A DNA stretch of 64,000 nucleotides, from contig JAJTYR010000016.1 in NCBI GenBank assembly GCA_021463505.1, positions 1-64,000 of the forward strand, in the 5' to 3' direction. This document shows positions 1-64,000 of this stretch, one piece after another. How positions within the stretch are numbered: position 1 is the stretch's first letter; every line of letters starts with the position of its first letter. This DNA comes from Burkholderiaceae bacterium (GTDB lineage: Bacteria > Pseudomonadota > Gammaproteobacteria > Burkholderiales > Burkholderiaceae_E). The position numbers and the translations under genes were made by a program. Under the pieces are notes generated by a model that worked only from the letters and a program-made list of their open reading frames with translations, did not search any database and had not been told where the DNA came from.

Positions 1-663
1 ATCGGCAGCATCGTGGGCCATTCGCTCGAGCGACCGCGTCGCCTCGGCCAACTGCCGCGAACTCCAGAAGAGCGCCCGCTCGCGCCGCTCGATCTCGACA
101 GACATGATCCAGCCGATGAGGTTGGCCACGCCTAGATAGATACCTAACGCCACAACGTGATCATCGCCTTGCATCGAGGACCCAGCGAGCGTTATCGTTG
201 ACGCGGGAACACATGCAAACGCAACCATGGGGGCAGGTAACCTCGCGAATCCATAGCAGAGCCAACATGTCAGCGACATCGCAACTGGAAAGCGATTGAG
301 GCCAAGCCCGCCAGAATCCAGTGGAAGCAACCCCATCAAGCCGACAACGGAGCAGGCCACTGCCATCGGCACGCCGACACTGATGCGATACGACCGTATC
401 GCCTCACCCTCACGGAAGTGAAGGTGCAGGGCAGCACCAGTGAGAATGACGAACAACGTCAAGCGCACGGTCTGACGTGAAGCTGACGCTTGACTGGCCT
501 CTGGTGCAATCGCAAGCACCAGCCAGAACGCAAGAGCCGTTACTGCGGCAACCACAAACGCGATCTTTGCCAATCGCAAGCCGGACTGCCTGAATTCTGC
601 GAGGAAATCGGCTTCCGCGGCGGACTCGACAAATTGACTTGGCATCCTCACAGCGTTCCGCAT
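1..663 (-). CDS. Membrane sensor protein, N-terminal part (gene cut by window edge)
   Basis: An open frame of 221 codons runs from ATG at 663 off the left end of the window, so only the N-terminal part is visible. It encodes about six hydrophobic segments (roughly residues 32-52, 66-83, 94-114, 124-143, 144-160 and 169-188), then a charged helix beginning VEIERRERALF and ending SLERMAHDAAD. This layout is that of the membrane module of a sensor histidine kinase or a nucleotide cyclase, with the helix leading into a cytoplasmic output domain outside the window. An AGGGTGG ribosome site precedes the ATG. It is transcribed away from the N-acyl amino acid synthase gene at 1029, so both may share a control region. 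Codon use is less GC-rich than in most of the window. The output domain is not visible, so the exact class is a guess. Confidence 0.7.
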   Translation of the reverse strand, partial: MRNAVRMPSQFVESAAEADFLAEFRQSGLRLAKIAFVVAAVTALAFWLVLAIAPEASQASASRQTVRLTLFVILTGAALHLHFREGEAIRSYRISVGVPMAVACSVVGLMGLLPLDSGGLGLNRFPVAMSLTCWLCYGFARLPAPMVAFACVPASTITLAGSSMQGDDHVVALGIYLGVANLIGWIMSVEIERRERALFWSSRQLAEATRSLERMAHDAAD

Positions 664-1028
664 TTGCCACCCTTTCCATACGTCAGACGATCCGTCTCCG
701 TTACAGCAACTCCCAAAATGATTCTTACCTCTGCCTGCAAGACGATCGCGCGCTTCGGACGCGTATTCCGCTCGGCAACAGCACGCAAAGGTCAACCAGT
801 CTGCCGATACACTTCAAAGAGGCCATATGAATCGACACTTGCACTGACAGGCGATCTTCGGCTATTGACATAGTTGGCGCATAACATCTTGAAGGATATG
901 TTGTTCGTGGGTACCCTTGATAAGCCTTCAGACCTAGTCCACTTGAGTCTTGCGGACTCGCGCACCTTTCAACTGCAAGTTTTTGCCCACAGGTGACAGG
1001 TCGATTCGTAGTCGCTGTTGGAGAGGAA
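664..1028. other. Divergent intergenic control region
   Basis: No gene is seen in these 365 bases between two divergent genes. A TTGACA hexamer lies at 865-870, without a convincing -10 at the usual distance. An interrupted dyad AACAT-N10-ATGTT spans 883-902. The arrangement suggests a shared promoter region for the sensor gene and the acyl-amino-acid synthase gene, but no promoter can be assigned with confidence. Confidence 0.4.
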
Positions 1029-1841
1029 ATGCTGCGATCGCGCGAAGATCGAACACAACGAACCGGCGAGGCCAAGCACGGTGCCAGGCAAGTTGATGTC
1101 GTAGACCAGTACATTCGCCCCGGTGACCCCTTGCCTTTTCGAATCAGGGTCGTCAGAACTGATGACCAACTCAGCAAGGCGATCAAGGTGCGCGCAGACG
1201 CGTACGGTCGCCACACGCCGGGGTTCGGCGATGCCCTTCGTGTGATCGAAGCAGATGACGTGGGCCGTGGTTCCCTGGTTATGCTGGCCGAGTCAAAGGT
1301 TACAGGTGAGGCCGTTGGTACGCTTCGTATCCACACGAACTTCCAAGGTCCGACGTACCTTGAAAGAGCTATCACGCTGCCGGCGTTTCTCAAGGGTGCG
1401 GGAATCGCATACGTGACTCGTCTGGCAGTCGTCAAGGGCCCGAATGGATCGTCGGTCAAGTTGGCGTTGTTCAAAGCACTCTATCGCTACTGTCTGGCAA
1501 CTCAAATCTCCTGGATCCTTGCCGTTGCTCGCGAGCCAGTAGACCGTGACCTAGTGCGACTCGGGTTTCTCGACATCCTGCCCTCCGGAATGAAACTACG
1601 GCGCCCAGAGGATTTCGGCGACGTCGATGTCCGGCCTCTCTTTTTTAGCGTTCTGGAGGCTGAACGCGAATGGCGTGAGGCGCGCCACCCCTTGTACGAC
1701 TTCATGGTCCGCAAGGCACACCCCGACATCGAGATCTTCACATCCGTCAGCAGTTCGTGGGCCAATCCCAGGCAATCAAGAGCTTACCGCTCCGCTCGTG
1801 AGGGAAACTGGCCGGAAGCGGCGCAGATCATGGCGGTCTAG
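1029..1841 (+). CDS. FeeM-like N-acyl amino acid synthase (GNAT-fold)
   Basis: The 270-residue protein resembles the FeeM/N-acyl amino acid synthase family, relatives of acyl-homoserine lactone synthases that move a fatty acyl group from acyl carrier protein to an amino acid. Visible marks are IKVRADAYGRH near the start of the fold, a two-strand core containing GTLRIHTNF and AYVTRLAVVKG, and the helix FKALYRYCLATQISWILAVA. ATG 1029 was chosen because GGAG stands five bases upstream; a GTG at 993 in the same frame has no ribosome site. The gene is divergent from a membrane sensor and lies 187 bases before a membrane receptor with cyclic-di-GMP domains, so its product could be a signal molecule or a lipid precursor. 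The substrate is unknown. A generic acyltransferase is the alternative. Confidence 0.7.
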   Translation: MLRSREDRTQRTGEAKHGARQVDVVDQYIRPGDPLPFRIRVVRTDDQLSKAIKVRADAYGRHTPGFGDALRVIEADDVGRGSLVMLAESKVTGEAVGTLRIHTNFQGPTYLERAITLPAFLKGAGIAYVTRLAVVKGPNGSSVKLALFKALYRYCLATQISWILAVAREPVDRDLVRLGFLDILPSGMKLRRPEDFGDVDVRPLFFSVLEAEREWREARHPLYDFMVRKAHPDIEIFTSVSSSWANPRQSRAYRSAREGNWPEAAQIMAV

Positions 1842-2028
1842 GCCAAGACGGTAGGCCTCATCATCGGCGCACGCCACCCTCTGCTCCTAAGCCGAAACCC
1901 GGGCGTATTCACCACGCAACGCCGCCCACCCTCGCTCTAATGCCGCCTGTCCGACTGGCGCAGTCGCCATAGACGCCTAACGGTAACTTCGCGGGAAACC
2001 CCGGACTTCCCCGAGGCGCGCGGGTTTC

Positions 2029-5001
2029 ATGGGCTCGACAAGCAGACTCAGACTCCCCAGCCAAAGACGATTCGCGGTGTGGACTGACCGAGTGCTTTCT
2101 CGTTTCAGTTTCGTTACCGCCGTCGTCGTGCTGGGCATAGCCTGCCTTGCCGTGGCCTACATCGTCTCGAATGGCAAGCAAGCACAATACCTGCCTGACT
2201 CATTCGGAATGCTCCTGCCAGACCCGGACGGTCGGCTCGACTTCGGTGAAGCGGAGGCTGGGTTCGCAACTTCCCGAGCGATCCGTCTGGAAAAAGGCGG
2301 GAGCCTGAAATTCCGGACCGTCTGGATTCGCGTTGATCTCGACGGACAGGCATCCGTTCAAGCCAAGAAGCTATCCCTCGAGTCTTTGCGTGCTCGTACG
2401 GCGACCTTCTGGGCAGTTGATTCCAGTGGCGCAATCATCGCATCCGGTCTCGAATGGTCCGTTCTTCGAAACGGCGTAGCAATTCAACTTCCTCAGGATA
2501 GTGGCAACCGGCTCAGCATCATTGGGCGAATTCAACCTATCTCGATTAATCGGGTCCAGATCTCACTGAGGTCGGAATCAGAAATCGCGTCACGTGACTT
2601 CCTGTTCGAGCGCAATGGCGGCCTGCTTATCGGCGCGCTCTTGATGGTCTCCTTCTTCAGTCTAGTCGTTGCGGTCTTCATCCGCGACAGAACTTTCTTC
2701 CTGTATTCCGCTTGGCTCATTACGAGCCTTCGAATTGCCGCCTACAACGGCGATTGGGATCCATACTGGCTCGGCGTCCCACTAAGCGGCGATTCGCTTC
2801 AGCTTTTTCTGAGGCTGACATATGTGGCGCACAGCCTGATTTCGCTGGCGCTGTTTGAGGCGCTGTTTGGTAAGGAACTCGAGAGAGCTCGGCTGAGGCC
2901 CCCGATCAAGGCACTGCACCTTGGGACAGCATCGATGTTCCTGCCGGCAGTGCTCCTCCAGGCTGATCAATCCATCAAACTACTATGGGTTCTCAGCGGC
3001 ATCACAATTCTCGTCGTCTTTGTGGTGCTCTCACTTCTAGTCATCAAAGCTCCCTCTAGGGCACTGAGCTGGTACATCGGATCTTGGGTAATTACTCTCG
3101 CAGGCTCGATAGCACAGATTGCCTTCTCGATGGGCCTTGTTCGCGGCTTCTCTGACATTACGAACAGCCAGATAACCTCGGTTGCTTCAGCTCTGATGCT
3201 CGGCGTAACGCTCGCACAAAGGATGCACGCTGAACGGCAAGCCCGCATCTCGGCCCAGCGCAGCGCAGTCAACGCCCTGCAGCGCTTCCGCGAGAACTAC
3301 AACGCGATGCCGGTCGGCATCTTCGCGATGAAGCTCGACGGAACCATCATCGAGCACAACCCGACTTTCGCCGACATGTTCAAGGACACGGGGCGTGAAC
3401 ACTCGAAGATCGGGGCGCGCTGGATCGAACTCACCAACGGCGAGGCACTTAAGTCGATCAAGGAGTTGACGGCGGGGAACCGGATGATGGACACGGAACT
3501 CACGATCGAGCGAAGTGATGGCCGGCGGCGCTGGGTCCATCTCCGGGCTGTGCGCAAGGTGGACCGGTTCGAAGGGTGGATCGAGGACATCACCCCCCGC
3601 AAGGAAGCCGAAGGCCAGCTCAAGTTCCTGGTCGACCACGATTCCCTGACGGGGCTGCTGAACCGGCGCGGCTTCGAACTGCGCCTGCTCGCAGCAGTTG
3701 CCTCATCCAGCAATCGTCCGGTGTGCCTCGCTTACGTGGACCTCGACCGCTTCAAGCTCGTGAACGACCTGTTCGGACACGCCGCTGGCGACCAGATCCT
3801 TCGGCAGATGGCCACCCGCATGCGCGAGGTGATCCAGCCGCCGCATGTGGCGGCCCGCGTCGGCGGCGACGAGTTCGTGGTGATCATGGACGGACTGTCG
3901 CTCGACGCTTCGCGGACGCTCTGCGAGAAGTTGCGCGACGATCTGAGCAACCGCACCTATCAGTACCAGGACAAGGCGTTCAACGTCACCTCGAGCATCG
4001 GCGTGATCAAGGTTCTCGACGGGATGCGCCCTGCCGATGCGCTCACTGCGAGCGATCGGGCCTGCCAGGAAGCGAAGGCCTCGGGGGGTTCGACGGTCGT
4101 CGCCTACGATTCGAGCAGCAGCGAGTTGATCAGCTATCTCGACGAAATCAGGCTGGTGGCAGGCATGAAGGAGCGCCTGCCGGTCGAGAAATTCTTCACG
4201 CAGTTCCAGCCGATCGTGTCGCTGCGCAATCCGGAGTCGACCCTCTGCTACGAAGTGCTGATCCGGATGCGGGATTCCGGGGGCAAGGTCGTCCCGCCCG
4301 GACGTTTCATCCCGGCGGCCGAGCGCAACGGCCTGATGACGCAGATCGACCGCTGGGTGCTGCGCAGCACGCTCGAGTGGTTCGACACGCAGCCCGCGCA
4401 CCGCGACAGCGTCGACTTCTGCACCCTGAACCTGAGCGGCGCGTCGCTGAACGACGAGAAGTTCCTTCAGGACACGATTGCGCTGATCCGTGCGCATCCC
4501 GAATCGAGCAGGAAGATCTGTTTCGAAATCACGGAAAGCGTCGCACTGTACGACCTGAAGACGACCCGTCGCTTCGTCGATCGGGTGAAGTCGTTCGGAG
4601 CCATGGTCGCACTGGACGATTTCGGTGCCGGCTACACGTCGTTCAGCTACCTGAAGGAGCTTCGTGGCGATCTCGTCAAGATCGACGGCAACTTCATTCG
4701 CGACGTCAACCTGAACCGGGAGAACCAGGCGATCACGCGGGCAGTGGTCGATCTCGCACACGAACTCGGCATGGGCTGCGTGGCGGAATGGGCCGAGAAC
4801 GCGGCGATCGTCCGGTCGTTGATCGAACTGCAGGTCGACTACGCGCAGGGTTACGGGGTCTGTCGCCCCCTGGATCGCGAACGACTGCTCGCGGTTTCCA
4901 ATCCGGTCCCGCTGATCGATGACCGCGAGACCTCGGAGATCATCACCGGCAGCGCCACCGGTTCGCGCCGTGTGGCGCCGGGGGTCACGATTCCGATCTG
5001 A
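2029..5001 (+). CDS. 7TMR-DISM receptor with PAS, GGDEF and EAL domains
   Basis: A 990-residue membrane signalling protein. After a first membrane helix (about 28-46) comes a periplasmic 7TMR-DISM-type sensing domain (about 50-195), seven hydrophobic segments (about 199-395), a PAS domain (about 410-525), a diguanylate cyclase domain (about 530-700) and an EAL phosphodiesterase domain (about 715-965). The cyclase has DSLTGLLNRRG and an intact ARVGGDEFVV, but no RxxD inhibitory site before it. The EAL signature is EVL (YEVLIRM); other catalytic motifs are present (FEITES, ALDDFGAG, LVKIDG, AEWAEN), so hydrolysis of cyclic-di-GMP is plausible. Codon choice changes from less to strongly GC-rich near 3250-3290, at the 7TM/PAS boundary. 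There is no clear ribosome site; the start was chosen as the first ATG before the first membrane helix. Confidence 0.9.
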   Translation: MGSTSRLRLPSQRRFAVWTDRVLSRFSFVTAVVVLGIACLAVAYIVSNGKQAQYLPDSFGMLLPDPDGRLDFGEAEAGFATSRAIRLEKGGSLKFRTVWIRVDLDGQASVQAKKLSLESLRARTATFWAVDSSGAIIASGLEWSVLRNGVAIQLPQDSGNRLSIIGRIQPISINRVQISLRSESEIASRDFLFERNGGLLIGALLMVSFFSLVVAVFIRDRTFFLYSAWLITSLRIAAYNGDWDPYWLGVPLSGDSLQLFLRLTYVAHSLISLALFEALFGKELERARLRPPIKALHLGTASMFLPAVLLQADQSIKLLWVLSGITILVVFVVLSLLVIKAPSRALSWYIGSWVITLAGSIAQIAFSMGLVRGFSDITNSQITSVASALMLGVTLAQRMHAERQARISAQRSAVNALQRFRENYNAMPVGIFAMKLDGTIIEHNPTFADMFKDTGREHSKIGARWIELTNGEALKSIKELTAGNRMMDTELTIERSDGRRRWVHLRAVRKVDRFEGWIEDITPRKEAEGQLKFLVDHDSLTGLLNRRGFELRLLAAVASSSNRPVCLAYVDLDRFKLVNDLFGHAAGDQILRQMATRMREVIQPPHVAARVGGDEFVVIMDGLSLDASRTLCEKLRDDLSNRTYQYQDKAFNVTSSIGVIKVLDGMRPADALTASDRACQEAKASGGSTVVAYDSSSSELISYLDEIRLVAGMKERLPVEKFFTQFQPIVSLRNPESTLCYEVLIRMRDSGGKVVPPGRFIPAAERNGLMTQIDRWVLRSTLEWFDTQPAHRDSVDFCTLNLSGASLNDEKFLQDTIALIRAHPESSRKICFEITESVALYDLKTTRRFVDRVKSFGAMVALDDFGAGYTSFSYLKELRGDLVKIDGNFIRDVNLNRENQAITRAVVDLAHELGMGCVAEWAENAAIVRSLIELQVDYAQGYGVCRPLDRERLLAVSNPVPLIDDRETSEIITGSATGSRRVAPGVTIPI

Positions 5002-5115
5002 GCGCGCCCGGATCCGTTGTCGGCGACGCGCTGTCGCCGTCTCGCCCGCGGGCCGCCCCTCCCGACGGTTTATGATTGGACGCTTCCAATCATTTCCGCC
5101 CCGTCCGGAGACTGC

Positions 5116-7395
5116 ATGTCCAGCATCCGCTACGAGAAGGACGCCACCGGCGTCGTGACGCTGCTTCTCGATGCCCCCGACCAGCCGGTCAACACGATGA
5201 ATGCGGCCTTCCAGGCCGACCTGCGGGAAGTCGTCGATCGCCTCGCGGCCGAGCGGGAGCAGATCCGCGGAGTGATATTCGCGTCGCCCAAGCGCACGTT
5301 CTTCGCGGGGGGCGACCTCAGGGCGCTGATGGCCGTCCGCGCCACGGATGCGGCGGCGTTCTTCCGCGAACTCGAGGCGCTGAAGGCGTGCCTGCGCCGC
5401 ATCGAGCAACTGGGGCGCCCGGTGGTGGCGGCGATCAACGGCAGCGCCCTCGGCGGAGGCTTCGAGCTCGCGCTGTCGTGCCACGCGCGCCTGTGCATCG
5501 ACGACCCTGCGATCGAGATCGGTTTTCCCGAGGTCACGCTCGGCTTGCTGCCGGGCGCCGGGGGCGTGGTGAAGACGGTGCGCCTGCTCGGCCTGCAGAA
5601 TGCGCTGCCGTTGCTGAGCGAAGGGCGCCGCCTCGCACCGGCCACGGCGCGCGCGATGGGCCTCGTCGACGGCCTGGTCCGTGATCGCGACGAGTTGCTC
5701 GCGAGTGCGCGCGCCTGGATCGACGCGCACCCCGACGCGCGTCAACCCTGGGACGAGCCCGGGCACAGAATTCCCGGCGGCACGCCATCGAGCCCCGCGG
5801 TCGCCGGCGTGCTTCCGATCGCCCCGGCCATCCTTCACCAGCAGACGCGCGGCAACTTTCCGGCACCCGAGGCGATCCTTGCCGCCGCGGTCGAAGGAAC
5901 ACAGGTCGATTTCGACACGGCGATGCGCATCGAGTCGCGCTACATGACCCGGCTCGTCACCGGACAGGTCGCGAAGAACATGATCGGGACGCTGTTCTTC
6001 CAGCTGAACGACGTGAAGGCCGGCAAGAGCCGCCCCGCCGGCCTGCCACGCTGGCGTGCCGGACGCGTCGGCATTCTCGGGGCCGGCATGATGGGCGCCG
6101 GCATCGCGTGGGCCTGCGCCAGTCGCGGCGTGCCTTGCGTGCTGAAGGACGTGGACCTCGCGACGGCGCAGAAGGGCAAGGACTACTCCGCCCGGCTGCT
6201 CGCCGGACGCGTCGGGAAGGGGCGCACCCCGGCAGCCGAGGCCGAGAAGGTGCTCGCGGCGATCGCCCCGAGCGCCGACGTCGCCGATCTCTCGGGCTGC
6301 GACCTGGTGATCGAAGCGGTGTACGAGAACCGCGAGGTGAAGGCGCAGGTCACGCGGGAGGCCGAGGCAGTGCTCGACGCCGGTGCGATCTTCGCTTCGA
6401 ACACTTCCACGCTGCCGATCACCGGCCTGTCCGAGGCGTCCACGCGCCCCGGCCAGTTCATCGGCCTGCACTTCTTCTCGCCGGTCGACCGCATGCAGTT
6501 GGTGGAGATCATCAGGGGCCAGCGCACAACGGCCGAGACGCTGGCCAGGGCGTTCGACTTCGTACTGCAGATCGGCAAGACGCCGATCGTCGTGAACGAC
6601 GCGCGCGGTTTCTACACCAGCCGCGTGTTCGGCACTTTCGTCAACGAAGGCATGGCGCTGCTCGGCGAAGGCGTGCCTGCCGCGGTGGTGGAAAACGCCG
6701 GATGGCAGATCGGCATGCCGGTGGGGCCGCTGGCGGTGCTCGACGAGGTCTCGCTGAAACTGGCCGACGACGTGTTGCACCAGGAACTGGCCGACCTGGA
6801 ACGGGAACGCTGCGCACACGAGCACGATCATGACGGCGGACATGCCCACGGCCACGCACACGCACACGCACATCGACACGACCACCACGGCAGTGGCCAC
6901 ACGAAACGGACCGGATCGTCCGCAGGCCATCGGCACACGCACAACGTGAAGAGCCGCCGCATCCCCGAGTCCGCGGTCTACGTGCTGGAGAAAATGGCGC
7001 ACGGGTTCGGGCGCATGGGGCGCGCGCACGGCGGCGGCTTCTACGACTATCCGCAGCATGGCGGGAAGACGCTGTGGCCCGGCCTGACGGTCTTCGAGCG
7101 CGGCGGGCGGTCGATCCCCTTCGAGGACGTCAAGGACCGCATGCTCTACGTGCAGGCGATCGAGACGATCCGCTGCCTGCAGCAAGGCGTGCTCGAGTCC
7201 ACGCGCGACGCCAACATCGGCTCGATCTTCGGCTGGGGTTTCCCCGCCTGGACGGGAGGCACGATCCAGTTCGTCAATCACGTCGGCGTGCGCGCATTCG
7301 CCGCCCGCGCGCAGGCGCTCGCACAGCGCTACGGCGAGCGTTTCGCGCCACCGGAACTGCTGTCGAAGCACGCCGAACAGGACACGCCGCTGTAG
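5116..7395 (+). CDS. FadB/FadJ-type enoyl-CoA hydratase/3-hydroxyacyl-CoA dehydrogenase
   Basis: A 759-residue bifunctional beta-oxidation enzyme. The N-terminal crotonase domain carries GSALGGGFELAL and FPEVTLGLLPGAGG with the two expected glutamates. The dehydrogenase part begins near residue 315 with the NAD motif GILGAGMMGAGIAWA and keeps GLHFFSP (catalytic His) and NDARGFYTSR. ATG 5116 was chosen because GGAG lies just upstream and the crotonase fold starts at once; the frame is open further upstream without conserved sequence. Between KLADDVLHQ and VLEKMAHGFGRMG, where relatives have a short linker, there is a longer insert with 16 histidines (6811-6945). A second crotonase gene follows after 15 bases, probably in one operon. 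No thiolase gene is adjacent. Confidence 0.93.
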   Translation: MSSIRYEKDATGVVTLLLDAPDQPVNTMNAAFQADLREVVDRLAAEREQIRGVIFASPKRTFFAGGDLRALMAVRATDAAAFFRELEALKACLRRIEQLGRPVVAAINGSALGGGFELALSCHARLCIDDPAIEIGFPEVTLGLLPGAGGVVKTVRLLGLQNALPLLSEGRRLAPATARAMGLVDGLVRDRDELLASARAWIDAHPDARQPWDEPGHRIPGGTPSSPAVAGVLPIAPAILHQQTRGNFPAPEAILAAAVEGTQVDFDTAMRIESRYMTRLVTGQVAKNMIGTLFFQLNDVKAGKSRPAGLPRWRAGRVGILGAGMMGAGIAWACASRGVPCVLKDVDLATAQKGKDYSARLLAGRVGKGRTPAAEAEKVLAAIAPSADVADLSGCDLVIEAVYENREVKAQVTREAEAVLDAGAIFASNTSTLPITGLSEASTRPGQFIGLHFFSPVDRMQLVEIIRGQRTTAETLARAFDFVLQIGKTPIVVNDARGFYTSRVFGTFVNEGMALLGEGVPAAVVENAGWQIGMPVGPLAVLDEVSLKLADDVLHQELADLERERCAHEHDHDGGHAHGHAHAHAHRHDHHGSGHTKRTGSSAGHRHTHNVKSRRIPESAVYVLEKMAHGFGRMGRAHGGGFYDYPQHGGKTLWPGLTVFERGGRSIPFEDVKDRMLYVQAIETIRCLQQGVLESTRDANIGSIFGWGFPAWTGGTIQFVNHVGVRAFAARAQALAQRYGERFAPPELLSKHAEQDTPL

Positions 7396-7410
7396 GAGGG
7401 GAAGCCCGGG

Positions 7411-8217
7411 ATGCCTGCCACGCCACCGGCCAATGCATCGGAACCGCGCGACGCCGTCACGGTCGAGCACGACGGCGCGGTCACGATCGTCACGCTGTCG
7501 CGCGCACACGCGCGCAATGCGGTCGACCGCCCCACCGCCGAGGCGCTCGCGTTGGCGTTCGCGCGCTTCGACGCCGATCCGGCGAGCAGCGTCGCGGTCT
7601 TTCACGGCGCACATGGCCACTTCTGCGCCGGCGCCGACCTGAAAGCGCTGACCGACGCGGCGCGCCGCAACCGACTCGAGGCCGACGGTGACGCACCGAT
7701 GGGCCCGACCCGGATGCTGCTGTCGAAGCCGGTCGTCGCCGCAGTCTCGGGCTTTGCGGTGGCCGGCGGCCTCGAGCTGGCGCTATGGTGCGACCTGAGG
7801 GTCGTCGAGCAGTCGGCCACGCTCGGCGTGTTCTGCCGCCGTTTCGGCGTGCCGCTGATCGATGGCGGCACGGTTCGGCTGCCGCGACTGATCGGGCTGT
7901 CGCACGCGCTCGATCTCATCCTCACCGGCAGGCCGGTGGCTGCCGATGAGGCGCTGCGGATCGGCCTGGCCAATCGCGTCGTCCCGCACGGCGCTTCGCG
8001 CGCCGCTGCAGTGGCACTCGCGCATGCGCTCGCGGGGCTCCCCCAGACCTGCCTGCGCAGCGACCGGCGATCGACCTACGAACAGTCCGGGTTGACGATC
8101 GACGAGGCACTCGCCCACGAATTCGCGCTCGGGATGCGCACGCTGGCCGACGGTGAGTCGCTGGCCGGCGCGTCACGCTTCGCCGCGGGAGCGGGCCGTC
8201 ATGGTGCATCGAACTGA
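7411..8217 (+). CDS. Crotonase/enoyl-CoA hydratase family protein
   Basis: 268 residues with the crotonase fold: oxyanion-hole segments HFCAGADLKAL and GFAVAGGLELAL, and the later GVPLIDGGTVRLPRLIG. A strong AGGAGGGG ribosome site overlaps the end of the upstream gene, so the two are likely co-transcribed. In the segment that usually holds the second catalytic glutamate the sequence reads RRFGVPLIDGG, without the glutamate seen in classical enoyl-CoA hydratases. The reaction may therefore be an isomerase or other crotonase chemistry. Substrate unknown. Confidence 0.85.
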   Translation: MPATPPANASEPRDAVTVEHDGAVTIVTLSRAHARNAVDRPTAEALALAFARFDADPASSVAVFHGAHGHFCAGADLKALTDAARRNRLEADGDAPMGPTRMLLSKPVVAAVSGFAVAGGLELALWCDLRVVEQSATLGVFCRRFGVPLIDGGTVRLPRLIGLSHALDLILTGRPVAADEALRIGLANRVVPHGASRAAAVALAHALAGLPQTCLRSDRRSTYEQSGLTIDEALAHEFALGMRTLADGESLAGASRFAAGAGRHGASN

Positions 8218-8220
8218 ACC

Positions 8221-9894
8221 TTGCCGCAGGTTTCGCACGTGATCACCACCGTTCGCCCCGAAAAACGACTGCACGCCTGGCGCGAACCGGTCGCCGCGCG
8301 CCCGGCCGCGACGATCCTCCTGTTGCGCGACACTACCGACGGTCCGCAGGTGCTGATGACGCGGCGCTCGACCAGGGCCAGCTTCGCGCCCGGCGCGTAC
8401 GTGTTTCCGGGCGGCACGGTCGATGCGCGCGACGCCTCGCCACGGGCGCGCGAGCGTGCCACGCGCCGCACCGATCAGGACGAGACGATTCTGTCGTACG
8501 CCACGGCCGCAGTGCGCGAGGCTTTCGAAGAACTGGGCATCCTGCTGGCGCGCGGCAGCGTCGATGCCGCTGCGGTGGCCGCACTGGCGCAGCGGCTCGA
8601 CCGCGGCCACGACGCCGACCTGTTTGCGCAGATTGCGCAGCACGGGCTGCGTCTGGCCCTCGACGAAGTGCACTGGCTCAGCCACTGGGTCACCGATCGC
8701 GACCTGCCGAAACGCTTCGACGCGCGCTTCTTCGTGGCCCGCATGCCCGAACACCAGCAACCGGTTGCCGACGAGGGCGAGCAATTCGAGCCGACCTGGG
8801 TGACGCCCGCCGAGGGGCTCGCGCGCCACGAGGAGGGCACGTTCGACATCATTTTCCCGACGATCCGCACGCTGCGCCGGCTCACCCGCTTCGGCAGCGT
8901 CGACGAGGTAATCGGGCACGCCAGCAGTCAGAAGCGTATCAGCATCTCCTGCCCGCGCGGCGGCTGGCTGCGCGGACGCATCGAGCGCTTTGGCGAGGAG
9001 GAACTGCCGTTCGGCGAACTCGAACTCGTCAGCCCGGACGGCAGTATCCGGCACTCGCTCGACTGGCAGTCCGAGCGGGTCGTGCCGCTGCTGCGGCACG
9101 TGCATCGGCTCACCGCGCCGAACGCGGGGCGGATGACCGGGCCGGGTACCAACACGTACCTCGTCGGCGGGCCAGGCGACTGGCTGGTGATCGACCCCGG
9201 ACCCGACGACGCGGCGCACATCGATCGCATCGCTGCGGTCGTCGGCGACGGCCTGAAGACCATCGTCTGCACGCATGCGCACCCCGATCACGCGCCCGGC
9301 GCCGCACCGCTGCAGCAGCGCACGGGCGCACGGATCGCGGGCCGCCCGAGCGGACCGCATTTCGATCCGGCCTGGACGTTCAGGCCGGACGAAACACTCG
9401 GGGACGGCGCGCGCCTGCGCGTGGGCGACTCGACGCTGCGGGTGCTGCACACGCCCGGGCACGCCGAACACCACGTCTGCCTGCTGCTCGAGGAGGACGG
9501 GCTGCTGTTTTCCGGCGACCACATCCTGAACGGCTCGACCACCGTGATCGACCCGCCCGACGGCGACATGCGCGCCTACGTGACGTCCCTGGAGCGGCTG
9601 GCGGCCGAACCGTTCGAGTACATCCTGCCGGCGCACGGCCACGTGATCGCGCGTGCAAAGACCGAGGTCGCGCGGCTGATCGCGCATCGCATGGCACGCG
9701 AGGCCAGGGTCGTCGCGGCGCTCGATCGCCTCGGCGGGGGCACGCTCGCCGAACTGGTGAAGCTCGCCTACGACGACGTCGATCCGATCCTGTACCCGGT
9801 AGCGACGCGCTCGCTCACCGCGCACCTGCTCAAGCTGCGCGACGAGAAACGCGCGACGCTGGACGAGCGGTCCTCGCGCTGGGAACCGGCTTAG
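8221..9894 (+). CDS. NUDIX hydrolase fused to metallo-beta-lactamase-fold hydrolase
   Basis: 557 residues with two enzymes in one chain. Residues 1-240 form a NUDIX domain with VFPGGTVDARD and AAVREAFEELG, the Nudix box split by a longer insert. Residues 290-540 form a metallo-beta-lactamase-type hydrolase with GPGTNTYLVG, the zinc motif THAHPDHAPG (near 350), HTPGHAEHH and SGDHILNG. Such pairs are seen in Burkholderiales, where the C-terminal part resembles LACTB2/endoribonuclease-like thioester or RNA hydrolases. The start is TTG 8221, three bases after the previous stop; GTG 8239 is the alternative. The substrates (CoA derivatives in view of the neighbours, or nucleotides) are inferred only from context. 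Confidence 0.87.
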   Translation: MPQVSHVITTVRPEKRLHAWREPVAARPAATILLLRDTTDGPQVLMTRRSTRASFAPGAYVFPGGTVDARDASPRARERATRRTDQDETILSYATAAVREAFEELGILLARGSVDAAAVAALAQRLDRGHDADLFAQIAQHGLRLALDEVHWLSHWVTDRDLPKRFDARFFVARMPEHQQPVADEGEQFEPTWVTPAEGLARHEEGTFDIIFPTIRTLRRLTRFGSVDEVIGHASSQKRISISCPRGGWLRGRIERFGEEELPFGELELVSPDGSIRHSLDWQSERVVPLLRHVHRLTAPNAGRMTGPGTNTYLVGGPGDWLVIDPGPDDAAHIDRIAAVVGDGLKTIVCTHAHPDHAPGAAPLQQRTGARIAGRPSGPHFDPAWTFRPDETLGDGARLRVGDSTLRVLHTPGHAEHHVCLLLEEDGLLFSGDHILNGSTTVIDPPDGDMRAYVTSLERLAAEPFEYILPAHGHVIARAKTEVARLIAHRMAREARVVAALDRLGGGTLAELVKLAYDDVDPILYPVATRSLTAHLLKLRDEKRATLDERSSRWEPA

Positions 9895-9898
9895 ATGC

Positions 9899-9933
9899 CC
9901 ATGGTCGCCCGCGTCCTGGCGGGCCGACCATGG
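9899..9933. terminator. Hairpin between convergent genes, possible two-way terminator
   Basis: Nine bases at 9899-9907 pair perfectly with 9925-9933, extended by cccgc (9908-9912) with gcggg (9919-9923) and one bulged base. It lies between the ends of the NUDIX-MBL gene and pnp, which converge. There is no T-run on either side, so it may work as a pause or an RNA 3' end rather than a classical intrinsic terminator. Confidence 0.6.
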
Positions 9934-9940
9934 TGTCCGA

Positions 9941-12067
9941 TCAACCTCCCGACTGCGCGGCGGCTTCCTCGGCGGTGACGGCTTTCATCGACAGGCGCAG
10001 GCGGCCCTTGTCGTCGGCCTCGATGACCTTGACGCGCACCACCTGGCCTTCCTTCAGGTAGTCGGAGACCTGGTTGACGCGCTCGTTGGCAATCTGCGAG
10101 ACGTGCAGCAGGCCGTCGCGGCCCGGCATGACCTGGACGATCGCGCCGAAGTCGAGGATCTTCAGCACCGTGCCTTCGTAGACCCGGCCGATTTCGACTT
10201 CGGCGGTGAGGTCCTCGATGATCTTCTGCGCGCGCTTGGCGGCGGCACCGTCGACCGCGGCGATCGTGATCGAACCGTCGTCCTTGATGTCGATCTGCGT
10301 GCCGGTGGTTTCGGTGATCTGGCGGATCGTCGCGCCGCCCTTGCCGATCACGTCGCGGATGCGCTCGGGGTTGATCTTCATCGTGTACATGCGCGGCGCG
10401 AAGTCGGACAGTTCCTCGCGGGCGCCGCCGATGGCCTGCTGCATCAGCCCGAGGATGTGCATGCGTCCTTCGCGCGCCTGCGCGAGCGCGACCTGCATGA
10501 TCTCCTTCGTGATCCCCTGGATCTTGATGTCCATCTGCAGCGCCGTGATGCCGGCCGTGGTGCCGGCCACCTTGAAGTCCATGTCGCCGAGATGGTCCTC
10601 GTCGCCCAGGATGTCGGTGAGCACCGCGAAGCGCCCGCCTTCCTTGATCAGACCCATCGCGACGCCTGCCACGTGCGCCTTCACCGGAACGCCGGCGTCC
10701 ATCAGCGCAAGGCACCCGCCGCACACCGACGCCATCGACGACGAGCCGTTCGACTCGGTGATCTCCGAGACCACGCGCAGCGAATAGGCGAACTCCTCGG
10801 CGCCCGGCAGCAGCGGGCGGATCGCGCGTTTGGCGAGGTTGCCGTGGCCGACCTCGCGCCGCTTCGGCGAGCCGAAGCGACCGGTCTCGCCCGTGGCGAA
10901 CGGCGGCATGTTGTAGTTGAACATGAAGCGCTCGCGATACTCGCCGGTGATCGCGTCGATGATCTGCTCGTCGCGCGAGGTGCCGAGCGTGGCGACCACG
11001 ATCGCCTGCGTCTCGCCGCGGGTGAACAGTGCGGAGCCGTGCGCGCGCGGCATCACGCTGGTGCGGATGGCGATCGGGCGCACCGTGCGCGTGTCGCGAC
11101 CGTCGATGCGCGGCTCGCCCGAGAGGATCTGGCTGCGCACGATGCGGTACTGCAGGTCGAACAGCATGTTGCCGAGGTCGTTGGCGTCGGGCGCCGGATG
11201 GCCTTGCGCCGCCGCGTCCTCGACGATGCGCGCGATCGTCGTCTTCTCGATCTCGCCGATGCGGGTCACGCGCTGCTGCTTGTTGCGCAGCGCGTAGGCC
11301 GCGCGCATGTCCGCCTCGGCCAGCGCATTCACGCGGGCGATCAGGGCGTCGTTCTTCGGGGCGGACGACCAGTCCCAGGCGGGCTTGCCGGCCATCTCGA
11401 CCAGTTCGTCGATCGCCTTGATCGCGACCTGCATCTGCTCGTGGCCGTAGACCACCGCGCCGAGCATGACGTCTTCGGCCAGCTCGTGAGCCTCCGACTC
11501 GACCATCAGCACGGCCGCGTCGGTGCCGGCCACGACCAGGTCGAGCTTCGAGTCGTCCATCTGCGTGGCGCTCGGGTTCAGCACGTACTGGCCGTCGACG
11601 TAGCCGACGCGCGCAGCCCCGATCGGGCCGTCGAACGGGATGCCCGACAGCGCGAGCGCCGCCGAGGCGCCGATCATGGCCGGAATGTCGCTGTCGACTT
11701 CCGGGTTGCTCGACATCACCTGGACGATGACCTGGACCTCGTTGTAGAAGCCCTCGGGGAACAGCGGCCGGATCGGCCGGTCGATCAGCCGGCAGATCAG
11801 GATCTCGCGCTCGGTGGGGCGGCCTTCACGCTTGAAGAAGCCCCCGGGGATGCGGCCGGCGGCGTAGAACTTCTCGACGTAGTCGACGGTGAGCGGGAAG
11901 AAGTCCTGGCCCGGCTTGGCGCTGCGCGCCGCCACGACGCTGGCCAGCACCACGGTGTCGTCCATGTTCACGACGACCGAGCCCGACGCCTGGCGGGCGA
12001 TCTCACCGGTTTCGATCGTGACGGTGTTGCCGCCCCACTGGAACGTTTTCTTTGCGATTTCGAACAC
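9941..12067 (-). CDS. pnp: Polyribonucleotide nucleotidyltransferase (PNPase)
   Basis: 708 residues, the usual size for PNPase, the 3'-to-5' phosphorolytic exoribonuclease of the RNA degradosome. Two RNase PH-like domains are visible ([20 protein letters not shown] in the first, [17 protein letters not shown] in the second), followed by a KH domain ([16 protein letters not shown]) and a C-terminal S1 domain ([16 protein letters not shown]). The start is taken as GTG 12067 with AAAGGA six bases before it, giving the typical N-terminus [12 protein letters not shown]; an in-frame ATG at 12097 lies in the hairpin region and is less likely. It follows rpsO, the classic rpsO-pnp order. Confidence 0.97.
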
Positions 12068-12088
12068 TTCGATTCCTTTCAAACAAGA

Positions 12089-12113
12089 AACCCGCAAGGT
12101 TCGCTTGCGGGTT
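12089..12113 (-). terminator. rpsO-pnp intergenic hairpin (terminator or RNase III site)
   Basis: A perfect 10-bp stem, aacccgcaag with cttgcgggtt around a 5-base loop, is followed on the minus strand by a T-rich stretch (TTCTTGTTTG). It sits between rpsO and pnp, where E. coli has a partial terminator and a processing site. It is likely to uncouple rpsO and pnp expression. Confidence 0.75.
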
Positions 12114-12127
12114 CCGGGTCTGTTCTG

Positions 12128-12397
12128 TCAGCCGCGCAAACCGAGTCTCTCGATCAGCGCCTTGTAGCTCGAAGGGTTCGTGCCCTTCAGGTAATCGAGC
12201 AATTTACGCCGGCGGCTCACCATCTTGAGCAGGCCGCGGCGCGAGTGGTGGTCTTTCGCGTGCACCTTGAAGTGCTCGGTCAGCTCGACGATGCGGGCGG
12301 TGAGCAGCGCGACCTGGACCTCGGGCGAACCGGTGTCTTTGGCGGCACGCTGGTAGTCGGCGACGATCTTCGCCTTGTCGATGTTGGCGACGGCCAT
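12128..12397 (-). CDS. rpsO: 30S ribosomal protein S15
   Basis: 89 residues, exactly the usual S15 length, with the conserved [34 protein letters not shown] and [10 protein letters not shown] segments. S15 binds 16S rRNA early in assembly of the small subunit. ATG 12397 has AGGGG at the right distance. The gene leads the rpsO-pnp pair and has a TATAAT hexamer upstream. Confidence 0.98.
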
Positions 12398-12513
12398 GAG
12401 TTTCCCCTGTGAAGAGACTTCCACTTGCGGCATCGCCGGGTCGCGATGCCGTGCCTGTGCGCCGCCACAGGCGCTCGACCAACGAGCGAGCCGTGCGACC
12501 GCGAAACCGGCGA

Positions 12514-12519
12514 ATTATA
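12514..12519 (-). promoter_or_regulatory. -10 element for rpsO
   Basis: Read on the minus strand this is a perfect TATAAT, about 117 bases before the rpsO start and just before the 3' end of the solute-binding protein gene. No good TTGACA stands 16-18 bases upstream. The position and the need for strong expression of S15 make it a likely promoter element. Confidence 0.55.
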
Positions 12520-12532
12520 GCCGGAATCGGGA

Positions 12533-13855
12533 TCAGCCGTCGGGACGGCGCATCGCGCACGCCTGGGGCCGGGCCGACGCCTGCAGATCGACGAAGCGCT
12601 CGGTGCGAAAGCCCAGTCCGCTGCCTTCGAGATCGTATTTCGGTGCGCCCTCGCCGGCCTGCGGGCCGGCGCGCTCCATCACCGACACGTAGAGCGGTGC
12701 CAGTACCTGGTGGTCGGCGGCGCGCATCGCCGCGGCGTACGGCGGCGCGCGGTGCGTGCGCCCCTCGAGCTGACGCGCGACGGCCGCGGCCTCGGTGCTG
12801 CCGGCCGCCTCGATCGCTGCCGCGAGCATGTCGATCATCACGACGTGGCGCATGTTGAAGTAGTCGTCGCGCGGGTCGCGCAGCCGCTGGCGGAACGCCA
12901 GGTAGATGCGCTCGGCGCCGGGCACGCCGGCATTCGGGTGCCACTCCGCGACCGCGCGCACGCGCCCCACGCCGGCCTCGCCGATGGCCGCCGGCGCGCC
13001 CAGCCCGTTGCCGTAGAACGTGTAGAAATCGGCCACGAGGCCGACCTCGCGCGCGGAGCGCACCAGGAAGGTGAGGTCGTTGCCCCAGTTCCCGGTGACC
13101 ACCGTGTCGGCGCCGGCCGCCTTGATCTTGGCGGCATAGGGCACGAAGTCCTTGATCCGCCCGAGCGGGTGCAACTCGTCACCCACGATCTCGACGTCGG
13201 GGCGCCTGGCGAGGATCATCTGCCGCGCAAGCGCGGCTACCTGCTTGCCGAAGCTGTAGTCCTGGTTCAGCAGATAGGCGCGATGTACGCGCGGGTTCTG
13301 CGCCAGCGCGTCAGCGAGCGCGCTCATGCGCATGCCGGCGTGCGCATCGAACCGGAAGTGCCAGAAGCTGCAACGCTCGTTGGTGAGCGTCGGGTCGACC
13401 GCCGCGTAGTTCAGGAACAGCAGCCGGTTGCCGGGTTCACGCTCGTTGTGCGCGGACACCGCATCGATCAGCGCAGCCGCGACCGCCGAGCTGTTGCCCT
13501 GCAGGATGAACGGAACACGCTGATCGGCGGCCTTGCGCAGCATCGCGATCGCCTCTTCGACCTGGCCCTGGCTGTCCAGGCGCAACAGCGCCAGCGGACG
13601 CGCCGTGTCGCCGACACGCACGCCGCCGCGCGCGTTCGCGCGCTCGATCGCGAAGGCCAGGTTGCGCCAGACCGAGTCGCCGGCATTTGCGAACGGGCCG
13701 GAGAAGCCCTCGATGACGGCCAGCCGGATCGGTTCGGGCGAAACCGCCGCGCCTGCCGCCGCAGTCTGCGCGATGGCCGTCCCGGCACGCACGGCGCCGA
13801 GCAGCGCCGAGGCGCCGATGGCACCGGCCAGACGGCGGCGCCCGTGGCGCGACAT
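12533..13855 (-). CDS. Branched-chain-type ABC transporter solute-binding protein (orphan)
   Basis: 440 residues. The N-terminus (GRRRLAGAIGASALLG... to about residue 30) is an export signal, possibly Tat-type because of the arginine run. The mature part looks like the Leu/Ile/Val-binding (LivJ/HAAT) family of type I periplasmic-binding folds: IRLAVIEGFSGPFANAG, RVPFILQGNSSAV, AYLLNQDYSFGKQVA and DTVVTGNWGNDL. Its ATG overlaps the leuA stop codon by one base (TGATG), so translation is probably coupled to leucine synthesis. No permease or ATPase gene is nearby, so it may serve a transporter coded elsewhere or act as a sensor. Ligand unknown. Confidence 0.88.
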   Translation of the reverse strand: MSRHGRRRLAGAIGASALLGAVRAGTAIAQTAAAGAAVSPEPIRLAVIEGFSGPFANAGDSVWRNLAFAIERANARGGVRVGDTARPLALLRLDSQGQVEEAIAMLRKAADQRVPFILQGNSSAVAAALIDAVSAHNEREPGNRLLFLNYAAVDPTLTNERCSFWHFRFDAHAGMRMSALADALAQNPRVHRAYLLNQDYSFGKQVAALARQMILARRPDVEIVGDELHPLGRIKDFVPYAAKIKAAGADTVVTGNWGNDLTFLVRSAREVGLVADFYTFYGNGLGAPAAIGEAGVGRVRAVAEWHPNAGVPGAERIYLAFRQRLRDPRDDYFNMRHVVMIDMLAAAIEAAGSTEAAAVARQLEGRTHRAPPYAAAMRAADHQVLAPLYVSVMERAGPQAGEGAPKYDLEGSGLGFRTERFVDLQASARPQACAMRRPDG

Positions 13856-15402
13856 CAGACGCCGGCCTGCGGGTTGACCCGTTCGGTGCGCGAATGCAGC
13901 TTGTTCAGCGCGTTCACGTAGGCCTTCGCCGATGCGACGACGATGTCCGGGTCGGCCCCCACGCCGTTGACAATCCGGCCCGACCTGGCCAGCCGCACCG
14001 TGACCTCGCCCTGCGATTCGGTGCCCGTGGTGATCGCGTTGACCGAGTACAGCATCAACTCGGCACCGCTGCCGACTTTCGCCTCGATCGCCTTGAAGGT
14101 CGCGTCGACCGGTCCGTTGCCCTCGCACTCGCTGGTCTGCTCGCCGCCGTCGACGATGAGCGTGACCCGCGCATGCGGGCGCTCGCCGGTCCCGGAGGTC
14201 TGTGCCATCGACACCAGCTGGTAGTGCTCGTCGGCCTCGTGATGCACCGCCTGGTCGGACACCAGCGCGTGGATGTCCTCGTCGAAGATCTCCGACTTGC
14301 GGTCGGCGAGATCCTTGAAGCGCTGGAACGCCGCGTGGACCTCCTGCTCGGACTCGAGTTCGATGCCCAGTTCCTGCAGGCGCTGCTTGAAAGCGTTGCG
14401 GCCCGAGAGCTTGCCCAGGACGATCTTGTTGGCGGTCCAGCCCACGTCTTCGGCGCGCATGATCTCGTAGGTGTCACGCTGCTTGAGCACGCCGTCCTGG
14501 TGGATGCCCGACGCATGGGCGAAAGCGTTGGCGCCCACCACCGCCTTGTTCGGCTGCACCGGGAAGCCGGTGATGCTGGAGACGAGCTTGGAGGCCGGCA
14601 CGATCTGCGTGGTGTCCACGCCCACCTCGAGGTCGAAGTAGTCGCGGCGGGTCTTCACCGCCATCACGATCTCCTCGAGCGAGGTGTTGCCGGCGCGCTC
14701 GCCCAGACCGTTGACCGTGCATTCCACCTGGCGCGCGCCACCGATCTTCACCGCGGCCAGCGAGTTGGCCACTGCCATGCCGAGGTCGTTGTGGCAGTGC
14801 ACCGACCAGATCGCCTTGCCCGAGTTCGGAATCCGCTCGCGCAGCGTGCGAATCTGGTTGCCGAACATCTCGGGCACCGCGTAGCCGACCGTGTCGGGAA
14901 TGTTGATCGTCGTGGCGCCTTCGGCGATCGCGGCCTCGAGCACCCGGCACAGGAAGTCGGGGTCGGAGCGACTGGCGTCTTCGGGCGAGAACTCGACGTT
15001 GTCGGTGAACCTGCGCGCGAAACGCACCGCCAGCCTGACCTGCTCGTAGACCTGCTCGGGCGTCATGCGCAGCTTCTTCTCCATGTGCAGCGCCGAGGTC
15101 GCCATGAAGGTGTGGATGCGCATCGACTTCGCGCCCTTCAGCGCCTCGGCGGCCCGCGAGATGTCGCGGTCGTTGGCGCGCGCCAGCGAGCAGACGGTGG
15201 AATCCCTGATCGCATCGGCGATCGCGCGCACCGCCTCGAAATCGCCGTTGGAAGACGCTGCGAACCCGGCCTCGATCACGTCGACCCGCAGCTTCTCGAG
15301 CTGCCTGGCGATGCGCAGTTTCTCCTCGCGGGTCATCGAGGCGCCCGGGCTCTGCTCGCCGTCGCGCAAGGTAGTGTCGAAAATGATCAGCTTGTCGGCC
15401 AT
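13855..15402 (-). CDS. leuA: 2-isopropylmalate synthase
   Basis: 515 residues. The first committed step of leucine synthesis, joining acetyl-CoA and 2-oxoisovalerate. Seen are [19 protein letters not shown] at the N-terminus with the metal-binding aspartate, [19 protein letters not shown] (HxH type metal ligands), NGLGERAGN, the loop [14 protein letters not shown], and a C-terminal allosteric LeuA-dimer domain (about 390-505) that normally binds leucine. ATG 15402 has GGAG upstream. The gene heads a two-gene unit with the solute-binding protein. The 308-base leader before it has a structured, leucine-codon-rich reading frame. Confidence 0.97.
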
Positions 15403-15710
15403 CTGAATACTCCGGTGGTGCCGGTTCCGCTCGTGGCGGAAGGCATGAAGGACTGCGACGGTAGTGGAGGGGTAAGGGGTGTCAGCGCGCGGGGCGCAGT
15501 AGCGGACCCAGCACCGCAAGGAGGTGCAGGCCGCCGCACGACCCGCAGAGGGTCGCGGCAAGTGACGCGGGCCGAAGGCCGAAGCGAGGTGTCATCGAAA
15601 AAATATAGCGGCTTTGTGCAGCGCACGCAACCGCCCGGTGCGCCACGCGGTGTGCCGCTCGATGCACCGATGAAGGCGCCTGGCGCGGGCAGTGCCCGGG
15701 CGCGTTGCCT
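15403..15710 (-). promoter_or_regulatory. leuA leader region with possible Leu-rich leader peptide
   Basis: On the minus strand, an ATG at 15595 opens a 37-codon frame ending at 15482 whose second half reads [13 protein letters not shown], with six leucines in eleven residues. A stable hairpin (about 15532-15559) lies inside this frame. That would fit attenuation by leucyl-tRNA, but no clear terminator or antiterminator pair could be traced between 15482 and leuA, and leucine codons are common in GC-rich frames. An in-frame extension upstream to 15667 is also possible. Confidence 0.3.
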
Positions 15711-16274
15711 TCAGGTGCGCGGCAGCGTGACCCCGGTCTGCCCCTGGTACTTGCCGCCGCGATCGCGATACGAGGTCTCGCACACCTCGTCGGACTCGAG
15801 GAAGATCACCTGCGCGCAGCCTTCGCCGGCGTAGATCTTCGCCGGCAGCGGCGTGGTGTTCGAGAATTCGAGCGTGACGTGGCCTTCCCATTCGGGTTCG
15901 AGCGGCGTCACGTTGACGATGATCCCGCAGCGCGCGTAGGTCGACTTGCCCAGGCACACGGTGAGCACGCTGCGCGGGATGCGGAAATACTCGACCGTGC
16001 GCGCCAGCGCGAACGAGTTCGGCGGGACGATGCAGATCGGGCCCTTGAAATCGACGAACGACTTCTCGTCGAAGTTCTTCGGATCGACGATCGTCGCGTT
16101 GATGTTGGTGAAGATCTTGAATTCGTCGGCACAGCGCAGGTCGTAGCCGTAGCTCGAGGTGCCGTACGAGACGATGCGCTTGCCGTCGACCTCGCGCACC
16201 TGGCCGGCCTCGAAAGGCTCGATCATCCCCTGCGCCGCCATGCGACGGATCCAGCGGTCGGATTTGATGCTCAT
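15711..16274 (-). CDS. dcd: dCTP deaminase
   Basis: 187 residues, the family's usual size. Converts dCTP to dUTP on the route to dTTP. Conserved segments are [72 protein letters not shown] (split here in conserved blocks) with the catalytic glutamate in EPEWEG, and [17 protein letters not shown] 16274 gives the typical start; an upstream frame extension lacks conservation. A TAGAAT hexamer at 16317-16322 (minus strand) may be its -10. Confidence 0.96.
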
Positions 16275-16539
16275 CGTGTCCCTGGAAGCGGCGCCCACCG
16301 CGCCGCGAATCGCGGCATTCTAGTACGCCGGCCCCCCAGTGCGCCGCCCGCCATGTTGCCTTGCAACAACCGGGCGCAGATACCGTCGACCGGGCGGCGC
16401 AGGCCCCGCGGCAGGGGATGCGGCCCCCCGGATCACGCGTGCAAGGCTTCGGCGGCGCCCGGAAGGTGGCATCATCACGGCTCGAACTTCATCGCGCCGC
16501 CGCCGGCGGCAACAAGAACGTCGAACCAGGAGGCGATTC

Positions 16540-17004
16540 ATGGACCGGACCGTGACGATGACGGTGAACGGCAGGCAGGTGACGGCGACCATCGACGCCC
16601 GGACCCTGCTGGTGCAGTTCATCCGCGAGAACCTGCAGCTCACCGGCACCCACGTGGGCTGCGACACCGCGCAATGCGGCGCGTGCACGATCGATCTGAA
16701 CGGGCGCGCGGTCAAGGCCTGTTCGATGCTGGCCGTGCAGGCCGACGGCGCCACGATCACCACGATCGAGGGTTTGTCGGCCAACGGCGAGCTGCACCCG
16801 ATGCAGAAGGCCTTCAACGAGTGCCATGCGCTGCAGTGCGGCTTCTGCACGCCCGGCATGGTGATGTCGGCGATCCAGCTGCTGCAGGACAACCCGAAGC
16901 CCACCGAGGCGCAGATCCGCGAGGGGCTCGAAGGCAACATCTGCCGCTGCACCGGCTACCACAACATCGTGCGCGCGATCGAGCAGGTCGCGGCGCAGGG
17001 CTGA
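16540..17004 (+). CDS. coxS: [2Fe-2S] small subunit of form II CO-dehydrogenase-like molybdo-hydroxylase
   Basis: 154 residues, usual for CoxS. The N-terminal plant-type ferredoxin cluster uses [16 protein letters not shown] plus C at KACSM, and the C-terminal [2Fe-2S] helical domain uses [10 protein letters not shown] and [12 protein letters not shown]. It passes electrons from the molybdenum centre to FAD. The start at 16540 has AGGAGG upstream; the frame is open further upstream but not conserved. First gene of an S-L-M-D-E-G-XdhC run, all on the plus strand. Confidence 0.95.
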
Positions 17005-17023
17005 CACCGGGGAGACACGAGCC

Positions 17024-19381
17024 ATGACCGACATGTCGAATACGCCGATCGGCAAGTCCTTGCCGCGGCGCGAAGACCACCGCTTCCTCACCGGCGCCGG
17101 GCAGTACACCGACGACGTGGTGATGCCCGGCCAGACCTACGGAGTGTTCCTGCGTTCGCCGCATGCACATGCGCGGATTCGCAGCATCGACACGTCGCAG
17201 GCGCTGAAGGCGCCCGGCGTGGTCGCGATCTTCACCGGTGCCGACCTGGCCGAGGCCAAGGTGGGCGGCCTGCCCTGCGGCTGGCTGATCCACAGCAAGG
17301 ACGGCAGCCCGATGAAGGAGCCGCCGCACCCGGTGCTGGCGCAGGGCAAGGTGCGCCACGTCGGCGACCAGGTCGCGCTGATCGTCGCCGAGAGCCTGAC
17401 CCAGGCGAAGGACGCCGCCGAACGGATCGACGTCGACTACGAGCCGCTGGCGGCGGTGATCGACCCGGCCACCGCCGACAAGGCGCCGGCCGCGGTGCAC
17501 GACGAGGCGCCCGACAACGTCTGCTACGACTGGGGGCATGGCGACAAGGCCGCGGTGGACGCCGCGTTCGCGAAGGCGGCGCACGTCTCGCGGCTCGACC
17601 TGGTCAACAACCGGCTGATCCCCAACGCGATGGAGCCGCGCGCGGCCAACGCGGTGTACTCGCGGCACGACGACAGCTACACGCTGTACGTCGCCAACCA
17701 GAACCCGCACGTCGAGCGGCTGCTGATGAGCGCGTTCGTGCTCGGGCTGCCCGAGTCGAAGGTGCGCGTGATCGCCCCAGACGTCGGTGGCGGCTTCGGC
17801 TCGAAGATCTTCCTGTACGCCGAGGAGACGGCGCTGGTCTGGGCGTCGAAGCGCGTCGGCCGGCCGATCAAGTGGACCGCCGAGCGCAGCGAGTCGTTCC
17901 TCACCGACGCGCACGGGCGCGATCACGTGACCACGGCCGAAATGGCGATGGACGCGCAGGGCGGCTTCCTGGCGATGCGCGTGAAGACCACCGCCAACCT
18001 CGGCGCCTACCTGTCGACCTTCGCCTCTTCGGTGCCGACGATCCTCTACGGAACACTGCTGGCCGGGCAGTACCGCACGCCGGCGATCTACGTCGAAGTC
18101 AAGTCGGTGTTCACGAACACCGCACCGGTCGACGCGTATCGCGGCGCGGGCCGCCCCGAGGCGACCTACGTGGTCGAGCGGCTGGTCGAGCAGTGCGCGC
18201 GCGACATGAAGATCGAGCCGACGGAGATCCGCCGGCGCAACTTCGTCACGCAGTTCCCCTACGCCACGCCGGTGGGCCTCACCTACGACACCGGCGACTA
18301 CGCCGCGACGCTCGACAAGGCGCTGAAGATGGCCGACGTGGCCGGCTTCCCGGCGCGCAAGGCCGAGGCCGCAAAGCGCGGCCAGCTGCGCGGCCTGGGC
18401 TACTCCTGCTACATCGAGGCCTGCGGGCTGGCACCGTCGAACATCGCCGGCGCGCTGGGCGCACGCGCCGGCCTGTTCGAAGCGGGTGAAGTGCGCGTGC
18501 ACCCCACCGGCTCGGTGACGGTGTTCACCGGCTCGCACAGCCACGGCCAGGGACACGAAACCACCTTTGCGCAGGTGGTCGCCGGCAAGCTCGGTATCCC
18601 GGTCGAGAACGTCGAGATCGTGCACGGCGACACCGGAAGGATTCCGTTCGGCATGGGCACCTACGGCAGCCGCTCGCTGGCGGTGGGCGGTACCGCGATC
18701 GTCAAGGCGGTCGACAAGGTGATCGCCAAGGGCAGGAAGATCGCTGCGCACCTGCTCGAAGCGGCCGACACCGACATCGAGTTCGACAACGGCGAGTTCA
18801 AGGTCGCCGGCACCGACAGGAAGGTGCCGTTCGCGCAGATCGCGCTGTCGGCCTACGTGCCGCACAACTACCCGCTCGACAAGCTCGAACCCGGCCTGAA
18901 CGAGAACGCGTTCTACGACCCGACCAACTTCACCTACCCGGCCGGCTCCTACGTCTGCGAGGTCGAGGTCGATCCCGAGACGGGCAAGACCCGGGTGCTG
19001 CAGTTCGTCGCCGTCGACGACTTCGGCAACGTGGTCAACCCGATGATCGTCGAGGGCCAGGTGCACGGCGGACTGGCGCAGGGCCTCGGCCAGGCGATGC
19101 TCGAAGCCTGCGCCTACGACCGCGAATCGGGGCAGCTGCTCACCGGCTCGTACATGGACTACACCATGCCCCGGGCCGACGACCTGCCGAAGTTCACCGT
19201 CGGCACCAACGTCACGCCGTGCACCCACAACCCGCTCGGGGTGAAGGGCTGCGGCGAGGCCGGTGCGATCGGCTCGCCGGCCGCCTTCATCAACGCGCTC
19301 ACCGATGCGCTCGGAGTGCGCGACGTGCCGATGCCCGCCACGCCGGAACGCGTCTGGCGCATCGCCAACAAGATCGCCTGA
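17024..19381 (+). CDS. coxL: Molybdopterin-binding large subunit, form II CoxL type
   Basis: 785 residues, the catalytic subunit of a xanthine dehydrogenase-family enzyme. The N-terminal a/b hammerhead ([18 protein letters not shown]) and the Mo-cofactor parts (DVGGGFGSK near 250, [15 protein letters not shown] near 505, [11 protein letters not shown] near 545, [12 protein letters not shown] near 740) are intact. The active-site loop reads AYRGAGR (near 370), the form II signature. True CO dehydrogenases of form I have AYxCSFR with the copper-binding cysteine. The enzyme therefore probably oxidises another substrate (aldehyde, purine or aromatic), although it is often annotated as CO dehydrogenase. 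Its cofactor needs the molybdate supplied by the genes downstream. Confidence 0.93.
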
Positions 19382-19397
19382 TCGAGGAGACCACAAC

Positions 19398-20192
19398 ATG
19401 TACGCATTCGAATACCAGCGTCCCGACAGCGTCGCGAAGGCGGTCGGCGCGGCCGGCGGCGAGGCGCGCTACCTCGCCGGCGGGCAGAGCCTGGTGCAGT
19501 CGATGAAGCTGCGGCTGTCCTCGGCCAGCACACTGGTCGACCTGGCCGGCATCGACGGCCTGCGCGGCATCGCGCGCGACGGCTCGTCGGTGCGAATCGG
19601 CGCGATGACCCGCCACTCCGAAGTCGCGCGCTCGACCGACGTGCGCGCCGCGATCCCGGCACTCGCCGACCTCGCTGGCGGCATCGGCGACCAGATGGTG
19701 CGCAACATGGGCACGATCGGCGGCTCGATCGCCAACTCCGATCCGGCTGCCGACTATCCCGCGGCCGTGCTCGGGCTGGGCGCCACGATCCAGACCGACC
19801 GCCGCACGATCGCCGCCGACGATTTCTTCAAGGATCTGTTCACCACGGCGCTGCAGGCCGGCGAGTTGATCGTTTCGGTGACGTTCCCCGCCCCGCAGCG
19901 CGCCGCCTACGTGAAGTTCAGGCAGCCCGCGTCGCGATTTGCCCTCGTCGGCGTCTTCGTGAGCCAGGGTTCGTCCGGCGTGCGTGTCGCGGTCACCGGC
20001 GCGCGCTCGCACGCGTTCCGCGTGCCGCAGATGGAGCAGGCGCTTGCCCGCGACTTCCGGCCGCAGGCGCTCGATGGCATTCGCATCGACGCGGCCGGCT
20101 GCAACAGCGACCTGCACGGATCGGCCGGGTACCGTGCCGCGATGGTCACAGTGATGGCGCGACGCGCCGTCGAGAAAGCGCTCGCCGGCTGA
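19398..20192 (+). CDS. coxM: FAD-binding medium subunit, CoxM type
   Basis: 264 residues. The FAD-binding motif of molybdo-hydroxylase medium subunits is visible as [16 protein letters not shown], and the second as [17 protein letters not shown]. The C-terminal CODH flavoprotein domain follows. It takes electrons from the iron-sulfur subunit and hands them to the external acceptor. ATG 19398 has GAGGAG before it and lies 16 bases after coxL. The S-L-M order is typical for form II operons, while form I has M-S-L. Confidence 0.94.
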
Positions 20193-20198
20193 TCGAGC

Positions 20199-21110
20199 AT
20201 GCCACGCCCGGCCAACGTCGACGAGACCCTCGAACTGCTCGCGCGCGAGGACTACCTGGCAAGCCGCCCGCTGGCGACTGCCGTGTTCCTCGCGCTCGCT
20301 CTGGGCCGGCCGCTGCTGCTCGAAGGCGAGGCCGGCACGGGCAAGACCGAACTGGCCAAGGTGCTCGCGCGCGCGCTCGCCGCGCCGTTGATCCGCCTGC
20401 AGTGCTACGAGGGGCTCGACGTCGCGTCGGCGGCGTACGAATGGAACGTCGCGCGCCAGATGCTCGAGATCCGCATCGCCGAGGCCGGACACGAAGCCAG
20501 CCGTGCGAAGCTGCTTGCCGGCCTGTATTCCCGGGAGATGCTGATCGAGCGGCCACTGCTGCAGGCCCTCACGCAGCGCACCTCGCCGGTGCTGCTGATC
20601 GACGAACTCGACCGTGCCGACGAGCCGTTCGAGGCCTTTCTGCTCGAAGTGCTGGCCGAGTCGCAGCTGTCGGTGCCCGAACTGGGCACGATCCGCGCCG
20701 AGCATCCGCCGATCGTGATCCTCACCTCGAACCGCACGCGCGAGATCCACGACGCGCTCAAGCGCCGTTGCCTGTACGCATGGGTCGACTACCCGGACGC
20801 GGCGCGCGAACTCGACATCATCCGGCGCAAGGCGCCCGGCGCCGGGGAGCGGCTGGCCGCGCAGGTGATCGGATTCGTGCAACGCGCGCGCCGCCTCGAC
20901 CTGTTCAAGGCGCCCGGCGTGGCCGAAACCATCGACTGGGTCAACGCGCTGCTGGCGCTCGACGCGATGTCGCTCGACCCGCAGTCGGTCTCGGACACGC
21001 TCGGCGTGCTGCTCAAGTACCAGGACGACGTGGCGCAGATGGAGGGCGGTGCCGCGCAGGCGATCCTCGACGAACTGCACGCCGAAGGCATCCTGGAACC
21101 GCATTCGTGA
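20199..21110 (+). CDS. coxD: MoxR-type AAA+ ATPase, CoxD
   Basis: 303 residues. Walker A is GEAGTGKTEL (near 46) and Walker B is LLIDELDRAD (near 133), with LTSNRTREIHDALKRRC as sensor 1 and arginine region. MoxR/CoxD ATPases mature the molybdenum enzyme's active site together with a VWA partner. That partner (CoxE) follows with a 4-base GTGA overlap, so the two are translated together. Confidence 0.93.
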   Translation: MPRPANVDETLELLAREDYLASRPLATAVFLALALGRPLLLEGEAGTGKTELAKVLARALAAPLIRLQCYEGLDVASAAYEWNVARQMLEIRIAEAGHEASRAKLLAGLYSREMLIERPLLQALTQRTSPVLLIDELDRADEPFEAFLLEVLAESQLSVPELGTIRAEHPPIVILTSNRTREIHDALKRRCLYAWVDYPDAARELDIIRRKAPGAGERLAAQVIGFVQRARRLDLFKAPGVAETIDWVNALLALDAMSLDPQSVSDTLGVLLKYQDDVAQMEGGAAQAILDELHAEGILEPHS

Positions 21111-22309
21111 GCGGTCGCGTCGCCGACAACATCGTGCACTTCGCGCGGGTGCTGCGCGCCGCTGGCCTGCCGGTGGGGTCCGACCGCATCCTTGCCGCGA
21201 TCAACGCGGTAGAGCTGGTAGGGCTCGATCGCCGCGAAGACGTGCACGCGGCGCTGGCCGCGGTCATGCTGAGCCGGCACGAGGAGCAGCCGGTTTTCGA
21301 CGCCGCGTTCGCCGCGTTCTGGCGCGACCCGAAGCTGCTCGAGCGGCTGATGTACCTGCTGCTGCCGAGGGTGGCGGGACGGCCGGGCGCCGTCAAGCCG
21401 CCGCAGCGTCCCCGGCGCGTCGAGGAGGCGCTGTCGCCGCCCTCCACCACGCCGCCGCCGGCGCCCGCGCACGAACAGGACAGGCGCACGATCGACGCGA
21501 TGATGAGCTTTTCCGAGCGCGAGCGCCTGCAACGCGCCGACTTCGAGAGCATGTCGACGCGCGAATTCGCGATCGCGCGCCGGCTGGCCGAGACGGTCCC
21601 GCTGCCGGTGCGCCCGCTGCGCACGCGCCGACACGCGGCCTCGCCGCGCGGACACATCGACGTGCGCCGCGCGCTGCGCCGGATGGCCCGCTCGCCCGAC
21701 ACGATCGACCTGCCGCGCTCGGCACCGCGGCTGCGGCCGCCCCCGCTGGTGATCATGATCGACATCTCGGGGTCGATGGACCGCTACGCACGCGCGTTCC
21801 TGCACTACGCGTACGGGCTCACGCAGCACCACCACCGCGTGCACACGCTGGTGTTCGGCACGCGCCTGACCGACATCACCCGCTGCCTGCGACACCGTGA
21901 CCCCGACGTGGCCATCGAGCGCGCCGACGCGCTGGTGCAGGACTGGCGCGGCGGCACGCGCATCGCGTCGAATCTGGCCGAGTTCAATCGCCGCTGGGCA
22001 CGGCGCGTGCTCACCGGCAATGCGGCGCTGCTGCTGGTCACCGACGGGCTCGATCGTGACGAGCACGGCTCGCTGTCGGCCGAGGCGGCGCGCCTGGCGC
22101 GCTTCTCGCACGAACTCGTCTGGCTCAATCCGCTGCTGCGCTACGAGGGCTTCACGCCACGCGCGGCCGGCGTGCGTGCGTTGTTGCGGCACGTCGACCG
22201 GATGCTGCCGATGCACAACCTCGCGAGCCTCGCCGATCTGGCGGTCGCATTGCGCCAGCCGGCGCAGCGCCCCGGCCGGCGCCCTCGCCTGACGGAGCAC
22301 CCGCGATGA
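21107..22309 (+). CDS. coxE: VWA-domain protein, CoxE
   Basis: 400 residues starting at GTG 21107, which overlaps the coxD stop by four bases. The C-terminal half is a von Willebrand A domain with the metal-ion-dependent adhesion site DISGSM (MIDISGSMDRY, near 220) and LLVTDGLDRDE. The middle is Pro- and Arg-rich. CoxE proteins act with the CoxD ATPase on the apo-enzyme. It overlaps coxG by the four bases ATGA. Confidence 0.92.
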   Translation: MSGRVADNIVHFARVLRAAGLPVGSDRILAAINAVELVGLDRREDVHAALAAVMLSRHEEQPVFDAAFAAFWRDPKLLERLMYLLLPRVAGRPGAVKPPQRPRRVEEALSPPSTTPPPAPAHEQDRRTIDAMMSFSERERLQRADFESMSTREFAIARRLAETVPLPVRPLRTRRHAASPRGHIDVRRALRRMARSPDTIDLPRSAPRLRPPPLVIMIDISGSMDRYARAFLHYAYGLTQHHHRVHTLVFGTRLTDITRCLRHRDPDVAIERADALVQDWRGGTRIASNLAEFNRRWARRVLTGNAALLLVTDGLDRDEHGSLSAEAARLARFSHELVWLNPLLRYEGFTPRAAGVRALLRHVDRMLPMHNLASLADLAVALRQPAQRPGRRPRLTEHPR

Positions 22310-22899
22310 ACCTTCAGGGCGAACGCCTGATTGCCGCCACCCCCGACGCCACCTGGGCCGCGCTGAACGACCCCGAGACGCTGAAGGCCTGCATCGCCGG
22401 CTGCGAGACGCTCGATCGCGTCGCCGACGACGAGTTCCTCGCCACGATGGCGATGCGGATCGGCCCGGTCAACGCGCGCTTCAAGGGCCGGCTGAAGCTC
22501 CAGGACGTCGTGCCGCCGGTTTCGTACACGATCGCTTTCGACGGCCAGGGCGGTGTCGCCGGCTTCGGCAAGGGCTCGGCCGACGTGCGGCTCGCTCCGC
22601 AAGCCACTGGTACGCGCCTGACCTATGCCGCCAGGGCGCAGGTGGGCGGTAAACTGGCGCAGGTAGGGTCGCGGCTGGTGGAAGGCGCGGCAGCCAAGAT
22701 CACCGATGACTTCTTCACCGCGTTCGAAGCACGGCTGGCGCCTGCGCCCACCGTCGCCGAAGCAGCAGCAGCGCCCGAAGCGCTGCCGGCCGGTCGCGCT
22801 GCCGGCGCGCCCGCGAGTGCTGCGGCCAGACGGCGCTGGCTGATCTGGATCGTCGTCGCGCTGCTGGCGGCCGCGCTCGTCTCTTACCTCTTGCGTTGA
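22306..22899 (+). CDS. coxG: CoxG family SRPBCC protein with C-terminal membrane anchor
   Basis: 197 residues. The first ~150 form the START/SRPBCC-like CoxG domain (LIAATPDATWAALNDPETLKACIAG, MRIGPVNARFKGRLKL). An Ala/Pro linker then leads to the hydrophobic tail RRRWLIWIVVALLAAALVSYLL. CoxG is known to recruit the CO dehydrogenase to the cytoplasmic membrane, and the tail here would serve that role. It starts inside the coxE stop. Confidence 0.9.
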   Translation: MNLQGERLIAATPDATWAALNDPETLKACIAGCETLDRVADDEFLATMAMRIGPVNARFKGRLKLQDVVPPVSYTIAFDGQGGVAGFGKGSADVRLAPQATGTRLTYAARAQVGGKLAQVGSRLVEGAAAKITDDFFTAFEARLAPAPTVAEAAAAPEALPAGRAAGAPASAAARRRWLIWIVVALLAAALVSYLLR

Positions 22900-22909
22900 G
22901 GAGGGCCAG

Positions 22910-23902
22910 ATGGACAGTCTCGATCGTGAAGTCCTCGAGCATGCGCGCGACTGGTTCGCCGAAGGGCGCCGTGTGTGGCTGGTCACCGTGGTCGAGACCT
23001 GGGGCTCGGCGCCACGCCCCGCAGGGGCGCTGCTCGCGTTGCGCGACGACGGCCTGGTGGTCGGCTCGGTCTCCGGCGGCTGCGTCGAAGACGACCTGAT
23101 CAAGCGGGTGCAGACCGGCGAGCGGGTCGGCAAACCCTCGCTGATCGTCTACGGCGTGGCGAAGGAAGAGGCCGCGCGCTTCGGCCTGCCGTGCGGAGGC
23201 ACGCTGCGGCTGCTGCAGGAGCCAGTCACCGACACGAAGTGGATCGAAGAGGTGCTCGGGCGCACCGCGCGCCAGGAGGTCGTCACGCGCACGCTCGACC
23301 TCGAAACCGGCCGGGCCACGCTGGCGCCCGCACAGCGCGGCGAAGCGTTCTCGTTCGACGGCAAGACCGCGCGCGCGGTGTTCGGCCCACGCTACCGGCT
23401 GCTGATGATCGGCGCCGGGCAACTGTCGCGCGTGCTCGCCGAGATGGCCAAGGCGCTCGACTTCCAGGTCTTCGTCTGCGACCCGCGCGAGGAGTACTAC
23501 ACGACGCTGGAACTCCCGCAGGTCACCTGGCTGCCCGGCATGCCCGACGACGCGATCGCCGCGTTCAGACCCGATGTCCACACCGCCGTCGTCGCGCTCA
23601 CGCACGATCCGAAACTCGACGACCTGGCGCTCATCGAAGCCCTGAAGTCGCCGGCCTTCTACGTCGGCGCGCTCGGCTCGCGCAGGAACACCGCGAAGCG
23701 GCGCGAACGACTGGCGCTGTTCGAACTTTCGCCCGGCGAGATCGCGCGCCTTCACGGGCCGATCGGGCTGCACATCGGCAGCCGCACGCCGGCCGAGATC
23801 GCGGTGGCGATCCTGGCCGAGATCGTGTCGGTGAAGAACGGCGTCGAGCCGGTGCAGAAGAAGGCACCCCAGGACGAGGAAGCCTGCCTCGCGACTGGCT
23901 GA
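22910..23902 (+). CDS. XdhC/CoxF family molybdenum cofactor insertion protein
   Basis: 330 residues. The N-terminal XdhC/CoxI domain shows VWLVTVVETWGSAPRPAGALL and GSVSGGCVEDDLI. The C-terminal Rossmann part carries LLMIGAGQLSRVLAEMA and ALGSRRNTAKRRERL. XdhC proteins bind molybdenum cofactor and hand it, with its sulfido ligand, to apo-enzymes of this family. GAGGAGGG precedes the ATG, and the gene closes the operon. It converges on the transporter ATPase gene at 23950. Confidence 0.93.
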   Translation: MDSLDREVLEHARDWFAEGRRVWLVTVVETWGSAPRPAGALLALRDDGLVVGSVSGGCVEDDLIKRVQTGERVGKPSLIVYGVAKEEAARFGLPCGGTLRLLQEPVTDTKWIEEVLGRTARQEVVTRTLDLETGRATLAPAQRGEAFSFDGKTARAVFGPRYRLLMIGAGQLSRVLAEMAKALDFQVFVCDPREEYYTTLELPQVTWLPGMPDDAIAAFRPDVHTAVVALTHDPKLDDLALIEALKSPAFYVGALGSRRNTAKRRERLALFELSPGEIARLHGPIGLHIGSRTPAEIAVAILAEIVSVKNGVEPVQKKAPQDEEACLATG

Positions 23903-23949
23903 ATGCGCCTGACGGACACGCCTGCACGAATCGGCGCTGGCCGCGCGAG

Positions 23950-24747
23950 TCAGTCCGCGTCGCGCGACGCAGCCGCTGCGGCGAGGACAAAGACCGGCCG
24001 CCCGTCCGCAGTACGGGCCGACTCGACCTGCACCCCGTAGACGCGCGTCAGCGTCTCGGGCTCGATGAGGTCCCCGATCGACCCGAACGCGATCGCACCG
24101 TCCGGCAGATAGACCAGCGTGTGGGTGCCGGCGCGCAACGCATGATTCGGATCGTGCGTCGCATAGGCGATGCCGAGGCCATCCGCTGCGAGGCTGCGCA
24201 GCGTGTCGAGCACCCTGCCCTGGTTGCCGAAGTCCAGGCTCGCAGTCGGTTCGTCGAGCAGCAGCGTCGACGCCTGCTGTGCGAGCGCACGCGCGATCGC
24301 GGCGAGCTGTCGTTCGCCGCCCGACATTCTCGACAGCGACCGGGTGCGGAACTGCGCGAGCCCGAGCCGCTCGATCGCGCGCATCACCGCTTCGCGATCG
24401 GCGCGGCCCGGCGCGGCGCCAGGCGCGAGCCGACCGAGGCGCCCGAGCATCACGTACTGCTCGACGCTGAACTCGAACGCGGCGCCCGGTTGTTGCGGCA
24501 CCCACGCGACCCGCAGTGCGAGTTCGCGCGGACCAAGCTCCGCCAGCGTGCGTTCGCCCCAGTGGACCGTCCCGGCCAGCGGCGCCACGGCACCCAGCAG
24601 CGTGCGAAACAGCGTGCTCTTGCCCGATCCGTTGGGCCCCAGCACGACGACGATCTCGCCGGCATGCAGGTTCAGGTCGATCGGCGCGGTGAGCGCGCGC
24701 CGGTCGTAGCCGAACGACAGCCCGCGCGTGCGAAGAAGTTCGGCCAT
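23950..24747 (-). CDS. ABC transporter ATPase, FecE/MolC type
   Basis: 265 residues. Walker A is GPNGSGKST (near 38), the signature is LSRMSGGERQLAAIARAL, Walker B is TLLLDEPTASLDFGNQ and the switch His is in YATHDPNHAL. The closest pattern is the ATPase of BtuCD/FecCD-type importers. Together with the permease just upstream and the molybdate-type binding-protein remnant it suggests a MolBC-like molybdate/tungstate uptake system. Iron-chelate import is the main alternative. It lies 19 bases after the permease gene. Confidence 0.85.
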   Translation of the reverse strand: MAELLRTRGLSFGYDRRALTAPIDLNLHAGEIVVVLGPNGSGKSTLFRTLLGAVAPLAGTVHWGERTLAELGPRELALRVAWVPQQPGAAFEFSVEQYVMLGRLGRLAPGAAPGRADREAVMRAIERLGLAQFRTRSLSRMSGGERQLAAIARALAQQASTLLLDEPTASLDFGNQGRVLDTLRSLAADGLGIAYATHDPNHALRAGTHTLVYLPDGAIAFGSIGDLIEPETLTRVYGVQVESARTADGRPVFVLAAAAASRDAD

Positions 24748-24766
24748 CGACAGGGTGCGCGAGCGC

Positions 24767-25858
24767 TCAGGCGTCGCTGCGCCGGAGCATCAACGCGAAC
24801 AGCACCGGCGCGCCCACCAGCGCGGTGAGCACCCCCGGGGGCACCTCGGACTGCCCGATGCTGCGGCCCAGAGTGTCGATCACCAGCATCAGCAGCGCAC
24901 CGAGCAGCATCGCCACCGGCAGCACGCGCGCGAACGAACCCCCGACCATCAGCCGCGCTGCGTGCGGCACCACCAGGCCGATCCATCCGATGATCCCCGC
25001 CGCGGCAACCGTGCCGCTGGTGGCCAGCGTCGCGCCGCAGACCAGCGCCAGGCGCAACATCGGAAGCCGCAGGCCCAGGGCACGCACCTCGTCGTCGGAC
25101 AGCGCGAGCGCGTCGGCCCGCCAGCGCATCAGTGCGAGCGGCACCAGACCGAGCAGCGCCAGCGCCGCGAGCAGCACGAGGTCGACCGCGGTGATCGACG
25201 CGAAGCTGCCCAGCAGCCAGAACGTGATCGCCGGCAACTGCGTGTAGGGATCGGCCAGCGTCTTCACCAGCGCGATCAATGCACCCAGCATGCTGCCGAT
25301 CGCGATCCCCGCGAGCACCAGGCTCAGCGTGCGGTCGCGAAGCGGCAGCAGCGTGCCCACGGCATAGACCAGCGCCACCGCCGCCAGGCCCCCGACGAAT
25401 GCGGATGCCTGGATTGCGAACGTGCTCCATCCGAAGAAGATGCCGAGCACCGCCCCGAACGCGGCGCCCGCCGATACCCCGAGCAGGTCGGGCGCCGCGA
25501 GCGGATTGCGGAACACCGACTGCAGCGCAGCGCCCGAAGCAGCCAGCGCGGCGCCGACGACGATGGCCGCGAGCACGCGCGGACCGCGGATCTGCCAGAG
25601 CACGGCCTGCGCGGCCGACGGAGCATCCTGAACGCCGGCGAGCATCCGCAGCACGTCGTCGAGCGGAAGATGGAAGCGGCCGCTGCCGAGCGCATAGAGC
25701 GTCGACGCCAGCAGCGCCAGCGCCAGCGCGCCAGCCACCCACGGCCAGGTCAGCGCTTCACCGCTTCGCGAGCGAAAGTTCGCGGGCCTTGCCGGGTGCG
25801 CGCCGCAGGCGTCAGCGTAACGCGCCGAATCCGTGCCGGGTGAGAATCGCCTGCCCAT
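24767..25858 (-). CDS. ABC transporter permease, FecCD/MolB type
   Basis: 363 residues with about ten hydrophobic segments and FecCD-family marks: IRGPRVLAAIVVGAALAASG, FRNPLAAPDLLGVSAGAAFG, GSFASITAVDL, and the ATPase-contact region IGWIGLVVPHAARLMVG. The annotated ATG 25858 makes the first 40 residues polar and overlaps the upstream remnant by 47 bases, so a later start nearer the first membrane helix is possible. With the ATPase it forms a type II importer core whose native binding protein seems broken. Confidence 0.85.
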   Translation of the reverse strand: MGRRFSPGTDSARYADACGAHPARPANFRSRSGEALTWPWVAGALALALLASTLYALGSGRFHLPLDDVLRMLAGVQDAPSAAQAVLWQIRGPRVLAAIVVGAALAASGAALQSVFRNPLAAPDLLGVSAGAAFGAVLGIFFGWSTFAIQASAFVGGLAAVALVYAVGTLLPLRDRTLSLVLAGIAIGSMLGALIALVKTLADPYTQLPAITFWLLGSFASITAVDLVLLAALALLGLVPLALMRWRADALALSDDEVRALGLRLPMLRLALVCGATLATSGTVAAAGIIGWIGLVVPHAARLMVGGSFARVLPVAMLLGALLMLVIDTLGRSIGQSEVPPGVLTALVGAPVLFALMLRRSDA

Positions 25859-26310
25859 CGTCGGACAGGATAAACCATGCGAAGCGCCACGCCGGCTCCG
25901 GTGCGCCGCGCAGCACGGTCAACCCGTACAAGGCGCCGACCGACAACGCCGGCGGCGTCGGCACGGAAACGAGATCGGGGAAGTCGCGACGCGCGAGCAG
26001 CGCATTGGTGCAGTAAGTGAGGAAGATGTCGGCCTGCTTGCGCGCGACCAGGTCGCCATAGACGCTGCGATCCGGCGGCGGGGGCGGCGAGTCGGGTCCG
26101 CCGGTGAGCTTCAGCGCCTTGCCTTCGAGCGTGCGGCGTGCCCCGGGTTGCAGCGCCTCGGCCTTGCCGAAGAGTTCGAACGCATAGTCGCCGGACGGGT
26201 CGGCCTTCGGGGTCGAGGTGCCGACGCGCACGCCGGGATCGAGCATGCGCCCGAGCAGGTTGTCCGTCTGCACGCCGAGTTCGGGCCGCGTGAGCGCGAA
26301 CAGGGATCAT
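25812..26310 (-). pseudogene. Molybdate-type solute-binding protein, 5'-truncated remnant
   Basis: From about 26300 to the stop at 25812 the frame encodes the C-terminal ~60% of a ModA-like binding protein: LFALTRPELGVQTDNLLGRM, RVGTSTPKADPSGDYAFELF, YGDLVARKQADIFLTYCTNA and GQAILTRHGFGALR. Relatives have about 100 more residues, including the signal peptide. Just upstream, GGAGGA and an ATG (26310) look like the original start, but that ATG is out of frame with the conserved part, and in the conserved frame a TGA stands two codons before LFALT. This looks like a deletion that removed the N-terminal coding part. A short protein from GTG 26273 is possible but would not be exported. Confidence 0.75.
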
Positions 26311-26469
26311 CGAGCGTTCCTCCAGGTACGCGGGCCTGACGCTGCCACATCGACGCCGTCAGAAGCGCGGTGCGACGCACGCAGCGCAGCCGACCGGACG
26401 CACGGCCCGATTCCGCCATGCAATCTGGGAGAATAGACAGAATGCCCGCCCGAATCGATATGAAACCCC

Positions 26470-27567
26470 ATGCATAAATCGTCCGGCATCGTCGACATCG
26501 AACTGCATTACGAGCTGTCGGCATCCGGCAGGGGCCACCTGCGCAACCCGTTCTTCGACGTGCTCGGCGCGATCCGCCACGAAGGGTCGATCGCAGCCGC
26601 GGCCCGCAAGCTCGACTGGTCGTACCGCCACCTGTGGGGGTACCTGAAAGACCAGGAGAAGCGCCTCGATCGCGCGCTGGTGCACTGGGACAAGGGGCGC
26701 GCGGCGCGCCTGACCGAGTTCGCCGAGAAGCTGCTGTGGGCCGAGACGCGGATCCGGGCGCGCCTGGCACCGCAGATCGAGAACCTCGCCACCGAAATCG
26801 GCCGAGAGCTGTCGATCGCTTTCAACGACGCGGTGCAGATCGCCAGCTGCGTGGCCAGCCACGACCTGTCACTGCCGCTGCTCAAGCGCCTGTGTCAGAC
26901 CGAGCGTGAATTGCTGCTCGACCTGCGCTACGAGGGCAGCCTCGAGGCGTTGCGGCAACTGCGCCAGGGGCACTGCGCGTTCGCAGGCATCCACCTGCCG
27001 CTGTCGCGGCCCGAGCTCGCGCAGCGCGGCTCGAAGGTGCAGCGCGCCTTCGGCCCGTTGCTGCGGCTGGGGCGCGAGAAGCTGATCCGCGTCGCGCACC
27101 GCACGCAGGGGCTGTTCGTGGCGCAGGGCAACCCGCTGGACGTGCGCGGCATCGACGATCTGGCACGACTGCGATTCGTCAACCGTGCGCCGAGCACCGG
27201 AACGCGCGCACTGCTCGAGGAACTGCTCTCGCGCCACGGGATCGACCCGGCGTCGATCCGCGGCTTCAATCACGAGGAAGCGAACCACCTCGCGGTCGCG
27301 GCGGCGGTCGCATCCGGCGCCGCCGACGCGGGCTTCGGCATCCGGGCGGCCGCAACGGGCAAGAGCATCGACTTCGTCCCACTCGTGGTCGAAGACTACT
27401 TCCTCGTCTGCGAGCGCGAAACGCTCGACACGCCGGCCGCGCACGCGCTGGTGTCGCTGCTCGCCTCGGACGGCTGGCGCGAGCAGGTCGCCCGACTGGC
27501 GGGCTATTCGGCGCAGGGCGCCGGCGAGATCGTCTCGCTCAGGCGCACGCTGCCCTGGTATCGCTAG
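26470..27567 (+). CDS. ModE-type HTH regulator with periplasmic-binding-like effector domain
   Basis: 365 residues. Residues ~15-110 form a ModE/LysR-like winged helix (FFDVLGAIRHEGSIAAAARKL, SYRHLWGYLKDQEKRL). Residues ~130-360 form a PBP-like domain related to molybdate-binding proteins (FAGIHLPLSRPEL, RFVNRAPSTGTRALLEELL, ADAGFGIRAAA). Such regulators control molybdate/tungstate transport or molybdo-enzymes. The gene is divergent from the transporter remnant and lies 259 bases before modA, with a ModE-like dyad just after its stop. No good ribosome site is seen before the ATG. Confidence 0.85.
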   Translation: MHKSSGIVDIELHYELSASGRGHLRNPFFDVLGAIRHEGSIAAAARKLDWSYRHLWGYLKDQEKRLDRALVHWDKGRAARLTEFAEKLLWAETRIRARLAPQIENLATEIGRELSIAFNDAVQIASCVASHDLSLPLLKRLCQTERELLLDLRYEGSLEALRQLRQGHCAFAGIHLPLSRPELAQRGSKVQRAFGPLLRLGREKLIRVAHRTQGLFVAQGNPLDVRGIDDLARLRFVNRAPSTGTRALLEELLSRHGIDPASIRGFNHEEANHLAVAAAVASGAADAGFGIRAAATGKSIDFVPLVVEDYFLVCERETLDTPAAHALVSLLASDGWREQVARLAGYSAQGAGEIVSLRRTLPWYR

Positions 27568-27596
27568 CCACAGCGGGTAGCCGCAGCGGCACGCTA

Positions 27597-27620
27597 CGTC
27601 ATATCCATCGATATATTTCG
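27597..27620. promoter_or_regulatory. ModE-like dyad, distal
   Basis: CGTCATAT, eight bases, then ATATTTCG. The half-sites agree in CG--ATAT, close to the known E. coli ModE operator pattern (CGTTATAT...ATATAACG). It lies between the ModE/PBP regulator gene and modA, and the same left half-site with the same spacer recurs at 27761. Confidence 0.5.
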
Positions 27621-27760
27621 TGCCTGCAGATCAGTCGGTCGCAGGTCCGTCGGCACCCCTGCCTGGATCCCTGTCAGCGCCTCTGCCGATACCTCCCTCG
27701 GCACATCGAGTGAACTGCGCGCTCCATCACGCAGACTGGCCGTCACTCGTTCACGGCAGT

Positions 27761-27784
27761 CGTCATATATAATCTAATACGACC
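27761..27784. promoter_or_regulatory. ModE-like dyad in front of modA
   Basis: CGTCATAT, eight bases, then ATACGACC; six of eight positions match in inverted order. It stands 43 bases before the modA start, in an AT-rich stretch (catatataatctaatac) unlike the surrounding GC-rich DNA, where the modA promoter would be expected. Probable repressor site for molybdate control of modABC. Confidence 0.55.
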
Positions 27785-27826
27785 ATCGCCGGTTCCGCCC
27801 GGCCCGCTCTCCCGAAGGTGACTCGC

Positions 27827-28582
27827 ATGGCAGCCCGATTCCATCGGATTCCCGCGCTCGTTCTCGCGTCGATGCTGCCGGCGGCCGCGATCGCTGCCGA
27901 CCTGACGATCTCGGCCGCTGCCAGCCTCACCAACGCGTTCCGGGATCTGGCACCGCTGTTCGAAAGCGCAAACCCGGGCACCCGGGTGCAGTTGAACTTC
28001 GGTGCCTCGGGCGCCCTGCTGCAGCAGATCATCCAGGGTGCGCCGGTCGACGTCTTCGCCAGCGCCGACCAGGAGACCATGGATCAGGCGCACAGGCAAG
28101 GGTTGGTACAGGCCTCGCAGCGGCGTGACTTCGTCTCCAATTCCCTCACAGTGATCGTCCCGGCCACCGCGGCGAAGGTGCCCGCAGCCGTAGCCGATCT
28201 GGCCGGCCCGGCGTATGCGCGCATCGCCATCGGCCTGCCGGCCAGCGTACCGGTGGGCCGCTACACCAGGGGCGAGCTCGAGGCGGCCCACCTGTGGGCC
28301 GCGATCGAGCCGAAGATGATCGGTGCGAACAACGTTCGCCAGGCGCTCGATTACGTGGCGCGCGGTGAGGTCGACGCCGGCTTCGTCTATGCCACCGACG
28401 CCGCGCTGATGCCCGGCAAGGTCAGGGTCGCGCTGACGGTGCCCACCGCGCGACCGATTCTCTATCCGGTGGCACCGCTCGCGGCCGCGCCGAACGCCGC
28501 GATGGCACAGCGCTTCGCCGAGTTCCTCGTGAGTCCGGAAGCGCAGGCGGTGCTGGCCCGATACGGCTTCGGCAAACCCTGA
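27827..28582 (+). CDS. modA: Molybdate ABC transporter solute-binding protein
   Basis: 251 residues with an export signal (residues 1-24, ending PAAAIAADLT). The mature part is a typical ModA: LTISAAASLTNAFRDLAPLF, NFGASGALLQQIIQGAPVDVFASADQ in two blocks, and EVDAGFVYATDA. It binds molybdate in the periplasm. ATG 27827 has AAGGTG at the right distance; a GTG nine bases earlier is less likely. First gene of modABC, followed by modE. Confidence 0.95.
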   Translation: MAARFHRIPALVLASMLPAAAIAADLTISAAASLTNAFRDLAPLFESANPGTRVQLNFGASGALLQQIIQGAPVDVFASADQETMDQAHRQGLVQASQRRDFVSNSLTVIVPATAAKVPAAVADLAGPAYARIAIGLPASVPVGRYTRGELEAAHLWAAIEPKMIGANNVRQALDYVARGEVDAGFVYATDAALMPGKVRVALTVPTARPILYPVAPLAAAPNAAMAQRFAEFLVSPEAQAVLARYGFGKP

Positions 28583-28599
28583 TCGCCTCACCCGATACG

Positions 28600-29274
28600 A
28601 TGGACGGTGCCTGGATCGCCCTGCTGCTCACGCTGAAGGTGGCAGGCTGGGCCACGGCGATCAACCTGATCCTGGGCATCGGCGTCGGCTACGCGATGGC
28701 GCACGGCCGCTTTCCGGGGCGCGACCTGCTCGACGCCGCGCTCACGCTGCCGATGGTGATGCCTCCGACGGTACTGGGCTACTACCTGCTGGTGCTGCTC
28801 GGCAGCCACGGCCCGCTCGGAGCGTGGCTGCTCGGGCACTTCGGCATCCGGCTCATCTTCACCTGGCAGGCAGCGGTGATCGCAGCGGCGGTGGTGTCGT
28901 TCCCGCTGGTGTTCAAGGCCGCGCGCGCGGCATTCGAGCAGGTCGATCCGCAACTGGAGGACGCAGCGCGCACGCTGGGCACCGGCGAGACCGCGGTGTT
29001 CTTCCGTGTCTCGCTGCCGCTGGCCTGGCGCGGGATCCTGGCCGGCCTGCTGCTGGCGTTCGCGCGCTCGCTCGGCGAGTTCGGCGCCACGCTGATGGTG
29101 GCCGGCAGCATCGCCGGCAAGACGCAGACACTGTCGATCGCGGTCTACGAAGCGGTCCAGGCCGGCCGGGACGACGTCGCGAACTTCCTGGTCGCGGTCA
29201 CCTCGATCACGTGCATCGCCGTGCTGCTGAGCGCAGGCCGCCTGGTGCCGGGGCGCGTGCCGGCACGAGCGTGA
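28600..29274 (+). CDS. modB: Molybdate ABC transporter permease
   Basis: 224 residues with five to six membrane helices. The first helix (LLLTLKVAGWATAINLILG) is followed by PMVMPPTVLGYYLLVLLG and the ATPase-contact loop DAARTLGTGETAVFFRVSLP, then ARSLGEFGATLMVAG. This is the standard ModB pattern. It lies 17 bases after modA and 10 bases before modC. Confidence 0.95.
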   Translation: MDGAWIALLLTLKVAGWATAINLILGIGVGYAMAHGRFPGRDLLDAALTLPMVMPPTVLGYYLLVLLGSHGPLGAWLLGHFGIRLIFTWQAAVIAAAVVSFPLVFKAARAAFEQVDPQLEDAARTLGTGETAVFFRVSLPLAWRGILAGLLLAFARSLGEFGATLMVAGSIAGKTQTLSIAVYEAVQAGRDDVANFLVAVTSITCIAVLLSAGRLVPGRVPARA

Positions 29275-29284
29275 GGCGCGCACC

Positions 29285-29986
29285 GTGATCTGGGACATCG
29301 CGCTGCGCAAGCTGCTCCGGCACGCCGACACGAGCTTCGAACTCGACGTGCGCTTCGCCAGCGACGCGCCGCGGCTGGCGCTCTTCGGCCCGTCGGGCGC
29401 CGGCAAGACGCTGACGCTGAAGACGATCGCCGGCATCGTGCGCCCCGACGCCGCACGCATCTGCGTGGCCGGCCGGGTGCTGCACGATACCGTCCACGGG
29501 CTGCGGCTGTCGCCGCAGCAGCGGCGCCTGGGCTACCTGTTCCAGGACTACGCGCTGTTCCCGCACCTGACCGTGCGCCAGAACATTGCGTTCGGTCGTC
29601 GCACCGGCTGGCTCAACCCCGGCCGTGCGAACACCGACGAAGCGGTCGAGCGCTGGATCGCCGTGTTTCACCTCGAAGGCGTGGCCGACCATCATCCGCA
29701 CCAGCTCTCGGGCGGGCAGCGCCAGCGCACTGCGCTGGCGCGGGCGCTGGTCAACGAGCCGTCCGCACTGCTGCTCGACGAGCCGTTCGCCGCACTGGAC
29801 ATGGGGCTGCGCCAGCGGCTGCGCAGCGAGCTCGCCGAGTTGCAGGCCCAGCTCGGCCTGCCGCTGCTGCTGATCACGCACGATCTCGACGACGTGCGCG
29901 CGCTGGGCGCCGAAGTCGTCCACCTGCAGCGCGGCCGCGTCGTCGAGGATTCGGCTGTGCCGGAAGCGTGCCATGTCCAGGCGTAG
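29285..29986 (+). CDS. modC: Molybdate ABC transporter ATPase, short form
   Basis: 233 residues starting with GTG. Walker A is GPSGAGKTLTLKTIAG, the Q-loop YLFQDYALFPHLTVRQNIAFG, the signature QLSGGQRQRTALARAL, Walker B LLLDEPFAALD and the switch LLITHDLDD. E. coli ModC is about 350 residues because of a C-terminal Mop/TOBE regulatory domain. That domain is absent here, while two Mop domains are present in ModE encoded next door. The last 14 bases overlap modE. Confidence 0.93.
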   Translation: MIWDIALRKLLRHADTSFELDVRFASDAPRLALFGPSGAGKTLTLKTIAGIVRPDAARICVAGRVLHDTVHGLRLSPQQRRLGYLFQDYALFPHLTVRQNIAFGRRTGWLNPGRANTDEAVERWIAVFHLEGVADHHPHQLSGGQRQRTALARALVNEPSALLLDEPFAALDMGLRQRLRSELAELQAQLGLPLLLITHDLDDVRALGAEVVHLQRGRVVEDSAVPEACHVQA

Positions 29987-30791
29987 CAGGACACCGCGGC
30001 TCGAAGCCAGGGGTTCGTTGTGGATCACCGCGAACGGTGAAAGCCTGGGCGGTCACGGCCGCATGGCGCTGCTTCGCGCGGTGGCCGAGCAGGGCTCGAT
30101 CACGCAGGCGGCCAGGGCCTTCGGAATCAGCTACAAGGCGGCATGGGATGCGATCGACGCGATGAACCGCGTCGCTGGCGAAGACCTGGTCGAGCGCAGC
30201 AGCGGCGGCCGCGGCGGCGGCTCGACAAGGCTCACCGAGCACGGCCGGCGCCTGCTGGAGCGCTATGCACAGGTCGACGCCGTGCACCAGCGCTTCGTGA
30301 AGCTGCTCACCGACGAGGCCTTCGACCTGTCGCACCCGTTCTCGGTGCTCGATGTCCTGAACCTGAAGACCACCGCCCGCAACCAGTTCACCGGGACGGT
30401 GACCGCGATGCGCTCGGGCGCCGTCAACGACGAGGTCGAACTCACGCTGCCCGGCGGCACGCGCCTGGTGGCGATCGTCGCACGCGAGAGCGTCGATGCG
30501 CTGGGACTGCGCATCCAGCAGCCTGCGGTCGCGCTGATCCAGGCCGCCAACGTGGTGCTGGCCACCGACATCGGGCAGGCGAAGTTGTCGACCCGCAACC
30601 AGTTGCACGGCACCGTGCGTTTGGTCAAACCGGGCGCGGTGAACGCCGAGGTGACGCTCGACATCGACAGCGGCGGGCAGATCGTGGCGATGGTCACTGA
30701 AGCGAGCGCCAGGGAGCTGGGACTGGCCCCCGGGGGGCGCACCACCGCGCTGGTCAAGGCTCCGGACGTGATTCTCGCGGTGGCAAGCTGA
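29973..30791 (+). CDS. modE: Molybdate-responsive regulator ModE
   Basis: 272 residues. Residues ~15-120 are the winged-helix domain (ALLRAVAEQGSITQAARAFG, SYKAAWDAIDAMN, GGSTRLTEHGRRLLERY). Two Mop/TOBE molybdate-binding domains follow: TARNQFTGTVTAMRSGAVNDE and STRNQLHGTVRLVKPGAVNAE, each ~70 residues. ModE with bound molybdate represses mod genes and adjusts molybdo-enzyme genes. It overlaps modC, so modABCE is one unit, and is likely self-controlled through the dyads upstream of modA. Confidence 0.95.
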   Translation: MSRRSRTPRLEARGSLWITANGESLGGHGRMALLRAVAEQGSITQAARAFGISYKAAWDAIDAMNRVAGEDLVERSSGGRGGGSTRLTEHGRRLLERYAQVDAVHQRFVKLLTDEAFDLSHPFSVLDVLNLKTTARNQFTGTVTAMRSGAVNDEVELTLPGGTRLVAIVARESVDALGLRIQQPAVALIQAANVVLATDIGQAKLSTRNQLHGTVRLVKPGAVNAEVTLDIDSGGQIVAMVTEASARELGLAPGGRTTALVKAPDVILAVAS

Positions 30792-31014
30792 GCGAAATCC
30801 AGAAAACCAGGGTGCTCCATTCCGCGTCGAGGGCGCGCGTCACGAAGACCGTGGCACCGGTCGTCCCCGAGTACTCCGGGATGAGCGGGCGGTCGACCAA
30901 ACCGTGGACGCGCAGCGCCATGTGGCAACCATGGAAGGCAGCACCGACCTGCGCCGCGTCGCGCATGAACTCGTAGATCGAGCGTTCGCGGTTGGGCGAC
31001 GGATTCCAGCGCAC
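30790..31014 (-). pseudogene. DsrE-like protein, C-terminal remnant
   Basis: The frame read from 31014 gives RSIYEFMRDAAQVGAAFHGC, then HMALRVHGLVDRPLIPEYSG, then TTGATVFVTRALDAEWSTLV. It resembles the C-terminal half of DsrE-family sulfur-carrier proteins (the cysteine in a GCxMA-like motif, LIPExxG, GAxxFV). The N-terminal half is missing and no start with a ribosome site is seen. It abuts the end of modE head-on and follows the GcvH-like remnant in another frame. Family assignment is by eye and uncertain. Confidence 0.45.
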
Positions 31015-31372
31015 CAGCCATCACCGCGTACAGCAAGGGCGCCGCGGCATCGACCAGGCGCGCAACATCGTTGTCCCGGTCGAGCGGCTCGCCGCGCGCC
31101 ATCCACCCGTCACCGCAGGGATCGCGGTTGATGCTCTCCGGCCGCTGCTCGACATCCTCGTTGGCGCACCCGGGGCGAAAGGCCACCGGCGCATGCACCG
31201 CGACCACGGTTTTCGCCAAGCCGATCACCTCGCCGGCCTGGTGCAAGCCGAAGCTGGTCGCGCCGATGACGACTTCACCGCCTTCGCGCCGCACCCACAC
31301 GTCGTATCGGGTGTCATGGAGCCGGTCGGACGGCATCTGCCCGCGCAAATTCTCGGTGGCCATGTTGTGCAT
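31012..31372 (-). pseudogene. GcvH-like lipoyl-domain protein, internally deleted
   Basis: The frame from 31372 reads RYDVWVRREGGEVVIGATSF then GLHQAGEVIGLAKTVVAVHA, and later NRDPCGDGWMARGEPLDRDN. This resembles a glycine-cleavage H-protein or lipoate-binding protein. In that family about 20 residues separate GEVI from the E-x-x-K lipoylation segment, and here they are gone, joining the two directly. The frame then runs without similarity into the DsrE-like piece. The fold is probably destroyed. Known GcvH-like/DsrE pairs occur in sulfur-transfer loci, but with such short pieces that link is only a suggestion. Confidence 0.5.
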
Positions 31373-31467
31373 GGCGGAAGAGAGTGGGAGTCGAACCCGC
31401 CAGGGACCGCTTGGCCGCCCCTCCCGGTTTTGAAGACCGGGCGCTCCACCGGGGTGCGATCTCTTCC
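31372..31467 (-). tRNA. selC: tRNA-Sec (UCA anticodon), possibly decaying
   Basis: 96 bases including an encoded CCA. The 8-bp acceptor stem (GGAAGAGA with TCTCTTCC), the discriminator G, the anticodon stem CCCGGT/ACCGGG with loop CTTCAAA (anticodon TCA, reading UGA), a long variable arm (AGGGGCGGCCAAGCGGTCCCT) and TTCGACT in the T-loop are the marks of selenocysteine tRNA. Compared with E. coli selC, the T-stem has one C-A mismatch and the D-stem one A-A mismatch plus an extra base. It stands five bases after the stop of a selB remnant, the usual selB-selC arrangement, but no intact selA or selB is in the window. Function is uncertain. Confidence 0.85.
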
Positions 31468-31472
31468 AGTGT

Positions 31473-31691
31473 TCAGATGATCCATTGCCTCTCCTCGGTG
31501 CCCGCCCGCAGGGGATGCTCGTCGCGCACCCGTGGCGGGTTGCACGGCACCGCCTCCGGCAGCGGCTTCAGTGCGCGCCACAGGTCTGCATCCGTGGCAG
31601 CGAGCGCGGCGCGATGCCCGGGCAGATGCAGCCAGCTCCCGCTGCGTGCCAGTTCACCCGAAGACAGCAACTCCGTGGTCAGGCTGTCGAA
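31473..31691 (-). pseudogene. selB: SelB elongation factor, C-terminal remnant
   Basis: Only ~72 codons remain: FDSLTTELLSSGELARSGSW, then LHLPGHRAALAATDADLWRA, then FxPPRVRD-like NPPRVRDEHPL and a stop. These match the winged-helix repeats at the C-terminal end of SelB, the special elongation factor that brings Sec-tRNA to UGA. The GTPase domains (about 400 residues) are missing. At its 5' side the sequence passes within a few bases into formate dehydrogenase sequence in another frame, which marks a deletion joint. The tRNA-Sec gene follows five bases later. Confidence 0.7.
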
Positions 31692-32190
31692 CCATCCCGC
31701 AGATGCGGAGGAAAGCCTCTTTCGGCGTGCCCGTCACCCTGGTCACCATCTCGGGCGTATAGCGCGAGTAGTGCTTCTTCATCCGCTGGAAGACGCAATC
31801 CGGATCCTGCAGCGTCGGATCGACCCTGGCAAAGCCGTGCTCGTCCTTCTGATACTGCCAGGTCGATCTGTCGTACGCGCGCTTCCCGGCGTCGTAGCCG
31901 GAGAAGAAACCGCTGTCGAACCCGAAGCCCGGGTCGACGAGGAACGCCGCGCCGGTGTAGTTCCTGACGTGGTCGTGGTGGATCGTGTCGTTCGTCAGCA
32001 GGTACTGGATGACACCGCCGGGGAGCGCGATGTCGCCGCCCGGACGAATCGGCGCGTGGAAATCGGCCACCGAGGCCGAGTGATTGAAGCGCGGATCGAC
32101 GACGATCCGCTTCGCCTTGCGGTGCTTCCTGGCTTCGATCACCCGCTTGAAACCGCAGGGATGCGCCTCGGCGGCATTGCCGCCGGATAT
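31692..32190 (-). pseudogene. Formate dehydrogenase-N/O alpha subunit, internal remnant
   Basis: About 166 codons are clearly homologous to FdnG/FdoG, the molybdopterin subunit of the respiratory formate dehydrogenase: SGGNAAEAHPCGFKRVIEAR, RIVVDPRFNHSASVADFHAP, GGVIQYLLTNDTIHHDHVRN, FSGYDAGKRAYDRSTWQYQK and HYSRYTPEMVTRVTGTPKEA. Both ends are missing. Upstream, where the Sec/Cys active site should be coded, only weak traces remain up to about 32280; downstream it is joined to the selB piece. Families of this type usually use selenocysteine, which fits the neighbouring selB and selC. Not functional. Confidence 0.85.
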
Positions 32191-32346
32191 CGGGACGCCT
32201 TCCTTTCGATGTAGTTGACGACGCGGTACCGATCGACCCGGGAACTGCCGCGGTACAGCAAAGGCATGTGCCGGGCGCAAGCAATGCGCCGGCGCGAAAA
32301 GCAGCTCGCCCGGGCGGCCGGGGATCTTCGGCCGCCGGGAGCACGA

Positions 32347-33435
32347 TCAGGTGTTCTGCACCACGATCGACGGGATCTTCAGGCTCATGTCGCGCGCCTT
32401 CTCGGCGATCTTGACCGCGACGCGACGCGCGATCTGCCGATAGATCGCAGCCGCCTGGCCATCGGGGTCGGCCACGACCGTGGGCTTGCCCGAGTCGGCC
32501 TGCTCGCGGATGCGGATGTCGAGCGGCAGTCCGCCGAGGTACTCGACGTCGTACTCCTTCGACATCCGTTCGCCGCCGCCCTGCCCGAAGATGTGCTCGG
32601 CGTGTCCGCAGTTCGAGCAGACGTGGATCGCCATGTTCTCGACGACGCCGAGAATCGGCACGCCGACCTTCTCGAACATCTTCAGGCCCTTGCGCGCGTC
32701 GATCAGCGCGATGTCCTGCGGCGTGGTGACGATCACCGCGCCGGTCACCGGGATCTTCTGCGCGAGCGTGAGGTGGATATCACCGGTGCCCGGGGGCATG
32801 TCGATCACCAGGTAGTCGAGGTCGCGCCAGTTGGTGTCGCGCAGCAGTTGTTCGAGCGCCTGCGTGACCATCGGGCCACGCCAGACCATCGGCGTGTCCA
32901 GGTCGATCATGAAGCCGATCGAACTGGCCTGGATGCCGTGCCCCTCCATCGGCTCGAGCGATTTGCCGTCGCGCGACTCGGGGCGCCCGGTGATGCCGAG
33001 CATCGTCGGCTGCGACGGGCCGTAGATGTCGGCGTCGAGCATGCCGACGCTCGCGCCTTCGGCGGCCAGCGCGAGCGCCAGATTCACCGCGGTGGTGCTC
33101 TTGCCGACCCCACCCTTTCCCGAGGCGACTGCGATGATGTTCTTCACGCCGGGCAGCGTCTTGACGCCGCGCTGCACCGAGTGCGAGACGATCTTCTGGA
33201 AGACGTTGGCCGACACGCTGGTGACACCCGGCAGCGCGCGCAGTGCCGCGACCACCTGCCGGCGGATCGGCTCGATCTGGCTGCGCGCCGGATAACCGAG
33301 CTCGACGTCGACCGCCACCTCGCCGCCTTCGACCCGCACGTTGCGAGCCTCGCGGCTCGCGATCAGGTCTTTCCGGGTATTCGGATCGACGATGGCCTTC
33401 AGGGCTTCGTTCACCTGCTCGACAGTCACGCTCAT
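32347..33435 (-). CDS. apbC: Iron-sulfur carrier ATPase ApbC/Mrp
   Basis: 362 residues. An N-terminal MIP18/DUF59-type domain ([20 protein letters not shown]) precedes the P-loop ATPase part with the deviant Walker [52 protein letters not shown] and the CxxC motif HVCSNCGH that carries the [4Fe-4S] cluster. It delivers iron-sulfur clusters to apo-proteins. ATG 33435 gives the family's typical N-terminus; no strong ribosome site. It is divergent from metG with 138 bases between, the usual arrangement in betaproteobacteria. Confidence 0.95.
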
Positions 33436-33573
33436 GGGTGCACTCTGGATGTGGGGAATTCGGGAAACGGGAAGTCTAATCGAAGGCGCCAAGGGTTCGC
33501 CGGCATACCCCGGACGGCGTCAGGCCGCCTGTTAGACTGGCATGTTTTCGCGGACCCGCTCCTGCGCCACGCC

Positions 33574-35700
33574 ATGACTGCCCCTGCCCGCACGCTCTTC
33601 GTGACGACCGCGCTGCCGTACGCGAACGGACCGTTCCACATCGGCCACATCATGGAGTACATCCAGGCCGACATCTGGGTGCGTTTCCAGCGCATGCGTG
33701 GCCACACGGTGCACTTCGTCGGCGCCGACGACGCGCACGGCGCGCCGATCATGATTGCCGCCGAAAAAGAGGGGCTGAGTCCGCAGGACTTCGTCGCGCG
33801 CATCGCCGCCGGCCGCAAGGCCTACCTCGATGGCTTTCACCTGAGCTTCGACCACTGGCACAGCACCGACTCGCCCGAGAACACCGAGCTGTCGCAGTCG
33901 ATCTACCGCAGCCTGAAAGCCCACGGCCTGATCGACGTGCGCCGCGTCGAGCAGTTCTTCGACCCGGTCAAGGGCATGTTCCTGCCCGATCGCTACATCA
34001 AGGGCGAGTGTCCGAGCTGCGGCGCGCGGGACCAGTACGGCGATGCCTGCGAGGTGTGCGGTTCGGTCTACCTGCCGACCCAGCTGAAGCATCCGTATTC
34101 GGCACTCTCGGGCGCGCAACCCGAGCTGCGTGCCTCGGACCACTACTTCTTCAGGCTGTCGGACCCGCGCTGCCAGGCATTCCTGCGCGAATGGACCGCC
34201 GGCACCGACCGGCACGGCGAGCTGCGGCTGCAGCCGGAGGTACTGGCCAAGGCGCAGGAGTGGCTGGGCGGCGGCGAGGAAGGCGGTTCGCTGGCGGACT
34301 GGGACATCTCGCGCGACGCGCCGTACTTCGGCATCGAGATCCCCGACGTGCCGGACAAGTACTTCTACGTCTGGCTGGACGCGCCGATCGGTTACCTGGC
34401 GTCGCTGAAGGCACACTGCGCGAAGCGCGGCATCGACTTCGGCGCGCTGCTGGCCGACCCGACCACCGAGCAGGTGCACTTCATCGGCAAGGACATCATC
34501 TATTTCCACGTGCTGTTCTGGCCGGCCACGCTGAAGTTCGGCGGGCACAAGACGCCCGACCGCGTGAACGTGCACGGCTTCATCACCGTGAGTGGCGAGA
34601 AGATGAGCAAGAGCCGCGGCACCGGCATCTCGCCGCTGCGTTACCTCGAGATCGGCATGAACCCCGAGTGGCTGCGCTACTACATCGCCGCCAAGCTCAA
34701 CGCCCGCGTCGAGGACGTCGACTTCAATCCGGACGACTTCGTCGCGCGCGTCAACAGCGACCTGATCGGCAAATACGTCAACATCGCCAGCCGTGCCGCG
34801 AACTTCGTGAACCGGTACTTCGACGGCAGGCTCGCTGTGCTGGCCGGCGACCCGGCCGACCCGCTGACGATGCGTGTGGCCGGACTCGAAGCCGCGGTGG
34901 CCGCTGCCTACGAGGGACGCGAGTTCGGCCGCGCGATCCGGCTCATCATGGCCTACGCCGACGAGGTCAACCAGTACTTCGACGCGCGCAAGCCGTGGGA
35001 ACTCGCGAAGGATCCGGCACGGCGCGATGCACTGCACGAGGTGTGCTCGCGCTGCCTGCTCGCGTTTCACCGGATGACGATCCTGCTCGCGCCGATCCTG
35101 CCGGCCACGGCCGCGCGGGTCGAGGCGTTCTTCGGCACGCCCGGCCTGCGCTGGGAAGACCTCGGCGTGCGCGCCGGCACGGCGTCGCCGGCGCAACGCA
35201 TCGGCCGCTACGAGCACCTGATGACCCGCGTCGACCCGAAATCGTTCGACGCGCTGTTCGAGTCGCCCACCGCGACGGTCGAGCCCGCCACCGGGGCGGC
35301 GGCGCCTGTCCCCGAAGGCGCCGTTGCGGCGTCCCCGGCGGGGGCGTCCGACGCACCCGCAGCGGTCTCGATCGACGAATTCGAGCGTCTCGACCTGCGC
35401 ATCGCGCGCATCGTGGCGGCCGAGACCGTCGCGGGCTCCGACAGGCTGCTGCGGCTCGAACTGGACCTCGGCGAAGCGCGTACGCGCAACGTGTTCTCGG
35501 GCATCAGGGCCGCCTACGACCCTGCCGGCCTGGTCGGCCGCATGACGGTGGTGGTGGCGAACCTCGCGCCGCGCAGGATGAAGTTCGGCGTCTCCGAGGG
35601 CATGGTGCTGTCGGCGTCGGCCGACGATCCGGCGCAGCCCGCGGCGCTGTTCCTGCTCGACGTCGACGCGGGCGCGCAGCCCGGCATGAAGGTGCAGTGA
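33574..35700 (+). CDS. metG: Methionyl-tRNA synthetase
   Basis: 708 residues. Class I signature [15 protein letters not shown] (near 15-29), zinc knuckle [17 protein letters not shown] (near 148), KMSKS in [10 protein letters not shown] (near 343), an anticodon-binding helical domain, and a C-terminal Trbp111-like tRNA-binding domain (from about 605: [20 protein letters not shown]). The linker before it is Ala/Pro-rich. There is no good ribosome site at ATG 33574. An 11-codon frame starting at 33542 ends on this ATG (ATGA overlap), which may allow re-initiation. The stop overlaps the start of the SulP gene. Confidence 0.97.
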
Positions 35701-37373
35701 GGCCCGGCGGGTTCCCGTTTCGTCCGCGCCTCGTCGACACCCTGCGCGGCTACACGAAAGACGACCTGCGCGCCGACGTCGCCGCCGGCGTCACCGTCGG
35801 CGTGGTGGCGCTGCCACTGGCCATGGCATTCGCCATCGCCAGTGGGGTCGAACCCGGGCAGGGGATCTTCACCGCGGTCATTGCCGGCTTCCTGATCGCT
35901 GCGCTCGGCGGCTCGAAGGTGCAGATCGGCGGACCCGCCGGCGCCTTCGTCGTGCTGCTCTACGCGATCGTCGAGCGCTACGGCGTGGCGAACCTGCTCA
36001 TCTGCACCTTCATGGCCGGCGTGCTCATGTTCGCGATGGGCGCGCTGCGATTGGGCAACCTGATCCGGTTCATCCCGGTGTCGATCGTCATCGGCTTCAC
36101 CAACGGCATTGCGGTGGTCATCGGGCTGCAACAGGTGAAGGACTTCCTCGGCCTGTCGTTGGCGAAGATGCCGGCCAACTTCTTCTCGCAGATCGACGCG
36201 CTGTGGCAGGCGCGCGCCACGCTGAACACGGCCGCGCTCGCGCTGGGCGCGGTGTCGCTGGTGATCGTCGTCTGCTGGCCGAAGGCGTACGACGCCGACA
36301 CGGCGGCCTGGCGCCGCCGCCTTGCCCGGGTGCCCGGCACCATCGTCGTGTTGCTGCTGGGCACGCTGGCCGTGTCGGCGGCAGGGCTGCAGGTCGAGAC
36401 GATCGGCAGCCGTTTCGGCGGCATTCCGCAGGCGCTGCCTGCCTTCAGCCTGCCGGAATTCGACTGGGCCAGCGCGCAGAATCTGGTGATGCCGACGCTG
36501 TCGATCGCGCTGCTCGGCGCGATCGAGTCGCTGCTGTGCGCGCGCGTGGCCGACGGGCTGATCCACGATCGCCACGACCCGAACCAGGAATTGATGGCGC
36601 AGGGGATCGCCAATTTCGTCGCGCCGTTTTTCGGCGGGATCGCGGCCACCGGCACCGTCGCACGAACGGTGACCAACGTGCGCGCGGGCGCGCGCACGCC
36701 GATCGCGGGCATCGTGCACGCCGCCACGCTGTTGGCGATCGTGCTCGCACTGGCGCCGCTGGCCCACGACATCCCGCTCGCTTCGCTGGCGGCGATCCTG
36801 CTGTTCGTCGCCTGGAACATGGGCGAGTGGCGCGAGTTCTCGCGGCTGCGCTATTTCTCGCTGAGCTACCGGACGATCCTGCTGGCGACCTTCCTGCTCA
36901 CCGTGATCTTCGACCTCACGGTGGCGGTGCAGATCGGCCTGGTGCTCGCGAGCCTGTTCTTCATCCGCCGCATCTCGACACTCACGCGTGTCGAGCCGAT
37001 TCTGCTGCCGACCGACTACGAGGTCACCGCGTCGGGCAAGCGGGTGGCGGCGTGGCGGATCTTCGGTTCGCTGTTCTTCGGCTCGGTCACCCGGCTCGAG
37101 CAGCTGCTCGACCCGGCGCAGCCGCTGGCCGACGTGATCGTTCTCGAACTGCACCAGGTGATCAACCTCGACACCACCGGACTGGAGGCGCTGCGCAGCC
37201 TGCACCGGATGCTGCAGCGGCGCGGCGGTCGCCTGGTGATCGCCGCACCGAACGAGCAGCCGCTGTCGCTGATGCAGCGCTCGGGCTTCGTCGAGGAGAT
37301 CGGCGAGGGCTCGGTCTTCGACGAACTGGACGCCGCACTCACTGCGGTCACCACCGGGCGCGGCGCAGACTGA
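35697..37373 (+). CDS. SulP family anion transporter with STAS domain
   Basis: 558 residues beginning at GTG 35697, which overlaps the metG stop by four bases. About eleven hydrophobic segments include [20 protein letters not shown] and [20 protein letters not shown] of the SulP core. The C-terminal STAS domain (about 435-550) shows [20 protein letters not shown]. SulP proteins carry sulfate, bicarbonate or organic acids. In a CO2-fixing host bicarbonate is an attractive possibility, but the gene is ~6 kb from the RuBisCO cluster and the substrate cannot be read from the sequence. Confidence 0.9.
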
Positions 37374-37431
37374 GCGCGCGGCGCGCCCGGATCGGCGGAT
37401 CGCTTAGAATCCGGCGCTGGAGAGTCCCGCC

Positions 37432-37620
37432 ATGTACGAATCCGCAATCACCCGCTTCATTGCCGAACTCAGGCAGGAGAACCCCCGGCTCGAGGCCTCG
37501 CAGCGCGAAGGACGCGCGCTGCTCTGGGACCGGCCGCAGGACGCCGACGCCGCGCGCCGCTATCGCGAGTCGCAGGTACCGCAGCAGCCCTACGTCTACT
37601 ACCCGAAAGACTACACTTGA
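37432..37620 (+). CDS. DUF3460 family small protein
   Basis: 62 residues, MYESAITRFIAELRQENPRL at the start and QQPYVYYPKDYT at the end: the DUF3460 pattern found just before scpA in betaproteobacteria. Function unknown. Its stop overlaps the TTG start of scpA (TTGA), so translation is coupled. Confidence 0.85.
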   Translation: MYESAITRFIAELRQENPRLEASQREGRALLWDRPQDADAARRYRESQVPQQPYVYYPKDYT

Positions 37621-38489
37621 GCGCAACCACCGCCGACCCCGGCGTCGCACTGGCGCTGTCGGCGCCGGCGGACGAACCGGCGCAGCACGACGAGCCCGAG
37701 CAACTCGAACTGAAGGTGGTCGCGCGGCTGTACGGCGAGCCGATGGTACGGCTGCCGGCAGACCTGTACATCCCCCCCGATGCGCTCGAAGTCTTCCTCG
37801 ACACGTTCGAGGGACCGCTCGACGTGCTGCTCTACCTGATCCGGCGCCAGAACTTCGACATCCTCGACATCCCGATGGCCGAGGTGACGCGGCAATACCT
37901 CGCCTACATCGACGAGATCCGCAACCGCAACCTCGAGCTCGCGGCCGAGTACCTGCTGATGGCGGCGCTGCTGATGTCGATCAAGTCGCGGATGCTGCTG
38001 CCGATGAAGAAAGCCGACAGCGGCGAGGACGTCGAGGATCCGCGCGCCGAGCTCGCGCGCCGACTGATCGAATACGAGCGCATCAAGTTCGGCGCGCAAC
38101 AGCTCGACGCCCTGCCGCAGCTGGGGCGCGACTTCCTGCGCGCGCAGGCGTGGATCGAGCAGACGATGACCACGCGGCTCCCCGAGGTCCACGCGGCCGA
38201 CCTGCAAAGCGCGTGGGCCGACATCCTGCGCCGTGCGAGGCTCACGCAGCACCACCGCATCAGCCGGGAAGAACTGTCGGTGCGCGAGTACATGACCTTC
38301 GTGCTGCGCCGGCTGCAGGACCGGCGCTTCGCCGAATTCGAGGAGCTGTTCGACCCCGGACGCGGCGTTCCGGTGGTGGTCGTGACCTTCATCGCGCTGC
38401 TCGAACTGGCGCGCGAATCGCTGATCGAGATCACCCAGGCCGAAGCCTTCGCGCCGATCTACGTGCGGCTCGCCTACCCGCCGAGCTGA
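37617..38489 (+). CDS. scpA: Segregation and condensation protein A
   Basis: 290 residues, starting with TTG inside the stop of the DUF3460 gene. The ScpA/kleisin core is visible: LDTFEGPLDVLLYLIRRQNF, DIPMAEVTRQYLAYIDEIRN, AAEYLLMAALLMSIKSRMLL and a C-terminal winged helix (TFIALLELARESLIEITQAE). ScpA bridges the heads of the SMC dimer in the bacterial condensin. The ~40-residue N-terminal extension is low-complexity. No scpB is adjacent. Confidence 0.93.
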   Translation: MSATTADPGVALALSAPADEPAQHDEPEQLELKVVARLYGEPMVRLPADLYIPPDALEVFLDTFEGPLDVLLYLIRRQNFDILDIPMAEVTRQYLAYIDEIRNRNLELAAEYLLMAALLMSIKSRMLLPMKKADSGEDVEDPRAELARRLIEYERIKFGAQQLDALPQLGRDFLRAQAWIEQTMTTRLPEVHAADLQSAWADILRRARLTQHHRISREELSVREYMTFVLRRLQDRRFAEFEELFDPGRGVPVVVVTFIALLELARESLIEITQAEAFAPIYVRLAYPPS

Positions 38490-38502
38490 GCGTCACCGCC
38501 CG

Positions 38503-39525
38503 ATGGCGCCGATCGTCCGCCACGCGGTCTCGCTCAAAGCCCTGAACACGTTCGGCATCGACGCGCGTGCCGGACGCCTCGTCGAGTTGCGCGCCGTGGC
38601 CGATCTGGCGGCCACGATCGCGTTGTTGCACGCGCATCCGCCCGTCCTGGTGCTGGGCGGCGGCAGCAATCTGCTGTTCAGCCGTGATCCGCCGGGGACG
38701 GTGCTGCGGGTGATGCTCGGCGGGCGCCGCCTCCTCGGGGAACGGGACGGCGAAGTGCTGGTCGAGGCCGCGGCGGGCCAGAACTGGCACAGCTTCGTCG
38801 ACTGGACGCTGGCGCAGGGTCTCAACGGGCTGGAGAACCTGTCGCTGATTCCGGGCAGCGTCGGTGCCGCGCCGGTGCAGAACGTGGGCGCGTACGGTGT
38901 AGAGGTCTGCGAGCGCTTCGATTCGCTCGATGCGGTGTCGCTGCGCGACGGCACGTCGCGCCGCTTCGACGCCACCGACTGCGGTTTCGGTTATCGCGAC
39001 AGCGTGTTCAGGCGCGACGCGGGTCCGCAGTGGCTGATTACCGCAGTGCGCTTCAGGCTGACGCGCACACCGCAATTGCAGCTCGACTACGGCGAGCTGC
39101 GCGACGAGCTGCGCGCACGCGGCATCGCCTCGCCCGGGGCGCGCGAAGTCGCCGACGCGGTCTGCGCCATTCGCCGCCGCAAGCTGCCCGATCCGGCCGA
39201 AATCGGCAACGCCGGCAGCTTCTTCAGGAATCCGGTGGTCGAGCGCGCGCGCGCCCGCCAACTCGCCACGGCCCACCCCGGGCTGCCGCTCTACCCGGGC
39301 AGCTCACCCGCCACGGCGAAGCTTTCGGCGGCCTGGATGATCGACCGCTGCGGCTGGAAGGGCCATCGCGACGGCGACGCCGGCGTTCACCTGCGGCACG
39401 CGCTGGTGCTGGTGAACCACGGTCACGCGAGCGGCGCGCAGATCCTCGCGCTGGCCACACGCATCCGCGAGTCGGTCAGGCGGCAGTTCGGCATCGACCT
39501 GGAACCGGAGCCCGTCGTCGTCTGA
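38503..39525 (+). CDS. murB: UDP-N-acetylenolpyruvoylglucosamine reductase
   Basis: 340 residues, the type I MurB length. It reduces UDP-GlcNAc-enolpyruvate to UDP-MurNAc in peptidoglycan synthesis. The FAD site is seen in VLVLGGGSNLLFSRD and LIPGSVGAAPVQNVGAYGVE, the active-site tyrosine and arginine region in DCGFGYRDSVFR, and the C-terminal part with EIGNAGSFFRNPVV (catalytic serine in GSFF) and AAWMIDRCGWKG. It follows scpA by 13 bases. Confidence 0.95.
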   Translation: MAPIVRHAVSLKALNTFGIDARAGRLVELRAVADLAATIALLHAHPPVLVLGGGSNLLFSRDPPGTVLRVMLGGRRLLGERDGEVLVEAAAGQNWHSFVDWTLAQGLNGLENLSLIPGSVGAAPVQNVGAYGVEVCERFDSLDAVSLRDGTSRRFDATDCGFGYRDSVFRRDAGPQWLITAVRFRLTRTPQLQLDYGELRDELRARGIASPGAREVADAVCAIRRRKLPDPAEIGNAGSFFRNPVVERARARQLATAHPGLPLYPGSSPATAKLSAAWMIDRCGWKGHRDGDAGVHLRHALVLVNHGHASGAQILALATRIRESVRRQFGIDLEPEPVVV

Positions 39526-39561
39526 ACGCCCCCGCCGCGCGGCCGTGCCATGGGCGCCCGC

Positions 39562-39567
39562 TATAAT
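39562..39567 (+). promoter_or_regulatory. -10 element before OmpA-like gene
   Basis: Perfect TATAAT, 24 bases before the ATG at 39592. No clear -35 hexamer at 16-18 bases. It stands in an otherwise GC-rich stretch, so a short-leader promoter is likely. Confidence 0.5.
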
Positions 39568-39591
39568 TGAAAGTTTGCTGCGAGGGCAGAC

Positions 39592-40137
39592 ATGGACGAC
39601 GAACACCAGAACGAGCACCACGTGCTGCTGGCCTGGATCCTCGGCATCGCAGTGACGATCGCGGTGGCCGTCTCGATCCTGATCGGCATCGTCTCCGCGA
39701 CAGTCGGCGGATCGGGTGCCCCGGCGCAAGCCACGCTGCCCGCGACCCTCCAGACCGGCGCCGTCCGCGGCGCGGCGACCGAAGTCGACATCGCTCCGGC
39801 GCTGGCGACCGGCCCGGGCTATCCGGCGCAGGTTCGCTTCCACTTCGAGACCGCGAAATTCGAACTTCCGCCCGATGCGACTGCGCAGCTTGCGGCGATC
39901 GCGGAGTGGGCACGCGGCGATGCGTCGGCCAGGATCGGCATCTCGGGCTTCCACGACCGGCATGGCGACGCGGCTGCGAACGCGATGCTGGCGCGCAGTC
40001 GCGCGATGGCGACGCGCGCGGCGCTGCTCGCCGCCGGCATCCCCGCCGAGCGCATCGTGATGGTCAAGCCGCAGGAAACCACCGGCAGCGGCGACGACCG
40101 CGAGGCGCGGCGCGTGGACGTCTACCCGGCGCAGTGA
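39592..40137 (+). CDS. Membrane-anchored OmpA-like domain protein
   Basis: 181 residues. A short cytoplasmic start (MDDEHQNEHH) is followed by one membrane helix (VLLAWILGIAVTIAVAVSILIG in pieces, about 11-35), then a linker and an OmpA/MotB-type domain (about 75-180) with VRFHFETAKFELPPDATAQL, ISGFHDRHGDAAANAMLARS and AARRVDVYP-like REARRVDVYPAQ. The usual peptidoglycan-binding TDxxG-type motif is replaced by SGFHDRHGD, so binding is uncertain. It probably faces the periplasm. A TATAAT lies just upstream. Confidence 0.8.
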   Translation: MDDEHQNEHHVLLAWILGIAVTIAVAVSILIGIVSATVGGSGAPAQATLPATLQTGAVRGAATEVDIAPALATGPGYPAQVRFHFETAKFELPPDATAQLAAIAEWARGDASARIGISGFHDRHGDAAANAMLARSRAMATRAALLAAGIPAERIVMVKPQETTGSGDDREARRVDVYPAQ

Positions 40138-40215
40138 GCGCGACGCCGGCGGCTCCGGGGCCGGCGCCATGACGGCGATCCCGATGCGGCGGCAGTCGAT
40201 CGCCGTTGCGGACTC

Positions 40216-40674
40216 ATGAAGACGGTGCTCGACACGAACATCTGGCTCGACTGGCTGGTGTTCGCCGAACCCACGGTCGCGCCGATCGCTCGCAGCGTCG
40301 AAAGCGGCGCACTCACGCCGCTCGGTAGCGACGAGACCCGTGCCGAGTGGCTCGACGTGATCGTGCGGCCGGTATTCCGGCTGGACGACGCCGCGCGCGC
40401 CGCCGCCGCGGCAACCTGGGATCGCTGGGTACGGCGGTGCGCACGTGCGCCCACCTGCACGCTGGCCTGCCGGGACCGCGACGACCAGAAGTTCGTCGAC
40501 CTGGCAGTGGCCGAGCGCGCGGCCTGGCTCGTCACCCGCGACAAGGCCCTGCTCGCCCTGGCGCGGCGCGCCGACCGGGCGCACGCGCTGTCGATCGTGC
40601 GCCCCGAGGCCGCGGCGCTGCAGGTTGCGCTGTCGGTGGGCCAGGGCCTGTCGACGCGGCGCGCGAACCTATAA
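40216..40674 (+). CDS. PIN-domain protein (putative toxin family), no antitoxin seen
   Basis: 152 residues with the PIN nuclease pattern: VLDTNIWLDWLVF (first Asp), TRAEWLDVIVRPVFRLD (Glu), CRDRDDQKFVDLAVAERA and LVTRDKALLAL (further Asp). All acidic residues for a metal-dependent RNase are there. This family is annotated as toxin component of a toxin-antitoxin pair, but no small antitoxin gene lies before or after it; 78 bases separate it from the OmpA-like gene and 25 from the aminotransferase. It may be a housekeeping RNase or a solitary toxin remnant. Confidence 0.82.
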   Translation: MKTVLDTNIWLDWLVFAEPTVAPIARSVESGALTPLGSDETRAEWLDVIVRPVFRLDDAARAAAAATWDRWVRRCARAPTCTLACRDRDDQKFVDLAVAERAAWLVTRDKALLALARRADRAHALSIVRPEAAALQVALSVGQGLSTRRANL

Positions 40675-40675
40675 T
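40670..40675 (+). promoter_or_regulatory. -10 element before aminotransferase gene
   Basis: TATAAT overlapping the stop of the PIN gene, 24 bases before the ATG at 40700. No convincing -35. Same spacing to the start codon as the TATAAT at 39562. Confidence 0.4.
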
Positions 40676-40699
40676 CGGGCACGGAGGAACGACCCCGCC

Positions 40700-41866
40700 A
40701 TGGATGCCGCGCAAGAGCCCGCACCGCCGCCGATCGGAACCCGCCTGCCGAAGGTGGGCACGACGATCTTCACCGTGATGTCGACACTTGCGGCCGAGAA
40801 GAACGCGGTCAACCTGGGGCAGGGCTTTCCCGATTTCGACTGTGATCCGCGCCTGGCCGACGCCGTGACCGACGCGATGCGCGCGGGGCTGAACCAGTAT
40901 GCGCCGATGGCCGGTGTGGCCGAATTGCGCCGCGCAGTGGCCGACAAGATCGCCGCGACCTGCGGCGCGCGCTACGACTGGAATCACGAAATCACCATCA
41001 CCGCGGGCGCTACGCAGGCGATCTTCACCGCAGTGCTGGCGATCGTGCGTCCCGGCGACGAAGTGATCGTGATCGAACCCGGCTACGACAGCTATCTGCC
41101 GGCGATCGAACTGGCCGGCGGCAAGGCAGTCACGGTGCCGATGGACGCGGAATTCCGCGTCTCGTGGGCGGCGGTGCGCGCCGCGATCGGCCCGCGCACC
41201 CGCGCGATTCTCGTCAACTCGCCGCACAATCCCAGCGGAACGATCCTGCGCGACCCCGACCTTCGGGCACTCGAATCGATCGTCGTCGGGCACGGCCTGT
41301 TCGTCGTCTCCGACGAGGTCTACGAGCACATGGTGTACGACGGCGAACCGCACCAGTCGGCAAGCCGCTACCCGCTGCTGGCCGCACGCACCTTCGTCGT
41401 CTCGTCGTTCGGCAAGACTTTTCACGTGACCGGCTGGAAGGTGGGCTACTGCGCGGCGCCCGCAGCGCTGACGAGCGAGTTCCGCAAGATCCACCAGTTC
41501 AACGTGTTCGCGGTGAACACGCCGATGCAGCACGGGCTGGCCGCGTACATGCGCGATCCGGCACCGTGGCGCGGACTGGCGGCGTTCTACCAGCGCAAGC
41601 GCGACCTGTTCCGCGCCGGACTCGCGACAACCCGCTTCCGGCTGCTGCCGTGCGAGGGCACCTACTTCCAGGTGGTCGACTACAGCGCGATCTCCGACCT
41701 GAACGAGGCCGAATTCGCCCGATGGCTCACCGCCGAGATCGGCGTGGCCGCGATTCCGCTGTCGGCGTTCTACGAACAGCCCACCGGGAACCGCACGGTG
41801 CGCTTCTGCTTCGCCAAGGCCGACGAAACGCTGCGGCAGGCACTCGGGCGACTCGCCCGGCTGTAG
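40700..41866 (+). CDS. Methionine/aromatic aminotransferase, YbdL type (PLP)
   Basis: 388 residues of fold type I aminotransferase. Seen are NLGQGFPDFDCDPRLADAV, the cofactor region ITAGATQAIFTAVLAIV, VNSPHNPSGTILRD, SDEVYEHMVYDG, and the PLP lysine in SSFGKTFHVTGWKVGY, plus the C-terminal arginine in NRTVRFCFAK. The pattern is that of YbdL, which prefers methionine and aromatic amino acids and acts in methionine salvage. AGGAGG-like GGAGG is about 14 bases before ATG 40700. Confidence 0.9.
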   Translation: MDAAQEPAPPPIGTRLPKVGTTIFTVMSTLAAEKNAVNLGQGFPDFDCDPRLADAVTDAMRAGLNQYAPMAGVAELRRAVADKIAATCGARYDWNHEITITAGATQAIFTAVLAIVRPGDEVIVIEPGYDSYLPAIELAGGKAVTVPMDAEFRVSWAAVRAAIGPRTRAILVNSPHNPSGTILRDPDLRALESIVVGHGLFVVSDEVYEHMVYDGEPHQSASRYPLLAARTFVVSSFGKTFHVTGWKVGYCAAPAALTSEFRKIHQFNVFAVNTPMQHGLAAYMRDPAPWRGLAAFYQRKRDLFRAGLATTRFRLLPCEGTYFQVVDYSAISDLNEAEFARWLTAEIGVAAIPLSAFYEQPTGNRTVRFCFAKADETLRQALGRLARL

Positions 41867-41897
41867 CCAGCCGGGTCGCGCCGCCGCGGGCCAGGCC

Positions 41898-42092
41898 TCA
41901 ATCGCCCTTCGGCCGTTTCTCGCCGGCTTCTTCCGCCCCGACCTCGTCTGTGCCGGCCGCCGCCTCCCCGGGGGCGTCGCCCTGTGCCGTCTGTTCGGCC
42001 TGCTCGGCCTTGCGCTTGAGCTTGTCTTCCTTCTTCTGCTTCTTGGCAAGCTCGCGCTGCCTCTTTGCGAATGCGTAGTTCGGTTTTGCCAA
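41898..42092 (-). CDS. Small charged conserved protein (MAKPNYAFAKRQRE family)
   Basis: 64 residues if translation starts at TTG 42092, which has AGGGGGG nine bases upstream and gives LAKPNYAFAKRQRELAKKQK. The rest is Lys/Glu-rich, then Ala/Glu/Gly-rich to the end. This small protein is common in Burkholderiales and has no known function. The frame is open 25 codons further upstream but that part is not typical. The basic N-terminus suggests nucleic acid or ribosome contact, which is inference only. Confidence 0.75.
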   Translation of the reverse strand: MAKPNYAFAKRQRELAKKQKKEDKLKRKAEQAEQTAQGDAPGEAAAGTDEVGAEEAGEKRPKGD

Positions 42093-42221
42093 TCTGCAAT
42101 CCCCCCTGCGGGTTGTCGTGATGTGTGCCCTGCCTGCATTGTCGCGGCTCTTGGACCGCGACGCCACCCGGCCGGCCGGATTCGGCGAAACCGCCGATGC
42201 GCGCCGTACCCGGGCCCGGCC

Positions 42222-42635
42222 CTATTCCTCGATCCGGCGCCGCAGCGCCTTCACCTGTCCGCGCCGCACTTTCTCGTCCACGCGCCGCGCCCGCGCGGCC
42301 GGGCCCGGGCGCGTGGGCACGCGTACGCGAGGCGGATGCGCCGCCAGGTCGACCAGCGCCTGCAACCGCGCGATCGCGTCCTCGCGGTTGCGCTCCAGGC
42401 TGCGGAAGCGCTGCGCCTTGATGACCACCACGCCCTCGGCCGAGACGCGGCGGTCCCCGAGCGCGAGCAGGCGCTCCTTCACACGCGCCGGCAGTGACGA
42501 AGGGCCGATCGCGAAGCGGATCTGCACCGCGCTGGACACCTTGTTGACGTTCTGGCCACCGGCGCCCTGGGCACGGATCGCGGTGAACCCGATCTCGTCC
42601 TCGCGCACCCTGGGCGAGCGCACCGCTGTGCTCAT
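42222..42635 (-). CDS. arfB: Alternative ribosome-rescue factor ArfB (YaeJ)
   Basis: 137 residues, the usual size. The release-factor GGQ motif is seen in RAQGAGGQNVNKVSSAV (near residue 26), and the C-terminal tail is strongly basic (PARARRVDEKVRRGQVKALR), as needed to reach the empty mRNA channel of stalled ribosomes. It hydrolyses peptidyl-tRNA on stalled 70S ribosomes without a stop codon. ATG 42635 has GAGG upstream. Confidence 0.93.
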   Translation of the reverse strand: MSTAVRSPRVREDEIGFTAIRAQGAGGQNVNKVSSAVQIRFAIGPSSLPARVKERLLALGDRRVSAEGVVVIKAQRFRSLERNREDAIARLQALVDLAAHPPRVRVPTRPGPAARARRVDEKVRRGQVKALRRRIEE

Positions 42636-42713
42636 CGACGCCTCGCGAACAGCGCGTTGCCGGTCGCGCCAAACAGGCCGAATTGCTTGCGCAGGCGCAT
42701 CGATCACTCCGGC

Positions 42714-43654
42714 TCAGGTCGTCACGTCCTTCAGCAGCGGCGTGTCGTGGGCCACCAGGAACTCCTCGGCGTGCTCGATGATGAAGTAGCGAAACGCCTC
42801 GGCCGCCGGCGAGAGCACCTTCGAGAGCAGGTGCACGACGTTCCAGCCGCGCATCACCGGCGTGTCCTCGACCGCCAGCACGTGCAGCAACCCGCTGCGC
42901 ACCTCCAGTCCGATCGTGTGCAGCGACAGGAAACTGATCCCCATCCCGGCGATCACCGCCTGCTTGATCGTCTCGTTGCTCGACATCTCCATCGTGATGC
43001 GCGGCTCGAACTGGTGCGCCTTGAAAAACGCCTCCATCACGCTGCGGGTGCCCGAGTCGGCTTCACGCACGATGAACGGGTACGGCGCCAGCGCATGCAC
43101 CGGCGGATGACCGATGCGCAGCAGCGGGTGCTCCGGGGGGCAGACGAAGACCAGCGGGTGCGCGGCGAACGGTTCGGCGCGCGCCGCCACCTCCCTGGGC
43201 GGGCGCCCCATCACCGCGAGGTCGACCTCGCTCGCCTGCAACAGGCGCGCCAGTTGCTCGCGGTTGGCCGTGACGCGCAGACGCACGTCCACCCCCGGAT
43301 GCTGCTCGCGAAAGCGCGCCAGCAGGTGCGGCACGAAGTACTTCGCGGTGCTCACCATGCCGATGGTGAGCAGGCCGGTCTCGAGGCGCTTGAAGCGCGC
43401 CATTGCATCGTCGGCTTCCTTCAGCGTGCCAATCAGCCGGCGCGCGTAGACGAGGAAGTACTCGCCCGCGGTCGTGAGCGAAACCCTGCGACCCTCGCGC
43501 TCGAACAGCGCCAGGCCGATCCGGTCCTCGAGTTCCTTCACCTGCATGGTGACTGCCGGCGGCGTCAGGTGCATCGATTCGGCCGCGCGTGCGAAGCTCA
43601 GGTGGCGCGCCACCTCGGCGAACACCTTGAGTTGCCGGAAGGTGACGTTGCTCA

Positions 43655-43655
<1 letters not shown>
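42714..43655 (-). CDS. cbbR: LysR-type regulator of the Calvin cycle genes
   Basis: 313 residues. N-terminal winged helix (TFRQLKVFAEVARHLSFARA, LTPPAVTMQVKELEDRIGLA) and a C-terminal effector domain (LLTIGMVSTAKYFVPHLLAR, PFIVREADSGTRSVMEAFF). It is divergent from cbbL with 122 bases between the starts, the standard place of CbbR, which activates cbb operons in response to metabolites such as RuBP or NADPH. Inverted and direct CTGAA repeats lie in the shared region. Confidence 0.95.
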
Positions 43656-45247
<1,592 letters not shown>

Positions 45248-45294
45248 CACCACGAAGCCCTACCGGCATCGACGACATCCGGGAGCACCGAACC

Positions 45295-45729
45295 ATGATG
45301 ACCAACCCCACCGGTCGCCTGACGCAGGGACAATTCAGCTTCCTGCCCGACCTCACCGACGCCGAGATCGCGATGCAGATCGAGTACGGGCTGAACAGGG
45401 GTTACGCCTGGAGCGTCGAGTACACCGACGACCCGCACCCGCGCAATACCTACTGGGAGATGCACGGCCAGCCGATGTTCGACCTGAAGGACGCGGCCGG
45501 CGTGATGATGGAACTGGCAGGCTGCCGCAAGGCGTTCCCGAACCACTACATCCGCATGCTGGCGTTCGATTCGTCCGCGGGGGTGGAGTCGATCGCGATG
45601 AGTTTCATCGTCAACCGGCCGGCCGAGGAACCCGGCTTCGCGCTCGATCGCACCGAGACGGTCGGACGCACGCAGCGCTACGCGGTGCGCGCCTACGCTG
45701 CCGACCGGCCCGAGAACCAGCGCTACTGA
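45295..45729 (+). CDS. cbbS: RuBisCO small subunit
   Basis: 144 residues. Conserved segments are [40 protein letters not shown] and [20 protein letters not shown], with the long C-terminal extension of red-type small subunits ([15 protein letters not shown]...). Two ATG codons in a row (45295, 45298) are possible starts; GGGAG precedes both. It follows cbbL by 47 bases. Confidence 0.96.
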
Positions 45730-45770
45730 CGCGTGGGCGCGACGCTCCGCTCCCGCCGATCGGGCCGACG

Positions 45771-46811
45771 ATGACTGCCCCGCTGTACCGCATCCCCGGC
45801 ACCACGCCTGCGACGGGTGCATCGCCGGCCGGGGCGCCGTCGACCTCCGGCGCAACATCGGGCGAAGCCGCGTCGCCGGCACCGCGCACCGTCGCCGAAG
45901 TGCTCGCGAGCAGCCAGGTGGAGGCGGTGCTCGATGAGCTGGAACGCGAACTGGTGGGGCTCGCGCCGGTCAAGCAGCGCATCCGCGACATCGCCGCGCT
46001 GCTGGTCATCGACAAGCTGCGCCTGAACCTGGGGCTCGCCGCCCAGTCGCCGTCGCTGCACATGAGCTTCACCGGCAACCCCGGCACCGGCAAGACGACC
46101 GTGGCGATGCGCATGGCGCAGATCCTGCATCGGCTGGGCTACGTGCGCAAAGGCCACCTGGTGGCGGTGACCCGCGACGACCTGGTCGGCCAGTACATCG
46201 GTCACACGGCGCCGAAGACGCGCGAGGTGCTGAAGAAGGCGATGGGCGGCGTACTGTTCATCGACGAGGCCTACTACCTGTACCGCCCCGAAAACGAGCG
46301 CGACTACGGGCAGGAAGCGATCGAGATCCTGCTGCAGGTGATGGAGAACCAGCGCGACGACCTGGTGGTGATCCTGGCCGGCTACGCCGAACGCATGGAC
46401 ACGTTCTTCCGCAGCAATCCGGGAATGAGCTCGCGCATCGCCCATCACCTGGATTTTCCCGACTACGCCGAGAGCGAGTTGCTGGAGATTGCCGAGCGGC
46501 TGCTCGCGCAACAGAACTACCGCTTCGGCGCCGGCGCGCGCGAGGCCTTTGCCCAATACCTCGCGCACCGCGTGCGCCAGCCGCACTTCGCCAATGCGCG
46601 CAGCGTGCGCAATGCGCTGGATCGCGCACGCCTGCGCCAGGCGAGCCGGCTGTTCGCCGAGCGCGATCGCGAACTCTCGCTCGACGACCTGTGCACCATC
46701 ACCGAAGCCGACATCCGCGCCAGCCGCGTGTTCGCCGCACTCGCGGCATCCGTCACCACCGAAGCGGGATCCGGCGACCGATCCCGTCCGATCACCGGGA
46801 GACCCCGATGA
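45771..46811 (+). CDS. cbbX: Red-type RuBisCO activase CbbX (AAA+)
   Basis: 346 residues. After a ~60-residue Ala/Ser-rich start the AAA+ core shows [20 protein letters not shown], Walker [17 protein letters not shown], pore loop [16 protein letters not shown], Walker [16 protein letters not shown] and arginine-finger region [16 protein letters not shown]. CbbX pulls on the C-terminus of the red-type large subunit to remove inhibitory sugar phosphates. It ends in an ATGA overlap with the fructose-bisphosphatase gene. Confidence 0.96.
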
Positions 46812-47845
46812 CGCCGACCGACCTGCACGACTGGCTGACCACCGCGACGCCCGCGCTCGCCGCCACCATCGAGACGCTGGCGCGCTCGTGCGCGCGCATC
46901 GCCGAGTCGGCCGCGCTGGGCGAGCTCGCCGGCACGCTCGGCGACATCGGACAGTGCAACAGCCAGGGTGAGAAGCAGACGCGGCTGGACGTGTATGCCG
47001 ACGAGTGCATCGCCGGCGCGCTGGCCAGTTGCCGGCACGTCGCCGGCTGGGCCAGCGAGGAGCACGACGAACCCTCGATCTCCGAACGGCACGCCGAAAC
47101 CGGCGAATACCTCGTGGTGTTCGATCCGCTCGACGGCTCGTCCAACATCGACGCCAACATCTCGGTGGGCACGATCTTCTCGATCCTGCCGCACCCGTTT
47201 CGCGGCACCTCGCCCGGCGCGGCCGGCTTCCTGCAGCCGGGGCGCCGGCAGGTCGCGGCGGGCTACGTCATCTACGGCCCGGCCTGCGTGATGGTGCTCT
47301 CCTGCGGCAACGGCGTGGCGGCGTTCACGCTCGATCGTCGCGACGGCCGCTGGCGGCTCACCCGCGACGCGATCCAGGTGCCCGTGCAGGCGCGCGAATT
47401 CGCGATCAACGCATCGAACCAGCGCTTCTGGGAAAAGCCGGTGCAGCGCTACGTCTCGGAGTGCCTGGCCGGCGAGAGCGGCCCGCGCAGCAAGGACTTC
47501 AACATGCGCTGGGTCGCCAGCCTGGTCGCCGAGGTGCACCGGATCCTGAGCCGCGGCGGCGTGTTCCTCTACCCGCGCGACACGAAGACGCCGTACCGGC
47601 CTGGGCGGCTGCGGCTGATGTACGAAGCCGCTCCGGTCGCCTGGCTGATGGAGCAGGCCGGCGCAGGTGCGGTGACCGGCACCCGCCCGCTGCTCGACGT
47701 CGTGCCCGACACGCTGCACCAGCGGGTGCCGGTGATCGTCGGCTCGCGCGAGGAAGTCGACCTGATCGTGCGCTACCACGAGGATCCGAACGAAAACGTG
47801 TCGTGGCAACTCTTCGGTTCGCGCTCGCTGTTCGTGCGTGCCTGA
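46808..47845 (+). CDS. cbbF: Fructose-1,6-bisphosphatase class I (Calvin cycle copy)
   Basis: 345 residues, start overlapping the cbbX stop. Metal and substrate motifs are [46 protein letters not shown] (in two blocks) and the C-terminal [19 protein letters not shown]. It makes fructose-6-phosphate and, in such operons, often also sedoheptulose-7-phosphate. Its place between cbbX and cbbP marks it as the Calvin cycle copy. Confidence 0.95.
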
Positions 47846-47867
47846 GCCGCCCCGGACCCGCACCGCC

Positions 47868-48743
47868 ATGTCCAGAAAACACCCGATCATCGTCGTCACC
47901 GGATCGAGCGGCGCCGGAACCAGCACGGTCAAGCGCACCTTCGAGACGATCTTCCGCCGCGAGGGCATCACGGCCGCCACGATCGAGGGCGACGCCTTCC
48001 ATCGCTACGAGCGCAGGGAGATGAAGGAGCGGATCGCCGCGGCCGACCGCGAAGGCCGGCCGATGAGCCACTTCGGGCCGGACGCGAACGAATGGTCCGC
48101 ACTGGAGAAGCAGTTCGGCGCCTATGCGCGCGACGGCCGCTGCCGCACGCGGCTGTATCTGCACAACGAGGCGGAAGCCGCGCCGTGGGGCCAGGAGGCG
48201 GGCACCTTCACGCCATGGCACGACACGCCGGTGGATACCGACCTGCTGTTCTACGAAGGGTTGCACGGCTGCGTGAAGACCGGCGCAGTCGATCTCGCGC
48301 GCCACGTCGACCTGAAGATCGGCGTGGTGCCGATCATCAACCTGGAGTGGATCCAGAAAATCCATCGCGACACGAAGGATCGCGGCTACTCGAAGGAGGC
48401 GGTCGCCGACACGATCCTGCGCCGCATGCACGACTACATCCACTACGTCTGCCCGCAGTTTGGCGAGACCGACATCAACTTCCAGCGCGTGCCGGTGGTC
48501 GACACCTCGAATCCGTTCATCGCGCGCGACATCCCGACCGCCGGCGAGAGCATGACCGTGATCCGCTTCCGGAACCCGCGCGGCATCGACTTCCCCTACC
48601 TGCTGTCGATGATCGGCGAATCGTTCATGTCGCGCGCCAACACCATCGTGGTGCCGGGCGGCAGGATGGATCTGGCGATGCAGCTGATCCTCACGCCGAT
48701 GATCCTGCGGCTCATGGAGATCCGGCGCGCCCAGCTCGCCTGA
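47868..48743 (+). CDS. cbbP: Phosphoribulokinase
   Basis: 291 residues, the short proteobacterial form. The P-loop is VTGSSGAGTSTVKRTF (near 10-25), followed by the RuBP-binding segments IEGDAFHRYERREMK, FYEGLHGCVKTGAVDLARHV and HRDTKDRGYSKEAVADTILR. It makes ribulose-1,5-bisphosphate for RuBisCO. ATG 47868 was chosen over an earlier frame extension that overlaps the preceding gene. Last recognised gene of the cbb operon. Confidence 0.96.
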   Translation: MSRKHPIIVVTGSSGAGTSTVKRTFETIFRREGITAATIEGDAFHRYERREMKERIAAADREGRPMSHFGPDANEWSALEKQFGAYARDGRCRTRLYLHNEAEAAPWGQEAGTFTPWHDTPVDTDLLFYEGLHGCVKTGAVDLARHVDLKIGVVPIINLEWIQKIHRDTKDRGYSKEAVADTILRRMHDYIHYVCPQFGETDINFQRVPVVDTSNPFIARDIPTAGESMTVIRFRNPRGIDFPYLLSMIGESFMSRANTIVVPGGRMDLAMQLILTPMILRLMEIRRAQLA

Positions 48744-48752
48744 GCGCGGCGT

Positions 48753-49364
48753 TCAGCCCGGCGGCCTGCGGGCGATCACCGTCGAGAACCACTTCGAGGT
48801 GCCGCCCGGCGCCGGAAAGCCGTCGATTCGCGACTCGACGATCCGCCAGGCAGCGAAGTGCCGCACGAGATCGTCCCTGCCGAACAGGCAGTACGCCGAG
48901 GGGTCGAACATCTCCAGGAAGGTCGTCCCCTCGCAGAGCACGTTGACGATCGCCACGCCGCCAGGCCGCACGCGCTCGCGGATGTTGCGGGCAACGCGGT
49001 CCGCGGTATCGCAATCGAAGAACATCAGCAGACCGATGCAGGCGATCGCGTCGAACTCGCCGTCGATGGTCCAGGTCGCCAGGTCCACCGCGCGCGCGTC
49101 CACGTCGAGCCCGGCGGTCGAGGCGCGCGCGCGCAGCGCGGCGATGGCCGTCTCGCTGGCGTCGAGCGCCAGTACCCGGCACCCGCGCCGCGCGGCCTCG
49201 AGCGACAGGTTGCCGAGGCCGCAGCCGAGATCGAGTACGCGCCCGCGCAGGTGCGGCAGCGCCGACCGCTCGAACGGATTGAGATGGAAATCACCCGCCT
49301 CGACCTGGTCCCGGAACTGGCGGTCGAAGAAGCGCACGCTGCGGTTCGGGCCGTTGCGGTGCAT
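48753..49364 (-). CDS. SAM-dependent methyltransferase, class I (TehB-like)
   Basis: 203 residues. The SAM-binding motif is VLDLGCGLGNLSLEAARRG (near 45), followed by VLALDASETAI and FDAIACIGLLMFFDCDTADR. Substrate unknown; the short size and pattern resemble TehB-like or small-molecule methyltransferases. It converges on cbbP (nine bases between) and lies downstream of a crotonase gene on the same strand, 31 bases away. Confidence 0.85.
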   Translation of the reverse strand: MHRNGPNRSVRFFDRQFRDQVEAGDFHLNPFERSALPHLRGRVLDLGCGLGNLSLEAARRGCRVLALDASETAIAALRARASTAGLDVDARAVDLATWTIDGEFDAIACIGLLMFFDCDTADRVARNIRERVRPGGVAIVNVLCEGTTFLEMFDPSAYCLFGRDDLVRHFAAWRIVESRIDGFPAPGGTSKWFSTVIARRPPG

Positions 49365-49395
49365 GTCGGCACGTCCACGCGCGGTGCGGGCAGGA

Positions 49396-50205
49396 TCAGG
49401 TGCTCTCGGGCGCCGGGCCCGGATACCAGTTCGCCGGTCGCTTCTCGCGAAACGACGCGAAGCCTTCGGTCGCCTCGGCCGACTGACGCCGGAGCGCGTG
49501 CTGCGCGACGAGACGCTCGAAGACCTGTTGCGGCACGTCGCCCCAGGCGTGTTCGAGCGCGAGCGCCTTGGTCTGCGCATTGGCTTGCGGGGCGTTGTGC
49601 AGCAACTGGTCCACGATGCGCGCGCCCGCCGCGGCGAGCGAAGCGGCAGGGACGACCTCGTGCACCAGCCCGATGCGGCGTGCCTCCTGCGCATCGAAGC
49701 GCTCGCCGGTGAGCGCGTAGCGCCGGACCTGGCGCGCGCCGATCGCGTCGACCAACTGCGGAAGGATGATGCCGGCCATCAGCCCCCAGCGGGTTTCGGC
49801 GATCGAGAACTGCGCGTTGTCGGCCGCGAGCACCACGTCGCAGGCGGCAACGATCCCGGTGCCACCACCAAAACAGGCACCCTGCACCAGCGCCACCGTG
49901 GGTACCGGCAGCGCGTTCAGCCGCTGTACCGCGCGCGCGGTGAGTCGCGAGGCGGCGAGATTGTCCTCCGGCGATCCCTGCGCCACCCACTGCAGCCAGC
50001 CGAGGTCGGCCCCGGCCTGGAAGTGCCGTCCGGCGCCGGCAAGCACCACGACACGCAGCGAAGGCTGTGCGCCGAGCCCATCCATGGCCGCCAGGATGCC
50101 GTCGAGCAGGCCGGCGTCGTAGGCATTGTTGACCTCGGGGCGATTGAGCGTGACCGTCGCGACACCGCGCGGGTCGAGTTTCCAGAGCACGGGATCGTGG
50201 TTCAT
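49396..50205 (-). CDS. Enoyl-CoA hydratase/isomerase, methylglutaconyl-CoA hydratase-like
   Basis: 269 residues. Crotonase motifs are TLNRPEVNNAYDAGLL, HFQAGADLGWLQWVAQGSPE (oxyanion hole and active loop), VQGACFGGGTGIVAACDVVL and FSIAETRWGLMAGIILPQLV with the catalytic glutamate in SIAETRWGL. The ETRWGL/ILP pattern resembles methylglutaconyl-CoA hydratase of leucine degradation, but no other genes of that pathway are adjacent. Substrate not certain. Confidence 0.87.
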   Translation of the reverse strand: MNHDPVLWKLDPRGVATVTLNRPEVNNAYDAGLLDGILAAMDGLGAQPSLRVVVLAGAGRHFQAGADLGWLQWVAQGSPEDNLAASRLTARAVQRLNALPVPTVALVQGACFGGGTGIVAACDVVLAADNAQFSIAETRWGLMAGIILPQLVDAIGARQVRRYALTGERFDAQEARRIGLVHEVVPAASLAAAGARIVDQLLHNAPQANAQTKALALEHAWGDVPQQVFERLVAQHALRRQSAEATEGFASFREKRPANWYPGPAPEST

Positions 50206-50253
50206 GACATCGCGGGTCCGTCGGATGTGCGCCGCCGCGCGGGAAGCGTGGAA

Positions 50254-50760
50254 TCAGTGCAGCAGCATCGCATGAGCGTCGAGGTCTGCGGCGGAAAAGC
50301 AGCAGAACACCACCTCCTCGATCGCCGGGAAGGTGCCCACCGATGCGCGCACCGTCTCGACCGCGATCGCCGCCGCAGCCTGGCGCGGATAGCCGTAAGC
50401 GCCGGTGCTGATCGACGGGAAGGCCAGCGAGCGCAGCCCGGCGGCGCCCGCGACTTCGATCGAGCGCCGGTAGCACGACGCCAGCAGCCCGGCTTCCCCA
50501 TGCGCGCCGCCGCGCCACACCGGACCCACGGTGTGGATGACGTGGCGGGCACGAAGCCGGTGGCCGGCGGTGAGCTTCGCGTCCCCGGTGCGACAACCAT
50601 CCAACGCGCGACACTCGTCGAGCAGGCCGGGGCCGGCCGCGCGATGAATCGCCCCGTCGACGCCGCCGCCACCGAGCAGCGTGGTGTTGGCGGCATTGAC
50701 GATCGCATCGACGTCGAGCGTGGTGATGTCGGCCAGTACGGCGCGCAGGATCGCTGTCAT
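50254..50760 (-). CDS. Macrodomain protein, O-acetyl-ADP-ribose deacetylase type (YmdB)
   Basis: 168 residues: a single macrodomain. Motifs are [35 protein letters not shown] (read in pieces; NAAN and [10 protein letters not shown] bind ADP-ribose), [10 protein letters not shown] and [13 protein letters not shown]. Such enzymes remove acetyl from O-acetyl-ADP-ribose or ADP-ribose from proteins. ATG 50760 gives the typical start [13 protein letters not shown]. It has the same orientation as the crotonase gene 48 bases downstream. Confidence 0.93.
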
Positions 50761-50958
50761 CGCGGCGATTGTCCGGCGGGCGGCCCGGATCGTGCAAGCA
50801 CCCGGGATCACGCACGGCACGGACAACGCCTGCGATAAGCGGCTCGAACAACCCGCTTCTCGACGCCTGGCTGCGCGGCACTTGCCCCTAGAGTGGGGCA
50901 CACCTCGGCGGTGCGGCCCGATTGTGCCCGCACCCGGATTCGCCAGAAGGTCCGCGTC

Positions 50959-53133
50959 ATGGCTTCGCCTCGCATCGCTTCGCATGCCGATCCTGCTGCA
51001 CCCCAGGGCACTCAGGCCGTGCTCGCGTATGCCGGCGCTTCCCGCGACGGAAAGTCCGGCGCATCGAGGCAGCCGGGAATCCGCAAGAGCGGCGCAAGCC
51101 CGGGCGCGGGACGCGGCAGCCGACAGGCCGCCGCACACCGGGCCTGGGAGCGAGGCGTGCAACTCGGCAGCCACGGCCGCCTGGACGACGCAGCACGGAT
51201 GTTCAGGCAGGCCGTGCGTGACGACCCGCACACGGCGCTCTACTGGCTCAACCTCGCCAGCGTCACCAGCAAGCTCGGACTCACCGTTGAATCGATGAGC
51301 GCCGCACGCCGCGCTTTCGAACTCGATCGCAGCAGCATCCTTGCCTGCCACCTGGCGGCCGAGTTGCTGCGCCGCAACCGCCGCCACACCGAGATGCTGC
51401 AGACCCTGCAGATGCTCGACCCGGCCACGCCGCGCGACCTGCACTACCACCGGCTCGTGGCGGTGGCGTACGCCGGACTGGGGCTCTGGCAGGAGGCGGC
51501 GCTGGCCGCGCTGCAGGTGCTCACCACGAAACCGGCCGACATCGAGGCCTATGGACAACTGGGTGCCGCGATGGCGCAGCTGGCACGCTACCCGGAAGCG
51601 GCCGAGTGCTATCGCACCATCGTGATGCTCGAGCCGAAGTCGTTCGTGGCGGCGGTGTATGCGGCGCACTACGCCGGCTGGTCGTGCGATTGGGTGAACT
51701 TCAGGCAGGACATGGAGCGCCTCGGGAAGGCACGCGCGCTCATCGGCAACGAGGGCAACGGCGAGGCATTCAGCCCGTTCTGCCTGCTGTCGATGAACGA
51801 CGACGCAGCCCTGCACCGCTGGGCAGCCGCGCTCGAGGCGCGCCGCATCACGCGCCACATGCGGTCGCTGCCCGACGCGGCGTCCTGGCGCCCGCTGTGG
51901 GAGCGCCTGGTCGTCGGACCGGATGCCTACCCGGGCATCGACGTGAATGGCCGCATCCGCATCGGCCTGGTGTCGAGCGACTTTCGCACCCACGCCACGA
52001 GTACCCTGCTGGTACAGGTCCTCGAACTGCTCGATCGCTCGCGCTTCGAGGTGGTGCTGTACTCGCATGGCAGGGACGACGGCACGGCGCTGCGCAGGCG
52101 CATGATGACGCTGGCCGATCAGGTGGTCGAGACGGCCGAGCTCGATCTGGTCGAACACGCCGACCAGGTGCGCAAGGACGGCATCGGCATTCTCGTCGAT
52201 CTGAACGGTTTCACGCTGGGTTCGCGCGTGGACCTGTTCGCGCTGCGTCCCGCGCCGATCCAGGTGCTGTGGCTGGCCTACCCGAGCACCACGGGGTCGG
52301 ACTTCATGGACTACGTCATCGGCGACCCCGTTCTCACGCCACTGGCGCATCGGGACGACTTCAGCGAGCACATCGCGCAGCTGCCCGTGTGCTACGCACC
52401 CACCGACCGGCTGCGCGAGCGTCCGGCCAGGCTCGGGCGCGCCGAGTGCGGCCTGCCCGAGGACGCCTTCGTGTTTGCCTGCTTCAACCAGAGCTACAAG
52501 CTCACCGAAGAGATGTTCGACGTGTGGTGCCGCATCCTCGAGCGCACGCCCGGCAGCGTGCTCTGGCTGCTGATCCCGCAGGTCGATGCGCAGGAGCGGT
52601 TGCGCGAAGAAGCGCAGCGGCGCGGGATCGACCCGGCACGGCTGGTCTTCGCGCCGTTCGTGCAACCCGAACAGCACCTGGCGCGTCTGCCGCAGGCGGA
52701 TCTGTTTCTCGACACCTTTCCGTACGGCGCGCACACCACCTGCAACGACGCGCTCTGGATGGGGTTGCCGGTCCTGGCGCTGCGCGGCCGCTCGTTCTCG
52801 TCGCGCGTGGCGGCCAGCCTGCTGCAGGCGGCGGAATTGCCCGAGCTGGTGTGCGATACGCCCGGGCACTACGAAGCGATGGCCGTGGTGCTGTTCAGCG
52901 ACCGCGCCGAATTGCAGCGCGTGCGCACCCATCTCGAAACGCGCCGCATGGACCTGCCGCTGTTCGACACCCCGCGCTTCACGCGCGAGCTGGGCGCGCT
53001 GTTCGAGCGCATGACCGCGCGCTGGCGCGCTGGCCTGCCCCCGCAGACGCTGCCCGCCGAGCCCCCTTCGCCAGGAGAACACGCATGCTCACCTTCGTCA
53101 TCGCCCGCTTCGAGGAAGACATCGGCTGGGTGA
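50959..53133 (+). CDS. GT41 (OGT/SPINDLY-like) glycosyltransferase with TPR repeats
   Basis: 724 residues. After a ~55-residue basic, low-complexity start come TPR-like helices (about 60-240; [38 protein letters not shown]). The GT41 catalytic half follows: [20 protein letters not shown] with the conserved His, [46 protein letters not shown] and [20 protein letters not shown]. Such bacterial enzymes attach GlcNAc-type sugars to proteins. AGAAGG precedes ATG 50959. The 3' end overlaps the next gene by 49 bases, and the cluster continues with sugar-related genes. Confidence 0.92.
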
Positions 53134-54356
53134 ACCAGCTGCCCGCCGACGCGCGCATCTTCGTGTACAACAGGGGGGCCGCCATCGAAGCCGGCATCCT
53201 GCGGCGCAACGACGTGCAGGTCATCGCGCTGAAGGATGCGGGACGCCAGTCCGGCACCTATCTGCAGCACATGATGGCCGGTTTCGACGCCGGCGCGGCT
53301 GAGGATTTCACCGTCTTCACCGGGGGCGATCCGTTCGCGTGCGCACCACATTTCCTCGACCTGATCGAGGTGTCGCAGAGGTGGCGCGACGTGCAACCGC
53401 TGGCGCTGCAACGGCCGTCCGGGACCGGAATCCCACCCGCGAGGCTTGCCGAAGAAGACCAGCGCGACTGGATCGATGACCTCCCGGTGCGCCCGGAGCA
53501 CTTCAGCCTGGGCACCTGGGCACCGCTGGCCTTCGACGACGACGTCGCACGGGAGAACGGGCGCGCCTATCGCCAGAAGCACCTGCTGCCCGAGGGCAGC
53601 AACCTCGCCCGGCACTTCCTCGAATTCGTCGGCCTGGACGAACTGGCCGCCCAAGCGGGCGCAGCCGACATCGGTGTTTTCTCGTACGGCGCGATCTTCG
53701 CGGTGCGCAACCGCCGTATCGCAGGCTTCCTGCAGACGGGCCGGCGTCATCTCGGGAAGATGGAGATCCTGGCGCGCGCCGACCCGGACTGCGACGGCAT
53801 CTACGAACGCCTGTGGCTGCATCTGTTCGGCGAGCCGTTCATCACGCTGTCCGCGCTGTCGGCCGGCACGACCACTGCCAGCGAGACCGCCGTCCGTGCG
53901 ACTGCCGCCAGCGCGGTTCCGGTACCGGGCCGGACCAATCCGCAATTGCGCCACGCCGCCTACGTTGCCGGCTCCGCCGGCCGCATCGACGAAGCCATCT
54001 CGCTGCTGCAGACGGCGCTCGGCACCGATCCGGAAGATGCCGACGCGCTGTCGGACCTTGCGACGCTGGCGCTGGGCGCCGGCGACCAGCCCGCAGCCAT
54101 GATCTTTGCCGAACATGCGCTTCGGATCAGACCGTCACACGGGGCGGCCACCTACGTTCGGGCGATGTGTGCACTGGGCCAGGGCGATGCTCCGACCTGC
54201 CTGAGCCTGCTCGAGACCTTGCAGAGCGGCGAACCCGCCCTGCAACTGCACGCCGAAGCGCCCGAGCTGGTGGCCGTGGTGCAGCAATCGATCGAGCGGC
54301 TGCGCGGACTGGGTCGTGCCGCGCGCCAGCAAGCGTCGGCTGCGGCCACGAGCTGA
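53085..54356 (+). CDS. DUF3431-like protein with C-terminal TPR-like region
   Basis: 423 residues. The N-terminal ~260 residues look like DUF3431, a glycosyltransferase-related family: [66 protein letters not shown] and [15 protein letters not shown]. After a Thr/Ala-rich linker, residues ~285-410 form TPR-like helices ([37 protein letters not shown]). AGGAG precedes the ATG, which lies 49 bases inside the GT41 gene in another frame. The role is unknown; the neighbours suggest glycan transfer to proteins. Confidence 0.8.
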
Positions 54357-54380
54357 GCGCTGCGGCCACGACCTGCGCGC
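54341..54380. repeat. 20-bp tandem duplication at the end of the DUF3431-like gene
   Basis: Two 20-base units (54341-54360 and 54361-54380) match at 18 of 20 positions, both beginning tgcggccacg. The first unit holds the stop codon, so the duplication does not change the protein. Probably replication slippage. Confidence 0.6.
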
Positions 54381-54422
54381 CGCGGCCGCCACGACCCCCC
54401 GGAAACCACCGGCTGTCCCGAC

Positions 54423-55406
54423 ATGCTTGCCCCGCCGTTGCGCACTGCGCGCAAACCGACGCGCCCCAGGCCCGCCCTGGCGCGCAACGAGTTCACCACG
54501 CCCGCTGAACGCGCGCGCGAAGCCCGCTGGTGGGCCACCTACGCCTGGATCGAAGAGCGCTTCTACTGGGTGCTGCCACCCGATCTGCAACCGCTGGCGC
54601 GCCAGCGCTACGTGCAGCGCATCGCCGACTTCCTGCACGACGCCGTGCACGTGATCGACTACGGCTGCGGCAATGGCTGGATCGCGCGTGCGCTGGCCCG
54701 GCGGGTGCGTGCCCGTGTGACAGGACTGGACTTCTCGCCCGCGCAGATCGCGCTGGCCCGGGCCACCGAAGTGCCCGCGGGCGCCCGCATCGACTTCCAG
54801 TCGCTGGCGGGCCCGCAGGATCTGCCGGTGGCCGACGCCTATCTGTTCCACGGCGTGCTGCATCACCTGCCGGCCGCGGAAATCCACGATCTGATGAACC
54901 AGGTGCAGCGCCTCGCACCCCGCGGCGCGCGTCTGGTGTTCGTCGAACCCGCCTGCTTCACGGGCCAGCCGGTCGGCGACGCGCAACGTGCGCTGCTCGA
55001 TCGCATCCAGGTGCAGGTGGAAGAGCCTGCGGCCGCGTTGCGCCGGCTCGGGCGCGTGCCATCCGCAACGGTGCAGCGCCTGCGCGGGATCTCGTCCGAA
55101 CGCTGGTGGGGCGAGCAGCCCTGCGGACCGTCACCCCTCGAGCGCCCGTTCACCGGCACCGAGCTGGGCACGGTGGTCGCGCATTACTTCGAACCACCCG
55201 AACTCGCGGTCGTGCAGTACCTGCCCGCCTCGCTGGCGGTGGCCAGCGAACTGGCGATGCTGGCCGAAGACGCCCCCGAGCTGGCCCGATCCATCGCCCC
55301 GGCCCTTCTCGGACAGGTCGACGAACTCGAAGGCCTGCTGCTCGCGTCGACGCCACTGCCCGACAGTGGCTGGTACCTGCAGATGCTGACCGCCACCGTG
55401 CCGTGA
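54423..55406 (+). CDS. Class I SAM-dependent methyltransferase
   Basis: 327 residues. The SAM site is VIDYGCGNGWIARALARRVR (near 78), followed by VTGLDFSPAQIALARA, ADAYLFHGVLHHLPAAEIHD and RLVFVEPACF. The C-terminal ~150 residues are a specific extension (TGTELGTVVAHYFEPPELAV). It follows the DUF3431-like gene by 66 bases in the same direction and ends close to the convergent DUF707 gene. The context suggests methylation of a sugar or a modified protein; the substrate is unknown. Confidence 0.85.
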   Translation: MLAPPLRTARKPTRPRPALARNEFTTPAERAREARWWATYAWIEERFYWVLPPDLQPLARQRYVQRIADFLHDAVHVIDYGCGNGWIARALARRVRARVTGLDFSPAQIALARATEVPAGARIDFQSLAGPQDLPVADAYLFHGVLHHLPAAEIHDLMNQVQRLAPRGARLVFVEPACFTGQPVGDAQRALLDRIQVQVEEPAAALRRLGRVPSATVQRLRGISSERWWGEQPCGPSPLERPFTGTELGTVVAHYFEPPELAVVQYLPASLAVASELAMLAEDAPELARSIAPALLGQVDELEGLLLASTPLPDSGWYLQMLTATVP

Positions 55407-55425
55407 TCGGCACCCGACGCAGGGG

Positions 55426-56427
55426 TCAGGACGTCTCGCTCACGGCGATGGCGCTGCTGCGCACGGCCGCCTCGTCCTGGCTCGGCTCGGGCGGCGCCGG
55501 GAAGCGGATGCGGACGTGCCCGAGCGTGTGGTTCAGCGCAATGCGCAAGATGGCGCGCGGATAGCGCGCGGAACCGCTCGATCCGCCGGCGCAGAAGTCG
55601 AAGTGATTCGACAGATAGCGCGTGAGCTGCAAGGCGCTGATCGCCTTGCCGTTGCACGACACGATCAGGTGGCGCAACATCGTGTCGAGTTCGCCCGCCG
55701 TGCCGCCGATCACGATGGGGTCGCCCGACTGCAGCAGACCGGCGTAGTTGATCTGGAAATCTGCCGGTCTTTCGACGCCATACATGGCGCTGGTCAGCCA
55801 GTCCTCGTGGGCCGGCGCGAGGCCCGCTTTCCGGCTGAAGGCGTAGTTCGGCCCGCCAACCGGACGGGTGTGCCGGACGGGTGTGTCGTCGATGATCGCC
55901 ACCTTGCCGAGCTTCGTATAGTGAGGCCACACGGCGTCGAGCCCGTAGCCGCTGATGTTGCCGGCCAGCGTGGGATGGATGCGCGCCAGCATGTCGATCG
56001 ACAGCACCGGCGCCATGATCTCGACGAAGCTGGTGAAGCGCACCTGGAACTCGCTGTGCTGCAGCGTGATGACGTGCGTGTAGTACGAGTCGGGCGTCAG
56101 CGCCGGCTGGGCCAGATCGAGTTGCAGTTCGTCACAGATGGCGAACATGCGCGACACCTGCTCGGGCACGCAAAGCAGGTCGTCGTCGGGCAGCCAGACG
56201 TAGCGGTACGGCTGGATGGCGTCCCAGTACGTCCGCAGCGTGTGCTCCAGGCCAGGCCACTTGGCACCCTTCTGCATGTGTACGAATGCCGCATCCGGTG
56301 CCTGCGGCGGATCGTCGCCGAACCACGACAGGGCGTAGTCGAAGTTCTGCTGGTCCAGGCGCTCCACGGCTTGTGGGTGCAGTGAATTGCGGCCGGCGCG
56401 AAACAGGGCGAGGTACGGCTTCGTCAT
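55426..56427 (-). CDS. DUF707 family protein (glycosyltransferase-like)
   Basis: 333 residues. Family marks are FDYALSWFGDDPP near the start, a DxD-like centre in YRYVWLPDDDLLCVPEQVSR, and DAVWPHYTKLGKVAIIDDTP VRHTRPVGG read in two blocks. DUF707 proteins look like GT-A-fold glycosyltransferases, but no activity is established. ATG 56427 gives the typical start MTKPYLALFRAG. It lies downstream of glf on the same strand, 142 bases apart. Confidence 0.82.
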   Translation of the reverse strand: MTKPYLALFRAGRNSLHPQAVERLDQQNFDYALSWFGDDPPQAPDAAFVHMQKGAKWPGLEHTLRTYWDAIQPYRYVWLPDDDLLCVPEQVSRMFAICDELQLDLAQPALTPDSYYTHVITLQHSEFQVRFTSFVEIMAPVLSIDMLARIHPTLAGNISGYGLDAVWPHYTKLGKVAIIDDTPVRHTRPVGGPNYAFSRKAGLAPAHEDWLTSAMYGVERPADFQINYAGLLQSGDPIVIGGTAGELDTMLRHLIVSCNGKAISALQLTRYLSNHFDFCAGGSSGSARYPRAILRIALNHTLGHVRIRFPAPPEPSQDEAAVRSSAIAVSETS

Positions 56428-56569
56428 GATGGCGTGTCCTTTCTGGTGCGCGACGGAGTCGATCCGGCGAATCCCCGGGCGCGTGACAGCCCGGCGATTC
56501 AGTCTGGGGTCTGCCGCGCAACCGACAAGTCCGGAAAAGACGCAGAAAACCGCGCTTCCTCCCGGCGTG

Positions 56570-57676
56570 TCACCCGACCGGCACCGGCTCTTCGCGCAGC
56601 AGCTTCGCGGTGAGTGCCAGCGCCGCAGCCACCACCTGGTCCATGTTGTAGTAGCGGTACTGCGCCAGACGGCCGATGAAGTACACGTTGCGCTGCTGCG
56701 CGGCCAGGCGCTCGTAGAGCCTGAACTGCCGTTCGTTGTCGGGGTTGGGCACCGGGTAGTAGGGGTCACCCCCGGCACACGGCACCTCGCGCACGATCGA
56801 GGTGCCCGCGCACACCTGCCCCGTGAGGTGCCTGAATTCGGTGATGCGGGTGTAGGCGTGGTCGTTCGGGTAGTTCACCGTGCCCACTTCCTGGTAGCGC
56901 TGCACGCCGCTCAGGTGCTCGTGCTCGAAGCGCAGCGAACGATAGGGCAGACGTCCGTGACGGTATCCGAAGTAGCCGTCGATCGGACCGGTGTAGACGG
57001 TGGCGTCGCGCCCGATCCGTTCTCCGACCCCGGCGAAGTCCACCCCCAGGCGCACCTCGATGTTCGGGTGTCCGAGCATGCGATCGAACATCGCGGTGTA
57101 ACCCTCCGCAGGCATCGCCTGGAACGTGTCGGTGAAGTATCGATCGTCGTCGTTGCTGCGTGTCGGGATGCGCGCGGCCACGCCCGCGCTGAGCTGCGAC
57201 AGGTCGAGCGCCCACTGCTTGCGGGTGTAGCCGCGGAAGAACTTCTCGCACAGATCCCGGCCCACGGACGACAGCACCACGTCTTCGCTGGTCCTGATGG
57301 TGTCGCGCGGCTCGCGCACCTTCGCGAGATACGCGGCCACGCCGGCTTCGTCGAGATCGAGTCCATAGAGCTGGTTGATGGTGGTGCGATTGATCGGGAT
57401 CGGGTATTGCCTGCCCTCGACCACGGCGCGCACGCGGTGCTCGTAGGGCCTCCAGGACGTGAAGCGCGACAGGTAGCACCAGACGCGCTCGCTGTTGGTG
57501 TGGAAGATGTGCGGACCGTACTCGTGAATCAGCACGCCGTTGGCGTCGCGCCGGTCGTAGGCGTTGCCGCCGACGTGCTCGCGCCGGTCGATCACCAGCA
57601 CGCCGTTGCCGGCCTCGGCCAGTTCGCGGGCGCAGACGGCGCCGGCGAATCCGGCGCCAACGATCAGGTAGTCCAT
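56570..57676 (-). CDS. glf: UDP-galactopyranose mutase
   Basis: 368 residues. The FAD motif is LIVGAGFAGAVCARELAEAG (near 4-23), followed by HVGGNAYD, EYGPHIFHTNSERVW (active-site region), FFRGYTRKQWALDLSQLSAG, NDDDRYFTDTFQAMPAEGYT and the C-terminal FIGRLAQYRYYNMDQVV. It makes UDP-galactofuranose, the donor for galactofuranose-containing surface glycans. No recognised galactofuranosyltransferase is adjacent. The GT41, DUF3431 and DUF707 proteins are the candidate users. Confidence 0.96.
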   Translation of the reverse strand: MDYLIVGAGFAGAVCARELAEAGNGVLVIDRREHVGGNAYDRRDANGVLIHEYGPHIFHTNSERVWCYLSRFTSWRPYEHRVRAVVEGRQYPIPINRTTINQLYGLDLDEAGVAAYLAKVREPRDTIRTSEDVVLSSVGRDLCEKFFRGYTRKQWALDLSQLSAGVAARIPTRSNDDDRYFTDTFQAMPAEGYTAMFDRMLGHPNIEVRLGVDFAGVGERIGRDATVYTGPIDGYFGYRHGRLPYRSLRFEHEHLSGVQRYQEVGTVNYPNDHAYTRITEFRHLTGQVCAGTSIVREVPCAGGDPYYPVPNPDNERQFRLYERLAAQQRNVYFIGRLAQYRYYNMDQVVAAALALTAKLLREEPVPVG

Positions 57677-57870
57677 GGCTGGCGTCCTTGCGCAGAACGG
57701 GGTTCACTTGCCGGGCACGACTTCGCGCCGCGATGATTCGAGACCCCGCACCAGTCTAGGAACCCGCGCCGGATCGGTGTGGCCTGAAAAGCGTGGCAAA
57801 GGGGCGCCAGATCAGGGCTCGAACCGGTGCCGCGCGCCATGACGGGAGTGCGCCCGTGCCGGGCGCACCA

Positions 57871-57900
57871 AAGAAAAAGGGCAGCCGTGGAAGGCTGCCC
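57871..57900 (-). terminator. Intrinsic terminator of the histone-like gene
   Basis: An 8-bp perfect stem (gggcagcc with ggctgccc, 57879-57900) with a 6-base loop is followed on the minus strand by TTTTTCTT (57871-57878). It lies 25 bases after the stop of the gene at 57926. Confidence 0.9.
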
Positions 57901-57925
57901 TGGCCACGGTTGGCGGGCGCCCGGG

Positions 57926-58384
57926 TTACTTCAGGTGCTTGCCGACCAGGCCGGTCATCTCGAACATGTTGACCTGCGCCTTGCCGAACACCTGCCTGAG
58001 TTTCTCGTCGGCGTTGATCAGGCGCTTGTTCACCGCGTCCTGCAGCTTGCCCTTCTTGATGTAGTCCCAGAGCCGCTTGACCACCTCGGTGCGCGGCAGC
58101 GGCTTGTCGCCGACGATCGACGCCAGCGCGGCGCTCGGAGTCAGCGCCTTCATGAACGCGGCGTTCGGCTTGCGCGCCTTCTTCGCGGCCGGCTTCTTCG
58201 CAGCGGCCTTCTTCGCCGCCGGCTTCTTCGCGGCGGCCTTCTTCGCCGCTGGCTTCTTCGCGGCGGCCTTCGCCGCCGGCTTCTTCGCGGCCGGCTTCTT
58301 CGCGGCGGCCTTCTTCGCGGCCGGCTTCTTCGCCGGGGCCTTCTTCGCAGCGGGTTTCCTGGCAGCCTTCTTGGCAGTGGCCAT
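57926..58384 (-). CDS. Histone H1-like Ala/Lys-rich protein with C-terminal SWIB domain
   Basis: 152 residues. Residues ~4-70 repeat short Ala/Lys/Pro units such as AAKKPAAKKA, as in bacterial H1-like DNA-binding tails. Residues ~72-152 form a SWIB/MDM2 domain (NAAFMKALTPSAALASIVGD, RTEVVKRLWDYIKKGKLQDA, ADEKLRQVFGKAQVNMFEMT). Such proteins compact the nucleoid in Chlamydia and many Burkholderiales. AGGAGG before ATG 58384 fixes the start. The repeat tract is unstable by nature and its length may vary between strains. A strong terminator follows. Confidence 0.93.
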   Translation of the reverse strand: MATAKKAARKPAAKKAPAKKPAAKKAAAKKPAAKKPAAKAAAKKPAAKKAAAKKPAAKKAAAKKPAAKKARKPNAAFMKALTPSAALASIVGDKPLPRTEVVKRLWDYIKKGKLQDAVNKRLINADEKLRQVFGKAQVNMFEMTGLVGKHLK

Positions 58385-58645
58385 TCTCGATCCTCCTGAA
58401 TCCATGGGTGCGATGTTCGTTTCGAACAACGCGGTTTCAGAGGGAAAACGCGTGCTCTCCACAGGAGCGAAGCATGACGCGTCTTGCACGGAACGCCAAC
58501 AAAAACAAGCGCTGCAAAGGCACCGTTCGTCGGGAGTGTTGTATCGGCGACGCAAACCTTCGCGTGCATCGGCAGCACGGTCGTTCCCGAGGGGGCACAC
58601 GGTGCATGCGACAATCGCAGCCCGTCCTCTCCCGCGCAGCCGTCG

Positions 58646-59467
58646 ATGCCCGCCGCTCCCCATCCGTTCGACGAGGCCATCGGTCTCGAAGCGCTGCCGG
58701 ACGGCGCATTCGCGGGACGCGCCAGTCCGGCCTACTGGAACATGGTGGGGCCGTACGGCGGGATCACCGCCGCGCAACTGCTGCAGGCGCTGCTGTTGCG
58801 ACCCGAACGCCACGGCGATCCGGTTTCGCTGACGGTGAACTTCGCCGGCCCGGTCGCCGAGGGGCGACTGCAGATCCGCACGCAACTGATGCGCTCGAAC
58901 CGCTCGACGCAGCACTGGACGGCCACGATGGTCCAGACCCAGGACAGCGGCAGCGACAGCGAATCGGTGGTCGCCGTGGCGATGGCGGTGTTCGGCACGC
59001 GGCGCCCGGTCTGGAGCCACACCGAGGCGCGGCCTCCGTCGATCGCGCCACACGACGCGTTGCCCCGGCTGTCGCACCCGCAGGCGCCGGCCTTCACGCG
59101 GCGCTACGACCTGCGCTTCGAGCGCTCGCCGTTCGAGCACCCGCCGGCCGACAGCAGCAGCACCTGCTGGATCGCCGATCACCCGCCGCGCCCGCTGGAC
59201 TACCCGGCGCTGGCGTCGGCCTGCGACGTGTTCTTCCCGAGGATCTTCCTGCGCCGCGGCAAGCTGGTGCCGGTCGGCACGGTGTCGCTGAACGTCTACT
59301 TCCACGCCGACGCGGCGGCGCTGGCCGAACAGGGCGCCACGCCGATGCTCGGTGCCGCGCAGTGCCAGATCTACGAAGGTGGCTACTTCGACCAGCACGG
59401 CGAACTCTGGGGCCGCAGCCAGCGCCTGCTGGCGACCACGCACCAGATCGTCTGGTACCGCGAGTGA
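58646..59467 (+). CDS. Acyl-CoA thioesterase family protein (double hotdog, TesB-like)
   Basis: 273 residues. The N-terminal hotdog shows YWNMVGPYGGITAAQLLQAL and VSLTVNFAGPVAEGRLQI. The C-terminal half shows DYPALASACDVFFPRIFLRR and GTVSLNVYFHADAAALAEQG, as in the thioesterase-like (TesB/4HBT_3) family. It hydrolyses acyl-CoA; the chain preference is unknown. The region 58385-58645, shared with the divergent histone-like gene, has no other gene. No clear ribosome site before ATG 58646. Confidence 0.85.
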   Translation: MPAAPHPFDEAIGLEALPDGAFAGRASPAYWNMVGPYGGITAAQLLQALLLRPERHGDPVSLTVNFAGPVAEGRLQIRTQLMRSNRSTQHWTATMVQTQDSGSDSESVVAVAMAVFGTRRPVWSHTEARPPSIAPHDALPRLSHPQAPAFTRRYDLRFERSPFEHPPADSSSTCWIADHPPRPLDYPALASACDVFFPRIFLRRGKLVPVGTVSLNVYFHADAAALAEQGATPMLGAAQCQIYEGGYFDQHGELWGRSQRLLATTHQIVWYRE

Positions 59468-59581
59468 GTCGCCTGATGCGGGCCGGCACTGGCCCGCCGC
59501 CTGCCCGCGCCCGGCCCCGATCCGTACCCGCCTCCCCGATCTGCGCCCTGTCCCGATCCGCGCCGGACGCCACCCGGCGCG

Positions 59582-61455
<1,874 letters not shown>

Positions 61456-61459
<4 letters not shown>

Positions 61460-62403
61460 GGGGGACTTCCGGTTCGATGTGTTTCGTTCGCGCCGGCGCC
61501 GGTGGCGATCAGCCGTTGCGGCACCAGCGTGCCGTCGCGCAGCGCGGCCACGCCCAGCAGGCGCCGCGCGCCATAGACGCGCACTCGTGCAGCGTCGCCG
61601 CTGCCCGCCGTGGCCGGGGCGCGCAGCGTCTGTCCATTCAGGAAGCGCGCCTCGGCCGCCGCGTCGATCTCGAGGCGCGGCAGGTCGACCAGCAGCGCGT
61701 CGGGCGGCGCGAGCCGCGCGCGGCGCGCCGGCAGATCGAGCGCCTCGAGTGCCTCGAGGGTGATCGCGTCGGCCACCGACAGCGCGCCGACCCGCTCGCG
61801 GCGCAGCGCGGCGAGGTGCGCGCCACAACCGAGTCGCTCGCCGATGTCGGCCGCCAGCGTGCGCAGGTAGGTGCCCTTGCCGCAGTGCACCCGGATCGTC
61901 GCGCGGGTCCCGGCAAACGCCAGCGTCTCGATCGCGTGGATCACGATCGGCCGCGGTGCGCGCTCCAGCGTGACGCCGGCACGCGCGTAGGCGTACAGCG
62001 GCCGGCCGTCGCGCTTGAGCGCCGAATGCATCGGCGGCACCTGGTCGATTGCGCCGACGAAGAGCGCGGCCGCGGCGCGGAACTGCGCTGCGTCGCAGCC
62101 GACCTCACGACGCGCGAGCACCCTGCCCTCGACGTCGCCGGTGTCGGTGCTCGCGCCCAGCGCCAGTTCGGCCAGGTAGGTCTTGTCGGCGTCGAGCGAG
62201 TCGTGCGCGAACTTGGTCGCTTCGCCGAACAGCAGCGGCAGCAGACCGGTCGCCAGCGGATCGAGGGTGCCGCCGTGCCCGGCCTTGCGGGCGTTCAGCA
62301 GGCGCCGCGCGCGCACGACGGCGTCGTTCGAGCTCAGGCCCTTCGGCTTGTCGAGCAGCAGGACGCCGTCGACCGGTTCGCGTTGTGACTTGCTGGGGGA
62401 CAT
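61456..62403 (-). CDS. truB: tRNA pseudouridine(55) synthase TruB
   Basis: 315 residues. Motifs are [20 protein letters not shown], the catalytic aspartate in [40 protein letters not shown] and [20 protein letters not shown], with a C-terminal PUA-like part. It makes pseudouridine 55 in the T-loop of tRNAs. It lies between rbfA and typA, the common betaproteobacterial order, with its end overlapping typA. Confidence 0.96.
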
Positions 62404-62449
62404 GCGACCTGCGTTCGCCGCCGGCCCCGGCGGCTCGCGCTTTTCCGTC

Positions 62450-62827
62450 TCAGTCGTCGGCGTGCTGCCGGTTCGCCTCGTCGATCAGCTTCGACATGGC
62501 CATTCCCCGCTCGACCGAGGCGTCGTGAACGAAGCGCAGCTCGGGCGTGGTGTGGATGCGCACGCGCCGCCCCAGCTGCGAGCGCAGGAAGCCGGCAGCG
62601 TGGCGCAGGCCCGCGAGGGTGCTGGCCACCGTGACCTCGTCGTCGGGCAGTACGCTGAAGTAGACCGTCGCGTAGGCATAGTCGGGCGTCAGCGCGACGC
62701 CGGTGATCGTCACCATGCCCACGCGCGGGTCCTTGACCTCGGCGCGCACCAGTTCGGCGAGCTCGTGGTGCACCTGCCCGGTAACCCGAACGCTGCGGCT
62801 CGTGCCGCCTGGTCGACGAGTGGCCAT
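62450..62827 (-). CDS. rbfA: 30S ribosome-binding factor A
   Basis: 125 residues, usual size. KH-type fold with VTGQVHHELAELVRAEVKDP, VGMVTITGVALTPDYAYATV and LGRRVRIHTTPELRFVHDAS. It binds the 16S rRNA 5' helix during late 30S maturation and in the cold. ATG 62827 gives the typical start; the upstream extension of the frame overlaps the infB stop region. 16 bases after infB. Confidence 0.95.
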   Translation of the reverse strand: MATRRPGGTSRSVRVTGQVHHELAELVRAEVKDPRVGMVTITGVALTPDYAYATVYFSVLPDDEVTVASTLAGLRHAAGFLRSQLGRRVRIHTTPELRFVHDASVERGMAMSKLIDEANRQHADD

Positions 62828-62843
62828 GGACCCGGCGCACGCC

Positions 62844-64000
62844 TCACAGCGTGCGCGCAACCTCCTTGATTTCGAACACCTCGAGCTGGTCGCCTTCCTT
62901 GATGTCGCCGAAGTTCTTCAGCGACAGGCCGCACTCGAAGCCCTCGCGGACCTCGCGCACGTCGTCCTTGAAGCGCCTGAGCGAATCGAGCTCGCCGGTC
63001 CACACCACCGTATGGTCGCGCAGCAGGCGCACCCTGGCGCCGCGTCGCACCACGCCCTCGAGCACCATGCACCCGGCGATGTTGCCGACCCTGGGCACGC
63101 GGATGATCTGGCGGATCTCGACCAGACCGATCGCCTCTTCCTTCTGCTCGGGCGACAGCAGACCGGACATCGCCGCCTTCACGTCGTCGACCGCGTCGTA
63201 GATGATGTTGTAGTAGCGGATGTCGATGCCGTTGGTTTCGGCCAGCCGCTTGGCGAGTTGATCGGCGCGCACGTTGAAACCGATGATCACCGCCTTCGAC
63301 GCCGTGGCCAGGTTCACGTCGTTCTCGCTGATGCCGCCCACGCCCTGGTGCACGATCTGCACCTTGACCTCGTCGGTGGACAGCTTGAGCATCGCGTGCG
63401 CAAGCGCCTCCTGCGAGCCCTGGACGTCGGCCTTGACGATCAGCGGCAGCGTCTTCACCTCGCCGGCGGCCATCTGCTCGAACATGTTCTCGAGCTTGGC
63501 TGCCTGCTGCTTCGCGAGCTTGACGTCGCGGAACTTGCCCTGCCGGAACAGCGCGATCTCGCGCGCCTTGCGCTCGTCGCCGAGCACGATCACCTCCTCG
63601 CCGGCAGCCGGGACATCCTGCAGGCCCTGGATCTCCACCGGGATCGACGGCCCGGCCTCGGTCACCGGCTTGCCGTTCTCGTCGAGCATCGCACGCACGC
63701 GACCGAACGACGAGCCCGCCAGCACGACGTCGCCGCGCCTGAGCGTGCCCGACAGCACCAGCACGGTGGCCACCGCGCCCTTGCCCTTGTCGAGCCGGGC
63801 CTCGATCACCAGCCCCTTGGCGGCACCTTCGCGCACCGCCCCGAGCTGCAGCACCTCGGCCTGCAGCAGCACGTTCTCGAGCAGGTCGTCGATGCCCTCG
63901 CCGGTGCGCGCCGAGACCGGAACGATCGGCACGTCGCCACCGTACTCTTCGGGAACGACCTGGTTGGCCACCAGTTCCTGCTTGACGCGTTCGGGATTCG
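62844..64000 (-). CDS. infB: Translation initiation factor IF-2, C-terminal part (gene cut by window edge)
   Basis: The frame is open to the right end of the window, so the 5' part, including the N-terminal domain and most of the GTPase motifs, lies outside. Visible are the last part of the G domain ([21 protein letters not shown]5), domain II ([20 protein letters not shown]), domain III ([35 protein letters not shown]) and the fMet-tRNA-binding domain IV ([40 protein letters not shown]). It guides initiator tRNA to the 30S subunit. Followed by rbfA. Confidence 0.97.

Follow-up and report, generated by a model that had tools for sequence, protein, structure and literature searches.

The passages of Zhang et al. 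2006 cited here give selABC beside fdhA as the arrangement of the Sec-decoding beta-proteobacteria then known and describe the horizontal transfer of this arrangement (PMC1794560). They also report that selenoproteins have been lost without loss of Sec decoding, and that FdhA or SelD is found in every selenoproteome (PMC1794560). Two tRNA-Sec genes in one bacterium are likewise on record, as the cited sections of the Secmarker paper count eight bacterial genomes with two such genes and discuss tRNA-Sec pseudogenes (PMC5330540), and a Sec peroxiredoxin is listed as verified in the cited part of a 2026 review (PMC13188914). Among the titles and abstracts listed from one open literature library, none described an fdh-selB-selC cluster in ruins alongside another sel set.

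Here, a site in the genome of a Burkholderiaceae bacterium (GCA_021463505.1, referred to as G000) is compared with these systems. The window, i.e. the whole stretch of DNA analysed, comprises 64,000 nucleotides of contig JAJTYR010000016.1. With high confidence, the site is interpreted as a dead gene cluster in a genome where selenium decoding persists through a separate selA-selB-selC set on contig C40 together with selD.

Results

A wrecked cluster between mrp and modE

The wreck of an fdhABGE-selA-selB-selC-gcvH-dsrE cluster lies at 30801-32184 on the minus strand of the window, and its presence is far beyond chance. In minus-strand order it consists of an fdhA fragment, a selB fragment, a tRNA-Sec gene and the remnants of a gcvH-like and a dsrE-like gene, the latter ending at 30801. 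It is flanked by two genes which, from their sequences, we take to be an mrp/apbC-type ATPase gene and a modE-like gene:

32347 to 33492, minus strand: mrp/apbC-type ATPase gene, left anchor
32185 to 32287, minus strand: 103 bp between the fdhA fragment and the end of sister homology downstream of mrp
31693 to 32184, minus strand: internal fdhA fragment (formate dehydrogenase-N type alpha subunit), both ends cut (BLASTN to L116; TIGR01553)
31476 to 31691, minus strand: selB fragment, in which part of the late gene is joined to the selB 3' end with its stop, 270 bp gone between (L116 comparison)
31372 to 31467, minus strand: complete tRNA-Sec (selC), anticodon TCA, CCA encoded (ARAGORN; RF01852)
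31041 to 31372, minus strand: gcvH-like remnant lacking 61 bp internally (PF01597; L116 blocks)
30991 to 31040, minus strand: 50 bp in place of the 234 bp between gcvH and dsrE in L116 (BLASTN blocks)
30801 to 30990, minus strand: 3' remnant of a dsrE-like gene (BLASTN to L116; PF13686)
29973 to 30791, plus strand: modE-like gene, right anchor

Sequence searches gave no convincing match for the 103 bp at 32185-32287.

The intact reference locus is L116. It comes from the complete genome AP021857.1 of Candidatus Desulfobacillus denitrificans, which matched most closely when named genomes were scanned (among the best 80 of 571 loci). Its order by tblastn is fdhA-fdhG-fdhE-selA-selB-gcvH-dsrE, with selC between selB and gcvH; fdhB was among the queries but is absent from the printed order. 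BLASTN of the relic against L116 leaves five collinear surviving blocks, all on one strand and 74-83% identical at the DNA level: fdhA (window 32184-31693, L116 9001-9492, 81% over 492 bp), selB (31691-31521, L116 16753-16923, 81% over 171 bp, E 5e-38), the end of selB with selC and the start of gcvH (31533-31218, L116 17181-17492, 83%), gcvH (31216-31041, L116 17554-17729, 74%) and dsrE (30990-30801, L116 17964-18153, 77% over 190 bp). Measured against L116, the gaps between blocks are deletions of 7260, 270, 61 and 234 bp, the third with one base inserted and the fourth with 50 bp in its place, and the relic spans 1.4 kb vs 9.15 kb in the intact cluster between the same end points.

A first-pass annotation of the window had recognised the deletion-shortened remains of a locus for a selenocysteine formate dehydrogenase beside a tRNA-Sec gene, which the five blocks and the RF01852 match bear out. 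The single removal event that it proposed is adequate for the fdhA/selB junction alone, which fits one 7.26-kb deletion, but the whole relic needs at least four internal deletions and a 5' truncation. It had also bounded the fdhA/selB relic at 31372-32190, whereas the remains continue as gcvH and dsrE remnants to 30801 and the fdhA piece is internal, cut at both ends.

The fdhA, selB and dsrE fragments score below the curated Pfam cut-offs (PF13686 on the dsrE remnant, 18.7 bits against 25), so their names rest on comparison with intact clusters; of the four protein fragments only gcvH passes, with 36.9 bits for PF01597 (GCV_H) on 31004-31372 (cut-off 22.2). Towards its right end the window has two further SelB-like matches, at 60932-61441 and 63675-64334, both far under the cut-off. 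The selB fragment corresponds only to late residues of L116 SelB (474-530 and 617-633), 49/57 residues being identical (86%), and a genome search with the SelB profile TIGR00475 does not list it; it is not a whole SelB with its GTPase part. Described earlier as SelB C-terminal sequence, it does keep its own stop, 5 bases before selC, but lacks 270 bp (90 codons) internally. In L116 this 270-bp stretch sits between two copies of the 12-bp CGCGTGCGCGAC. Loss of sequence between direct repeats is an established deletion process, and the 270-bp loss fits such a deletion between the 12-bp copies.

The mrp-modE site in the genus

The mrp-type and modE-type genes adjoin in other genomes of the genus, and the relic lies between them. 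In the sister-genome comparison suggested at first pass, the window holds 1493 bp between matching flanks (30795-32287), while G014 and G006 hold only ~208 and ~151 bp. G005 and G009 have 669 and 694 bp in this interval, and G015 has 4.3 kb. At the G005 site (L109:2985-3665) there is an imperfect palindrome, bounded by GGGCGTGTTCACACTACGATCGTCCCCGCG and the reverse complement of this sequence, that by eye resembles a small mobile element.

Sel genes or pieces occur downstream of mrp in four of the 14 mrp loci examined (G000, G009, G015 and G016) and in none of G001-G006 and G011-G014, the cluster of G004 lying elsewhere. These 14 loci come from the 18 genomes of the genus search, with G007, G008, G010 and G017 left out, and at the poorer loci the downstream stretch covered 2.4-5 kb. 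The G009 site has an intact tRNA-Sec and dsrE. In G015 (L111:4220-8560) there are two frames identified by eye, a molybdopterin oxidoreductase and an FdhD-like one, and a selB fragment matching SelB positions 585-659 at 68%, and the genus search found no tRNA-Sec in this genome. In G016, selA and selB stand directly downstream of mrp and reach the contig end.

The Sec trait is patchy in the genus: a tRNA-Sec above the Rfam cut-off is present in 7/18 genomes (that of G013 doubtful) and selA in 6/18, with one of the two G009 copies on a suspect contig. The G013 match (49.9 bits, cut-off 47) is doubted because ARAGORN reports no tRNA-Sec in L113 and G013 has no selA match; a third tRNA-Sec match in G000 itself (C55:61905-61993, 48.8 bits, above the cut-off) is doubted likewise. 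The suspect contig, C12 of G009 (L096, 1-5526), is probably foreign to that assembly since it matches Candidatus Desulfobacillus denitrificans at 100% over bases 1-1264 and mostly at 92% over the remainder, and on the strength of that identity it was rejected as a genus member keeping the same cluster. Of the G009 contigs C24 and C25 (L097, L098), one carries fdhABGE-gcvH-selA-selB with no tRNA-Sec found alongside. The single tRNA-Sec reported for G009 sits with dsrE between mrp and modE, and the cluster of this genome looks split in two.

Signs of decay

The fdhA fragment matches positions 225-392 of the 1009 of TIGR01553 (227.3 bits, E 2.7e-67), under the cut-off of 814.2, and is thus a fragment and no working member. 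Alignment and tree show that constraint on the fragment is relaxed. The fragment departs at 6/50 near-invariant columns, defined as conserved in at least 97% (W14R, L26R, R35H, Y43H, F54L and Y72H), which is the highest count among 87 rows; the next row has 4 and 57 rows have zero. In the tree of the same 87 rows its end branch is 0.62 vs a median of 0.089, two other rows having longer ones (0.71 and 0.66), and it groups with L116 and L117 at a support of 89/93, below the star threshold. The dN/dS ratio was set aside as the chief sign of decay: it is weak evidence because pairs of intact genes cover 0.11-0.65, and the fragment gives 0.33 to L116, with 0.19 for L116 to L117. For polarised nonsynonymous changes, the G009 row equals the window with 16 each. 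The fdhA, selB and gcvH fragments contain no stop codons, which counts against reading the cluster as dead. Relatives gave matches in 70/150 cases; none carries the fdhA/selB junction, which lies at about base 509 of the query, and the furthest match ends at base 527.

The tRNA-Sec gene of the relic

The tRNA-Sec matches RF01852 over positions 1-91 of 91 (68.8 bits, gathering score 47, E 5.8e-12) and ARAGORN agrees, with anticodon tca. Its position five bases after the selB stop was given correctly at first pass, but the gene is complete including CCA rather than nearly complete. Its score is within the range of copies from whole clusters, tRNA-Sec elsewhere scoring 73.6 (L116) and 64.4 (L118) in clusters of the same type, 75.6 (G021) and 77.1 bits (C40). 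One derived change breaks a T-stem pair (C.A mismatch), which was rejected as proof of a dead tRNA because the selC of G021, in a full cluster, shares the mismatch. A G-to-A change in the D-stem, where pairing was assigned by eye, was also dismissed as damage: L116 and L118 already have an A.G mismatch there, and no standard pair is broken. Nothing seen in its sequence marks the gene as dead; it is intact, and may or may not remain in use.

As an addition to the main reading, selection could have kept this gene to supply the C40 machinery with another tRNA-Sec. Its completeness, its score and its divergence from L116 speak for this, as there are 5 differences over 96 bases by hand count, set against flanking blocks only 74-83% identical. 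However, this conservation may predate the decay, the T-stem pair is broken by a derived change (albeit one also seen in the G021 selC) and C40 has a copy of its own with a higher score; selection of this kind is considered unlikely.

A second sel set and PrxU

The G000 assembly is a draft of 120 contigs, 97.74% complete and with an estimated contamination of 0.34%. The Sec-decoding genes selA, selB, selC and selD are all present and all complete: selA at C40:10604-11950 (562.6 bits, cut-off 267.9), selB at C40:12012-13883 (455.6 bits, cut-off 242.25), a second selC at C40:13942-14033 (77.1 bits) and selD at C13:20056-20985 (429.1 bits, cut-off 125), the three protein-coding genes being without internal stops. 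From these intact genes we infer that the C40 set and selD decode Sec. The window SelB piece and C40 SelB share 33% identity over 55 residues and, judged by this comparison, are of different types.

At C40:10604-14863 (L011:6605-10864), selA-selB-selC is followed by a PrxU gene. The frame after selC contains just one in-frame TGA; this is codon 48, the U of the motif FTFVU. With U entered as C, the frame scores 378 bits for NF040737 (equivalog cut-off 270). A PrxU search of 74 family genomes gave matches in 25 at E up to 1e-40; position 48 is TGA in G000 and Cys in the other 24, which are AhpC-like, so PrxU itself was found in no other of the 74. Notes of '1 TGA' on other matches were rejected as signs of further selenoproteins since position 48 is Cys in 24/24, and a stop occurs only once in their aligned stretches, at position 193. 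A hairpin is predicted after the PrxU TGA, with the loop GGUC at +21 to +24, but its energy is no better than that of shuffles (z 0.98 and -0.16). This result, the Cys in the other 24 matches and the draft state of the genome weigh against the interpretation preferred here.

Both flanks of the C40 sel genes match the genus. Bases 1-403 and 12598-13028 of L011 are 88% and 91% identical to G014:C2, where they are ~750 bp apart, and G006:C1 has matches of 81-94% to bases 1-403 and to several parts of 10883-13037, so the stretches on either side of the sel genes lie in one contig in each genome. This bears on the alternative that C40 is a contaminant and that the organism's own Sec system is gone, to which the draft state of the assembly, the probably foreign contig C12 in G009 and the absence of PrxU from the rest of the family genomes all lend something. 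Given that the flanks match the genus and that estimated contamination is so low, contamination is very improbable. Between the flanks, L011 404-10882 contains selABC, prxU and what by eye are cytochrome genes; at E up to 1e-60 neither G006 nor G014 has a listed match to it, hence the C40 selABC-prxU stretch looks like an accessory island.

Formate dehydrogenase and other Sec candidates

A TIGR01553 search of G000 returned 17 matching stretches without internal stops, among which the window fragment is the best single stretch and no protein is above the cut-off. A 981-aa protein on contig C88 (L198:3163-6108) has the motif ARICHSTT, with Cys, by eye, at the expected Sec position. The whole protein scores 355.5 bits for TIGR01553 (cut-off 814.2) and 466.5 for TIGR01591 (cut-off 666.25) and may be a candidate cysteine-type formate dehydrogenase. 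Its gene neighbours include Fe-S and cytochrome b-like frames. The SECIS_3 search, which is tuned to one SECIS family, found no match in G000, PrxU included, while the E. coli control matches. The G000 SelD has no in-frame stop, and the GCGCK motif, which we take to be that of SelD, reads as Cys.

With no G000 protein above the TIGR01553 cut-off and no match in the SECIS_3 search, what was lost is the selenium-type formate dehydrogenase cluster, not selenium use. A PrxU-linked Sec system with neither Sec FdhA nor Sec SelD detected is mildly unusual.

Discussion

The first-pass annotation had seen in this site a loss of selenium use caught midway, with the tRNA-Sec as a left-over. The wrecked state of fdhA, selB, gcvH and dsrE and the lack of any other protein above the TIGR01553 cut-off accord with an organism losing selenium use entirely, but this is rejected as highly implausible because the same genome has selA, selB and selD, all complete, another selC, and a PrxU gene with an in-frame TGA. 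The genome search turned up a complete second selAB set, which the annotation itself had said would, with working selenoproteins, refute its view and mean that only a local copy decayed; from the intact genes we infer that this set works. An assembly chimera at the fdhA/selB junction, conceivable in a draft genome, is scarcely credible beside five collinear one-strand blocks in a single contig between two genus-specific anchors, and would leave the small internal deletions and near-invariant-site changes unexplained.

On the preferred reading, that of a dead cluster in a genome that still decodes selenium, an ancestor carried fdhABGE-selA-selB-selC-gcvH-dsrE of the Candidatus Desulfobacillus type between mrp and modE. 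As the alignment shows, the cluster lost its 5' part and was shortened internally by four or more deletions, including the 270-bp one flanked by 12-bp direct repeats. Selenium decoding would be maintained by the different-type selA-selB-selC set beside PrxU on C40, with selD on C13, and formate oxidation, if present, would presumably depend on a cysteine-type enzyme such as the C88 formate dehydrogenase-like protein.

Sec formate dehydrogenase is held to be a main reason for retaining Sec decoding. It is possible, and offered tentatively as less probable than not, that this lineage swapped the purpose of its Sec machinery: the Sec formate dehydrogenase died and a separately acquired, PrxU-linked selABC island keeps the trait without Sec FdhA or Sec SelD, perhaps using the orphan tRNA-Sec.

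The site is a well-preserved relic in which a process already known, selenoprotein loss, is clearly resolved. Such loss is usually inferred from absence, but in G000 the wreck is still present, and the combination of an intact reference cluster, empty sister sites and a wreck in place makes the deletion steps readable. Furthermore, decayed fdhA and selB beside a tRNA-Sec need not mean that selenium has been abandoned, as a second Sec system can substitute. If PrxU is the sole remaining selenoprotein, G000 would be a counter-example to the FdhA-or-SelD statement in the cited passages of Zhang et al. 2006 (PMC1794560).

The relic has the same genes, order and strand as the Candidatus Desulfobacillus denitrificans cluster, which differs in being whole and in having a SECIS_3 element in fdhA, whereas the relic is in fragments except for its tRNA gene. 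As in the losses reported in the cited passages of Zhang et al. 2006, a selenoprotein gene is gone and the Sec machinery is kept, but those cases were Sec-to-Cys changes or absences inferred across genomes, while G000 still has the wreck where it fell apart and retains another type of sel set (PMC1794560). G000 likewise resembles the genomes in the cited sections of the Secmarker paper in having two tRNA-Sec genes in one bacterium, but differs in that one of its two genes is part of the wrecked sel cluster and the other of a separate, intact one (PMC5330540).
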